Assembly (NCBI RefSeq): GCF_002443255.2 | Contig: NW_019211454.1 | Span: forward strand, 54,987,823-55,051,822 | DNA length: 64,000 bases | From: Varroa destructor | Lineage: Eukaryota > Arthropoda > Arachnida > Mesostigmata > Varroidae | Reading direction: 5' to 3' | Shown: piece by piece, positions 1 to 64,000 of the stretch | Position numbering within the stretch: position 1 is the first letter of the stretch | How the letters are laid out: every line of letters starts with the position of its first letter | The notes under the pieces: generated by a model | What the model was told of the DNA's origin: nothing | The model's input: only the letters and a program-made list of their open reading frames with translations | Database searches by the model: none | Program-made: the position numbers and the translations under genes

Positions 1-128
1 AGCAATGTGAAGCGCAATTGTCCTTAACAGATTTCGCCCTATTCCGTCGACCTTTTTGCCTGGCGCCAAATTGCCGTTTGATGATTCAACCTATTTTTAC
101 CGGATGCTGTTGGCTAATGATGAAACAC
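1..128 (+). other. Ca-alpha1T: 3' end of an intron, apparently AT-AC (U12-type)
   Basis: Intronic sequence before the first exon seen. The reading frame of the exon is closed just upstream by TGA at 121-123, and no AG lies between that stop and the conserved Trp-Phe-Glu-Arg codons beginning at 130. The only splice end that leaves those codons in the exon is a terminal CAC at 126-128. A branch-like GGCTAAT lies about 10 bases upstream (112-118), which is the spacing of minor introns, although its match to the TCCTTAAC consensus is poor. A perfect TCCTTAAC does occur at 21-28 but is too far from base 128. The 5' end of this intron is outside the window. Confidence 0.65.
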
Positions 129-240
129 ATGGTTCGAGCGTGCATCGATGCTAGTCATTCTCCTTAATTGCGTCACCCTAGGGATGTATCAGCCGTGCGC
201 TGACGAACTCTGCGTTAACACCCGTTGCCAGATTTTGCAG
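129..240 (+). CDS. Ca-alpha1T: Cav3 exon A: domain I S1 and S1-S2 loop
   Basis: Encodes 37 full codons beginning [14 protein letters not shown] and ending in RCQILQ. This is the first membrane segment of domain I and the short extracellular loop with paired cysteines ([11 protein letters not shown]), a pattern typical of Cav3 channels. The exon enters with one base completing a codon (phase 2) and leaves at phase 0, with a strong donor GTGAGT at 241. The start at 129 rests on the AC-ended intron and on the residues WFE before the first AG. An AG acceptor at 135 would remove those conserved residues. Earlier exons (N terminus) are outside the window. Confidence 0.9.
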
Positions 241-3200
241 GTGAGTTGAACGGTGAATTATTGTCTAGACCAATTCAACTTAGTTCTTCATTTTTAGGTT
301 CCTAAGTTATAGCTTACAGTTAAAAACATCAAATCAGTGAAACTATCGTACAATCAGTAATTTTAGTTACCTAAATAAACGCATGCATGGTACGTATTGC
401 ATGAATGGTTTGCTTCATGTCCGCGACCGTGTAGAAAGGACAAGCAGTGAATGATCGTGACAGCTTTGACTCGAATCGCTTTAATGTTCGAAGCTCTTCC
501 TAGTAAGATACTCCCAAAAGGCCTGCTTATATTTATATATGTGTAGCTTGAGGTCGAACTAGCTGTGGGTGGCTCGAAGGAGCAAACCATAAAGCGATTT
601 TATCGCTCATGTGGCCAACACTACCCTCGTGCATATTTCGGTCACGTGAAGAGTAAAACTTCCACGGTCCACAGGAAAAAGCAACCATAAGTGTGGAAGC
701 CGGTTTACATGGGTAAGAGGTGACCTGGCCAGGTGTCAGTGACCGTTGTCCTGCCTCCCTTCTAAATTTCATCATTTTTCAGATTCAAAATCAGTCTCAA
801 ATCTGTGAATGCTACGTAGAGTGGGGCTAGAGCCTGCTGCACCTGAAACCGGTTCGATTTGCATATCACTAAATCGTCTGCATGCAAAATGACTTCGACG
901 GATTTCTTCAGCCCTATAATTTGATCAGGAAGGCCCTCCAGCAAGATAAAAAAATCAGGGTGGGCCCTAAGCCAGGCCAATCATCTATGTGAAATGCGGC
1001 ATTCGTTGCGAAGAAATTTAGCATATTCATATAGACCTATCTCGGCCAGTGTGAGCACCGGGGCAGCGAGTCTAAGAACTAACTATTGGGTTATTCTAGG
1101 ATCTTTTAAGCCTATTAAAGCAGCTTATTTTTGTAAACTGTAGGAATCAAAACCTTATAACGTACAGGTATAACCGGGAGTGGGTTTCCACCGAACGGTA
1201 GACTGTACTGTCCATTGACAACTGAGTGCTTCATTTTTAGCATTAAACGAGTTGAAATATTGGAGACAGGTCATCTGTTGCAGTACAAAAATGGTACTTC
1301 TACCTAGATGCTGGCCTTAACGAATTTTACCACATAAGCACAGAGCTAGCTGAGCTCCTTGGCCCTCGTTCGACAAACGTCAGAGGATTTACTTGCAGTC
1401 TGTGTGGGTATGCTAATTGACTTATCTTAGTTATGAAAGGAGATCAACGAATCCAGTCGCACGCTTTTAATAGGTTTACTGCCAGTAAAAACTGCGAAAA
1501 TATTTATCGTACACTTCCGTTGGACAAAGGCATTACAGCGTTTTTCCTAAGATTTACTAATTGGTTTACCCCAAGTGCACTGATCTATCAATAGACGCTT
1601 TTATCAGTTTAAATATGATTGTCACTCTAGCCTAAAACCAACAACAAGACTTAGTGGCATCTCAAGGATGGCTACGCCTGATAATTCGGTAGCATCTTAT
1701 TATATTCTGTGTTAAGTTTAAATGATACCTAGCATGTTTGTTGATTTTATTCGTTCGATAGTTATGGTCTGAAACTACTCCAGCCACAATGAAATGGAGT
1801 TTAGAATAAGTTTGATCGTACTGGCCGATGCGTACTTGCTGACCGTAATGAACTTAACTGTACCTTCTTTGCCTAGTCCTATTTTCGCAAAAAACAGGTG
1901 TCTCCTAATTTGATAAACCTTCATTTAGTCCTGCCGTCGTCAGCCTTCCGTTGTTGGTGTAGACCACTACTGAGGAATCCGACCAGTGGATACATCTTGT
2001 TTCGGGAGTGTCGGAAGCCAATAGGACTATGGCAATGTTTAGCGCAGTTCCAGGCGCAAAACTCGCGAACACCTCTATCGGTAACAGTCTTTCGAAGCCG
2101 TTGATCCACTGGGACCAACTTTATCCAACCTAGCTGTTAAGGAGGCAGTTACGCAACAAAACCATTCATTGAATCTCGCAGTGAGAGATGCTACAGTACT
2201 AGATAATGCCATATAATGAGACGTATGATCATCCGATCGTAAAATACATATTCATTTTCAAAGGATAAAATTTGTCCTGTATCTAAGCTCACACATATGG
2301 TTAGTGCTGGATAAATCAGCTCTTCAACGATGGTCTGGCTAAACGTCGCGTACAACTGCAAAGGACGACCTGGTCCCTAGCTAAGCCCGCTGTGTTTACG
2401 CTATCCAGTAGAACACAGGTAGTCAACGCCAATGTCAATGTATCAGCTTGCTCATATGAACGACTATGTTGTAGGGAGTTCGCTGGCTCTCGTTGGCTTT
2501 GATGAAGAAAAAGTCTTCGTCTCAAGATGAAGAAAAAAGAAGCGTATTTAAAATGCATGGCTTTCCTCATACGAGTACATATATCCCAATTGATGCATGC
2601 GGCAAATTTGAATGATCACTGCGTCGTAGAGTATACCCGCCCACTACCACTGGAACAAATAAGATCAGTGCGGCTTTCTCTGTTCTTTTAAGGCACAACC
2701 TTTAAGCGATTACGGATGACTGGTGAAGAACTATGCTGTGCCCGATTCTAGACTGTCCTATACGTAGGGCACCCAAACAAATCCCGGCGTTGAGTAGTAA
2801 ATGGAAAACAATTAATAATGGTTAATTTGTTAAACAACATTATCAAGACAAACGCAGTTTTCACTAGTCTACTTTTTATGGCATGACATCCGATTTGTTA
2901 ATTCACCCAAACAATATCTTCACTATTGAGAAGATAATTCTACCGTCTACTACCGCGAAATGGCGAGAGCACTGCTGGCGAACCTCTTCCGCTGCACATG
3001 GATATAGCTTTTTAAAGTGTTATGTAATACTCGAAAAGTATGCCCGAAAATCTGTGCTAATCTTGAGCCGTTTTTGAACTTAGCAGCGTAATATCTGACC
3101 TAAAGGGAAGAACCTGTCAAAGGTAGAATTGTCAAAAGTTCTAGCCCGTATAGGAAATGATTAGGTTTAAAAAATGGTACTGTTTTGTATGTAGCCTCCT

Positions 3201-5390
3201 GTCTAATTCGCTTTTAATTACTTAATACTGTTTACGGATACGTTTTTGTAGCAAATGAACTTTTCTTAATTTGGATAGCCAGTACCAATCGAATATGGAT
3301 TATCGAAGCGGGTGCGATTGGTAGCCAAAAAAGCACTGCCCAAAAAACAGGTCACATTGGCGTAAGGATGGGCACAACGCGCAAAGTCGTGCGGCAATAA
3401 AATGACAAACCGCTATGGCCGTAAATTAGGACATATTTAAGATACTATTTTGGCAAATTTTCGACGGATACAAATTCAGATAATATTTGAATCAAACATT
3501 GGTATTCCATACCTACGTATGCCATGAGTCCTAGGGGATTATTAAGGAGCGCGGAAGATTTGTTTACCTCGATCTCACTATAGTACTCTATCATTAGCCG
3601 ATGAGGTACGCTAAGGTGCCGCACATCAATATTTTTTTTGTTTAAATACGCCGTCCTTTGCTATCGTCACACTTATCCATATACCTTGCTTAGACGTTTG
3701 CTGTAACTACCGTAGCAAGTCATCATATGTCCGGGCTACACAGTTTCTAATCTAATTTTCGAGATCGATCTGTCGATTCCCATTCTTATGAATGTCTCCT
3801 TCCCTTCTTGTCCGTTTCAGAAGTTTTTATGCATTTAATACAAATGGACACGATTCTGATGAAAACCATTTTAAGAGCTTTTATGTCATGTTTGAATCTG
3901 AATGTCCGCCATATTACATTTTCCAACATTAAGCAGACGAATGAATGTATGAACAACCCTTCTCCCGTGAACGAACAAACGCCGGCCGGGACGGTAAAGC
4001 CATACGTAGATGGTAATTAGAAATGATGTTACTTGAATTTTATCAATGGGGACCACCCACGTTGTCGGCACCACTGATCTGCGTTCTCATAAGCCTGCCG
4101 CGGTTTATTTTCCTCATAAAGTGAAGCTGCCACTACAACTCTGCACTACTGGATGCTGGGTTATGAACATCCTTCGTTGTTTAGGTGATTACGATTTGAC
4201 AGCTCAACGTTACACACGACGCATACGGGGTAGCGGCAGGATAGGGCGTGGCATGCGAGATCTGTCGTATCGTTTGGTTTGAGTTCCGTAGTCCGGCACA
4301 TCACCGGTCTCAGCTTGCCAGATATGATACGATCCTTCCCACTCGTAAAGTTATCGTGACGCGAATTCGTTGAGGAAGCCCGAGTTCAGACTGAGCAATT
4401 TCTATCCCTAAACCGGCCTTCCCCATCCCTCGATTCACTCTAGCCCAGTTCTGTTGTGACCAGCTAAATAGGCCTTCATACCGTCAGTGGGCCTCTGGCT
4501 GACTTTACAAGAGGTGTGTTTGTCACATTGTCTGGGTTGTAAGTCCTATTTGTCGTCATTATGACCGCTATTGGTCGCCAGGGAATTAGTTCGGGCCCGA
4601 AAGGACTGCAGAAGGTTATTCCCGCTCGCGAGATTTCCCGCTACTGATTTAACTGCTCGAAAGTATAGACCAATGGAAAAAAGGAACCATTAACTCGCTC
4701 TTTATTTTTATCCGTTCTATTTTGGCAGTGGAAAAAATAAAGATCTCTTAAATAGGCAGGTGAGCAGGTGACACGGCGGAATTTGCTTTCATTATTACCA
4801 TATGATGATATTGCTTCTAGTGATCAATGCTTCTTAGTATTATTTTTTTTAGCACACTGATATCTATTTTGCAATAGTTAGTTCATTTAGAACACGTGTA
4901 CACGTGGGATGCCAATGCACACTGCAAAGCATGGTTGCCAGAGATCGTTTTACGAGTGATTCCCCCCTTTTAGAGTTCCTCTGTCGTGGATATTCGATTT
5001 GAATGAACAGAAGTGAATGATTATGACGCGTCCATTGATATGAGAGGTGTTGGTAACACGTTGAAGGCCTTAGTAATTTCGAGGCAAGTATATCAACAAA
5101 TTACAGAATAGTTAACATATTGCGGGAAAACGGAGCTGTTGATTGTTTTTATCGGTATTTTGCTTGTAACATATATGTCAGTTTTAAGAAGTCTGGCTGA
5201 TTAGACTCCCCCCAGTTTCAGGTTGTTTTTTCATCTTCTTATATCTGTTGTTATTTATATTAATAAATGTTCCTCTGCGGACAGCTGTGCAATCGATTCT
5301 TCGTGAAATTTCGTTTCAACACGAACTTAGAGATGGAAGTAAATTCATAATATCATGCTCTATTCTCGCTGTGCTATTTTCTGTTTACAG
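241..5390 (+). other. Ca-alpha1T: Intron (S1 to S2 of domain I)
   Basis: A 5.15 kb intron, donor GTGAGT, acceptor CTGTTTACAG. It contains a minus-strand reverse-transcriptase fragment (762-980). At 1898-2118 short open frames occur on both strands without a recognisable product. A 9-base inverted pair (TACCAATCG at 3283, complement at 3315) could form a small hairpin. Nothing else is assignable. Confidence 0.85.
762..980 (-). pseudogene. Fragment of a retroelement reverse transcriptase
   Basis: A 72-codon minus-strand open stretch contains HADDLVICKS, which fits the catalytic (Y/F)ADD box of retroelement reverse transcriptases. It is followed about 25 residues later by a Leu-x-Leu-Asn-x-Lys motif (LILNLKND), as in the thumb-proximal part of non-LTR polymerases. 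Upstream residues (EGLPDQI) resemble the region just before that box. Only this piece is open: the frame is closed on both sides, and no endonuclease or RNase H could be recognised nearby. It is therefore a decayed insertion in the intron, antisense to the channel gene. The family (Jockey- or CR1-like) is a guess. Confidence 0.6.
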
Positions 5391-5527
5391 TTGTTTGACC
5401 ATTTAATTTTCGCATTCTTCGCCATCGAAATGGTGGTCCGAATCCTGGCAATGGGCTTTATCGGAGGACGTAATTCATACCTCTCCGAAACTTGGAACCG
5501 GCTCGATTTCTTCATCGTCGTTGCTGG
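5391..5527 (+). CDS. Ca-alpha1T: Cav3 exon B: domain I S2-S3
   Basis: Encodes 45 codons plus two bases. S2 is visible as [19 protein letters not shown] with the conserved acidic residue of the voltage-sensor charge-transfer centre (E in AIEM). S3 begins [14 protein letters not shown] with the conserved Asn and Asp that pair with S4 arginines. Enters at phase 0 after a good pyrimidine tract and CAG, and leaves at phase 2 with donor GTGAGC at 5528. It joins the previous exon as CQILQ-LFDH, as in other T-type channels. Confidence 0.96.
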
Positions 5528-8500
5528 GTGAGCTCAGTAGGTTAAGTTAAAAATAACATCACATCTGTATAATCAATAGAAAAGATTGCCTGATTCTTGG
5601 CGACTTAATAATCGATCTACTTGTCTCCATATGATGTCTGTTTAGATGTATTTTCGTTTTCAACGCAATCCGGATAAAGGAATAATGTTTCCTTGACTAG
5701 TCGTCACCGTAACGGTCTCAAAGCTTTATATAGACGCACGAGCACATTGAAGCTCCTTAGGTGAAAGCTAATATACGTATATACGATATTTTCCAATGTT
5801 TTAAGTTACTAAGTTGTTTAACGCGGGATACCTTCTTGTCATCAATACTACTTCATATTTACAACGTCCTCTATTTGCATATATATTTATGTAGATATCA
5901 CACAAACATAAGATCGACAGCAGCAGGAAGATTCTCGTTACTACGCATGTGGGATAAACCCAGGGGCAACTGTTGGATTGACACGCACTTAATCAATGCT
6001 TGACAGTTAGCGTCTGCCGGTAGCTTTCAAAGCTAACAAAAGTAAAGGAAAAATACCCATTTCCATTGGATACCACCAGGCAGCAGTATGCTGGATTACC
6101 TTGCTCTTGGACATCTGCGGGTACTGTTTTGTCATCTAAGACTGACTGGCTGAGAGTCTTTCTCTTTCATCGGTGCTAGAATTTCCGGACTTGCAATAAT
6201 ACTAAAAAAGAATACTGGCCTTGTAATATATATCGAATAGATTGCCTCGCATTAGCGAATTCTATCGTTTCTACTTATACTATTATAAATATGCTTTGTG
6301 GAGGGTTCTAATACTTGCTGAGGTGGCCAGAGTCTCGATAAAAGTTAGCTGCTTTATTAGCTGTTAACGTTAAGACTGTTACATTCCATTCGGGTGTTGG
6401 GTGATGCCCTAAACGTTTCCGACTACTACGAAATTTTTTCTCTAAAAAATGAATTTTATAAGGTCACCCTTCAAAGTGCGCAAATGTTAAAAGTACTGCA
6501 TACTTTTGGTCAGCTTCGTAGTGTCGCAGACGCACTGTAGGAAATTGAAATAAAATTGTGACATCCCTGCTGTATATCAAATGAGGCAATGATTTTTCTG
6601 CTAGAAGTTCGTTTGTCACAAGGCAGCACCTTTATATTTCGTGTCGTTGCTTTTGTCCATCTTATCGATTCATTATATAGCTGTGCATTATATGTACACG
6701 TATACATGTATGTATACACGTAGATTTATTCTGGGCCTTCACTTCGTTGCCATCGATATTAACTATATCAAAATTCGATCATTGAATCGTATTTACATGG
6801 CTTGGTGAATGTGTGTGCGCGTGTAGCGCCACCTATACTAAAGAAAAAGATACTTTTGTAGGAAGTACGTATTCATATCGTATATAAACAAGTATGAACG
6901 ATGACCGTCTTTTTGTCGGTGGACAACTGCTGACGACTGATCCCGTTCCGTCACTGTGCCCTACCACGGCATCAACACTTTTGATCGTGAAAAAACGTAA
7001 CAGTAAATAGGATGAACCTTTCTACCATCTCGCTGTTGTACCGTCTTGTGCCAACGTCCGTTATGGCTAAAGCGGTTAATCGCCAGCTACGGACTCTTGG
7101 ATGAAAGACGAGAACATTGCCTGCATATCCATCACACAGTTAGCTAATTGGTCACCGCAATTTCTTTTCTATACAATGGATATATATATCAGCAGATAAC
7201 ATTAACCAGCTTATACATACTAAGGCGGTCTTCCCGTCCTTTCGGTCCTGTCGCAGCCAACCCAGGCCATTATCACTAGCCAAAGCTTCTAAATCGTACA
7301 ATCGTGACTGTGCAGTTTGGCCAACATCTGGCTGCTCTGTTCCGCCACTATATTTGATGCGACGACGTCGCCTAACACAATATCATACGCCCTCGTTTTG
7401 TTTGCCTTCGCGTCGGCAGCCTGTAGTATACTAGCTCGATTTCCGTCGCGCCTAATCCCACTTCCCGTCAAACGCCGTATTGCTAATAAGCATTTGGGAC
7501 ATCCAGCCGTAATGGGTAACTATAAATGCACCCGAACGCTTTCGGGCTTTATGGGGTTGCGCAGCTTTAAGGTTGCCTTCTTTTCGTATCTGCGTGCAGT
7601 GGTAACATCGCGGTTGGGCCAAGTGAAGCTATAGTGTGCTTTTGGAATTTTAAGAATTTTCGGGTCATTTTCTCTGAAAAGTCTATAGGTTACCGCTTTC
7701 AAATAACGCCCGCTCTGTTCATCTGAGTTTAAACTATGGAAGTGCGTCAACGACTATCTCTTTGATTGACTGCAGTATTGGTGCCTGTGATCTCAAGATA
7801 GTTTTTTTTTTTAGTAGAAGAGGACGGAATATCTAAATGGGACTTTCGAGCATTGACATTTAAAAGAAATAGATATTTTTGAGTTTTACGTCCGATGCTG
7901 CTGTTAGCAATGAAAATATTGGCTTGCAGCATAAAATTAATTATGTATGTAGGCTCAGTTTTGAATCAGGAGCACGTCAAGCGTTCCTAAACCTTGACAC
8001 CTAACTTCTCTTTGCATAGGCAAATGCTCCGAACCTCAGCCATATTAATGTTAGCAATATTGATAGGGTACAGGCCTATAGCTGGACCGGTTTGCACACA
8101 TGATCATTGCGCAGCAGGCCAACAAATAGCCGTGCGTTGAGGTATAGATACGTTAAACGTTTAAGTGTCACGCGTTTCAACAGATATCACAATTAGCCTA
8201 GCTTGAAGATGAACGAGAGCATAATTAGACTTCAAGATCCGAATACAGTTATGCAGATTTACCAAGATTTTAGTGCAATTATCTGAACGTTAGTAAAAAA
8301 CAATTATTCTAAGTGACTATAAGACTAAGTGATTTCATATCGGGGATCGGAGCACTGCTCTATACAAAGCGACACCATTATCCGGATAACGATACCCTCT
8401 GAACGGTTATTGCTTTCCGACTAATAGTAATAACAGCGAAAACATAACGTAATATTTTCAATAGAGTTTTAGTATAGGTCAATTGCGCACATACACAGTT

Positions 8501-8534
8501 ACTGTAGGAATTTCATATTTGTATTAATTTTCAG
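5528..8534 (+). other. Ca-alpha1T: Intron
   Basis: A 3.0 kb intron with donor GTGAGC and acceptor TTTTCAG. At 7289-7634 both strands carry open frames of 60-105 codons in a locally GC-richer patch. Neither resembles a known protein and opposite strands cannot both be judged real. Otherwise AT-rich sequence with nothing assignable. Confidence 0.85.
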
Positions 8535-8632
8535 TGCGGTCGAGTACTGCCTGGACGTGGGCAATATGAACTTATCAGCGATCCGGACCATACGAGTATT
8601 ACGTCCATTGCGAGCTATCAATCGGATCCCCA
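8535..8632 (+). CDS. Ca-alpha1T: Cav3 exon C: domain I S4 voltage sensor
   Basis: A 98-base exon, one base finishing a Gly codon, then [20 protein letters not shown] and [11 protein letters not shown]. The arginines recurring every third residue ([16 protein letters not shown]) are the S4 voltage sensor of domain I. Leaves at phase 1 with donor GTGAGT at 8633. The next exon completes the codon as Ser and continues MRILV, the S4-S5 linker wording conserved in Cav3 channels. Confidence 0.96.
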
Positions 8633-11600
8633 GTGAGTACCCGTCTTTGAAGGGCCAATAACTCAATTACTTTTATTCCTAGTTATGTGTGGTTACCTTC
8701 GAACGAACATCCCGGAGAACTCATCTAATTAAAGAACTGTCTAAACGACTTTGAAGCAAGTTCGTCCCGCTCCAAGCCTTTGTCATGCTTAGCAGTAGTC
8801 GTACCGTGGCACCTTCTAGGTACTGTAATTTACTCTTACTACAACTTGGCTGCCACTAACACATTTGAAATACAACGGAGCCTTAGACATGTTAGTTACA
8901 ATTAAGACAAAGCATATGGCTACTTTTTTCCAGTTACCGTCAGCTTGACCACCTGGTATATCCCTTCGCAACAAACCTAATTTCGAATAAAAACACTTCT
9001 CCGCTAGAGCGAAACCATATCGCTCCTACTCTGTCTTCAAGAGAAATGTTTATTCTAGTTACCTGTTTCTGCTTCGCTTCGTACCTCCTATCTGTTTATG
9101 GTCCTCAAGGAGTCGCTGCTCTGGCTTCCATTCCAATTAGTCCTTCCAAGCATTCATTATACCTAGAAGTTGTGTGACTTCACCTGAAGACACTTAATAA
9201 CTGTTACTAATTCTTCAATACGTAAGCCTTATGTCATTAGTCCTTTCGCTGCGTCGGAATTCGATACAAAAGCCTATTTTATGGACTTCTTTTGACCTCT
9301 TCTAAATACATGGTCTCCGACAGAATATTTGACTCAGGGTTTCTCCCTGTTCTATCGGTTTGATCTTGACTGTCGGCGACTTGTCTTCACGAAGAAGTCT
9401 AATAAACTTCTTGGCGCTCGCTTCATTTAAAGAGTATGGAGAGAAGAGAAATTAATTAGAGTGCCTTTTTAACAATTATGTTTCGACTTAGAAGCCTTAA
9501 TAAAACTGGATTAGTGTCGTTCTTCTGTTGTCACTTGTTTTTCATCGAACACACCTCAGTACCGTAGTCGTCCCCTTGACAGCTACCAAAACGTGAAATA
9601 TCCAGCATGTTTGTTTGTTGCTCCGGCTGCTTCCATTGGCTTAACTTAGGCCATTTTTCCGTGCCGAAAGACTCCGCTTAAAAGGCACTCTTCCTTTTAT
9701 CAGTGTCATGGACTGATTATGTACGTGGACTTGTCTTGCACGCCCTACCATGGTTATACGTATTAGAGTACTTATCAAAATGTATTTAAATATTACGACC
9801 TAGCTCAGAGCATACTTTCGTTAAGCAACTACGACCCTATTGGTCTCCACTGCTAATAAAGCTATTGCGCTACATTCTCAAGTTTTTTTTTTCTCATATA
9901 TAACTGTGTCCACACTAATAGTTAAGCACACAGCAGCACACAACACATAACCCGCATCCGCATTTGTTCTAGATGGCCATTTGTCTTCATTGTCGATCTC
10001 CTTAAAACAACAATAAAATCAAATCTAGACAGTACGTTAACGTCAAGCACAGCGTGTCACCTTTAAGTGAACACAGAAGCCCGTAGCTAGCGTAACATAG
10101 ATGGAGTAAAAGCAAAGATAGACAGGACTGGCTAACTTACGTAGTTAGTAAAGCTGGGATTGCTAGACACAAAGGTCAGAAACCCCTTGCTAGAGATAGG
10201 AGAAAATGGGATGTTGGCAAGTCGGGAGCAAAGGGTAAAGGGGCTGTGGCGGGCCGTCACTTATGGAGGGCAGCCGCAGACAGGTAGATAGGGATTAACA
10301 GAAGGACGAGTATTATTTCGTCCAATTGCTTTTCGATCGGTGGCCAGTGGCTTCTTGCGTCGTCGCTAGTGCCGCCACGTCATGTTTTGTTCGACCCCTG
10401 TGCAATCCGCGTCGTCTCGTTTACCAAAATTGTAAGAGTATTGTGTGTCCACATTCATTTTTGAACTTTCACTTTATAGAAAAGCTGAAGGAGCGCACAA
10501 TAGACGAGGGAGTCCTATGGAGATTCTTCTGGCGTGTTATTTTCTGTTTCAGTCCAGCTAAAGGAAACGGTCAACGACAAGTGATGCGGGACGACAAAGT
10601 GATGCTGTGCCGAGAGCTGCAATTGATAAACTTTAAATGGGCTGAGTTTTGCTCTCAATTACCACTACCGGCAGTAGCAACGCAGACCAGATTTTTCCTC
10701 TTACTTTCTGACTCACGCGAATACGTAGCTACGAACAAACAATGTAGAATGAACTTGGCAGCTAGTCGCTAACGCTGCTGAAGCCCTCTTTCTATCGACG
10801 CCCACAAAAAGGGGGCATTAAAAAAAAGAAAAACCTAACATGTTGTTTCATTCGCTTCGAATAAGAAATGTAGTGAGAAAAGGTATAATTGAGAAAAGTT
10901 TAACAGCAGTTTATCAACGAAGCGCCGACGAATTACTGGGCCTTACAAAGAACTTCGAAAACGATTTGATGCGACGTTGTCAAGAGCTCATAGTTGAAGC
11001 TTCTTTTACCAATAAGAATAACAAACTTGATGTTATTGTCTATTCCACCAGAGGGAGTAAAATTACCTAGAGCTTCATCCACTTAAGTAATTTTTGTTGC
11101 AGCAATTCCCTGCAGATAAAAATAGCAAAAAAAAAAAAGACAATGCTGTTATCAATAATTTAGCGTACAGACGGCATTTATCTGATTTTTTGTCAGGAGG
11201 GCAGGGTGATCTTCCGAAGTTACTACTTTTTACCGGTTATCTTCTATTACCTAATGATAGTCGAATGTCCCTTGAGCTAAATGGGTTTTTAAAGCCAGCT
11301 AATAATTTAAGTACGATCCCCTAACTTGGTACTCTCTGAAAATAGAGCTTATATTTAGTAGTTGTAATAGTTGTAAATTTATCTTAAATTCCATCAAGCC
11401 GACCTTGATGTAGGCAGCATCACCTATTTTTAAAAGCTCCGCCTGTAAATTCAGTAATATTGCGAGCATTATTGCCATATTGCGATATTATGTAGAAAAC
11501 ATTTACGCGTCCTTTTAGAATATAATGTGAATTCGTATGATCTTCGGTTTGAACAATTTCTGTCATATAGCATTTACCTCAGAGGTGCATTTGTCTGATT

Positions 11601-13071
11601 GCTTGGCCAACGAGGCCGGCCACTTTTTTCCCAATTATTTCACCATTGTGGGTGTTCGGCGCAACAGCTGATCCACAGTGACAAATGACCAGCCCTCTCG
11701 TTCACGGGTTCGGCGACCGCACAAATCTATCCTCAGTCTAGAAGTAGTCACACGCCTTGGATGTCCGGATGATCTCATCATGAATGCTCTTACTTCAGGA
11801 TCTTGAGTGGTGAACAGTCTACTGTAATTAAACACACGTTAGTTCCTCGTAATTGAATAAAGCCGTTGGTAAACCTACTACAACATTATTAACACCCACA
11901 ATTATACCTTGTCAACACTACAGACTTAAAAACAAATTGTGTTTGGCATAATTTATTGCGATGATGGCAGCATGTAACGGAACGGTATTTGCAGCCGTAT
12001 TTTTGGCGGCCGCTTAGGGAGACGGCACTGCCTGAGTCAGCTAAGGTCTGTTTCAATTGGATGACAGAAATCAATAGCTAGAAGCTAAAGGATATTAATG
12101 TATACATTTCCTTTTCCAACAACTGTGTATAAACGTGATGCGGGTCACATGTACCATGCTAGGAAGTTCCTTTTTAGAAAGCTTCACCTCCATCACCTAT
12201 ATCACATAATTCTGTTAGTTAAATAGAAAAGGGGTATGAAGGTTTTCGTACTTACGCTGCAGGACTTCCTTTAACGAGCGGAAGTGAGATGCGTACGTAT
12301 TCAAATTAAAAGTGATTTTGGAACTTCAAGCAAGGTTTCTCTATCAAGCGGCCGGAAAAAAAAGTTGTGTCTTCAACAGTCTTGAAAAACGTGAGAACAA
12401 CAAGGGTCATATAAAAAATTCAGCTGGAGACTTACCTGTTTGAACTACGCTTAATAAATAAGTAAAGAACGGCAGAAAAAAGGAAACTTCTTCAATGTTT
12501 CTCCAGCTACAAGAAAGACCCGATACTCTATTCAAAAATTTATCTTTACTGTCCGCTTTTTTTTTTTTTAGTAACCTTTTGAAACTTTGCTCAATTTGGG
12601 ATTTCTTTTCTTGAAATTTCTAGCACCTCTTTTCGACAAAAAGAAAGAAAAGCTACACGCCCCTCATATGTTGAGGGGTTTATATCAACCTTATCCGTCT
12701 AGGTATATATCATATAGGGGAATCGATAGTATTAGGTACGTGGGGGAAGTATTAGGTACGGTATTTCGAGTTTTACTGGCTATACTTCCGCTAAGGCTTT
12801 TTAGTAAGTAAATTCACCTGAAAACTTATCAATCATGATAGTCCTATCACTTGAATTACACTATCTGTACATGTTTCTACTACATAATTCACATTCTGAT
12901 ATTTTACATAGGAATAATAGTGATCAGTAAATATGTTTGGGAAGAAATGCTTACATTTGCTGTCTACACATTGATGCAGTTGAAATGGTTTCTCAAGTCT
13001 TCTAAATAACGGTTCATGTTGGTCGTGTTGGATGTTAACATTCCAACAATGATTTTTATATAAGGAGATGT

Positions 13072-13123
<52 letters not shown>
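13072..13123. repeat. (TC)n-(TA)n compound microsatellite
   Basis: About 8 TC units (13072-13088) run directly into about 17 TA units (13088-13123). The minus-strand open frame over it (Tyr-Ile and Glu-Arg dipeptide repeats) is an artefact of this repeat. Confidence 0.98.
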
Positions 13124-13129
<6 letters not shown>

Positions 13130-14515
13130 GCTTAATGGACTGTTTGGAGTAGCTATTTGTTGAAACGCTAAAAACGGCAGATTGCGCGGTGGAACTCGCT
13201 ATCAAGCCGAGGACTTGTGGCCGACTTCACCATTCTCCCTTAGAATTAGGTCGTGTTGGTTAGTTGAAGTAAGCGCTTTTGCTTTTAGCGAAATATTTTA
13301 AGCCGTTCCTGTGAAGTTCGTGGCCTAAAATGACACAGTCAGCACGTTTGCCGTCAGCCCCGGGCTACAGAAGAGTTCCGTTGCATTTTGACGCTTTGGT
13401 AATAGGGTTAATGAGGCCAAACTTTTGAGTGGAAGTACCTAAAAGCGGCTTTTTCAGCATGCGAGCGCAGGTGAGCTCATTCATTAGTAGTCGGGGTTAA
13501 TGCACAAGGCAAATTCTATTGGATTTTAAGTAGCAAGATTAAACAAAGTCAAGACAAATGTACCTGCATCGACCACCTTAGCGTATAGGCGACTTTGACT
13601 ACTGGCACGCTCTCGTTAAGAAAACGAGAACTTCCGTATAGGTTTCTTGGAGGCTTTTCCGGAGCCATACAACAGCCAGCTATACGCTTTCGACAGTTTT
13701 CCCCAATGGGTCGAGTGTCAATTATGTGTGTATAGAAATGGTTTGTCTGTGACTTGATATACGCGAATAGAGTAAATAGTATGAAGTCATTGTTTGCTTC
13801 ATTCATTCGTTCACAATTTAAGAAAGCGTCACGACCAAACGAGAATCTGTCGCATAATAATCTATCCAAACCTGCTGTGGGACTCCTTCAGCTCTTTGCG
13901 TTTTACTAGACTTTACGCACTGCGTATCGCTTCGCTACATTTAGCGTATCAAGAAAGATCAACACGAGATCTGAATAAATTTGTGCAGCCATCGTCAGCT
14001 AGTCAAAAAGCATACTTTACATGTTTATGTTTTCGCTGTTTTTATTTCATTTAAGCAACTATTATACATTTTTACCTCATTAATTTATATTACCGTCAGC
14101 AAAATTCGATTTGAGATGTCTCGAAGGGAACGCCACCTGCAGGTCGTTTATTTACTGTGTATCAAGCAAGTAGTACGAGGAACAGCTCCCCAGTACTACC
14201 TCCCGCATTGAATAAATAGTCAGAGTATAGAAGAGGTTTCAAAGCGAATATGTCGGTATCTACGAAATACAGAACGCTAGCCGCACTTCAGATCTCAGGT
14301 TTGTAGTAAAAAATTCACAAGCGTTTTATTTGTCAGGTGAATGCCACAGCGCCGCTGCTGTATGAACGCCGTTCCCCGCAAAGACACCTATCTACTCGGA
14401 CCCTCATAAATCGTATATGTAATATATTCCTGTATATAACAAATCATACTTCATTGCTACATGCGTGTTCCGATGCTCAAGGCTGAAGGCGGTGGGGCAT
14501 TATTAGTGCGTCGAA

Positions 14516-14560
14516 TGCAGTAATCTCGGTTAATCGAGAGTTAATTAAATAAACTGGTAG
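14516..14560 (+). repeat. 45-base direct repeat, copy 1
   Basis: Identical over 45 bases to 15480-15524. Begins TGCAGTAATCTCGG and ends AAATAAACTGGTAG. Contains CTCG-GTTAAT-CGAG, a 4-base stem with a 6-base loop. Flanks differ between copies right up to the repeat edges. It could be the ends of a small insertion or a conserved control element. Confidence 0.95.
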
Positions 14561-15479
14561 TTTAACACTCGTGAAGGCCCGTTACTATTAGTTTTACTAT
14601 TACTTGTAAAATATTACCATACATCCATGGAGCAAATATTAGACAGTCTGACAGGAAAAGCTTCCTGTTGCAGCCAGGGTTACGCATACAACTGGTTTTC
14701 TTTGTGATCAGCCTGAAAGTCACTGTCTTCATCGCTTCACTATGATGAACGGGATTTGCTTATAACCTAACTTGTATTACCGGCAAGTGCAATTTAATCA
14801 TTCATGAATTAAACGAAGCTTGTTTCCAGGGTAATTACCATCTTTAGATATAGACGCTTCTACGTTACACGAAGCTGTTGCTAAGCTTGTGTTGTAAGCT
14901 AAGTTGTGTTGGTTATACTGAAACGATCTACTGGAAGTTATGAAATGAAAATTTGCAAAGGAGTGTGCCGACACGTACTGAATGCCCCACTGACGCTTAG
15001 ACAGCTAACTCTGGGCATCTGGTCACCAAATTCTAACACCCCCTTTGAAAATAAAAGCCTTGCTTGTTTATTTGCTACGACACAAGTCGGCAATAACGCT
15101 GATAACACCTAACAGTATTGTTTTATTAGCTTAAACTGTCGGTCCTTGTGCCAGGGCGCGCGTAGCCCAGAACTTAGAAAGCGAAAGAGTAGATGCAGTA
15201 TTGAAACACTAAAAGCCGACAAAGCAAATGCGATTAATACTAACATACGTGACCCAACCGTCGGTAGATAGGGACACGCTTCGCAACTCTGCTTGTCATC
15301 AGCAACATTACCATACAAACGCAAGCATCGTACACATTTGCTGCCCAAATATAGCCGAAAAAAGCTGCCTGGCTCTTACTGAGAAAGAAATGAACCAGTA
15401 ATTGCCCACCTAATTCCCCAAATTTACAACAACAATACGCCTCATCCTAAAACCTGACCCATATTCTATAGTAGCGTTT

Positions 15480-15524
15480 TGCAGTAATCTCGGTTAATCG
15501 AGAGTTAATTAAATAAACTGGTAG
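15480..15524 (+). repeat. 45-base direct repeat, copy 2
   Basis: Second exact copy of the repeat at 14516-14560, in the same orientation, with 919 bases between the copies. The interval holds only short open frames on both strands (14906-15112 plus, 15109-15348 minus), without recognisable protein similarity. Confidence 0.95.
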
Positions 15525-16777
15525 TCGGTGAAAAGATGGTGCAAATGTAACAACGAACCCTCTAGTAATGTTTGTTCGCTTGGAAGTGTGGACCTGTAGC
15601 ATGCGCCCTAGTTGGCTTTAAGAGATATTGGAAAAATTGACAGGTGAAGGTTGCCGAAGCGCAAATGTCACCGACATATTTCGACGTAGCCCAAGCTTTG
15701 GACTTTTTTTTCTAGTAGAAAGTATGTCTTCGCTGAGTGTTTCTGGGTCACTGTTTTCGGGTCGGCGTAGCTGGTGACGACGAGAATGTTTCCTATCAGA
15801 ATTCGAAGATTAGCTTTCCCAAGCGTATCTTGAGCTGGTGCAGTACAATCAATGTGTTTTACACTCGTCATCACTAAGAAATTAAAATAATGTAAATATT
15901 AATTTTCTTTTAATGAAAGCGCCCTCGGGTAAGTGAGACCACATTAATTAAATATACTTTGGTTCAATGGCATTCTAAATCATACTGCACGTAAAGATAG
16001 ATATAGAGCTCAAAAGAATTGCATTTGAGTGTCTTTTAGACTTTAGACCTCCTACAGTATTAGTAAAACAATAGTCCCGCTGTATGAGATGTCGACGCAA
16101 TTGGATTGAAGTGATCCTATCAGTAGTAATCTAGGAAAAGTACGTTTGCAGCCTGTCGGTTGTACTCACGGACTCAAGATGCGTTTTGACTAATTACCTG
16201 AAGGGTTCTCCGGAAATATTGAGCCTTTTCAGCAAAACAGTGAACTGTGCTTTTCAAATCCCCAAACATGTAACGACATACGCCGTCGCCAGTACAAGGT
16301 AATCACAACAATGTAGCGAGACACACTTTTCAATATGAATCGAAGACCTGTTTAGTTATGTCATTTAGGAGAACATTATATTCAATGTTTGGAGCTTCTT
16401 TAAGAGGTTATTAATTTGAAGCTTCTAAAAAATAGCTGAAGCTTACCACGCAGGATGACCACAACCTATATTAATACCAAATAACTAAGAAAAATACAAT
16501 ATAGTGTTGATTTTCCAATAATACATAAGTGCTATAGCAATGGATACCAGCGTCAGAAGTAAGGCTCATTTATAAGGAAAGTTTCGCAAGCTGAAGTATG
16601 GTATAGAATAAAAAACATTCATGGAATTAAAATATAATAGGTAACGTTTGTTTAGGACTCACGTAGTAGATTACGAAGATCGCGTTGTCACAGTTATAGT
16701 TGTACCGCCCTAACTAGAAATTGTTCATGTTGGTCCTACCACATAAACATCTTTTCTTTGTCCTTGAACATCTTCAG

Positions 16778-16964
16778 GCATGCGCATACTCGTCATGCTA
16801 CTGCTTGACACCCTTCCGATGTTGGGTAACGTTCTGATGCTCTGCTTTTTCGTCTTCTTCATATTTGGCATCGTGGGAGTTCAACTATGGGCGGGTCTAC
16901 TTCGGCAGAGGTGCTATTTGCCGACCACTTTTCCGCTCAACGAAGAGCAACTCTACGACAAATT
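16778..16964 (+). CDS. Ca-alpha1T: Cav3 exon D: domain I S4-S5 linker and S5
   Basis: A 187-base exon giving the S4-S5 linker ([17 protein letters not shown]), the hydrophobic S5 helix ([16 protein letters not shown]) and the start of the turret ([14 protein letters not shown]). [12 protein letters not shown] is near-invariant in T-type channels. Enters with two bases (completing Ser) after CTTCAG, and leaves at phase 2 with donor GTAAGT at 16965. The Cys in RQRCYLP begins the disulfide-bonded extracellular loop of domain I. Confidence 0.97.
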
Positions 16965-19900
16965 GTAAGTTCTAGCACCTCTGTCTTGAAAAAAACAATT
17001 GAGTGGTTTTAATGAGTGACGAAAGGTAGCGTAAGTAAATGCGCCTATATCTGTACAAGCAAACGATGTGTACGGATGCATGTGGTATAAGTAGCACCAT
17101 AGGAGGTTATTGCGCACCGCTATATCTTCCTTGTAACTGACAGCATATGAGTTACAGCGAGTGGAGCACCCGTATTAGGAAAGGTAACCTAATGTCAATA
17201 TTTCGATCAACACTAATTACCTTTACCGCTTCCTTTAAACCATATGGGCACTGCAGGAGGAAAGCGGCAAATTTTATGATCAGCTATCCCAAAAAACCGT
17301 TTCGTGTTATGGCTAAATATAATTATACGAAGCGCAATTAAATTTGATGGTTAAAAACATCCTCTAGGAAATGATACGATTATCTTCTTCAAGTTCAGAC
17401 TCGTAGATTTGAAAAATCAAACACCACAGCCACTACTTGCGCGGAACTCGAAAATAATAATAATAAATGACTAGTCTTTAGCACATCTAAGATAAAAGCA
17501 ATAAAAATAGTCTTAGTTAACCAGCAACGGAATATTAATTTCTCAGACTTGGAATTTCGGCAGAAGGAAAGCAAACAATTGCCGCGCTAGCAAGTAACCT
17601 TTCAACAATTGGCGTTCAAACACGCATAGCGAAATTGACCCATTAGATTATCGTACATCTGCAATAAGAATTTCTGATGCAATGATGACCAGGTTCTCAC
17701 TGCGGAGGGTAAAGAACCGGAAAGACCCAATAGTATTATTCTTTGAGTCGTCTGAGGTTGAGAATTTCTCCAAAGATAGAATTAATTTTTTGTACGATTG
17801 ATGGCTATGATGTGCATGCGATGAAGCAGGCAGCTTTTTTTGGAGTAAAAACCGGACAAACTTCCTCGTACACGTGCTAATATACGTTGTATCAAACTTG
17901 ATCCGGCTAGAGCAACCAAGTACGGAAGCTAACTTTAACAATGGACCCCATCTCAGTCTTTCCATACTGCCGTTAGAGAGTTGCTGGTGTATACGGGCAC
18001 TAGAAGACATTGCTACTCTGGCGCAGTTATCGTGATAAGGCCGCATGCTGTCGTGCGAAGCCGACCTCGTTGCTATATCGTCACCTTTACGATGCGACGA
18101 CGTCTGGAGACCCCTACGACGCAAAATGTAAAAAACGTTTCGCTAGACTTAGGAGTGAATGGTCGGTGGCAGTTCCGTCTTTTCAACTATTGCTGTTGGC
18201 TTTGAAGGACGAGGCAAATACTTGAGAGGCACCTCTTCAGGCCTCTTCGAAAAGGATTGGTAGCGACTAGCAGACTTTACCATATTGAATGTCAAATTGG
18301 GCCAAGCGAAGCTCAAAAACCAAGTTTTCTTTTAAGGGTATTCCGCTTTTAGCCCTTGTGAGCGTTTCCATGCTCTCTCGTCGCTCGGCTCCATCTCGAT
18401 TCTCTCCGCCTTCTACTTTCTCGATCTCTTTCCGTCGGGCAAACGGTAGCAAGAGCCAGGGACCTGCAGCAGTTACAGTTTCGCACGGACGTAGCTGTAC
18501 GCAAGATAGAACTAACGTCAAAGAGAGGATGAGGGGGGAGGAAGAACCCAAAATACTCAGCTCTATTTCACACACTAGGCAACCCGATACAAGCCAGACC
18601 AACAGATGTCTCTTACTTCGGTGCCACGATGCTGGTCTATTGTGCGCCATACATACGGCGGCTTATTCATGTAATTTCCTTATCGTTTTCTGTCTTCGTC
18701 ATCACTCTACAAAGCTTTATAAAAAATGATACATGAAAAATACCAGTCAAGTTGTAGAGTACAGCTTGTAAGCTAGATTTAAATTTGTGGTCCAATTGGC
18801 TTGCCCTCGTTTGGAGAGAAAGATTTACTCTTTAGATTCATTTTTACTGTGCCCTATCTGTCAAATATCAAGTCGGTTCGAAGTAATGCTGCGCGTATGA
18901 ATTTTTGATTCCTTTTTTCTGTTCTAATATCTGGATTTACACGCCTTCATTTGAGAAAAAAAGATTGTCTCCTATATAAAACTGGAATTTACATTGGCTT
19001 TCTGTTTCTGAAACAGGAATGAGATGATTAATGCTGACAGGTAAACACAGACACGCCGTAACATGCGTCTGTAAACATAGGTATGTCTCTTCGTGCCGGT
19101 TTGTTTCAAACGGAGGATGTTTCCCTTTATAGCTATGATCGTTGTCGTCGTTTAAAAAATAGTTTCTTGCTAGAATGAAATTACGTTAACTTTTTACTCG
19201 TATTGCTCACAATGAAGTACATATTATCTGTAGATAGCGTTTCGAAAGACATCAATGCCGCAAGGTAATGCTGCAATGCGATTTTCTGCTTTGCCACGCT
19301 CTCCCGCCTATGTCACGAAGCAAAGCACTCCGCTGTCACCGTTTTGTGAAATGCGCGGAAGGAAAAAAAACTATCTTGAAGCTCGTTACACTGAGACTTG
19401 AACACGGCGACATTCTCCATACAGAACCGCTTTTCTTTTCTTCCGTCGTAGTGATATGGCCTTATTAATATGGTAGTTTGCGCTCTGTTAATTAGGACCA
19501 ATGTGTAGATATATCTAATAATACATTAAATCACAGTCACGATGACCATTGGCTGAGAAAGATTATGATTATCAATGCACTCTAACAACTAACTCAGCTA
19601 GAAAAGGCTGACAGAGCGAAATATTTAATAATATTGTAACTTGATTAAATAGGAAACCTGTATAATCTGATTGAATTAAAGAAGTCGCTTTGGAAAATGC
19701 GTTCTAATATAGGTTCCAGCAATGTATCGTTTTTGGCTATTCATTGAAACGCATGGCTTATAAACGCCAACTTAAAACCAACTTTGTCCGATACGCTTCG
19801 AGATATGGAAAAACGACAGGAAAAGAAACATATAGAATATGTTTTTTTTCTTGTCGGAAACCGGCAGACGACTCGACGGCTTTGCGTCGTTGAATTATGG

Positions 19901-19996
19901 AATGTAGTAGAATGAAGTGATCTATAGCGTATTGCTTGGGCACTCTTTTTTATCGAGTCGTTGTGCTATCATTATTTTTTCTTCCTCACCTTACAG
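16965..19996 (+). other. Ca-alpha1T: Intron
   Basis: A 3.0 kb intron, donor GTAAGT, acceptor CCTTACAG. Overlapping open frames on both strands at 17648-18225 (158 codons on minus) and 18267-18729 (127 minus, 146 plus) lie in locally GC-richer DNA. None has a recognisable domain, and their mutual overlap argues against all being genes. Confidence 0.85.
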
Positions 19997-20181
19997 CAAA
20001 GTCAAGAACTACTACACTCTCGGCCAGTCGGAGCACGATAAGGACTACATCTGTTCTACTGAGAACAACAACGGAATACACCGTTGCGACTTACTCCCCC
20101 AGCGTATCTACGAGGATGTCGTGTGTACTCGACCATTCGAGAACAATCTAACTGTTATCGACCACTACGTAAACCGTCCAG
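19997..20181 (+). CDS. Ca-alpha1T: Cav3 exon E: domain I S5-P turret, first part
   Basis: A 185-base exon encoding extracellular loop sequence: KVKNYYTLGQSEHDKDYICS, then a Cys-containing stretch (GIHRCDLLPQ, VVCTRPFE) ending in NRP. The Tyr-Tyr followed by Asp/Glu-rich DKDYICS corresponds to the YYQTEN...FICS segment of vertebrate Cav3. The cysteines and one N-x-T site (NNLT) suit an extracellular turret. Enters with one base, leaves at phase 1 with donor GTTTGT at 20182. Confidence 0.94.
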
Positions 20182-21107
20182 GTTTGTTTCACTTTAAAAT
20201 TCCCCAATAGTACAAAGTGCCGTAATCGTGGTGCTTGCGCTGTCTAAGGCAAGATTAGACCCTATAGACATTCAACCATTCGGCCGCGTCACGCTGCCGT
20301 CGTGCCCATGTTATAGTTAGAGGGGTTGTTCATCTAACAGGCTCTTTGTTTGCGCGATGTAAAAGATCTTACTAATTTTTCCTGACCCAACCCCCCTCGC
20401 TCTGTTTAAGTGGATTTTTCTTTGCATGACTGCTATGTCTTTGAGCTTCTTTGAAATGCCTCTAATTTCGACTCGCCAAATCAAAGTTGGCTACATATCG
20501 TCAGTGTTTGTAAGTATCTGGGTGGAAGGGCGATCGACGTTGTGCAACTCTTCATGCTAACAAAGTTTGCTAACGGTACCATAAGTTAGCTGACATAAGT
20601 GCACTGTCAAATTGTAACCTTCGTAGCGTCGCTTCAAATTTTCCAACTTACATAGAAAACATTCTGGTTCAAGCGACAAGAGCGTTTGGGCTTTGAACGA
20701 TATGCCTCGTTGCGCGCGCTTAGTGGAGCCAGAATAACAGTAAAACTTCAATGTATAATGTTGTTCGACTCCATACTTTTCAATGACTGTAGCCAGCAAT
20801 ATCTGCTGATTTAATAAGCACCGACATCTGGAAAAGTCTAGTGCAACCGAATTGGAAGTAACACACATGTCCCCTATGATAGACCTAACTAAAAAGCAAA
20901 TATGCCAGATGAGCAGCGTCGTTCAGTATGCACAAACCTATTATCAGACAGCTAAAAACAGTCTAGCTTGCCAGATTTCAGCTACTCGCAAGTCACGTGT
21001 GGAACTGCATTGGCAGGTTTAAGCGAGCCACCCAACTATATACGTCTCGTTAGCAAATTCGTGCTGTAGCTTCATTTTTTGAAGATATACCCTGCGTTTG
21101 AAGGACA

Positions 21108-21875
21108 TTGTCAACGAATCTAACCCACCAGCGTAGTCGTTTAATGAGTTCGACAAATTTAATCTACCAGGTGCCAAATCACCTTAGATATACCTATGTT
21201 TTACGAAACAATTCGTTAAAGATAAGTAGAAAGTTTGTAAAACAGTATTGCTTATGTGGGTGCGATACAGAAGCTGGTGTCGCTCAGCGAAAAGTTGAAA
21301 CTTGGCGGCAGCCACGAAAAAGCTTCAGGTCACAGTGGGCGTTTCGCAAATATGCGATTGTTTTGCCAATACTGCCTGCTCTAAAAATCGAAGAAAGCGA
21401 GCTTATGGCAATAAAACAACGGAGAAGAAAAGGAACAGAGCATTCGAATGCGGTTCAAAGGCAAAGGGCCTAGTTAGGTAGTTGGACCTGTAGCCAAGCA
21501 CATGAGATGCACTCTATACCGAATTAAGCCAGATAAACAGCCTTGTGCTTTGTGTGTAGTAGAAAAAACGATAGCTTAGATTTGTTTGCGTTTCACCAAA
21601 TGTCACCAAACCCATTGACCCACATTAATAACTACTTTTCAACAATAACTGATCTATCTCGATTAAACAAGCATTTCATGCAGAAGTATTACCAAGTTAA
21701 TGTCGCTTTCCAAAAGTATGGTATTTGGTTGAAATTGAATAAGGTCACGTATACGAATACATCTCGTATCAACTTACTTACGAAAGACTGCTACGACACT
21801 GTACACAAGCTGGCGAACCGCGGCGATATAGCTATAGAATACGAGGAAAGTTCTGTCTTGAATGACTCAGGGTGA
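21108..21875 (+). other. Two unassigned open frames inside an intron
   Basis: Bases 21108-21473 (121 codons) and 21543-21875 (110 codons) are open in the plus direction and separated by 69 bases. The second has a balanced composition (for example KYGIWLKLNKVTYTN and LTKDCYDTVHKLANRGDI) that reads like real protein. The first is basic and contains CLCGCD. I recognise no family, start context or splice pairing. Possibilities are a nested gene, a decayed transposon or chance. Confidence 0.2.
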
Positions 21876-24800
21876 TTTAACCAGTTACGTGTTTACGATT
21901 ATTACCTATATGTGAACTGCAACGTCCGAGGCTAACGCTTGTCAAGAGAGAGGAAAAAAATAGACGGAACAAATAAAACACACACTTTTTATTTAGAAAA
22001 AATCGTTGGCCTTAGCTGATCCTTTGAGTGTGATATACGTTACCGATATCAGGACAAGCATTTCAGCCACAACTCGTTTTTCCTCTTTATTTGAGTTCTC
22101 TATCGTTACCATTATGATATGATCCGTTATTCAGTAATCCGCAAGTTCAGTGCTGCTTTTAAGGTTTACTATTATTGCCCGATTTTCTGCCCTATTATGT
22201 AAGGGCAAACGTTAAATTGCTGATCTCCTGATTGATGTATGCACTCACTAAGGTTACTGCGTAAGCACAATTCAGGGGCTCAAAAGAGAGACAGAAGCTC
22301 AGAACGTCTCGCCAGTGACTTCTAGTAAAATCCAATAAAGTTTTCTTAATGACGAATAGTCTCGCAGAAGGTCAACTTGTTTGTGTCACACAACATTGGG
22401 GATTCATTATTAAACCCCTCTGACCTTTATGCGGCTGCTGTCGTCGATGGCTACTATTGGCGTCTTCCTACTGCCGCTTGTCGCGCCTGCAAAGAAATAT
22501 AGGCAGTCAAAAATGGCTAACATGTTTGTAGTTCAATCAATTGAATAGCACTAGATTAGACCTAGAAGGCACTAGTCGCTTTCAACAGGGACCAATCACC
22601 ATTTTTGATTGGCTACCTCTAACTGAACACGGCGGGGACGTGACAATCAAAAACGGAACATACTACTGATACTACTAAATAAATAAAATAAAGATAAAAA
22701 GAAAAACAAAAAGCTTTGGGAGGAACGTAAACTGACCTAACTTGCGGGAACATTAAAACTTTTAACTTGTGCTGAACGGAAAAAAACAGTTGCCATCGTT
22801 AGTTATTATGCAAGGAGGCAATAATGTCAGTGTTAGTGGCAGAAGAAACACGAGCCCCTTAGTTTAATTTCGGATTCAATCAATGCCATTTCAGCCCGAA
22901 ATTCGTGTAGGGGTGTTTTTTTTGCCTATTTCCGTTACGTACGACAACGTAGAGATCAGGTACTAATCGATACAGATCGTTTTCAATAACAGAAAGCAGC
23001 GGTAGTTTGGTAAAAAAATACCCGAATTTTTCTATATTTTTCGTTGAATAGATTAGCCGTCATCGCTCGTGTTTTAAATTTTAAATTGTAAAAAAATATG
23101 CATACACGGCGCTGCAGTCTCATTGAGACGGAGAGTTAATTGTATCTCCTTCGTTGAGTGAACTAGAATTGCGTAGATAATGAATAGTGAGAGCGCGTGA
23201 CTACACCTGTGGCTTCATTGAAACATTCATTCAACATTAGAAAATTCTGTCTGCTAGCAATCCTGTGAAGTTTCAAATAGTGGCGTACAGATCATACGTT
23301 TTCTTCATCGTTCTGTCAAGATGCAATGTCAATGAAACCAGAGGTAGCTTGCGACTTCGGAACCGATGGGATTCGTTTTCTTTGAACTTGTTTTGAGTCA
23401 ACTTATTTTATTCGTACTTCGTTAATACCTCAGCTAGGTAATAACCACGCTACTACTACGTACGATCTAAGAAAAATTAAATCGCAGCTTATCGCTCGAC
23501 CCGAGGCTCCATTTCGCTCGCAAAATGTTTTTAATGTTAGCTTTCATCGTCCATTCGAAAGAGTTATACGTTCTAATGACTCACTTGTTTTTTAAATGAC
23601 AAAGAAGAACTTTTCATATTACTCTAAAACTGTAAACAGATTCAAGTTCTACCTTTTTTTTTTATTTATCACAATCGATATATGAAATTGAGTATTTACA
23701 TACTATTAGACTTATTATCTTGTTAATTAGGCTTAGTGCCTTTATTAAATATTTAATTATAGAACCTCATATTGAATTGTAGTTGTACTGATCCGTCTAC
23801 CAACGTTACGCTAAAAAGCCAATGAGCGTTTAGTGGACATCAACCAATGACTAACTTCACTTGCGGAAGAAATGCTTTTAATACTTTGAGAAAAAATGAG
23901 AAAATTACAGGCGTATTTAAATAGATTGGGATTTACCCAAAAGTAATGAGCATAATAATTTAGCCGATTTCATATTTTAATGCAACCTGAAGGTTATAAT
24001 TTTGCATATTACCTCACTGATTATACTATAGAGCTACGTATCTCCGTATTCATTGTCTGTTTCATAAACCCAGAACCCCGAAAATAGTAAAAGCGCCGAG
24101 GTGGGTGTTACCTTGCTGTTGCCGCACTCGATCAACTATTTACAGCATCTTTCATAATGCATTCACGACAAAAACAGGCACAACGACAATGTTGTTGTTG
24201 TCACTGTGATCAGTAATAACAACGTTGCGGTTGTTTACTGTGCAACAATAGCAATATATTATTGTTAATAGTAGCAATAACAACAACAACGAGACCAAGG
24301 CAAACGAAGTGGATGTGAGCTTCTTCTAGCAGGAACTGCGCAACACTTGTGCGAGGGGCATCGTAGACAAACAACATCTGGGTGAAAAGGAACACTAGTT
24401 ATCTCTGCTTTTATCTTAATGCACTATCATCTCGTCACAACCGGCAGCCCAGTCGTGCTGTTGCTGCCGCTCGTGAGGAAATTCATCTTTCTTGCTCTTC
24501 TTTCGAATATCCATAAACCTGCAAAAATCGATATTTTTAGTAATCGTCTAAGTTCGTTAAAAGCAATGCACGTCCAGAAAACTTTCTTGCCTGTAGGACC
24601 GTTCTCCTTGGCAGCCAAAAAAACAGAGCGGAAACTCTAGATAACTGATGTCCTATCATTTTTTACGGCTGCTCAACGGAAAGACAATTATCAACTAATA
24701 GTAGTTTTTTTAAAAGGTTTGAACAATATATATTCATGAAACTCTCCATAAAGTTGAACGATTCTTTGATACATCTATAGAGTGTTATGCTTGCGTTTCT

Positions 24801-26201
24801 AGGATGCTTGTGGATAACATCACATGCAGACAAAATAAAATAAAAGTAAAACAACGAAAGTAGGTTTTAAACTGAAAATAGGTCAGCATAGGCCTTCGGC
24901 TTTGCATAGGCCTACTATTCTTTTTTATTAAACGGCAGTTTGAGAACGAGGCTGAAAGCCTTAGTTCAGTCAAAGCGTAGGAGCGCGTAGGGGCTTTGGC
25001 ACACCTAAAAGTGGCTACGCTAATTAACTCTCTTCCGAAACCTCAAACTTGGGCGGTTTTCCTCCACTGTCTCTTATAGCGCCCTGATCTAATCTAGTTA
25101 CCAGGTGAACAAAAATACCTGATAGAGAAAGACCTGGCAATATATGACCAACGCGTAATTCGAAATTCCAACTTCTAAATTGATGTTAAACCACTGTACA
25201 TTTCTACGCCTTAACAGTAACGTCGGCTTATTTCTAATGGTGACGCACAGAATTCGTTATCTACGTTTAATGTACGCCGTACGTAATTAGATGAACCATG
25301 GGCTATCAAAGCTTTCACGTCAACATCTCTTACGGAGTGCTACGAAACAACAATGCCGCAGAATTGATTGTCTAAGATGAATTTGCCTGTTGTAGATAGA
25401 CTTAGACCCTCGTGAATTCGTATAAACATGTTCTGCTGCTCTTAAATATCATCATATCAATATCTAAGTCGATAGGGATAAACATGTTGGCTAAAATGGG
25501 ACTAGAAGACGGTCATATACATTCTACCGCAGGCTAAATTCGGGTCTTACTAGGCAGTCCGTCAGGAATAGCGCAGATTAAGACTCGTCTGCTGTGCTCA
25601 TTGTAACCGTGACGGCTGCTGAAGAAATGCATTGTTGTGGCGTAAAGTTTGGGAAACGGTAGTAAAACATTTCTGCAAGCAAAAAAAAAAACCCTCACTC
25701 TTTGGTCAGTGCACGATGTTGGTGAATCTCTCTATGGTGAGGTATTAAACCTTTGTGGAGGAATACATGTGAAGCTATAGAAATGGTATAGGAGCGAAAG
25801 TTATTTGCTCTTGTAGCATCAAAGAAGTTAAGATTTATAGACGTTTATATAAACTAATCAGCGTAAAACCTCGATGATAAAACTTATTATAACCAGCTCC
25901 CTTCTTTTAATAAATCCTTTCATAAAATGTTCTCGCTCTAAACCTTTAAGGTTTTTTCTTCTATTAAATGTTTATTTATCGTCTTTCCTGTTCTTCAGTT
26001 ATTTAATCTAATAGCTCTTCTTCCACTCTCTTTTAATTTAGCTGGTACTGCCTTGTGAAGATCGAAAAAAAAAGTTACAAAGAGAAGCCGTTTTTCAAAT
26101 TGCACTCGTCTGGCGTCTCTATTGGTCACTGAATTTTTTTTTACTTACGTATTTTATATTGAGGACGTGATCAAAAAAATTTATATTTATGCCATCGATA
26201 G

Positions 26202-26204
<3 letters not shown>

Positions 26205-26232
<28 letters not shown>
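26205..26232. repeat. (AT)n microsatellite
   Basis: About 14 uninterrupted AT units in an AT-rich intron. Confidence 0.95.
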
Positions 26233-26235
<3 letters not shown>

Positions 26236-28353
26236 ATAAAAAAGTATAAAAATAAAAGCGCCATAATTATCAAGCTCCTTGGCTGTGTTCCAATGAGTAT
26301 GGAAGAATTTGTATACGTTTGCCTATATTCGCTTGCAAAACAGTTTGATTAAACCTTATTCATTAAATAGTAGAGCATAAACTGTTTAAAGCAGAGTAAA
26401 ATGCTATTACTATAATTTTTGAATAAAATATACACAAGTCGTGTAATAAAAAGCTAGTAGAAAATATGTAGTTATACGGTTGCTTTGATTAAATAAATTT
26501 ATGCATCGAAGCGAGGGCGAAATCCTGTATTAAAAGAATGGCTTTGCTTAAATTCAAGTTAAAAAAGTTATACAAGAAGTTGACGCTACGCTACATCTAT
26601 ACTATCAACGGCTTAACTGTATCAGACGAATTGTTATTGCAACAGCTCGTAGAAAGCAGCGGAAGTTTTCCCTTGGTTAAACTTGATCTCCGCAATGAAA
26701 CGTGTTAGTTTCGAAGCGATCGTAAGATGTTTGTCTAAGGCGTATACAGTTAGAAATTATAACGGAAGGTGCGAGACTATCACACTTAATCCTGTATCTT
26801 GACTTAGCGGTGTTTCGAATAAAATGTTGATACTAATTTCTGTACTGTAAAAGAAATATGTTATTCGCTGTTTATTGCTGCTCTCGTTTCCTGGGGCTCC
26901 GGGTTCTTCTTCTCCGGAGCATTCTAATTGAAGCATAGATAAATGAGTACTACTAGATATAATTCTTACCATGTGATTGTCTCTACGGGTTAATTTCGAT
27001 GCATGGTTTTATTTTATCGTATCGCACAGTCGACTAGTAAGCAGTTCGAGTTCATAAACCGGGTCTTAAAATTACGGAGAAATTTTTTCATAGTTTTAAT
27101 GCGAAAGAGTTATAAAGAGACACTTTACGGATCTATAACAGTCAGCTGGAAAGTAATCAGCCTTTGGAGAATACTGCTTCTGGGCTAACCAGACGCTTGC
27201 GACAATTACACTAGTACAAAAAAAAAAAACGAACCCTTTTGCCGCATGACTTTCTAATAGTGAAAAGGAGCTCAGTAAACAAAAAAGAAGCAGCCTTTGC
27301 TCCTGAGTAGGTAATAGTGTTGAACCTTAGATGGTCAGCAAGGAGCACATTTGCTTTGTTTAGCATCCGGAGTCTGTAGATACTAAATTGCATTTCTCTC
27401 ATAGCGATTACCCTTGATATCCAGTAAACGCTATTTGCAACGTCCCATGTCCTCTAAACGCTTCAAATCCATAATAATCACAAAATATTTATGTACATAC
27501 ACAATTGAAACTTCATACAAGAAACAAAAATCGGCTATCAGCATATAGCTTTCTATAGCCTCACGTTTTTTTTAACCCAATTTTGCTTTGAGTAGCGTGC
27601 AGTGCGCTCCCACGCGTACATCTTTGCTATATCGAATATGAGTTGTTCAGAGATTGACAGTTAACTTGAGAAAAATCTTATAGAGATATGGTGTTCTTTA
27701 GTGTGTCTATTGTTCAACGTTTGCCAACGTTGTGCTAGCCGGGAGTTGATTGACGGTGGTATCATTGTACGTGCGTGCATGGCCTTACACTATACTGATG
27801 GATATTGTGATTATTATGTTGACCACAGTGCCACGGTCAATATAACACGAATAATCAACCTATCTATCGCATAGTTGATCATCATATAATGCCCCCTACA
27901 GAATATCGCGCACTTGGACTAAATAGACATGCACTGAACAGCAATACAAGTATAATATTGTCTACGACCATGATCTTTTTTGACCGATGCATGCACTGCA
28001 AGTAACGGAGCTTTACTCACTTTGATTGCTTAACGTACATAAATGTTTGGATTTTGTGTTGGGGGCCATATACTGTAAAATAACAAACGTCAACATAGTC
28101 TAAAAAGTGGTTTCATACTCTACAAAAGCACAAAGCCTATTTAGCTGCTGTGAACTCTCAGAAGGTCTCGAAGGTTGAGTCTCAGCTTGTTTCTGCTAGG
28201 CCCTAAAGCTGGTAATCGATAGGGCTTTTCAGATTTAGTCAAAATCATTAAGGACCCTTTTGACGCATTCTTTGTAAACGTTTATTTAAGTTGCACAGTT
28301 AGAACTGTTACATAAATGAGTCCATAATTATGTTACGATAATTTGACTTTCAG

Positions 28354-28514
28354 AGGGGAAATCTCCGGACCACAGTCCCCCGCGGAGTTTAAACGATTCG
28401 TGGTGTATCAACTGGAACCAGTACTATACGAACTGTTCCGCAGGGGAGCGGAACCCCTTCCAAGGGGCGATCTCGTTCGACAACATCGGCCTAGCCTGGG
28501 TGGCTATTTTCCTT
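28354..28514 (+). CDS. Ca-alpha1T: Cav3 exon F: domain I turret end and pore helix
   Basis: A 161-base exon. Two bases complete a Glu codon, then a hydrophilic stretch ([16 protein letters not shown]) leads to [15 protein letters not shown], a block nearly identical in Cav3 channels. It continues [19 protein letters not shown], the pore helix before the domain I filter. Ends at phase 0 with donor GTAAGT at 28515. Vertebrate Cav3 has Gln where this exon ends in Leu (AIFL-VISLEGW), which I believe is normal for arthropods. The longer open frame over the same bases is another frame and is not used. Confidence 0.96.
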
Positions 28515-29559
28515 GTAAGTCAACAACAAGCTTTTACTGTCCAATCTTCGAATCATTTTGATGCAATAATCTATTCAATACAGAATTTTGCCCACGTAGA
28601 TATAGCATGATGATAGAAACGGTTTTGCATGGACTTACTTTAACTTTAATAATTATAGTTGTACTTTCAGATAATTGTTCTAATCCACGGTTAACCATTT
28701 CCATGACCAGCATTTCCTATTACACAATTTGTTGTTAAGCACGTTTCTTTGTGTCTCCTGAGAGTAATAATTGTTATATTTTTTCCTCAAAAGAGGTCCC
28801 TTAAGCCGTTTGCTATAAAGCGTTAGTTTTGTTAGAAAAAGATAACCGTGAGGTGATTTCCAAGGTCTGACCTTGGCATAGTCCCGCAGTCTCTTTATGA
28901 CATCACCAACCTGTGTAAATGCGATCAGTTAGCGATGCGATGCTTCTATCTTGTCAACAAGAGTCGTCCATTCAAAGCGAGCATCCCAAGGATAGTTAGC
29001 CTGTCTAACGATCCTATGGCAGGTAGGCAAAAAGTGTTGTTGCGATTCCCAAGAGAATTGCAACGGTTGCTCTTTGCGAAGCCGATCTGTTGTAGAAGTC
29101 GTGGGAGGTTAGGGTTCAAGGGGGGATAGGGATAACATGATGCGGTATCGGGGGGGGGAAAGGAGGACACTATTTGATCATTGTCAGATGCGACCTCTTT
29201 TCTTATAGACTTGCCCGTAATTAAATAATGCTCTCTTTCAGCTTTTAGGCAAAAGTTTCAAGGAGCGTTCCTTCCTCTCCTTCAAGTAGTCCCCGAATAG
29301 CTCCCCATTGAACGGAAAGTCGTTAGGCCTCTGGGTGTGGCCGTTGCTATAAGTCCTGCAGTGCTCAAATAGCGTCTAAATATAAGAGCGTGAGGATCTC
29401 TGAGAAAATGGCAGAGGGAAATAATTACATAGACACATTCATAGATCAGTTTATTTCATTGGATTAATTTGATGCATCTGATTTATTCAACCTAAGGCAT
29501 GTTCCTACTTCCTATGTTTAAATGAGAACTTTAGTCTAACTCAAATGGACATGTTAAAA

Positions 29560-29612
<53 letters not shown>

Positions 29613-30579
29613 TTTACTTTCCTTTACCTTCAAAGAATAAAAAGTTGCAGTTCCAACTATCCACATCTTTTCTCGCTAAGCTCCTGACTGGTACCCACAC
29701 CATTTTTTTCTGTGATTTGTAAGAAGCATCGGCTTCCACTAGCTCCTTCAGTTTGCCAGCAAGCTCTTTACAGCCTCCTGTTGTGTGATAATTATAACAA
29801 CGCTGTTCCTAACTGAAAAACCTGAATCCTTTTGATATTCTTAAGTATCATAGTCTGTTTTACCAGCGTGTCCTGACTATTCAATCTAGCCGTCATTCCC
29901 TTTCTCTGCTCCCACTCTATATAGGGGCAACGGACAGTAATGTCCTTAATGTAAAACGTGGCTGAAGTGATCTTCGATTCTCCACTCTTTCTCAAGTGAC
30001 TAGGAACTTAAGCGTCTGAAGAGCAAGTATCGGGTCGACCGTGATCGAGACTAGCCTTGGGCCAAAAATTCGGGTCGGCTAGCTGAAGCGTAGCTTCCCA
30101 CTGTAAGTCGGACAATCTTCTCCTCTGCAATCTTATGTTTGAGCCCTGTCCAGTTTCCACTCTTCCATAGCCGGGTTGCCTGCTTCGTCTCCCAAAAAAT
30201 ATCCGAACAGCGTAATGAGGTGACCGTTTGCTCGCTTTGTTATCGCCCATTCGACTCCACTCTGTCGCACAGAGGCAGCATCTAAGTGATCAAGTATCCT
30301 CCATGTCCATTGCCGCGGGTTTTCTACGTAGATATTTGTTTGCTATGGCCACATACAATTGGCTGAATCCGTAGGAATTCTACGAATGAAACGTTTGAAT
30401 ATGGATGGAAAGTTAGTTAAGAATAGGTTTTGATGTTTAACCAAGCACGCATCCATTATCCACTGAGTATTGGCGTGTTTTCCTGAAAACTTGAAGTGAA
30501 GAGTACGAATTTGTTGCCCCCATAGCTTTAAGAAGCTGTTATAGTAGGCATAATTGTGTTTGTTTTTGTATCGTTACAG
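28515..30579 (+). other. Ca-alpha1T: Intron
   Basis: A 2.1 kb intron, donor GTAAGT, acceptor TATCGTTACAG, containing a long TA microsatellite (29563-29607). Minus-strand open frames at 29792-29995 and 30008-30250 are adjacent but unrecognised. Confidence 0.85.
29563..29607. repeat. (TA)n microsatellite
   Basis: About 22 uninterrupted TA units, likely length-variable between individuals. Confidence 0.97.
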
Positions 30580-30672
30580 GTGATTAGCCTTGAGGGATGG
30601 TCCGATATCATGTACTATGTCCAGGATGCGCACTCCTTTTGGGATTGGATCTATTTTGTCCTTCTCATTGTG
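30580..30672 (+). CDS. Ca-alpha1T: Cav3 exon G: domain I selectivity filter and start of IS6
   Basis: A 93-base exon of 31 codons, phase 0 at both ends. [20 protein letters not shown] contains the domain I filter glutamate (codon 30592-30594), the first E of the E-E-D-D filter that defines T-type channels. It is followed by the IS6 approach [11 protein letters not shown]. Donor GTAAGT at 30673. Because it is symmetric, skipping would keep frame but remove the filter, so a functional skipped form is unlikely. Confidence 0.97.
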
Positions 30673-32924
30673 GTAAGTACTGTAGCCGAAACAACGGTCT
30701 TGTCTATACAAACCTGGATGCAATTGTTTGTTCGAATGTAAATGAGTCAATTTTCGAACTACTGGATGATCGTTTGTAGTTCATGCTTATTTTGACAAAA
30801 AAATCTGGTAAACTTTATAGCAATCTGATGCAATCTAGAATCTTCCAACAAGATTGACTAAGTCTAGAGATTTTTCCCAAATGGACCAACGAGTGTACAT
30901 TAGGTTTCGTGTAAAAGAAAAACTCAATAGAACCGCTGTAGATGTTGCAGAATGCCTACGACGATTAGACACTGAGTATAGCTAAAGTAAGCAGGTGGTT
31001 GAAGCGTTTCGAAAATAAACGGGACTCTATCGAGGACAGTTTTCATCCTGGGAAACCTTTAATAGCGACTATGAACGAGAATAGTGAAACAACCGGGACC
31101 TGTTAACAGTCCAATCATCATAAAAAAGCTAACACCAGGAATATAGCTCTCAATTGGCCTACCTCAGGACATTTGAACGTCAGAAGACTTAAGGCAAAAT
31201 GTATGTCGAACCAATTGAACGTCCAGCAGGTGGACACCTGAAGAACTGTATATTTGACACTTCTAAAAGAGAGAAACTTGCTTGAATCTGTCATTACGAA
31301 TAACTGCACGTAAGCGTACGGCTACGATAATGACACCAGAACGCAATCTTTCAACTAGCCGTTTAAAAATGAACGCCGACCAAGAAAAATTGCACGACTC
31401 AAGTGCAAAAGGCAAGCTGGCTCTCACGTTTCCCTTGATCGTCGGGAACCGTTCGTTATTAGTTCATGTCGTCCGGCTTCATCATCACCAAAAAGCAGTA
31501 TCAAGAGGTCTTAAGAAAACTGTGTGCTAATGTATACGATGCAAGGTACCAGAACTGTGGTGCAATAAGTCCTGAACTTTCTATTAGAATAATGCGCCGC
31601 CTCACACTTCACTAGCCGTATAACAGTTTTTGAAAAAAAAAAACTCGATGTGTATGTTCCTCTAACTCCCCGTACTCACTAGACCTAGCCTTTTACGACT
31701 TCTCCCTATTCCAAAAAACTTGAGAAAAGCCTGGGGGCAAGTGTTTCCACGCGACAAAAAAAATGAAGGGAAAATCACTCGTTGAAATTGGGGCTATCCC
31801 GACGCTCGAATTTGAAAAGTGTAGTTTAAGAGTGAAGGAATCAGTGCGTTGCGTTCGGCGGAGTAACAACGTAGACAGTAACAACTTAAATTGGAACGGT
31901 TACCTATTGTTTTTGGATAAAGGACTACAGTACTGTGCGAATCTGATTTAGCTCACAGAAGACTAGGCTCGTCTGTCGTGTAGGCATAGATCAGTAGATG
32001 CTGAAGGCCTAGATGAGTTGTTAATTGTTGTAAAGTTTCATGAATTGTAAGTAAATAGACCTAGCGGTTGCTGTCTATGATTTACTATGAGGTAACGAGT
32101 GAAATGACAACTGTTTAAAAATCTCAGCCGTATTTACTCTTCTATCGAACGATACTTTTACACATACGCGTTGATTCAAATGAATGTATCGTTACCGTAA
32201 CAAGTGATGTAAACTAAAAGAACAATCGCACAAACGAAAATAGGACCTCTACACATGCGTAGGTAGGTGCATATACGATACATAATTTCCGCATATGAAA
32301 CGTGACTTGACTCTTAATTATGATAAACTTTATTACCGAGAATGCATTCGAGTACGCCGAACGCTAAGGACGGTCAATAATAACTTAAAGACAATTCTCC
32401 CTTTTTTGAGGCATATAGTTCGATCAAACATTTGATAGAATCAGTCAGTATCGTTTTCAGTTTAACGACCACTTACGCAGGCTCGTTATGGTGATTTGTC
32501 CATATCAAAATTGAAGAACACTCTCTAAGCGTTCTTATAGAAAAGGAGCAGGTCGAATTCAAATATGAAACAAATTACGAAAATCTTTGTTGGGGGCTTT
32601 TACTGCTACAGGCGTGGTCAGACCAAGAGTCCAGGAAAGCAGCAAAACGTCTAGATAGAAGGGCAAATTTAGCCAGGCTCAGCTCCGGCCTGGGGTAGGA
32701 GGGACACAAGAAGGTAACAGAAGCTAAAAAAAGTTTGTTTTTCTTTCTCCCACTCCCCTTTCAATTTTAGTTGCGTTGTATTGCCCTTTTGGCTCTTGTG
32801 TACTACTTGTATATTTACCGTCCTGCTTCCGTGTAGTTCAATCACCGTCTGAATTACGATCGCTCATTCACCTGGTGATTTTTTCGTGTTTTGTCCGGTC
32901 CGATGTCCTTCGGTGGTCTTGCAG
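30673..32924 (+). other. Ca-alpha1T: Intron carrying a mariner remnant
   Basis: A 2.25 kb intron, donor GTAAGT, acceptor GGTCTTGCAG. About half of it (30881-31951) is a decayed mariner transposase gene in the same orientation as the channel. The remaining 1 kb shows nothing assignable. Confidence 0.85.
30881..31951 (+). pseudogene. Decayed mariner transposase
   Basis: Starts at ATG with MDQRVYIRFRVKEKLNR and, after an early frame break, RWLKRFENKRDSIEDS at about 30993-31040, the linker between the two helix-turn-helix DNA-binding units of mariner transposases. Around 31670-31720 the frame shows SLDLAFYDFSLFQK, which matches the third catalytic Asp region (the PDLAPxDFFLFP block). The last part (LEFEKCSLRVKESVRCVRR, 31763-31951) matches the C-terminal end. 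Total length (about 1.07 kb) equals an intact mariner gene (about 345 codons), but several stops and frameshifts make it inactive. I could not find clear terminal inverted repeats. Confidence 0.8.
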
Positions 32925-33179
32925 ATCGGTTCATTTTTTATGATCAACCTGTGCCTGGTTGTGATCGCTACTCAATTTTCGGAGACCAAGAAAAGAGAAA
33001 TGGAACGCATGCGACAGGAACGCCAGCGCGCCGGTTCAAGTTCAACCATCTCAATGTCGGAGAGCGCCGACTGCTATACGCAGATCATTAAGTACCTGAC
33101 CCACCTGGCCAGAAGGGCCAAACGAATCACAAAGAGATGGTACCGGCGGCGGCGCAGGCAACGAAAAATCAAGAAGAGG
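32925..33179 (+). CDS. Ca-alpha1T: Cav3 exon H: IS6 and gating brake
   Basis: An 85-codon exon, phase 0 at both ends. GSFFMINLCLVVIATQFSE is IS6 and its intracellular end. TKKREMERMRQERQRAGSSS follows, then CYTQIIKYLTHLARRAKR and a strongly basic tail (RWYRRRRRQRKIKK). This helix plus basic helix right after IS6 is the gating brake of Cav3 channels, which stabilises the closed state, and it replaces the beta-subunit site of high-voltage channels. Acceptor TTGCAG, donor GTAAGC at 33180. Confidence 0.96.
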
Positions 33180-34441
33180 GTAAGCGTCGCACCACACTCG
33201 TCTATGGCAGGGTATGAAGTCGATTTGATAGTGAGTTTCTTAGCCAGAACACGAAACGGCGCTTGCCTTATACAGTCGCAGTTTCCTCATGAAGTATTCT
33301 TTCGATATCAAACTTTGATACAACTTTTTTTTTTTTTAATATAAAGCCTATACAAAGCTAAAAAAATCAGCTTTAGTGTTCTATGGTTTCTTGCTAGGGT
33401 GACAATGTCATTTGCTTCTTTTACTACTTTCAACATTACCAGTATTATTAAACTATTCTCTCGATTCTTTTGTTACCAATGCAAGCGAAGATTTAGACTC
33501 GTTATAAAATAAATTAATAGAACAGATATATATAGTAATTTGTTTTCGCAAACCATTTTGCTAGCTGGCATTTATTTTTAAAAATGAAAACCCTCGTATA
33601 ATTTCTACTGCGTATGTCAACTAGTGTTATATGAATCGGAATAACTTAAGTTTTATATAATAGAGTAAGTTGTTGATTTGTGCAAATAAATAACGTTTTA
33701 CTCAAACTGAATGGGTGGAGAGAAAATAGCGAGTTCCGACTTACTTTTCCTTATAGAAATTAATGTATCAAGCCTGTCTACCGGCATAGGTACCACATCT
33801 GCTGACACCCCATTATGAACCATATATGTTATATATTATTACTAACTTATTATGAGAAATCTGCTATCAATATTCACCAATACGTACATGAAACCTATTT
33901 GCCTTCGTCGCGGGGCGCGAAGCTGATTTAAGCATTTACATTCTTGAGAGCTGTAAAATAACGATAGGTGTCTTTGCTAGGCCACACTGTACTTAGCTGC
34001 TGTTAGAACGTAACAAATGCTACGCGATATCTACAAATATAGGGTGTTGCCGATATACGTCTATGTCTTACAAAAACCTAATGCTTAGTAAAGGTTTTGT
34101 TCAGCTGACTTTGGCTATTCTTGATAAAAACCGAGTTATACGTTTATATCGATCAGTTCACTTTTCAAGTAATTATCAGTCTTCTTTTTGTGGTCGCTGT
34201 GTGGGACATTAACGAATACCGAGTTATGTTAGATTGAAGCTCACATGCGCTGATAGCAATTCCACACACAAGATACGTTTGTAGATAAATGGGTCGGTCT
34301 TGATAAAGACTCGTTTATTGGGGCGCCGGTCGGCACGGCGTAGAAAATTCAAAAAATCTGTTGTCTAGAGCACTATGGATCAGGATACTAACGAGCATGA
34401 TTATTATCATTGACGTACTTATTTTTATCTGGCTATTTCAG
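33180..34441 (+). other. Ca-alpha1T: Intron
   Basis: A 1.26 kb AT-rich intron, donor GTAAGC, acceptor GGCTATTTCAG. It contains a 10-base T run at 33329 and no assignable feature. Confidence 0.85.
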
Positions 34442-34622
34442 CGAAAAGAAAATGAACTGAAGGACATAATAGAGGAAACGGAGCTTGAGGATCAATCGCA
34501 TCGGCCCGACAAACATGGACATCGGTGCCATTTAGAAACAAGACTCAAAACACAACAACTTACGGTGGTTGCCACAAGTGCAACATCTGCAACCTATGAA
34601 ACCTCTACCCCAACCCGTAAAG
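34442..34622 (+). CDS. Ca-alpha1T: Cav3 exon I: I-II linker, acidic part
   Basis: A 181-base exon (60 codons plus one base). It reads RKENELKDIIEETELEDQSH followed by a His-rich then Thr/Ser-rich segment (TSATSATYETSTPTRK). Phase 0 entry matches the previous exon, and phase 1 exit matches the next. Donor AG-GTATGT at 34623. The acidic helix after the basic gating brake could be cytosolic regulatory sequence, but there is no domain I can name. The open frame running on to 34891 is intronic. Confidence 0.85.
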
Positions 34623-35329
34623 GTATGTTGGTGCTCCACACTCCCTCATCCGCCGACCCCGCTTTCTTCTTTCCTGGGCCCCCACAAGCGCTTATTATCC
34701 CTTCTCTGGCGAATCTGCGTCTTCCTACGGGACCAATAACTCACTGTATCGACAGCACCAACCAACCAACCCGGTATAGTTCTTACCATAAACCTTTGTT
34801 CTTTCTACTACAACATTATGGAAAGTCTCAGAGAGTAAAGTACGTAAACGTCATTACGTTGTCACGTGTCTCCCAACTAATACGATTTTAGCTTGCCTTG
34901 ACCTACTGACGAGTAGAGGTAGTTAGTATAGTTTAATGCTCTTTCCTTTTCTTCGTAGAGTACAGCGGACAGTATGCACCCTGTAAACGTGTACTCGAGC
35001 CCGCGTCTGTGTCGCATTACTACCATATCAAGATACGTCTATGGCTATCTGTCGTCGCCTCTGTGATCTTCTTTCCTTTTCTTCCCCATCTTCAACACTG
35101 TGTTTCATACAGCACCACGGAACTTTATCTTCCTTGATCTTACTAACTATTGCTGTTTTAGTGGATCTCTTTCTTTGCTTATTCGTCTCTGAGCATCAGA
35201 AAACAAATTCCTTTCGGTCTCTTACTTTCTATGTATCTATCTATGCGTTTCTGTTTTCCGCTCTATACTCTATCGCTAGTGTTGATTGTCCCCGCTGTTT
35301 TATTTCCGCTGTCCTGTTATCCGTTCTAG
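34623..35329 (+). other. Ca-alpha1T: Intron
   Basis: A 707-base intron between linker exons. The exon frame stays open until a TAG at 34889-34891, so retention would truncate the channel in the I-II linker. A long CT-rich tract (about 35040-35329) precedes the acceptor GTTCTAG. Confidence 0.85.
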
Positions 35330-36205
35330 GTAGCACGGGCGTACGAGACCAAATGCCATGCCCCTGCCTCGAGCAGCTGGGCCCCACGATACGTGCTGTT
35401 TCGTATTCGGGGGACCCAGACGATTACTGCCAAACCCCGTACCACCTCGACAGTTTCGACCACCTCGAGCACTTTCAGCACATCCTTCCCCGCAAGTGCA
35501 CTTGTATCTGCCTCCCTTCCTGCAGCACGTGCTCTATTGTGCTACATAGCGGCGATTGTCATAGTACTTACAATGACAATAGCAATAGCTTTCTGCCGCT
35601 AGCGCAGCAGTTTCCGCTATCTCAACAGCAGCAACAGGCACGGTCACAGCCGGAAACGGTGACGAAAAATGGTTCGACACCGATCTTATGCGCGCTCAAC
35701 ACAAATTCAGCGTCTGCTGCAGGAGCTCATATAACAACAGCCCCAGCTGGTGCAGTAGGCGCCTATGGCGCGGACGTTGTTCCGAGCATTTCGGCCACTG
35801 TCGACACTCAACAGCGATACCTTGGGCATAACGAATGCCAAAAAAATGCAAATTATAACAATGAGCGTAACAATAATAATAAGAACAGCCCTGTAAATAG
35901 TAATTATAGCCGTGATGGCCATAGTCAATTTGTCGTAGACATTTGGGCGTCTTCAACAAGAGGAGCTTCGGGGTCGAATGTTGTGGGGATAGTAACAAAG
36001 ACACTTGTCTCATCGTTGACCCCTTCGTCAATAGCCAATGCTCTGCAAAGGCAACAGCATGATAGTGAAGGCGATCAGTCAAACGTGTATGTCGTACATG
36101 ACGCCGTAGAATTAGAACCGCGCGCGGCCGATTTCGATCTAGCTCTTCTGGACAGATTCTCATCGGCTAACGTCAGTCATGCCAGTGGCACGAACACCTA
36201 TACCG
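35330..36205 (+). CDS. Ca-alpha1T: Cav3 exon J (short form): I-II linker, Cys-rich then Asn/Gln/Ser-rich
   Basis: An 876-base exon. Two bases complete Gly, then STGVRDQMPCPCLEQLGP, a His/Asp stretch, and a Cys cluster (RKCTCICLPSCSTCS). After that comes low-complexity sequence with QQQQQ, NNERNNNNKN and many Ser/Thr/Ala. Ends at the strong donor CCG-GTAAGT (36206), phase 1. The Cys cluster may match the CPYC-type motif in the I-II linker of vertebrate Cav3. The rest is not conserved and probably disordered. See the separate entry for the longer form. Confidence 0.85.
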
Positions 36206-36775
36206 GTAAGTCCCTGTTGCTGCTGCCCCCCCCCACACCAAATATGCCGGAATCAACAAGAACAACAAAAACAATCTTACCTTTACCACTACCTCCGCCG
36301 GAACAAGCGCCTAGTATTGTACTGCAATCGACCGCTAGAGCCATAACGCTCACCCCAGGCAAGCCAACAATAACGCCCACGACACAACCGAACGACCGCG
36401 TGGGCGAAGGTCATCTGTTGGCATCGGGAGGCGAACTGTCGATGGGCAGTAGAAATAGCACAGATATACAATGTCAAACTGTAGTTACTAAAGAACGCGA
36501 TACCGTTTCGAAACTAGCAGATGCTATACAACCAGCAGTATTACCAGCAGCACAGGATCCACTTCTATCCAGTTATCACACGAATGCCGTAATCGAATTG
36601 GTTACACAAACAACTATTGGACAACAAAAAAGTTCGTTGGCCTCAAGTTCGAAAAATATTAGCGTTACTAACGATCGAGGCGCTGCCAATACGCCGCTAA
36701 GTTATAAAGGCAACCACAGTACCATCACCGGCATAAATGGCAATATCACATTCGGGATCAATTCCGCAGCTGAAG
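36206..36775 (+). CDS. Ca-alpha1T: Optional in-frame extension of exon J
   Basis: The reading frame of exon J continues unbroken for 570 bases (190 codons) past the GTAAGT donor, up to a second donor GAAG-GTAACC at 36776 in the same phase. The sequence reads like linker protein: a Pro-rich start after a 9-base C run, then Thr/Pro-rich (PGKPTITPTTQPND), then Ser/Asn/Gly-rich. The frame closes only at 36822. Either two alternative donors give linkers differing by 190 residues, or only the distal donor is used. The proximal donor matches consensus better. Confidence 0.6.
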
Positions 36776-37434
36776 GTAACCCTGTCACTGTGTTTTCATC
36801 TCTAGATACTGCCAACAGCTAAGTAAATTTAATGCATTTCCATTGGCTATTGTCAAATGAATTGGCTTCCACGACCTGTATCAGTTCCGTTAGGAAACAG
36901 CAATATGTTTACTATCTATGATGAATTCACGAGCATGCCTACTCTTTAGGATTTGTCTTATTCCAGCTAGATAATAGGTTGCTTTACGGCAAAAGTGACC
37001 TGAATAGATGCATGCGCTATGTAGACCAATGTATCACGAGATACTTTCTGAAGGACATTCACAGATCGGTCGTGGACCGTTGAAGCTTACTTAGTTTATT
37101 CATTTGTTTATTCTCCTAACAGATTTTCCTCTTGAGTAAGCTAAGGTGTCTATAAACCTTCAGAATGTAATGAACCTAATATGCGAACTATCTCATCCAT
37201 ACATTCGTGTTAGATTTTTTTAGGACATAGAAAAAATAATAACTAGAATTATTCACCCGCTTTATAGTGCTGCAGACATCACGCACTTTATTGTTGCCGC
37301 CCTGTTTTTGATGGTTACATTTGACAAAAACATTGTTCATTAGGTCACCAACCGCCTGGCGTTGTGCACCCCAAATGGACCCCACGGGCTGCTGTACTCT
37401 GAATTAAATCTACCGTTTATTGTTGGCACTACCA

Positions 37435-37466
37435 CCCCCCCCCCCCCAAACACACACACACACACC
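37435..37466. repeat. Poly-C plus (CA)n
   Basis: Thirteen C followed by three A and about eight CA units. Confidence 0.95.
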
Positions 37467-37733
37467 CGTTACACTTACATACAGACTCACATTATTTACA
37501 TCCCACAGCACTACCTACCGTTAGCAAAACCCCTTGTTCCAGCATTATCGCGCCTGTAAACATATGTGGCAACTAAGTATAGATAAGACATAGATAATAT
37601 CACTATCCGTGTTTCAATCTTTTTACCTCTATATTTCTGTTCGCTCTTCGGGGCGCGCCTCAAACTCGTTACACCCATTCGTTCGCTCACAGGAAAACCT
37701 ACACCCTAGCGTAGGCTGATCTGATTGTGCTTC

Positions 37734-37755
37734 TTTTTTTTTTTTTTTTTTTTTT
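37734..37755. repeat. Poly-T run
   Basis: Twenty-two T in a row. No retroelement body is recognisable on either side. Confidence 0.95.
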
Positions 37756-38304
37756 CTAAAACGATAATAAGCAACTATTACGAATTCTGCTCGTATTTAC
37801 TAGAAACGTTAGAGTTGATTAGATGAGGTTACGTTAGGCTATATCTGCGTGTATATGTATATCGTATCACCTTCGTCAGTAACACAGTTCACCAATCATG
37901 ATCTCGTGCAGTCTGTAGACACGTTGTCCTCTATCTGTGTCTATTGTTACCATTTTCACTATTATTCTTTTTATATGTTACCTAATTAACTGACTAATTT
38001 TTACGATATTTTTTTTTTCTCACACTGTGTCTCTTCTTTTCTTCAATGTTCTTCTTCACGTCTGACCTCACGGATTTCTTCCCATCGGGTTGTGTTGTTT
38101 CGCTGCTGCCGTTGTGCCACCGCCGCTGTGCTCTGCGTCGGTCCGGCTGACTTTCTGGGACACGCACGCTGACCTTTTGGCCGGTCACCCTATCACCGTG
38201 ATCATCGTGATCTTTTTTTTCGTGTCATTCATTTTTTCCGTGTTTGTCCTTCTTTCGAACTTTTCACTATTACACATTTTCTATGTTCTGTTCAATGCTA
38301 TCAG

Positions 38305-39885
38305 CGTCGAGTGTGTCCTGCCAACCCGAAGCACGAACAACCGTATTAGTTTCGAAGAGCACCTGCAGCACAAATATCAATAACACCAATGGCTCGAGTC
38401 ATGCGGCGACAGTCGTGTCGATCGTTTCGAGCTGTCAACCAGCTAATATTAGTAGTAGGCTACCGTCGGCGGCCACGGCAAGACTGACTCAGGCCATCGC
38501 CACTGGCAAGAGCGATCCAGCCGATAAGCGCATCACCCAGACTTCACGTCCGCTAGAAGGAGAGCAAGCCGCCATCACCTCTATCACCAATACCAATACA
38601 ACGTCACAACCGCTACAAACCAATACCGCTACAACTATAAGTGCAACAACAGCGCCAGCAAATCCTCTATCAATCTCAGTTTCCGTATCTTCATCGCCAA
38701 CGATTCTACTCCGTTCACCGGCCGCTACTACTACCACTTCTACTACAGGTAGCAATGGTACCAACTCTGCTTTTTCTAGTCTGCAGCAGACGGCTGTTAA
38801 CAGCACAACAACATCAGCCGCCGCAGCCAGTGTCCATTGCCCCACAACGAGTTATTTCATAGACGATACTGACGGCTATAGTAATTTGACTGTTCCTAGC
38901 GTAATGTCAACAGCTACTGGACAGCTACCACAACAGCACCTACCGCCACCGCCTGTATGGTCAACAAAAAACGACATAACACAAATATCAGCTGGTAGCC
39001 AACAGCCACAACAGCTGCAGCAGCAGCAGCAGAAGCCGTCCTCTGTAAAAGTAATTACAAACAAAGATGGAAGAGCAGGACTAGTAATTGACAGAAAAGC
39101 GCGGCCAGAGACAACGCCAAGTCACCAAGTTGTAGTCGAAAGTAGCGGCGGGTACCTTGTTAATAGCACCGCTATACGCTCGCTTCATCCACAACATAAC
39201 GTCTCTTTACCTCACCACAATCTACCCTCTACAATCTGTTCTTCTTCAACCTCCGCATTAGTCCCCACTTGTTCCTCTTTTTCTTCTTATTCTTCTCCTT
39301 CTTCTGCAACAACAGCAACAAGATCCATTATTATTTGTACCTCACCGGCCCCGCGATTGCCACGGGTCCACCAGTCTCCAGCCATAAGCGGTGACTTCTC
39401 TGCCCAGAGAACAACGATAGATTCAATGGACCAGCAACAACGTGGGTCCAGAAACGGACAGCAAAGTCAGTCATTATTCCCTATGGTATCATGCAGTGAA
39501 CATTCGATTAACGTGAGCAATTTCCCTTACGTATCATCCGATTGTCATTCACTACCAGCATCTGCCCACCGATCAGACGTAGCATTAGAGAGTAAACAGG
39601 CTTCTGGGATCGTTGCACTGCACGAAACTAGTCTGAATCCATCGATGACGTATGGAACCGACTCCCAACTAGTCTCAGGTCCCCCGTCCATCGACGATGA
39701 TACTGCCTTCATCTGTGTAGGACTAGGTGGGGGAGGGCCTGTTCAACCTTTGACCATAGAGCTTGGTTCCAATGTAGGTGCATCGACCGATATCGAACAA
39801 CCGCAGCTACAACAACAGCTTCACGTCAACAATCGACTAAGCGAAGTGGAACGCAAAAATAACGCGTACAGCGCAGGCGATGATG
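38305..39885 (+). CDS. Ca-alpha1T: Cav3 exon K: giant I-II linker exon
   Basis: A 1581-base exon (527 codons), phase 1 in and phase 1 out, acceptor TATCAG after a 60-base pyrimidine-rich tract, donor ATG-GTAAGT at 39886. The product is almost all Ser/Thr/Gln/Pro/Ala, with a Gln cluster (QQPQQLQQQQQKP), Pro runs (LPPPPVW), Ser runs and several N-x-S/T. There is no folded domain. A short ordered-looking stretch (IDDDTAFICVGLGGGGP) near its end may be a binding motif. Vertebrate Cav3 has no counterpart of this size, but long disordered I-II linkers occur in insect T-type channels. The start just after AG is chosen because phase and tract agree. Confidence 0.85.
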
Positions 39886-41950
39886 GTAAGTCACCATCGT
39901 GACTCATAAACAAAACGCTATTCGAAGTGCTAGATAATTATATAGTTTTTGTATATTTTATGAAGAAATCAGCTTCAAGTCGACAGGTAAGAAATGTATA
40001 GTTATTAACTGTTACACATTTTCAACGGTGTTCATGAAAGCGGATGTCTTGAAAAAGACAAGCTTAGACATCAGGTAAGTTAGGCTAAGCTGAAAGCATT
40101 ATTTCGGAACTCGGCCGCAGCCCTCAAGGCCGCGGCCTTCACGGTTGGGCTAACTACGCTCACCTTATGCCTCCACCTAACCTTACGATTTTTTTTATAC
40201 AACTTCCCTGTAATTGTACATAGTTCTATTTCCCTGTGCAATGATTATTGTGGACTATTCGCATACGGTACATTAGCAATACTTTTATGTAAAATTTGGA
40301 AAAATATAAAAAGGCAGATCCAAATTAAATATTTTTAGAAATATGGTATTTTCTTTGACTGATATATTTTGCATGTGTCCATAAATACAACGCGGAACGG
40401 GAAGTTCTTTGCGTCGATACGTCGGTGCGATACATATATAGAAAACATTTGCCCACCATTTTACTCCCTGTAGACCAATCGTTAATTACCCAAAATATCT
40501 TTCTTTGCCTCCCTATCCTGTTCAAGTCCAACTCGCCTAATTGCAACCTCCAAAAAAATATGTTCCCCGTAGCAATATGTCCAAGAACTTTTCCTCGGTT
40601 TTTCCGAAAGCCCTAAAAATTTTCTAAGCCAATTTCCATCCAGAAAAGCAATAGAAAAACACGCTGCCAGTTATTCAAAATGAGCTACCAATATGTAATT
40701 CTAGCCAGTCCTTTTTCTCCTGTTAAAGTCAAATCGCTTGTCCTAAACAGAGCCTTTGTCGCGCAAAAACAGAAGGCAAAGCAAGGATTCATCGCAAAGA
40801 GCATACAAAGCATATACGTAAGCTATACGTGTCAAATCAGTAAGGAAAATTGAAGTGATATTCAGGAACGGTCGGCTTTGGTGTAACATGAGGACGGGCA
40901 TTTTGAGCAAGGCTAGCAGGCCTATCGGCTAACCTCTCACTGGATCTTCAGTGCCAATTTACATTCATCCGAATAAATGATTTCCATCTGTTAAAGCAAA
41001 AGAACGCCCCTTTGCTCTTGTAGTTCCCGTAGCTACCCTCCAGCAACTTCAGTAGACCTACCCGGCAGTCCTCAACGGCCAGCGCAAAAAAAGGCGCTAA
41101 TGATGGTACCAGCGCCACCGACATATTGCTTCACGGCGGACTCGGGCAAAACACGATGGACATGCATGATCTTTTGAGCTAAACAGCTGCCGTGTTCTAG
41201 TTCACTTCATTGCGTTACTCGGTGGGACGGCAGCCCTTGAACTGCGAATCCTCGAAGTGTGTCATCGTTAAATATGTGGCTTCACAGAGCAAGTCTTTCT
41301 TCCCAATTTGACGTCTCGTATTGGCTGGAAACATATCCACTACCAGCATTAAATCAGACTCAACTCTTCGACGGTTAAACCTACAGGGAGCTCTCTCTGC
41401 GCAGAGCAATACAGAGAAGAGATATTATCTCTATGCAACTTTAGCCAGTTAAATAAACGGCCATAAGTTGGGAAGAGAGTTACTTGAGTATAGAAAAGTG
41501 GTCGACTTCTTTGATCTTGCAGGAAACGAGCTCAAAGTTTTTAATTAGGAACTTCTCAAGTGTAGGAGTTAAAGCTTCCAAATGATCTGATCCTTATTTG
41601 TCTACTGAGTGAGTCGATGCAACTGTTGTATGGCAACGAATATATTGTTAAATAGAAAATTGACTATTCAAGATCAGGGTACAAATAATAGACAAATAAT
41701 TTATAACCACACTGAAACCTAGTTATTAAGGAAACTAGAAGAACGTTAGGCCTTAAAGGTATAAGCCCCCACAGAATGAGGGTATACTGCCAAATGCTAC
41801 ATCAGCTAGACAATATAACAGGCACCGCATTTTAGATATGCAGTTATAGTATAGCCACCAGTTACTTTTATATTTTGGTTAACATACCCGTTAAGTGGCG
41901 AAAAGTAACGATAACACGACCAGTTATTTTACTTTCATGATCACGAACAG
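39886..41950 (+). other. Ca-alpha1T: Intron
   Basis: A 2.1 kb intron, donor GTAAGT, acceptor CACGAACAG. Two more GTAAG motifs preceded by CAG (39987 and 40076) lack a usable acceptor and frame, so I call no exon there. Nothing else assignable. Confidence 0.8.
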
Positions 41951-42132
41951 AAACTCTGGATTCGTGTTCGACGTGCTCCTCGTGCTCGTCCGACTGTGAC
42001 TGCTCCGACGAAGACTGCGATGGCAGACGCGGCCAGCGGAAGCACGCCAAAAAGGAACCTAGCAAATTCATCCGTGCTTCTCTCGATCTCAGAGCCAAAC
42101 TCAAGATTCTCGTTGACCATCCTAGATTTCAG
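41951..42132 (+). CDS. Ca-alpha1T: Cav3 exon L: I-II linker end with Cys/Asp cluster, leading to domain II
   Basis: A 182-base exon. Two bases complete Glu, then SCSTCSSCSSDCDCSDEDCD, a dense cysteine and acidic cluster, followed by a basic part (GRRGQRKHAKKEP) and KFIRASLDLRAKLKILVDHP, the amphipathic approach to IIS1. It ends in RFQ at phase 0, joining [15 protein letters not shown]. The cluster of eight Cys within about 20 residues could bind a metal or be lipid-modified, which is inference. Donor GTAAAT at 42133. Confidence 0.92.
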
Positions 42133-42390
42133 GTAAATCCTTTATCTAATAGATAAAATAAGCAACTAGTAAGAAACCGTTATTCTGGATATATGTACTT
42201 TGGCTGTCGTGGCCTTAGAAGACCTTTTTCCTTAAATATGTAAACTCTAAGAAGATGTATGATGACATACCAAGTTCGAAACGTAGGTTCAAGTTCCGCA
42301 ACAATTATTTTAGTCAGCGATTGACAAGCGAGGTGCTGCTATTGGTTTAAAGCAGGGAATAAGCTTCTTGACATTATGCCAAAATTTCAG
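42133..42390 (+). other. Ca-alpha1T: Short intron
   Basis: A 258-base intron, donor GTAAAT, acceptor AAATTTCAG. One of the shortest introns in the window. Confidence 0.9.
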
Positions 42391-42692
42391 CGTGGTATTC
42401 TCGCAGCGATCCTGGTGAATACTCTCTCAATGGGAATTGAGTACCACCAGCAGCCACAGGAGCTTACCTTGGCCGTAGAATTATCAAACATCTTGTTTAC
42501 ATTTGTCTTCGGCCTTGAGATGCTCCTCAAGATACTCGCGGAGGGTTTCGGCAAATACATCCAGTCGGGTTTCAACCTGTTCGACGGCATAATCGTCGTA
42601 CTGTCGACAGCCGAACTGCTCAACCAGTCCGAAGGATCAGGACTCTCCGTGTTAAGGACGTTTCGACTTCTCAGGATACTGAAGCTAGTCAG
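42391..42692 (+). CDS. Ca-alpha1T: Cav3 exon M: domain II S1-S4
   Basis: A 302-base exon. IIS1 [23 protein letters not shown]2 [21 protein letters not shown]3 [17 protein letters not shown], and IIS4 [17 protein letters not shown] with arginines and lysine at three-residue spacing. All match Cav3 domain II closely. It packs almost a whole voltage sensor into one exon, whereas domain I uses three. Leaves at phase 2 with donor GTTTGT at 42693. Confidence 0.97.
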
Positions 42693-43369
42693 GTTTGTAA
42701 AGGCAACCACAGTAAGCTATTGTTCATAGATTACTATCGCACAATGCAGGTCTCTCATATCGCTTCTTGGGGAAGCTATTGCTTAGAAACGGATTTCAGT
42801 TGATGTACACTTTTATCAGAGAAATGAATCATGTGATTTGGTGGTGCTGACGCAATATATTATATATATTTCGCAAGACGGACACATCCTATAAATAGCA
42901 CTCTGGGCGTTCTAGCTAAGGTAGACTGTGGCTAAAAAAACGAATGTTTCCAGTGTTACATTCCATACTAGCGTTAAGCATCGTTTTAGATGGTTGTTTC
43001 CCAGTACGAAACGAGGTATGTCTACGTTCAACTTCCCATCTGGACTACTTCACGTGCCCTTAAGTTTGATAAACAGAAGTGACCACTGTGCAGATTGCAC
43101 CTACAGGGGCCATACCTGCGCTGGTCAAAACGGCGTTCTAAAGAAACAAACAAAGAAAAGCTATTTTAAGAGTCTCATCAAGATGCATTACGGAAGGTGG
43201 GGCTACTTCTAATTAAAACACTACGATAGTTCCAAGTTAATTTTCTAAATAGCCTCAACGTAGAATTCTCAAAAAAATACGGTGATTTACTAATAGCCAT
43301 TTGTATGTTTGTGGTAATGTCATAGTTCCATATATGGTGGATGACATCTATTATACCATTATGTTCCAG
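42693..43369 (+). other. Ca-alpha1T: Intron
   Basis: A 677-base intron, donor GTTTGT, acceptor ATGTTCCAG. A 94-codon open stretch at 42928-43212 shows no known similarity. Confidence 0.85.
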
Positions 43370-43471
43370 ATTTATGCCAGCATTGCGACGTCAGTTGTTC
43401 ATTATGCTGAGAACTATGGATAATGTGGCCGTCTTCTTTGCGCTACTAATGCTGTTCATATTCATATTCAG
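43370..43471 (+). CDS. Ca-alpha1T: Cav3 exon N: domain II S4-S5 linker and most of S5
   Basis: A 102-base exon: [18 protein letters not shown] (S4-S5 linker) and [15 protein letters not shown] (IIS5). Leaves after AG of a Ser codon (phase 2) with a weak donor GTCGGT at 43472. The Ser codon is completed by C, the first base of either alternative turret exon. The weak donor in front of the alternative pair suits regulated splicing. Confidence 0.96.
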
Positions 43472-44480
43472 GTCGGTATAGCGATAACACACATCTAGAC
43501 CATTGACTCTTCAAGATCTATCCACTGCTATACTGCGGGGCTCGGTACTTCATTTTTGTACCTTGCGTACGTTTATTGTAGGGTCTAACCTTATCTATTT
43601 CTCGACGAATCGAAACTCAGGATTTAAAAATGACGCATTTATATTCGAAGCTGTGTTACCATCGATTCGCTCAATAGCGACAGAAATATCAAATGTTAAG
43701 AAATGGCCATGCCTGAGCTATATTTCCAGTGAGAAAAAAACTGAAGGGTGCAATTAGTTTGAGTTTCTTGCAAGCAAAAGCATGTCTGGACATCTCGCCA
43801 AGTGATGGAAAACGCTTAAGACATCATTACATTCGATTTAGCATGAATTCTCACTATTTACATCAATATAAAAGACCCGCAAAAACAATGCGATGGTAAC
43901 TGGAAAACGGAAGGGAAGCCTAAGGCGTCAAACGAAAAGACGAAGGGGTAAACAGTTTAAAAGACTGTAGAAGAACTAAGGAAAGGAAAAAACTAGAGGC
44001 TGCAACAGGTATCAGTCTTTTCAAAAAACACTTGTAGGGAAAAAGCAAACGCTTTTTCGCTTATCCAGCGAGTGTTCCCCATCAGATCCCGCAACTTTTC
44101 CTGTCCGCTACCTACCTAGCTTCGTCTGTCTCATTATCATTTCAGGTAAGAACCGCTCATACGATCCGAACGACGTTATTCGTTCCATTCGCTAGTTTTA
44201 TCTCCTATTAGCGGCGGGCATTCATCCTATCGGATACATGGTCCGGCGTCCTGCAAGGCTTGATACCAGATTCAGGTCGTGCAACGAGCGGTCGGCTGGC
44301 CAGTCGTATTGCTCTCGTACTATTCTCTTTTGCACCATATTCGTCTGCTGTACACACCGTACCACCCTAGCCATTACTAATGCCACTACTGCTGGTCTAT
44401 TTGTTACGCGATAATGTTGGTCATAGTGGTGCAGATTGGTTTTCCGGTTTTGAGTCTACAATTCCTGTATCGGCTCTCTC

Positions 44481-44517
<37 letters not shown>

Positions 44518-47500
44518 TCGATCTATCTATCTGTCTATCTCTCTCTTTAGCTCTCTGTCTGTATCTTGGCCATATTGTTCATCTCTATTTCTTCCTCTAT
44601 ATCTTTAGCTTCTCCTTCTCTCCGATCACTATATTACCTAAGCATTTTATTAGTCGATCAATGATGGATCGCGGTGATAGGCAAAACAATTCGCATCGAT
44701 TATGTATAATAATATTAATAAAAATATGAACAAATCAACAAGACGTGGCAAACGAAACAAGTTACTGTTCTGTTAAAGTTAGAAGGAATCCTACTAAGTT
44801 AACGATTGCGCATGTCAGTAGAGAGAATCGCTCCTCTTGTAAGGGAGACCCACAAGAGCAACGCTGCTTAGCTAGTACTACCACTGCTTTCCTGTTGTCG
44901 AGACAGTTAATCTTAGAGGAAGGTGGGCAGCGGGATTTACCGTTAGGTCCAGTGCTGAACAGAACTGTATTTTCCATCGCAGCGAGACGCCAACCGCCTT
45001 AAAGTTGCGGGTGTTCCATTTATCACAGTGCCATAGTCTACAACTATTACTGCTACTGGCGTACATTGCTACTTTGTCATTTTGGTGTTTATGTTCTTGT
45101 TGCTTTTGATTGGTTCAGTCGAATCTCTATTAGTGTTTTTGATTGTTGTTATCATTTATTTTTCATATATCTCATGATTTGGTTGCTATTTCAGATTACT
45201 GACGTACGTAATTACTGTTTACTTGACTGAATGATGGTTGATTCGTTTATTCTGTTTCTTCTGTTTCTTGATGACGTTGACATGGATCGTTGAGGATGAA
45301 GTTGATTGGTTGATGATATTGATGGTGGTTGATGATAATGAATTGTTGATGGTCGATGAATTGATTTTTAGACTGGCCTTCTCTGTTAGCGGTACGAGTT
45401 TTCCCAACTTTTGATCGGACTCGTTGTAGCGTGTCAATAGCAATTTCCCACAAAGTAATTAGCGTGGCAGCATGCTTGAAAGTGCCTGTTTTGGCTACCT
45501 ATTACATTGATACTGTTGACTTTGTTGTAGCTAAGAAGAAAAGACCGTTTTAAAGACATTTTTGCAACAACGACGGGAACAAGCATTGGTCTACCGACAA
45601 AAAGAAAGAAAGGAAAAACGAGGAAAAACGCAACGAAAATTCGAGAGAGCGTGTCGATTTGTCGCAGCAGGCAGTCCGTCATTCGGACAATACCGTGGCC
45701 TCTATTTTCGCTATATCCATAGCACTATCAGCCCTATCGCTGTCACACCGCCGTCCCGCAGATAGCTTCAGCATAGGGAATAGCTTAGCTTTGAGCGACA
45801 TCCGTTCATCATGCAGTATAACTTGATTTGCCTGGCTAAGTGATATTCTCTGAACTCGCTTTTATCTCTATGGTGTGATCTGATATGACCATATTGTACA
45901 GCATTGTTACAATCCATTAGTTAGAACATAATCAACTCCACTGCATATCTATACATATGTATATATTTATAGATATCTCTTTATAATCGCAGTGTACATT
46001 GCCGTACCGCTTATTTAAGTAATAACTGAATCCAACGGAATCGTAAGTTTTTAGTTCAGAGAGGGAGGATCATAGAGGCGCTAGTTCAATTTCTGGGCGA
46101 GCTATTTTCGTCGCTTCCCATCTTCTTTAAGTTCGTAGTAATCAGATGCAACCAATACACCTTGTATACTCGGTAAAACTGTCTTTTTTGTAGTATAAGA
46201 TAGTAAGATAATTATTGTGCGTTGTAATGACCGTGTTCCATTGCTCTTTGTTTCAATCCGTTGATCCTGCCCGTCTGATTTTAATCACGCTGGTTGGAAG
46301 CCCCACAGTCAGGCCGTGTGAACAAGCTGTTATATTTGTTGAGTGAGTAAAGTGCTTCACTCCCAGTTGATCCTATCGGCTTCGCTCAGCTTTTGCACGC
46401 CTGTGCGTTAGAGGCCTGCAACACCCAGCGGACAGCGCATACCCTCCTTGTGTCGTTTCGAACGCCCAGACCGGAGTTTTCATTACTCAGCGGCCTGCTG
46501 GTCAATCGCGCTTCATTCAACTACCTCATAACTCCTCCTTCTCACTCGTCAGCTGTCACTGCTGCTTCGTACATTTTCTCTTCCAAATATAATCATGACA
46601 ATGTTTGACGATGAGGATGACTGGTATCCTATATTGTACATTTATTGAAGAGTACAGAACGGATTATTCTAGCTAGCCACATCGACAATGCCGTAACTCA
46701 TTGTTGTTGATTGTGGTGACGTAAAGTCAGATGGCCAATTTTGATGGTTGGATAATAAAACTGGATGACATCCTGATAACGATCATTGACTGAGAGTTGC
46801 TTCTGACCAGCGGTCTCTGTTGACTGCCAGTAGTTTTATAATTCCGTTCAGCTTCCCCCCAACTGACGTGACTGGTTGATGACTGGCGTACGCTCATCCA
46901 TATACACCTATCTATCTACCTATATATATATATATACGTCTGCCTGAACGCCTCAACCTTCCGGCTTCGCTTGGCCTATTCACTGTCGTCTCTCACCGTT
47001 TATATATCTATTCGTTCGTGCCTACCAAACCATCTCGTTATGTACATATCTTTTTCCACCTGCCTATCTTTCTCTCTCCCTCTCTCTCTCTCTTTTTCTG
47101 TCTGACCAGCCGCAACGCCAACTTCACCAATCAAAAAGCCCAAAATCCGAACAATCCAAACATACACTGCTCCGACTTTGTCATTCCGATTTCCAACCGT
47201 CCGAACCAACATCCCCAACCAAAAACCAAGTTTTCGATCAGCTTCTTCTGCCCCCGCAGGACCTCGGAACTGCAGATATGATACCGGACTTACCCTCGAG
47301 ATATGGGCTGCTGCTGCTATTGGTGACGATGATAAATTAGCGAAAAGAATCCAAACGCCGTTACTGTTCGAAATACCGGTTATAGCCTGCAAACACAAAG
47401 TCCACTTACATAAAATTAAAAACAGTTCACGCGCGCTTGTCAGCCCAATGAAGTAGATTCAATAGCCGCACGCGGGTGGGTAAATCGTTGGACCATTATA

Positions 47501-47994
47501 TTCTGCTGGCCTTCGCCTGGTTGTCTCGTAGAAGCCTCCGGATAAGTCTACCTATCGATTACACAACCTAAACCCTCAACATACTTACATCAATTAGGAC
47601 ATACGCAACCTGCTTTGCGTGTTCTTCTCTCTGTAAACTGACTTTTGTTTCTAATCAAAACGAAGACTTAAAGGAACACCAGAACAGGTACATCGTTAAA
47701 TTTTAAATACAGCTAAGCTGAACGAAAGCCAGGATACCAGCTCATCACTAGAAACGGCAGATACTCGATAGTGATTTTTCCCTGTGTTTTTTCCACTCGT
47801 TCGCTCCTCTGGTTCCGTAATGTTCCCACTCTACAATGTGACGACTGGTGACTACTAGTGACTACGGCTAACATTAGCACTATACACCTAGCTTTGTTAT
47901 TATGACTGTGTCGTCCTAATAATCTGATGTATGTTTTATATTTCTTCTACATGGCGGCTCCTTGACCGCGCCCTCGTCCCGCTTAAACGTGCAG
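43472..47994 (+). other. Ca-alpha1T: Intron before the alternative turret exons
   Basis: A 4.5 kb intron, donor GTCGGT, acceptor AAACGTGCAG. Holds a CT repeat (44483-44512) with more CT-rich DNA to 44650, a TTGATG-rich stretch (45236-45365), a TA tract at 46921-46936 and CT-rich 47060-47100. CT and TG motifs could bind splicing regulators, but that is inference. No coding feature is recognised. Confidence 0.8.
44483..44512. repeat. (CT)n microsatellite
   Basis: About 15 CT units, followed by further CT-rich DNA. Confidence 0.95.
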
Positions 47995-48115
47995 CATCCT
48001 GGGAATGAATTTGTTCGGTGGAAAATTCTGTACCGTGGACACACCAACGGGGCAGCGCGTCTGTGATAGGAAAAACTTTGATACGTTACTCTGGGCGTTA
48101 GTCACCGTGTTTCAG
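47995..48115 (+). CDS. Ca-alpha1T: Cav3 exon O-a: IIS5 end and short turret (alternative)
   Basis: A 121-base exon. One base completes Ser, then [40 protein letters not shown]. It gives the end of IIS5, a short extracellular turret with two cysteines, and the start of the domain II pore helix. Ends at phase 0, donor GTACGC at 48116. This form resembles the vertebrate sequence (ILGMHLFGCKF...DRKNFDSLLWAIVTVFQ) and is the shorter of two alternatives. The other is at 54728-54881 with identical entry and exit phases. Confidence 0.95.
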
Positions 48116-51100
48116 GTACGCAGCCTCCCACATCGCCGCCTACCGCCTTACATTTGATCTCTTACGAAAAATGCTCTCCCAGTCATTCAAGTTCGTGAGT
48201 CACTTCGTATCTATACATCTTCATTAATAACAAACAAGCAACAGAAGAATGACAAAGTAAAGACCAAGCCGACAAAGAACATTCTACTCTATTCCTATTA
48301 TTAATTGGAATTGGTTTCCTTTTTACTTGCTAACGATAAGCTAACCATTACAAATATTTACGCCTGCGTCAACTGAAGCATCCCTATCTATCTCATCCAA
48401 GCGTTCTACAAATACCTCATCCACTCTCACGGCCATCTTTACACTCTCTCATATCTAATCCACGAACACGGCCCGGCTCATGGCTATCACCGAGGAAGTA
48501 GACCGCAGTTACGCGGCCTTAAATCTCAATAGATATATTTGTCTGATCGCTCTAAATGCCGTCAATCACGGAGGATCATAGCAGAACCTGCTGCTATTCT
48601 GGATGCATCATTTAGTAACTTTGTAACAAGAAATTGTTATAGCTTACCCGAAAATATACAGCATGCAATGTATGTACGTGCAACGTACAAAAGCACTAAG
48701 TTGAACATTAAGGAATAGCTATTGAAAAATGTTAAATAGAATAAAAAAATATAAAATTAAAAACGCAAGTTAAAAACTAAAGCAAAAATATATTCATTAC
48801 ATTAAGGCAAACATATAATTTTATAGTTACAAAAAAATGAAGTGAATACAAGTATTATTTTTCGTTTGTGTATTTTATTGAGGCACTTCTACGTTTTAAT
48901 GAAAACGTGAAGTCGCCATATTGACATTAGGTTTGGCAGTAACCCTGTCCTACGTGGTTGACGGCCAGTCAAACGATCTCATTAGTCGGCAACTTTTACC
49001 GGAAATGAGATGCCCTCACAAATGACAGACATTATGTCAGGTTCCTGGTTCTCGCATGCCCATTTCGGATCTGCTCTTCCTTTTCAACAGCCCTGTTTTC
49101 CTCCTTCTAGACATCGTTGTGTTCAGAACTGGACGCAGCGATAACGAACTAAGTAAATCAGTAAAAATACTATTAATTAATGGCTCACAACAGGACACCG
49201 TATATGTATTATAGTCAAAACGCCGCAGTTTTTACGGCTTCTTTTCGATAAGACGTTCCATAATTGAACTTACGTAGATGCCGAACGAATTATCAATTGA
49301 AAGAAACGCTTACATGGCACTAACCGTCACTAACTCAACATGAAACTTTCGCAAACCCCAATTCCGCCGTCAAGCGCCCCTTTTTTTCCACAAACGATTT
49401 TTTCCACAAACCTATGCCACGCTCGCACAGCAGTGGCCCATTTTCAGGACGACGAAACATAACATATGACAAAGAATTCAAACAGATGAAGAATATAAGA
49501 CCCCCATCTAATGATCTATGACGCCTTCCATACATGCACAACCGTGGTCGTTAGGCGTTCTTACCCCATTGGTATATATTATTTGCTAATCCACCTGGCG
49601 TCGATGCACGAGGAGCTTAAAGCAACTTCACATGAGAAGACAGCTACAATCCGCAACAGTGGGGGGTTACCATTCATTTTAATGACGATGGTAGAGACGT
49701 GATTATTCAGCTGAGGCTGATCTCTGCTATGCTCAACAGAGTCAATCGAGGCAGTGTCGATATCTTCGTTTTGGTGTGTCGAGAATAAACGACGACCAAC
49801 AAAGCCATGGCAGTCCGAAGTTCAACCTTTCAGGTCCGATGCAGTTACCAGGTCGTCTTATTGTTGCCACTGTTCCTATAATAGAGATCAGCAATGTGGT
49901 ATGTTATCAGAGCGTTAGATCAGCTGCTTAGTCATAAACCACCATTGAGCAGCTACTAGTACAACCAGAGGTTATATAGCAACTCGTCTTCGTATAAACT
50001 ACCTCAACCGTCTGTACTCTGTTCTTTCTCTATCATTTACCATCGATCTCTTACTCTGTGTCTTCCGCCCGAAACCATGATAATCGATCTTAACATTTCG
50101 TGTACCCAACCATCATTCGCCCCATCTGCGCACCCACTTTGCGCAGCGCCATGCAATGGTCGCTGCAGTTTGATACTTACAGAAAGTAGGTAACGACTAT
50201 GTGCTGGTTGTGATAATGAGAGTGGGTCACTGTGCGGAGCTGACTGTATATTTAGTACATCGATTGATCAACTGACTCATAGACCTTTGCCATCGGGTCA
50301 CACGCGCGACAGGTGGGGACGAGAACAGTAGGTGGCAAAGCAACGGAATATGTTGAATAGGACAAAAAGAATCAGCACTTGGCCGAACATATTGAACGTA
50401 CACCGAGGCTGTGGCCACTGAAGCCGTTCATCTCTGGACGTTCACACCGTACAAAGAAGCTTAGCGAAGTACTATTATGAGAGTAAAATTAACCCTAGAG
50501 CTGAACGGCCAGTGGCCAGCTAGTGTAGCACTAAAATAGATCAGTCACGCACTAACCGGGATTGAGCAACTGAATCACTCCGCCGTCTGATCATTAGATG
50601 ATCCATAACATCCACGAACTCTCAATCGATAGCTTTAGGTGCCTGATCAAACGAGTAGTTAGTCCATTGGTAACGCACATCTACACGGTAACATGTTGCC
50701 TGCTGGAGAAATCCCCATAGAAAACGTCTAACATATCCGGCCCCCTTTTTCTCCCTTTATTTTTTTCACTAATTGCTATCATTACTATACAGTAAATATC
50801 TACCTGCTATTCACTCCAACAAGTACATTTATAGGATGAATTTATATAATATCATATCGAAGGACAGAATTTGTTCTACCGTTTATGGTATGATCATAGA
50901 CGTACTTTTTTCCTTTCTATATTCATTTCGGCTCTTGTTACATTTTTGCTATCTTCGAATCCACTATGTCCGTTTTAGCACCACTTTTTTTATCGTGATG
51001 TGCTAGCCTAATTCTATACATATTTTACTAGAGTTTTTAGAATACTTCTACTCTGTTTCCTTGTTTTCTCTCTCCCGCGTATTACTGGTCGGTGGTTGTG

Positions 51101-54100
51101 AACGGGCTCAATGGCGGTTCAATGAGAATGCTCAATCAGCTATAATCAGTATCTATAGTGTATTATCAATTGACTGCACTCTCGAATGCTGTTTGTTGAT
51201 ATGGCGATTGTCGTTGTCGTCGTTGCCGATTACATCGTTACCGTTTTGTATATATATATATATTAGTGTTGTCGTCTGCTACTGACCTACCATAATATTG
51301 TTGTTAAGCTTCTTGTCAGCCTGGCTTCTTCACGTCTCGATATTATTACTGTACTATATTGTCAATATAGATGTTGCTGTGTCTAATCCCTTGTACCTCT
51401 ATCTTCCCCCGTTGTTCATTAGTATCGTCATTGTTTTTGTTAATGTTAAGCTTTCTTGTTAGTGTTGTTTATCACAATGAAGAAAATGATGATGATGATG
51501 CGGTTATTGTTGTTTACGTAGTGAATCTATGTCTACCGTTGACACGCGCTGTATGTCACTTTCAGAGAGTATCCTTTGTCATATAGCTGTTACATGCTGT
51601 CAGTGTTGTTTATGTTGTTACTGCTAGTGTTATGGGTGTTATCTTCGTTGTTATCATACCTGCGATTGCTGTTATATGGCGCTATCTATATCTGTGTCGC
51701 TGTTGTTGCGGTCTTGACTATTGAGTTGATTGATTACATTTCCTTCACGAGGTCTCGCTGTTCGATTGCGCCACTGCAGCTGCTGTCGCGAGCCGTTGTC
51801 TCCGTAGGGGGCAACACCCGACGATTAGATTAGCCCCCGTGATCACTACTGCATCAGCGCACAAGCGATTCCCTACAAACAAACTCAGTGTTTCACACAT
51901 TACGCCGATGAAATTGATGCTATAATCGCTTTAGGTCGTTTGTTGTTTTTGCCTTTTTTTTATGTTTTATTTAACGAATTTTTTCTATTATTTTTTTCAG
52001 TTTATGTCCCCATATCTGTTTATCTCTCATTGAGGCCTTTTTCATTCCTCGGTTTATAAACAATAGCTCGAATCTAGCTGTTGCTTTTCGTCGTCTTCCC
52101 TGATCCTAGAAATATAATAGTTGTGCTCGACGTGACACTAAACGAATGTGGAGGGATAAATGGCTGAACGAGAGAGTGCGTGGCCCATTTTTTAACCATA
52201 CTACAACCGTTTTCGCCGGAGAGGAAGTTACTGGCAAAAGGGAACACTGCTGTTCGATACGGTTTTACTAGAGACCTCCATTTGCCGCACCTCATGTGGG
52301 GCACAGGAGAAATGGTGTGGCTGCGTACAGGAGTAGAATGAGGTGCGTTTTTTCACTGATGTTGAAAATTCTGCCGCTGTTATGACTTTTTTCTTCGTTT
52401 TTTTTTTCTTTTTTTTTTACTATAACAAAAATGTCTACCGGCAACCACAACTACGTTAGCTATACGTTACGTATCACAGTTGACAACGTTACGACAGATC
52501 GTCATTACCATTCGATTTATCGTAGTCCAGATTCACAATAGCTACCACTCATCCACGAAGTGTATGAACTGTACAATAAGATGCTATTTACGCGTCTTGT
52601 GTACGTGTGTCGTCAACGTATAGCCCGACATTATACCCAGAGGCTCATGTGTAGCAAGCATCGTTTACTGGTCGATGTCAGATTTTTAGAACGGACACGA
52701 CTCTACTTTCTCGTTTTGTTTCTGTCGTACCCACATCTGCATTAGTATTTGTCTACCAAAGCTCAACAAAATTCTTCTATATATATTAAGTCTACTGGGA
52801 CCTATCTATCAGATCTATTGGGTCGTCACAGCTATGACTGAAGTTTTCATTTGTACCTGCAGATTCAAAGATCATGCCGTTTGAACTTCAATTGGAAAGG
52901 AGGGCCGGTTTGAAGTATAGATGCAATAGCCTATTTTGTGCAAGTTTCAATTTCTGAGTTACAGTAAAAAGAGAAAAAAAAAAACGTAACACACAAAAAA
53001 AAGATGTCGCCGGAAGACGATGTTGCCCAGTTTACAATTAGCAGCTTTCCCAAATTGACATGCAAATCTCGCCCGATTAGTTATAACGCAAAGATGGGCA
53101 AATTCAAAATAAAAAACAAGTCAATATAGCAGATGTTTAGTTCTCACTGAGATGATACTTCGTCACTCTTGTAATTTATTGTGACGACAGAAGAACATGA
53201 CCCGCTCGATGTGTTGTTGGACGTGACATCTAGAAAATAGATAACTTTAGAGCAGATTTAGACACGAGGATGTGATGGACAGTAGAACAGGGAAAAAATC
53301 TCTAAGAGTAATAAGATTAAAATGAGTAACATACCGCGATACGATTGGACCGCGTTTCGGTAAAGGAAAACGTACTGTTTGTCTATGCTTGTTAAGTGAA
53401 AGCGGGCTTTGTTTTTTGGCCATCGCCAGCTTCGAATATGCCCTGCAGTTTTATGTATAGCCTACGCCTCAAGTAGTTCGAGTTGGTAAAAATCGCTAAT
53501 ATCAAACATAGCTCTGCAATTTATGTATGTGCGTTAATAGAGATAAATGTCTCACTGTTCTATATGTGGTATAATCCAGCAGACTGGAATGGTGATACGA
53601 TATGTGTTTTGTTTAGTAGTGCAGCCGTAAGTCATATTATTGGCTTCTGTCACAGCTTTTTGGCTAGAAGCGTGTAAGGGTTAATTGACCATGGTTCATT
53701 TTTGCTTTTTTAGAATATCAGAAGGCACATTTTTTAAATGATAAATTAAATATAATGCCTAAATTATTTTACGTTCTCAGATGCATGTAAGTTAGATAGA
53801 GTGAACTACTAATAATGATTGTTAACGTTTCGAGGACGTTTTCATACAGCAGAAGGAAAACGATGTTTTAGTTATATCAGATTTTTATTTATTTCGACTC
53901 GTGACGAAATCCTTTATAAGTGATGCAAATAACAAGAAATCGTTAAAGTGATCAGAGATCCCGCTACAAAAACGTGCGACCAAGCGGTCATGCCAGTTGT
54001 TACTGGATCAGAATAACGTAAAGCTACAATGTAATTAATAGACAAATTGAGCGACTGGTTGAACTCAGATCCGAGTCGAGGAAAGGAAGGGTCGTAGTTC

Positions 54101-54727
54101 ACGAAACAGAACTCTAATCAGAAGAAGGACAAAATCGAGACTAAGCAATAATATAATCAATTTTTGAACTGCCATTATCAGAAGGTCTTTTCTCGTTCCC
54201 CTCTGGCAGGATCCCTTAAATGATCTGAAAGATAATCGAAAGTGCAGTTGACTTTAAAAGCGTATTGTTATAATGATCGTAGTCTATTTAGTCAGAATGG
54301 TGATCGATTGATTGGCAATAATCGATCTATCGATACTGATCGATTGATATAAAAAAGAACAACGATCTTCTGCTATAGACAACGATCTGTATCTATGAGC
54401 GGACTGATAACTGACCGCCATGTCCTAGTATATGGTAGTGTTCACGCAAATGTATTTGCTGGCGATTGAGCTTACTGATTTATATTGATGGTTGAATGAT
54501 TGACCGCAACGATCTGGCGAACTCGTTGGTGGCGGGTTCACGAGCGATGGTGAAGCGTCGCAGCCGGGCCTTGTGGTTTCTGGGTCGTGGCTCGGTGCGA
54601 TGATCTGACGACACCACCGCTGACGGTGTTAATCGTATTCTGCTATTGTTGTTTCTTCGTATGCCGTGTCTCCTTGGTCGTTCCCACCGGTCGATGATAC
54701 GATGATGGTGATTGATGATGATCGCAG
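48116..54727 (+). other. Ca-alpha1T: Intron between the two alternative turret exons
   Basis: A 6.6 kb interval, donor GTACGC, acceptor GATCGCAG with a purine-rich rather than pyrimidine-rich upstream tract. It contains TG/TTG-rich DNA (51060-51800), repeated GATCGATT motifs (54300-54350) and a GATGATG tract (54690-54722) immediately before the acceptor. No coding feature is recognised. Confidence 0.85.
54690..54727 (+). promoter_or_regulatory. Ca-alpha1T: Purine-rich GAT repeat in place of a pyrimidine tract before exon O-b
   Basis: The 37 bases before the acceptor of the Cys-rich alternative exon are mostly repeated GATGAT/GATTGAT rather than pyrimidines. Such a weak 3' splice site usually needs an activator, so this exon is probably the regulated choice. 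That is an inference from sequence only. Confidence 0.4.
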
Positions 54728-54881
54728 CTGCCTAGGTATGCACTTGTTTGGTGGTAAGTTCTGTCAGAAGGCAGACGGCAGCCTGTGCACTTGCCAAGAT
54801 CTCGCAGACACCTCCATCGACTGCCAGTGTGATCGAAAACACTTTAACTCGTTCTTATGGGCGACCGTGACCGTATTCCAG
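54728..54881 (+). CDS. Ca-alpha1T: Cav3 exon O-b: IIS5 end and Cys-rich turret (alternative)
   Basis: A 154-base exon. One base completes Ser, then [51 protein letters not shown]. Same role as exon O-a but the turret is 11 residues longer and has five cysteines instead of two, plus a Cys in S5. Ends at phase 0, donor GTATGT. The mollusc channel LCav3 has a comparable pair of domain II turret exons (12a/12b), reported to change sodium versus calcium permeability. By analogy this exon may tune ion selectivity. Confidence 0.94.
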
Positions 54882-55701
54882 GTATGTGCTTACGAATTGC
54901 GCTCTTGGTTGCTGCTGTACACTGATACACATACAAGACAAAAACAACAAGCCGTTTAGAACGAAAGCGGCTACCTGATTCTGCACCCCATCTTCCGCCC
55001 CAACTTCCCAACAGGTGTTGAGGCCCAAACATCTTATGAACTATATAATACCACCATTAGTCTACTGTTATGTTCGTAAACTCGTCTCAACCCTCCATTA
55101 TCGCTTATCTTGCTTCTGTACTACGTTATGCCCACTATCTGACGAATACCTTCCCTCACCTGCACTACAATTTCTGGATGTGGTCATTTAGCATAATTAG
55201 GAGTTAAACAGCCGTTGTGCTCTACAATGAAGTGATATTTTTGACCTCAGTCGACACCCCCCATTACCTGATAATCGAACCCCCATGTGTGGCGGCTGCA
55301 TATGGGCAATAGAGACATAGAGAGGCGAGAATCGATTGTCAGGAAATCACGGTAAGATCTTCAGTACCTACACAGCTTAACCGGTGATGGTATGTGCGCT
55401 TGATGTATCCGAGACACTTCAAAATGACCATTAATAATACCGAATTATTCTTTCCCTATCAAAGTGGCGGTTAGTGTTAGATTTCACCCTAGTAAGAGGA
55501 ACTCTTCAAATATTTTGGAGATACTATTGTACTGAAAGGATAAAAAACGAAAACGTTCGGCGTCCTCCGCGCACCCCTGAATCCTGCATGCCTGTCGTTG
55601 ATGAACTCGCACCTGTCGACAAGCAGGCGCTAGGGTCTCATCAGCACAATTGCGTATAGTGACTTAGCACTCACTTCATTTGCTCAATGGTGGGGTCGCA
55701 G
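54882..55701 (+). other. Ca-alpha1T: Intron
   Basis: An 820-base intron, donor GTATGT, acceptor GGGGTCGCAG, also with a purine-rich approach. No assignable feature. Confidence 0.85.
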
Positions 55702-55947
55702 ATCTTGACACAAGAGGATTGGAATATCGTCCTTTTTAATGGAATGGAGAAGACGAGCCCGTGGGCCGCGCTGTATTTCGTCGCCTTGATGACGTTCGGC
55801 AACTACGTACTCTTCAACCTTTTGGTAGCCATTCTCGTGGAGGGATTTGCCGCCGAGGGTGAACGCAAGCGGAGTATGGAAGCTCTTGCAAATGCCGAAA
55901 ACCAACAAAAAGTCATCGAAGAAACCAACCTTGACTTTGACTGCAAG
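55702..55947 (+). CDS. Ca-alpha1T: Cav3 exon P: domain II filter, IIS6 and start of II-III linker
   Basis: An 82-codon exon, phase 0 at both ends. [20 protein letters not shown] carries the domain II filter glutamate (codon 55714-55716). [20 protein letters not shown] is IIS6, then [20 protein letters not shown] enters the cytosol. The TQEDW filter and [16 protein letters not shown] are hallmarks of Cav3. Donor GTAAGT at 55948. Both alternative turret exons splice to this start. Confidence 0.97.
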
Positions 55948-56379
55948 GTAAGTCAAACTATATTTTGAGATTATTTCATTCACGTTGAGCCTACCGAAGA
56001 ATAGACTCCGTAACGACCGGCTTAAAGAAGCAGTGTACTATTAGTTGCGCCGTGCGCCCGTAGTTAATGTAGGAAATGATTACGTTATCTGTAAACAGTA
56101 GCCTTGTCAAGCTGCATCTCTCAGTCTGGGCTCAAGATTCCGGAAAGCAGACTCTGTACACTGTTCACTAAAGGCGTTCATTTCTATGAAAGTTTACATC
56201 ATTAGTTTTCAAATTAGTGTAACGTCTCTAACAAACGCTCATATAAAGCGGGATTCCTTCCCTAACGCTAAACGCGACTCACTATGTCCACCAGACGAAA
56301 TATCTTTAGCTATTTCCTGATGATGAGACTAGCGTCTAGTCACAACCAAATACCACATAACGATTAACTGGCGTCGCAG
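55948..56379 (+). other. Ca-alpha1T: Intron
   Basis: A 432-base intron, donor GTAAGT, acceptor GGCGTCGCAG. No assignable feature. Confidence 0.85.
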
Positions 56380-56550
56380 GTCATTGAGGAAGAGGACATA
56401 AGTAAAAACAACTTATGTAGGGAACGGCGGCTCCAGTGTCCTATTATAACTCGCACTGCCGCGACGCCTCAAGGAAGCCCGAACACTACGTGTATAGAGT
56501 TGCCACTCATGACGCTCACTACTGAATCCATCGATTCAATTGATCGCAGC
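56380..56550 (+). CDS. Ca-alpha1T: Cav3 exon Q: II-III linker
   Basis: A 57-codon exon, phase 0 at both ends: VIEEEDISKNNLCRERRLQC, a Thr/Pro-rich middle (TAATPQGSPNTTC), then LPLMTLTTESIDSIDRS. Cytosolic linker without a recognisable fold, with Ser/Thr and basic residues suitable for phosphorylation. Being a symmetric exon, it could be skipped without loss of frame. Donor GTAAGT at 56551. Confidence 0.85.
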
Positions 56551-56859
56551 GTAAGTTCCAACAAACTGCTCAGTTAGATCGGTAGTCGTAATCATCTTGC
56601 TCGAGTTTTTATTGTTGCACTTTCATTTCAAGTTCAACATACTATTGCACAGGTATGCATAGTTCGCTTCCTAGTTTTAATGATCTGTTTGTACTAAAAG
56701 TGTTACTGTTTAAGGTATTCCTGATAAGCGATCAAGTGTAACACTGTGTTTTTGCTTTCCGCCACTTTTACATTCTGATTCGAATACTCTTCCTATCTCT
56801 TGCTCTACTATCCTATCTTGTTTGGCATCTCTCGCTTGCACTTTTTCGCTTTTCAAAAG
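56551..56859 (+). other. Ca-alpha1T: Intron
   Basis: A 309-base intron, donor GTAAGT, acceptor TTTTCAAAAG after a pyrimidine-rich stretch. No assignable feature. Confidence 0.8.
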
Positions 56860-57048
56860 ATCTCAGATGCACCAGTATCCCCGCTGTCTTTGGGACCAGA
56901 GCGGGCGTTCCCGCCAGGGCCCTTGTCGCCAAACACGTGTACTCTACAGGTGCCCGGCGAATTCTTCAGCAGAAACAATGGCTCGAGCTCGCGGCGACGC
57001 CGAAGGAGCTGTGTGAGTCCCGTCAACGTGGCGCATGCTTTTCGTAAG
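56860..57048 (+). CDS. Ca-alpha1T: Cav3 exon R: II-III linker, Pro-rich then Arg-rich
   Basis: A 63-codon exon: ISDAPVSPLSLGPERAFPPG, then a short middle, FFSRNNGSSSRRRRRSCVSP, and VNVAHAFRK. The start after AAAAG is chosen for phase, since the next AG (atctcag) would shift the frame. Donor GTACGT at 57049. The RRRRRSCVS motif is a plausible basophilic kinase site, which is inference. An internal GTGAGT near 57011 could be an alternative donor but would change the frame. Confidence 0.8.
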
Positions 57049-58705
57049 GTACGTTGCACGCCAGTATTAGTCCCAACAGATTGCTCTATATTAGAAACTT
57101 AAAATCGGAGGACATAATATGTCGTCACTGGGTGTTCAAGTTAAAAATTAGAATGAGCGAAAAACTGAACCAGTAGCTTAGATCAGGAATGCGCCAATAA
57201 AAAAAGCATCAATATAATTCTACCGATTAGACGTTGAATTGCAACATCAATTGATCAGAACTTAAGCATGACTTCTGTTTTAGCTTTTAGCTAGAATAAG
57301 TATTATATACATATATCTACGATATATGAATATCCGTCAGGTACCACTACGAAAATAGCGAATATTTGAAGCTGTTGCTCTAATATCATTAGACAGTGTA
57401 GAAAGATGATTTTCCCCACCACCAAGTGAAAACTCAAGCGAAGTTGCACACCGACCGGTCAGGCCTCTTCACAGTTTCTTTGCTGTTGCTGCGAGCCCTG
57501 CTCCTCCTAACATTCTTTAATCATTTACCCGGCACTTGGCTATTGGCAGACTATGCGTTCCGCACTAGACCAACTGTTAACCGTCCAGCACTATGTCCTT
57601 TAATTTGTCCTGATCCGCGCACATCACACAGGTTCGTGCGTTGACTCTATCCAGTTCCGTGTTGAATTTAAGTGAATCGAGTAACTCCATACGGCATTTG
57701 AACTTAAACTGTCTTGATAGCACCGGAGCTTTACGTTGACGTAGTTTTTCCGACCCACTTCAACGTATGACATGCACCCAACAAGGCAGTTTAATAGAAA
57801 CGTAAAATGTCGTGTCCAGTATATTGTCCCCACCATCGAACCGCGCCACCCAATCAAATTATCCAACTCTAATTAGCCTCACAAGTAATACCTCTGCGCA
57901 TCACGAGGCACCGTCTCACCTATCATTGCAGTTGCCCAGAACACGCATGAATGGTCGAGGCACGATGACAAGCTTGTTCTTCCCTTTACTGTTCCGCACC
58001 AGTATCGACGACAACACGCTTGTTTTTTTTCATGACGCAACATTGAATCAAGCAACAATTACCGCCACTAGTAGACGAACAGAAAGAAACTACGAAAGGC
58101 TGACAACATATCTGCTGAGACCACAAACGCTATTCCTGTTTATCTTCTTTTTGTCCATCTATCTATCGTGTCCATGAATTTCTGCCACCACCTTCTCGAG
58201 CAAACTAAAACACATAGTAGTGATAAGAATCTAAGTTGGAAACAACCATAATCTTAGTATGCAGCTATCATATGTACATAATTTGATCTATCATGTACGG
58301 TCAGCAAGTATCGGCCAGGAACGAGCACCACCAAAGTAATAAACATCTAAACAAAGATTATTCTAGGAATAAGTCATACCTCCCTGTTACCAATCAATCG
58401 ATTCTCCATGCCCAACCAATACCAACCCATACAAATCCTGCAACGAAATGTGCATCTTCTGCAATCATTTGCAATTGTAACCAAATCAATCATACGTCAC
58501 GTCCAACCCGAATCGTGATCGACTGTTATCAATCATCCAAACAACCACCGTGGATGCCGTCCGCCTGTCCGTTCCGTTGAGACCTGTTTGCTGCGCGGTT
58601 GCTGTGCGCTTGGCTTCTAATGGGGACGCTCACACGCCTATCCCGGCCATCCTATGCGTGCCTGTGTGGTGGCGTGTGCGCGCCACCTGCCGCCCGATTG
58701 TGCAG
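57049..58705 (+). other. Ca-alpha1T: Intron
   Basis: A 1.66 kb intron. Open frames at 57426-57644, 57812-58177 and 58293-58580 were examined. None has both a fitting acceptor and donor in the required phase, so no exon is called. Confidence 0.7.
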
Positions 58706-59115
58706 AGCGAGTGCTGGACCTCGCAAGCATCCGCGGCGTGCCCAGCTTCGCAGGCATTCGGCTTCACCACTGCTTCGCCGCCCCTGGCGTCCCCGAAGTC
58801 TCAAGTCCTGATTCGGCCCGGCTTACCCGTATTATTCGATCGCAACCAGGCTTCAGTAACATCAGCTGGTGACCCTTCCCTGGTGCCGTTGGACGGCGCC
58901 TCACCACTCGGATCTCATCCACAGCTGTGCGCCTCGACGCGAACAACAACAGCAGTCACGGCGATGACACCTGCTACCGGAGGCTTTCCATTACTGCCAC
59001 CACCCATTGGCCAGTCGCAGTCCGCCCACATGAGTCCATGTCCCAGTCTGTTGCCGAGTCCACTGCCGTTGACGCTGCCACCACTGCCAAAAGGCGCATC
59101 GGCCGCTAAAGCCAA
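58706..59115 (+). CDS. Ca-alpha1T: Cav3 exon S: II-III linker, Pro-rich
   Basis: About 136 codons plus two bases, ending at donor AA-GTAAGT (59116), phase 2, which matches the one-base entry of the next exon. Sequence is Ser/Pro/Leu-rich (SPPLASPKSQVLIRPG, then GFPLLPPPIGQSQ and LLPSPLPLTLPPLPKG). The end is well supported by phase. The start is uncertain: AG at 58705 and AG at 58753 both give phase 0, differing by 16 codons. I chose the upstream one for its better pyrimidine tract. The open frame before it from 58550 is probably intron. Confidence 0.72.
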
Positions 59116-59804
59116 GTAAGTGTCGGTATATGTATGTTTGGTCTATATGTGGGCTTAGAGAATTTTTCTTTTTCACTAACGTCGAACGTATAGCTATGAT
59201 AACGTGAGGTTGAATCGACAATTTCTAGCTCCGAGTAAATCTGCTGAGTTCTAGTGATAACAAGTAGTTTTCTTAGAAACACTTTTCCTATCATAACGGA
59301 GTCTGATAAGAGTGCTGGCTGAATAATTGGAGCAATTGGTAAGACACATAACACCAACCAAGAAGCCAAGGTCACAGGTTGACATGTGTGTGACGAAGTG
59401 ATTGGAACCTACTTTCTAAAAATAAAGGCCTTTCATACCTTTCTCGTATCGAATGAAATATTTTGCAAGCATTCCCACCTGCCTACCAGCCTGACCGCAC
59501 ATGACCGTTCATCTTTCGTAGGACCTTTTTTTTCATATATGACGTGTATGCAATAGCATTAATCATAGCACCTTGAATCAATAATGACGATACGAAAATA
59601 ACATAAGAGCTAAACCGCAACGGCATGCTAGGTGGAGAAATAATGATAGTAATAATGTGTAAATGTAACAAATATTGGTGGCAGTATACCTGGTCCGTTT
59701 TAGTAATCCGCTGAAAGTAGCTTCATAAAGTTGCGTTATTTTTCGAATGAATAAAAAATGGCGCGCGCTATTCTCATGTATGACCTCTGTGATCCTGTTC
59801 TCAG
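59116..59804 (+). other. Ca-alpha1T: Intron
   Basis: A 689-base intron, donor GTAAGT, acceptor CTGTTCTCAG. No assignable feature. Confidence 0.8.
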
Positions 59805-60018
59805 TAAAACACTAAATAATCAAAAAAGCGCCCCACATTCAGCGCCAAAGCAGCTGGTGTTGACAAAGAATGATACAGGCAGTCCAGCTAGTCGACTGCA
59901 AGGACTCCAAGGCAACGCCGTTGTGATCTCACCGAAGCTGAGCCGTGAGAGCTCACTGAAGAAAAATAACGTCGACATTGACAGTAAAACTGCAAGCGAA
60001 GGCATTATGAAGAAACAG
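59805..60018 (+). CDS. Ca-alpha1T: Cav3 exon T: II-III linker
   Basis: A 214-base exon. One base completes Asn, then KTLNNQKSAPHSAPKQLVLT, a middle (NDTGSPASRLQGLQGN) and VVISPKLSRESSLKKNNVDI, ending in GIMKKQ. Phase 0 exit, donor GTTAGT at 60019. Several R/K-x-x-S sites (SRESSLKK) suggest kinase regulation. The Met at 59758 upstream is intronic and not a start. Confidence 0.82.
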
Positions 60019-60974
60019 GTTAGTATAATAGGCAGCATCTCAGTTTTCTTTTAAAGACTGCAAACACGCCCCGGAGAGCTCTGTAATTATTTAGTGCAGT
60101 AGAACTCAAGAAAGAGGTGTTTCGTCATATTGTAAGAACGTGTGTTCATCAGATGTACAAGCAAATGTATTTTTCAAGTCGTAGCTCGATACATATTATA
60201 AGGATTTGTTGTTTTTTTGCCACTTGTCAATTAGTTGACGTTCGCTTATGCATGTGACTGATTCACTTCCTTTACGGTCAGTGTTTTACCTGAAGAAAAA
60301 AATTTCTGCTATATTAGTCACGGATCAACTGAGGTAGAATTAACCGAAACGAATGAAAGCGCTACAATGAAATGCTGGAAAATAAATACTCGTCAAAGTA
60401 TCGCGGCTACGTGATACATAAAGGAAAATTCGTAGACGTCGAAGGCGGCACAGTCTAAGTGGTGCGCCGAAAAAGAACCTCGACGTACTTCGAAATAATT
60501 GAAGCGTGACCGTATCTTTAACAGTACAACCTACAAATGTTTTAAAAGGCTAAGAACGGTTTTTGATGGTCTCTTCAATGCCGAATTAATAGGGCGACCT
60601 CGCAGCTGAGCAGCCGTACTTAAGCTGCCCAACGCATGTTAGATATTTGCTAATATCATAATAATGTATACAAATCATTGAGCGACGCTTTTTAGGTTTC
60701 TCTTGTTTGGTATTAACAGCAGGGCTTTTTCATCTTACTTGTGACAGAAGACGCCATATCAATAAAGTTCAAAGTGTACATATGTTAAAATTTTGTTATT
60801 CAAACAGCGTAGCTGTTTTAACTTTGGCTAGGTTAGCTAGTTGTTCAAGCTCCGCAATTGACACGTACTACATGAAACATATGGTTAAGTAAAGAATATG
60901 TTTGTTAGTTAATTTGTCTATGTTTCATTACTGCTGAACGCCAGAATGCCTCGTAATTTATGCGCATTTCTTAG
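60019..60974 (+). other. Ca-alpha1T: Intron
   Basis: A 956-base intron, donor GTTAGT, acceptor CATTTCTTAG. At about 60360-60480 a short plus-strand stretch reads protein-like (KYRGYVIHKGKFVDVEGG) before a stop. It has no splice borders and could be a transposon scrap. Confidence 0.75.
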
Positions 60975-61031
60975 TTGAACGCCGATTTAGAAGGAAGTAT
61001 CGGTATCGGAGGCCAGGATATCCAGATGAAG
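60975..61031 (+). CDS. Ca-alpha1T: Cav3 exon U: 57-base microexon before domain III
   Basis: Nineteen codons, LNADLEGSIGIGGQDIQMK, phase 0 on both sides, with acceptor CATTTCTTAG and donor GTAATT at 61032. It fits exactly between exon T (ends KKQ) and the next exon (starts LFGLF). Acidic, Gly/Ile-rich, cytosolic. A small symmetric exon is a typical cassette, so inclusion may vary by tissue. It is too short to be shown by length alone, and the support is splice borders plus phase plus open frame. Confidence 0.7.
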
Positions 61032-61690
61032 GTAATTGGCAATTCGGGGAAGGTAGTCGCCTTCACTCAACCACCGTTATTGCCCCCCCCTCCCCTACCC
61101 AAGGTTGGTATTTCTTTTACATAGATATTCTGATTGAGAAAATTGGTAGCGTAAAGATAGCTCAGATAGCGTTTTATTATCGGTATATTTATTTCTGTGT
61201 ATCTGATATAGCGAAACATATTCTGAGGTGACTTTTAACGGTCCCAGATTAAAGCTCAGCAGTCGAACCCATTATTAATGCGATAAGTATCTTTTAAGAG
61301 CGATTCAATAGAAACTAAAACACCAAATTTAAAGTTGCTCAGTCACTAGGCGCAAGCGCTTACTATAATTGAAACATTCTCAACCGATGCCCCCAACCTG
61401 ACTTGGAATATATTTGTCTGTTTAAAACAAATGATGCTTGCATGTACGGTAGGATGAGCCTGCTGTGGAAGAAATTCTCATTTCGGTCAAAGCAATACCT
61501 ATTTTCTACGTATCTGTCCTCTGAGTAATATCGTGTAACTCTACAGTGAGAATTTTCTGAAACAGAACATTTCATTTAGCTTGTCTAAGCCCCATCAACG
61601 TGCTATCATACAGAACGGGTGCAGACGTAGCCGGCGTTGTCCTTACTCAATGATAATAATAATATGGTGATGATGATGTTTTTTTTATAG
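61032..61690 (+). other. Ca-alpha1T: Intron
   Basis: A 659-base intron, donor GTAATT, acceptor TTTTTTTATAG after an ATAATAATATGGTGATGATG tract. No assignable feature. Confidence 0.85.
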
Positions 61691-61963
61691 CTGTTCGGCC
61701 TGTTCGAACCTCGATGGTGTTTTAGAAACAAGGAAGACTACTCATTATTTGTATTTTCACCGACAAACGCTATTCGCGTATTGTGCGTACGATTGTCAGA
61801 CTCGAAGTCGTTTGACTATACCATACTTGTATTCATCGCCTCAAACTGTATTACGCTAGCGATGGAACGGCCTAACATCCCGCCGTCAAGCCTCGAGCGA
61901 CAGATATTAGCTGCAGCTAATTACACGTTTACCGTCGTGTTCGCCTTCGAAATGGTTGTCAAG
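61691..61963 (+). CDS. Ca-alpha1T: Cav3 exon V: domain III S1-S2
   Basis: A 91-codon exon, phase 0 at both ends. Pre-S1 cytosolic part LFGLFEPRWCFRNKEDYSLF with VFSPTNAIRVLC, then IIIS1 FDYTILVFIASNCITLAMER and IIIS2 YTFTVVFAFEMVVK. The motif NCITLAMERP and the preceding YxLFxFSPxNxxR are typical of Cav3 domain III. Donor GTAACA at 61964. The following exon (VVALG-like S2-S3) is not in the window. Confidence 0.96.
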
Positions 61964-64000
61964 GTAACAAACTCCGCGGTCTTAAACGATAACACGGTAG
62001 AGCTGTAACAGATGCATTATCAGAGCACGCGAACTAGCATCAATGATAAAAGTAGCACTATTATCGTCGTCATAATCTATATATGACAGCTAGAAATACA
62101 TAAACGGTAAATCGTTTCAAAGCAACACAAGTTTTCTTCACATAATATTAACAATTACATATAGTCATCTTTGGTAGTCCGCTAAGGTCCGCATGTCTAT
62201 ACTAGGGAGTCTAAACGACCCAGCTAACCTAGAGTCAGATGCCAACTGAGCATACGGGCATGTCTCGCAAGAATCACGGATATTTAATGTACATACAATA
62301 TACCTTAGTTCTCTAAGTGTGTAGTGTTAGTTTACTTCAACTACACCGGTGACTCAGTTAATTATTGATAATGTCTTTTTGACGTTCGATCGAAGAGTCA
62401 TTATTTCTGGTTTTGGTAGGTGGCTGCGGTGCTAGCGGCTTTTCGACCCAACTCGGAAACATAAACAATGTTCTATTAGGGGAATCAAAAGCACCTTGCT
62501 TCAATAGCATTTGTAGTGTATGGTATTAAGGTTTACGTACGAACAGTTACCGTAGTTTCTATTTTTTTTTCCCTTACACTCTGTCATATATGGCAAAGCC
62601 ATCTGAGCTATGCTGGACTTCAACCTCGTTGCTTACTTCTGCTTTCAGAGCAGTAGAACTTGACTTCTAAAGATTTCGTTGCTTATGCAGCACAACTTCG
62701 GCGCTGCCACTCGCATAAATGATGGAGTGAAGGTCGTTCAGCGCTAGCCCTGATTCAGGCGTTTGTCCTTCTGTGCAATAACCTTAAACATTAGAGCCTT
62801 CATTATCCAAAAGATTAGGATCACTGTTTGTAATAGCCGTAGTAAACAACTTAGGTGGTACATCACTAAAAGGAGGTTGAAATGAAAGCCGCTGAACTAC
62901 CCTAGAAGTATTACCGACTTCCACCCGATAAAAACACAATGATATTACGAAACAAAAAACCCGTTGGCTGGCTGACCATGGCTGAAGGCTTGGAGCCACA
63001 GAACCGAAACGGCCTTGGTTGCCCGAACGAATGTAGTCGTTACCGAACAGATTATCAAACTGAAGCGTAATTTACAATAACCTATTAGCTACCACGTATG
63101 TATCATATGGATAGGGTCGTTTGTTGTTGCACAGTGTAGCATAAACATATTACGACGGGCAGATTTAAGAACATTGTCGATCTGCTCTCAAGTGTGTGGC
63201 CAAAACATGCCCGTGTAGTCGATATGATGTGTAGAGATCAACAGGAAATCATCTCTAGGTTTAGATGGATAGAAAAACCTGGTGCGGCAGATCGTTTATT
63301 CCGTTTTGTCATGATGTGCTGCAATTCTTTCCTTGATCCAGGTGATCGCCAAAGGATTGTGGTACGGGCCTCATGCATACCTCAAGAGCGGATGGAACAA
63401 GATGGACGGAATGCTTGTCTCAATTTCGCTCATAGATTTTATGCTCACCATCGTCGCAGATGGAGGACCCCGCATTTTCGGTACGCTCAATCCAAACTGA
63501 CATGCGTTTTTCTCATCCAGAGAGCTCCGAGTATTATGTAGCCCGTAAATGGTTGACTAAAAGTGAGGCATTTTTTGTTGCTAGAGCGCCTATTTCACAA
63601 ACATATTCAATGAAACTAGAAGACAGATACAAGACAGGGTAGGTTCATTCTCGTTCTTTCAGGACAATGTTTTAGAAATTCGGTAAGCGAGCAGCTCGAA
63701 GCGATGTTGTAAACAATATATTATAGGGTTTTAACTAGGTTGTCACGGAGGAGACGGACTGTTTCTAGTATGTTGTTATGAGATAATAATTTTTTTCAGT
63801 TTATATACATTTTTACAACTAATATTGAAACAACCAATACTACGTAGAATTTTTTTTTAAGATACGATTTTATCCACATCCCACTGTTTCAGTCTCTTCT
63901 TCTATCCTTCTGTTTTTTTATCGTACACGAAACCTATTTCTCCGAGTGTGATAAAATCAAAGTGTATTTTCTGTTGAGAATATCAGCTTGGTTTTCCAGC
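61964..64000 (+). other. Ca-alpha1T: Intron, continuing past the window
   Basis: At least 2.0 kb after donor GTAACA. I found no further channel exon. A plus-strand open stretch at 63194-63541 (115 codons) is unassigned. The end is T-rich. Confidence 0.8.
63194..63541 (+). other. Unassigned open frame in the last intron
   Basis: 115 codons, with protein-like wording in the first half (QQEIISRFRWIEKPGAADRL) and a basic His/Arg-rich second half. No channel homology, no paired splice borders in channel phase, no recognised family. Could be a transposon remnant, a nested gene or chance. Confidence 0.2.

What the first reader, a model, noticed from the sequence alone, without database searches (positions are those of the whole stretch)
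47995..54881. Mutually exclusive exons for the domain II turret, enforced by codon phase
Two exons 6.6 kb apart both encode the end of IIS5, the extracellular turret and the pore-helix start (both end in TVFQ). Each enters after AG of a Ser codon and exits at phase 0. Lengths are 121 and 154 bases, both 1 mod 3. If both are joined, the second is read CTG CCT AGG TAT and hits TAA at its tenth codon. If both are skipped, exon N joined to exon P reads AGA TCT TGA. So exactly one must be used. One turret has two Cys, the other five in a loop 11 residues longer. Established: the mollusc LCav3 has a similar exon 12 pair affecting sodium permeability. Whether this animal uses its pair the same way is inference.
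Basis: partly seen in the sequence, partly recalled or inferred. Interest (0 to 1): 0.9.

Follow-up and report, generated by a model that had tools for sequence, protein, structure and literature searches.

The report
Calcium channel's swappable pore-turret exons
An animal T-type calcium channel gene carries two alternative versions of one short exon that shapes the mouth of the pore, a known and very old arrangement in invertebrates, but here both versions carry the residue thought to tell them apart, so the usual explanation of what the choice does may not hold in this animal.

Summary
Exons 47995-48115 (121 bp) and 54728-54881 (154 bp) of a Cav3 (T-type) channel gene encode alternative ends of IIS5, turret and pore-helix start. 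Either alone keeps frame; both or neither gives an early stop. The arrangement is not new: it is the exon 12a/12b pair of invertebrate Cav3, which in a mollusc sets sodium against calcium permeability (PMC9694082) and is already reported as conserved across arthropods, nematodes and molluscs (PMC9741552). Two departures from the published description are worth keeping. (1) The reported selectivity-switch residue (Lys in 12a, neutral in 12b of molluscs and nematodes) is Lys in both exons here. (2) The short exon lacks the cysteine that ties the turret to voltage sensor I, while the long exon and the IS1-S2 loop keep candidates. So this pair may switch the sensor tether rather than, or as well as, selectivity. 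No arthropod sequences or RNA could be fetched, so whether these departures are lineage-wide, and whether both exons are used, is untested. Codon phase does not choose the exon; it only makes wrong joins unproductive.

The parts
124..240 (+). Exon (5' border not determined) coding IS1 and the IS1-S2 loop, with three Cys (QPC..LC..RC) that line up with three of human Cav3.1; in Cav3.1 a Cys of this loop is the tether partner
   Evidence: 3' border inferred from the translation (GT codon after CQILQ) and from the gapless join to the exon at 5391 in the alignment
42356..42692 (+). Exon coding IIS1 to IIS4
43370..43471 (+). Exon N: IIS4-S5 linker and most of IIS5, ends in AG of a Ser codon
47995..48115 (+). 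Exon A (12a-like): end of IIS5, short turret with two Cys, start of pore helix; 121 bp; Lys at D-20; Gly in place of the tether Cys
54728..54881 (+). Exon B (12b-like): end of IIS5, long turret C..CxC..CxC, start of pore helix; 154 bp; Lys at D-20
55702..55947 (+). Exon P: rest of domain II pore with the ED motif (TQEDW), IIS6 and start of the II-III linker

Best explanation
This is the exon 12a/12b pair of an invertebrate Cav3 (T-type) channel gene: two ancient tandem copies of one exon, spliced one at a time. Shown from sequence: either exon alone keeps the frame, both or neither brings a stop early in domain II, so only one-exon messages make a full channel. Inferred: splicing factors choose the exon, and wrong joins are lost by nonsense-mediated decay. 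Effect on the channel, inferred: exon A gives a short turret held by one disulfide with no link to voltage sensor I; exon B gives a longer turret with two internal disulfides and a fifth Cys placed to tie it to the IS1-S2 loop. Because both carry the Lys that raises sodium permeability in the snail channel, I expect a difference in gating and in Zn/Ni or redox sensitivity; I give a snail-like sodium/calcium switch about 0.4. The confidence below is for identity and one-exon-per-productive-message, not for the functional effect; the rivals listed divide up the functional effect.
For: Frame logic and borders. Best PDB matches are human Cav3 channels. Lengths 41 and 52 aa equal the published means of exon 12a (41, range 38-46) and 12b (52, range 48-55), and B has the published C..CxC..CxC pattern (PMC7382465 passages). 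B's turret Cys lie at -45, -37, -35, -25 and -23 from the domain II filter Asp, within one residue of the positions that follow from the LCav3-12b numbers in PMC7382465 and PMC9694082 taken together. The pair is reported as conserved across arthropods (PMC9741552 section 16). Constraint on both copies: pN 0.14, pS 0.75. Lys at D-20 in 2 of 2 exons. Exon A has Gly where human Cav3 has the tether Cys, and IS1-S2 keeps 3 of 3 Cys. B has one of the two lowest pyrimidine contents of 11 acceptors, which would fit regulation.
Against: No transcript evidence for either exon. No arthropod relatives could be fetched, so conservation of these two exons was not tested here. Exon A departs from the 'nearly invariant' tri-Cys pattern of 12a. 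Exon B departs from the neutral residue reported for 12b, though that report covers molluscs and nematodes. Disulfides and tether are inferred from alignment, not from a structure.
Confidence: 0.85

Rival explanations
1. Sodium/calcium switch as in the pond snail: exon A (short) makes a mainly sodium-passing channel, exon B (penta-Cys) a more calcium-selective one.
For: Same place, similar lengths and the same one- versus two-disulfide turret contrast as LCav3-12a/12b, where the effect was measured (passages of PMC9694082, PMC7382465, PMC4436565).
Against: The residue reported to switch selectivity is Lys in both exons here. Replacing the Ala of LCav3-12b by Lys made that channel prefer sodium (PMC9694082 abstract and section 11), and exon B naturally has Lys there.
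Confidence: 0.4
2. Both forms are sodium-permeable, and the choice mainly switches the disulfide tether between turret II and voltage sensor I (present with B, absent with A), changing gating speed and redox or metal sensitivity.
For: Lys plus at least one intraturret Cys pair in both exons; the tether Cys position is Gly in A; B has a Cys inside the double bridge at the place proposed as tether in LCav3-12b; the IS1-S2 Cys are retained.
Against: Human Cav3.1, 3.2 and 3.3 also have Lys at D-20 (counted by eye on the alignments) and are described as calcium-selective (Cav3.1 and 3.2 in PMC9694082; Cav3.3 in PMC10120453), so Lys alone is not sufficient. The domain IV L6 loop, which also matters, lies outside the window.
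Confidence: 0.35
3. Both forms are mainly calcium-selective like vertebrate Cav3, and the exons tune only expression or small kinetic differences.
For: Human Cav3.1-3.3 share Lys at D-20 and are described as calcium-selective.
Against: Human turrets have a single Cys and so no intraturret pair (PMC7382465); both exons here have at least one pair, and such pairs are proposed to hold the Lys in place (PMC9694082 section 19).
Confidence: 0.2
4. One of the two exons is a dead or unused copy.
For: No RNA evidence; exon B has one of the two lowest pyrimidine contents among 11 acceptors compared.
Against: Both exons have intact borders, open frame and constrained protein sequence; the event is reported as conserved across protostomes.
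Confidence: 0.05

Closest known systems
Lymnaea stagnalis LCav3 exons 12a/12b (passages and sections of PMC9694082, PMC7382465, PMC4436565)
   Same: Gene, place in domain II, exon lengths (39 and 50 aa there), one short and one long turret, penta-Cys pattern of the long one, reported mutually exclusive use
   Different: Here the short exon has two Cys instead of three (tether Cys is Gly), and the long exon has Lys where LCav3-12b has Ala
Drosophila Ca-alpha1T tandem exon substitution event (PMC9741552, section 16 read)
   Same: Single tandem exon pair in the fly Cav3 gene, reported as conserved across arthropods, nematodes and molluscs
   Different: Fly sequences could not be fetched, so no residue-level comparison was made
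Caenorhabditis elegans cca-1 exons 12a/12b (PMC9694082 passages)
   Same: Short and long alternative turret, Lys in 12a
   Different: C. elegans 12b has Met at the switch position, and its tether Cys lies outside the internal bridges
Human Cav3.1, Cav3.2, Cav3.3 (PDB matches)
   Same: Best sequence matches; Lys at D-20 in all three
   Different: One turret form with the tether Cys but no intraturret Cys pair

Membership tests
Cav3 (T-type) channel alpha-1 subunit | Closest sequence relatives are Cav3 channels | tested here: met
   alpha-1H, 1I and 1G rank first (E 7.2e-81 or better), next channel type at 1.8e-51; for domain I. Only solved structures were compared
Cav3 (T-type) channel alpha-1 subunit | EEDD selectivity filter | tested here: inconclusive
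   Glu present in domains I (SLEGW) and II (TQEDW); domain III and IV filters were not found in the window, which ends in domain III
Protostome Cav3 exon 12a/12b pair | Two alternative exons covering end of IIS5, turret and start of pore helix | tested here: met
Protostome Cav3 exon 12a/12b pair | Lengths 38-46 aa (12a) and 48-55 aa (12b) | tested here: met
   41 and 52 aa counting the split Ser codon; ranges from PMC7382465
Protostome Cav3 exon 12a/12b pair | 12b turret with C..CxC..CxC | tested here: met
   turret Cys at -45, -37, -35, -25, -23 from the filter Asp
Protostome Cav3 exon 12a/12b pair | 12a turret with CxxC..C (reported as nearly invariant, so typical rather than defining) | tested here: not met
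   exon A has Cys only at -34 and -23; the first Cys is Gly (FGGKFC)
Protostome Cav3 exon 12a/12b pair | Lys in 12a and neutral residue in 12b at the switch position (reported for molluscs and nematodes; not defining for the pair) | tested here: not met
   Lys in both exons at D-20
Protostome Cav3 exon 12a/12b pair | Only one of the two exons per productive message | tested here: inconclusive
   frame allows only single inclusion; no RNA available
Protostome Cav3 exon 12a/12b pair | Exon choice changes sodium/calcium permeability | not testable with these tools
   needs expression and recording

The most novel reading that the evidence does not exclude
In this lineage the ancient exon 12 pair is no longer a sodium/calcium switch: both forms carry the sodium-promoting Lys, and exon choice instead makes or breaks the disulfide tether between the domain II turret and voltage sensor I, a splice-controlled, redox-sensitive gating switch.
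Probability: 0.3. Interest if true: 0.6.

Novelty: new member of a known kind. Interest (0 to 1): 0.33.

Why it matters
The published single-lysine rule for switching a Cav3 channel between calcium and sodium rests on molluscs and nematodes. A natural long turret with the five-Cys framework plus Lys is the configuration that was made artificially in the snail channel, so this gene offers a natural test of whether Lys, the Cys framework or the sensor tether decides ion preference.

Tried and rejected
Third copy of the exon: tblastn of both exon peptides against the window (rows up to E 50) found A and B only below E 0.02.

RNA pairing that could enforce the choice: five inverted-repeat pairs (two of them overlapping, low-complexity) in the 12.2 kb between N and P, one of which (45070-45089 with 48240-48259) would loop out exon A. 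Exact inverted 12-mer pairs number 11, against a mean of 6.2 and a range of 1-14 in 50 Markov-resampled controls: no clear excess. Rejected as evidence.

Steric or spliceosome-type exclusion: the intron between A and B is 6612 bases, and the donors match the usual consensus at 7 of 9 (A) and 8 of 9 (B) positions. Both rejected.

Splicing-factor motifs within 300 bases of A, B and P: counted without controls; one TGCATG upstream of P, none near A or B. Not used.

Organism: no Rfam family at gathering threshold and no tRNA, so 'arthropod' stays unverified.

Metagenome scans are capped at 0; the remaining collections hold prokaryotes, phages or plasmids by their descriptions and were not scanned. 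NCBIfam gave 0 families.

Papers: searches. The listings were capped in some (25 of 162 papers, 20 of 422, 20 of 312, 15 of 43). I noticed no study of sodium permeability of arthropod exon 12 forms in the titles listed; the library is open-licence only, so this does not show that none exists.

Full report
WHAT IS THERE. The window holds part of a Cav3 (T-type) channel gene on the + strand, from domain I S1 (about position 124) into domain III (coding frames near 61720-61963 and from 63342). In domain II, exon N (43370-43471) ends after AG of a Ser codon. Two candidate next exons follow: A at 47995-48115 (121 bp) and B at 54728-54881 (154 bp); then exon P at 55702-55947, with the filter motif TQEDW. 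All borders of this set are GT-AG. N+A+P and N+B+P are open; N+A+B meets TAA at the tenth codon after the A/B join, 124 bases before the B/P junction; N+P meets TGA at the third codon counting the split one, 239 bases before the next junction. Both stops lie more than 50-55 bases before a junction, so both messages would be decay targets by the usual rule (rule recalled; no transcript tested). The spliced product with exon A matches human Cav3.2, Cav3.3 and Cav3.1 first, far ahead of other solved channels; both forms match Pfam Ion_trans.

IS IT MORE THAN CHANCE. Using exon A's peptide, exon B is the only other match in the window below E 0.02 (E 9.9e-11; next 0.024). Of 31 alignable codons, 24 encode the same residue, 10 of them with a different codon; pN is 0.14 and pS 0.75, the latter close to saturation. 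The unalignable loop codons (10 of 41 in A, 21 of 52 in B) were dropped. This looks like an old duplication with constraint on protein sequence in both copies. That both lengths are 1 mod 3 is expected of duplicates that kept their flanking phases, so the phase logic is real but not surprising, and it discards wrong messages rather than choosing the exon.

WHAT IT IS. The pair fits the published exon 12a/12b of invertebrate Cav3. PMC7382465 (outline, passages and part 1 of 2 of the methods) gives 12a as 38-46 aa, mean 41, with a nearly invariant CxxC..C, and 12b as 48-55 aa, mean 52, with C..CxC..CxC in most protostomes, and calls them mutually exclusive. PMC4436565 (passages and section 18) says that the majority of protostome species, arthropods named among them, have both. 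PMC9741552 (passages and section 16) reports the Ca-alpha1T event as conserved across arthropods, nematodes and molluscs and older than 610 million years. The exons here are 41 and 52 aa. So the main claim of the finding is already known.

WHERE IT DEPARTS. (1) Switch residue. PMC9694082 (part 1 of 3 of section 3, sections 8, 11 and 19, and passages) reports that Lys in 12a against a neutral residue in 12b sets sodium or calcium preference in molluscs and nematodes, and that swapping the residue swaps preference in the snail channel. PMC10120453 (passages) repeats this for molluscs and nematodes. The paper's numbers place the residue 20 before the filter Asp of domain II: D1098 minus 20 is A1078, the residue named also in PMC10017353 (part 1 of 2), and with the 11-residue difference between the exons the same offset gives K1067 in 12a; the A1089 used elsewhere in the paper does not fit this register. 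Here D-20 is Lys in 2 of 2 exons. The natural long exon thus has at this position what the sodium-permeable snail 12b mutant has. Against a simple reading, human Cav3.1, 3.2 and 3.3 also have Lys at D-20 (counted by eye on the four alignments printed) and are described as calcium-selective, so Lys is not sufficient alone. (2) Tether. Human Cav3 has FGCKF, whose Cys bridges to the IS1-S2 loop (PMC9694082 section 3; PMC7382465 passages). Exon A has FGGKFC: the tether Cys is Gly, leaving a two-Cys turret. Exon B has Gly there too, but carries the five-Cys framework in which a Cys at -37, inside the two internal bridges, corresponds to the proposed tether of LCav3-12b (C1061 or C1062; the paper gives both). 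The five positions agree with LCav3-12b within one residue. The IS1-S2 loop here keeps three Cys aligned with human Cav3.1, so a partner is available with B and, by this alignment, left unpaired with A.

HOW IT MOST LIKELY WORKS. Shown from sequence: two constrained exons, of which exactly one gives an open frame. Inferred: regulated choice, with decay of wrong joins. B and P have the lowest pyrimidine content of the 11 acceptors compared (0.41 each; A 0.59; the other eight 0.53-0.76), which fits a regulated site but proves nothing. Inferred: A gives a turret with one bridge and no sensor tether, B a turret with two bridges and a tether. For the functional effect I give the snail-like sodium/calcium switch 0.40, a tether switch with both forms sodium-permeable 0.35, a human-like calcium-selective pair 0.20, and a dead exon 0.05; these are judgements, not computed. 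PMC9694082 (section 8) reports slower kinetics with 12a than with 12b in the snail channel and relates this to the tether's position.

LIMITS. No RNA, no relatives' sequences and no structure could be had. The organism is not verified. For the fly channel, PMC4673464 (passages) expressed one isoform, measured calcium/barium ratio and Ni block, and states that differences among isoforms are unclear; the passages shown report no sodium permeability and do not say which exon 12 form was used. The domain IV L6 loop, needed with exon 12a for full sodium permeability in chimeras (PMC7382465, PMC9694082), is outside the window. I judge the finding sound but known, with one testable twist.

Noticed in passing
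window 34987-36819 and 38211-39899, + strand: Two very long open frames (611 and 563 aa), rich in Ser, Thr, Asn and Gln by eye, between the IS6 exon and the domain II exons; possibly large I-II linker exons; borders not determined.
   Followed up: no
window 28404-28511 approx., + strand: Frame reading [36 protein letters not shown], apparently the domain I turret and pore-helix exon; borders not determined.
   Followed up: partly
window 32925-33188, + strand: End of IS6 followed by an Arg/Lys-rich stretch (KRITKRWYRRRRRQRKIKKR) where the Cav3 gating brake would lie (location recalled).
   Followed up: no
window 45070-45089 and 48240-48259: 20-nt arms, 85% complementary, flanking exon A; could loop it out, but inverted pairs in the region are within the control range.
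   Followed up: partly
window 54729-54731: First full codon of exon B is Cys, inside IIS5 (SCLGM against SILGM in A), a sixth Cys outside the turret.
   Followed up: no
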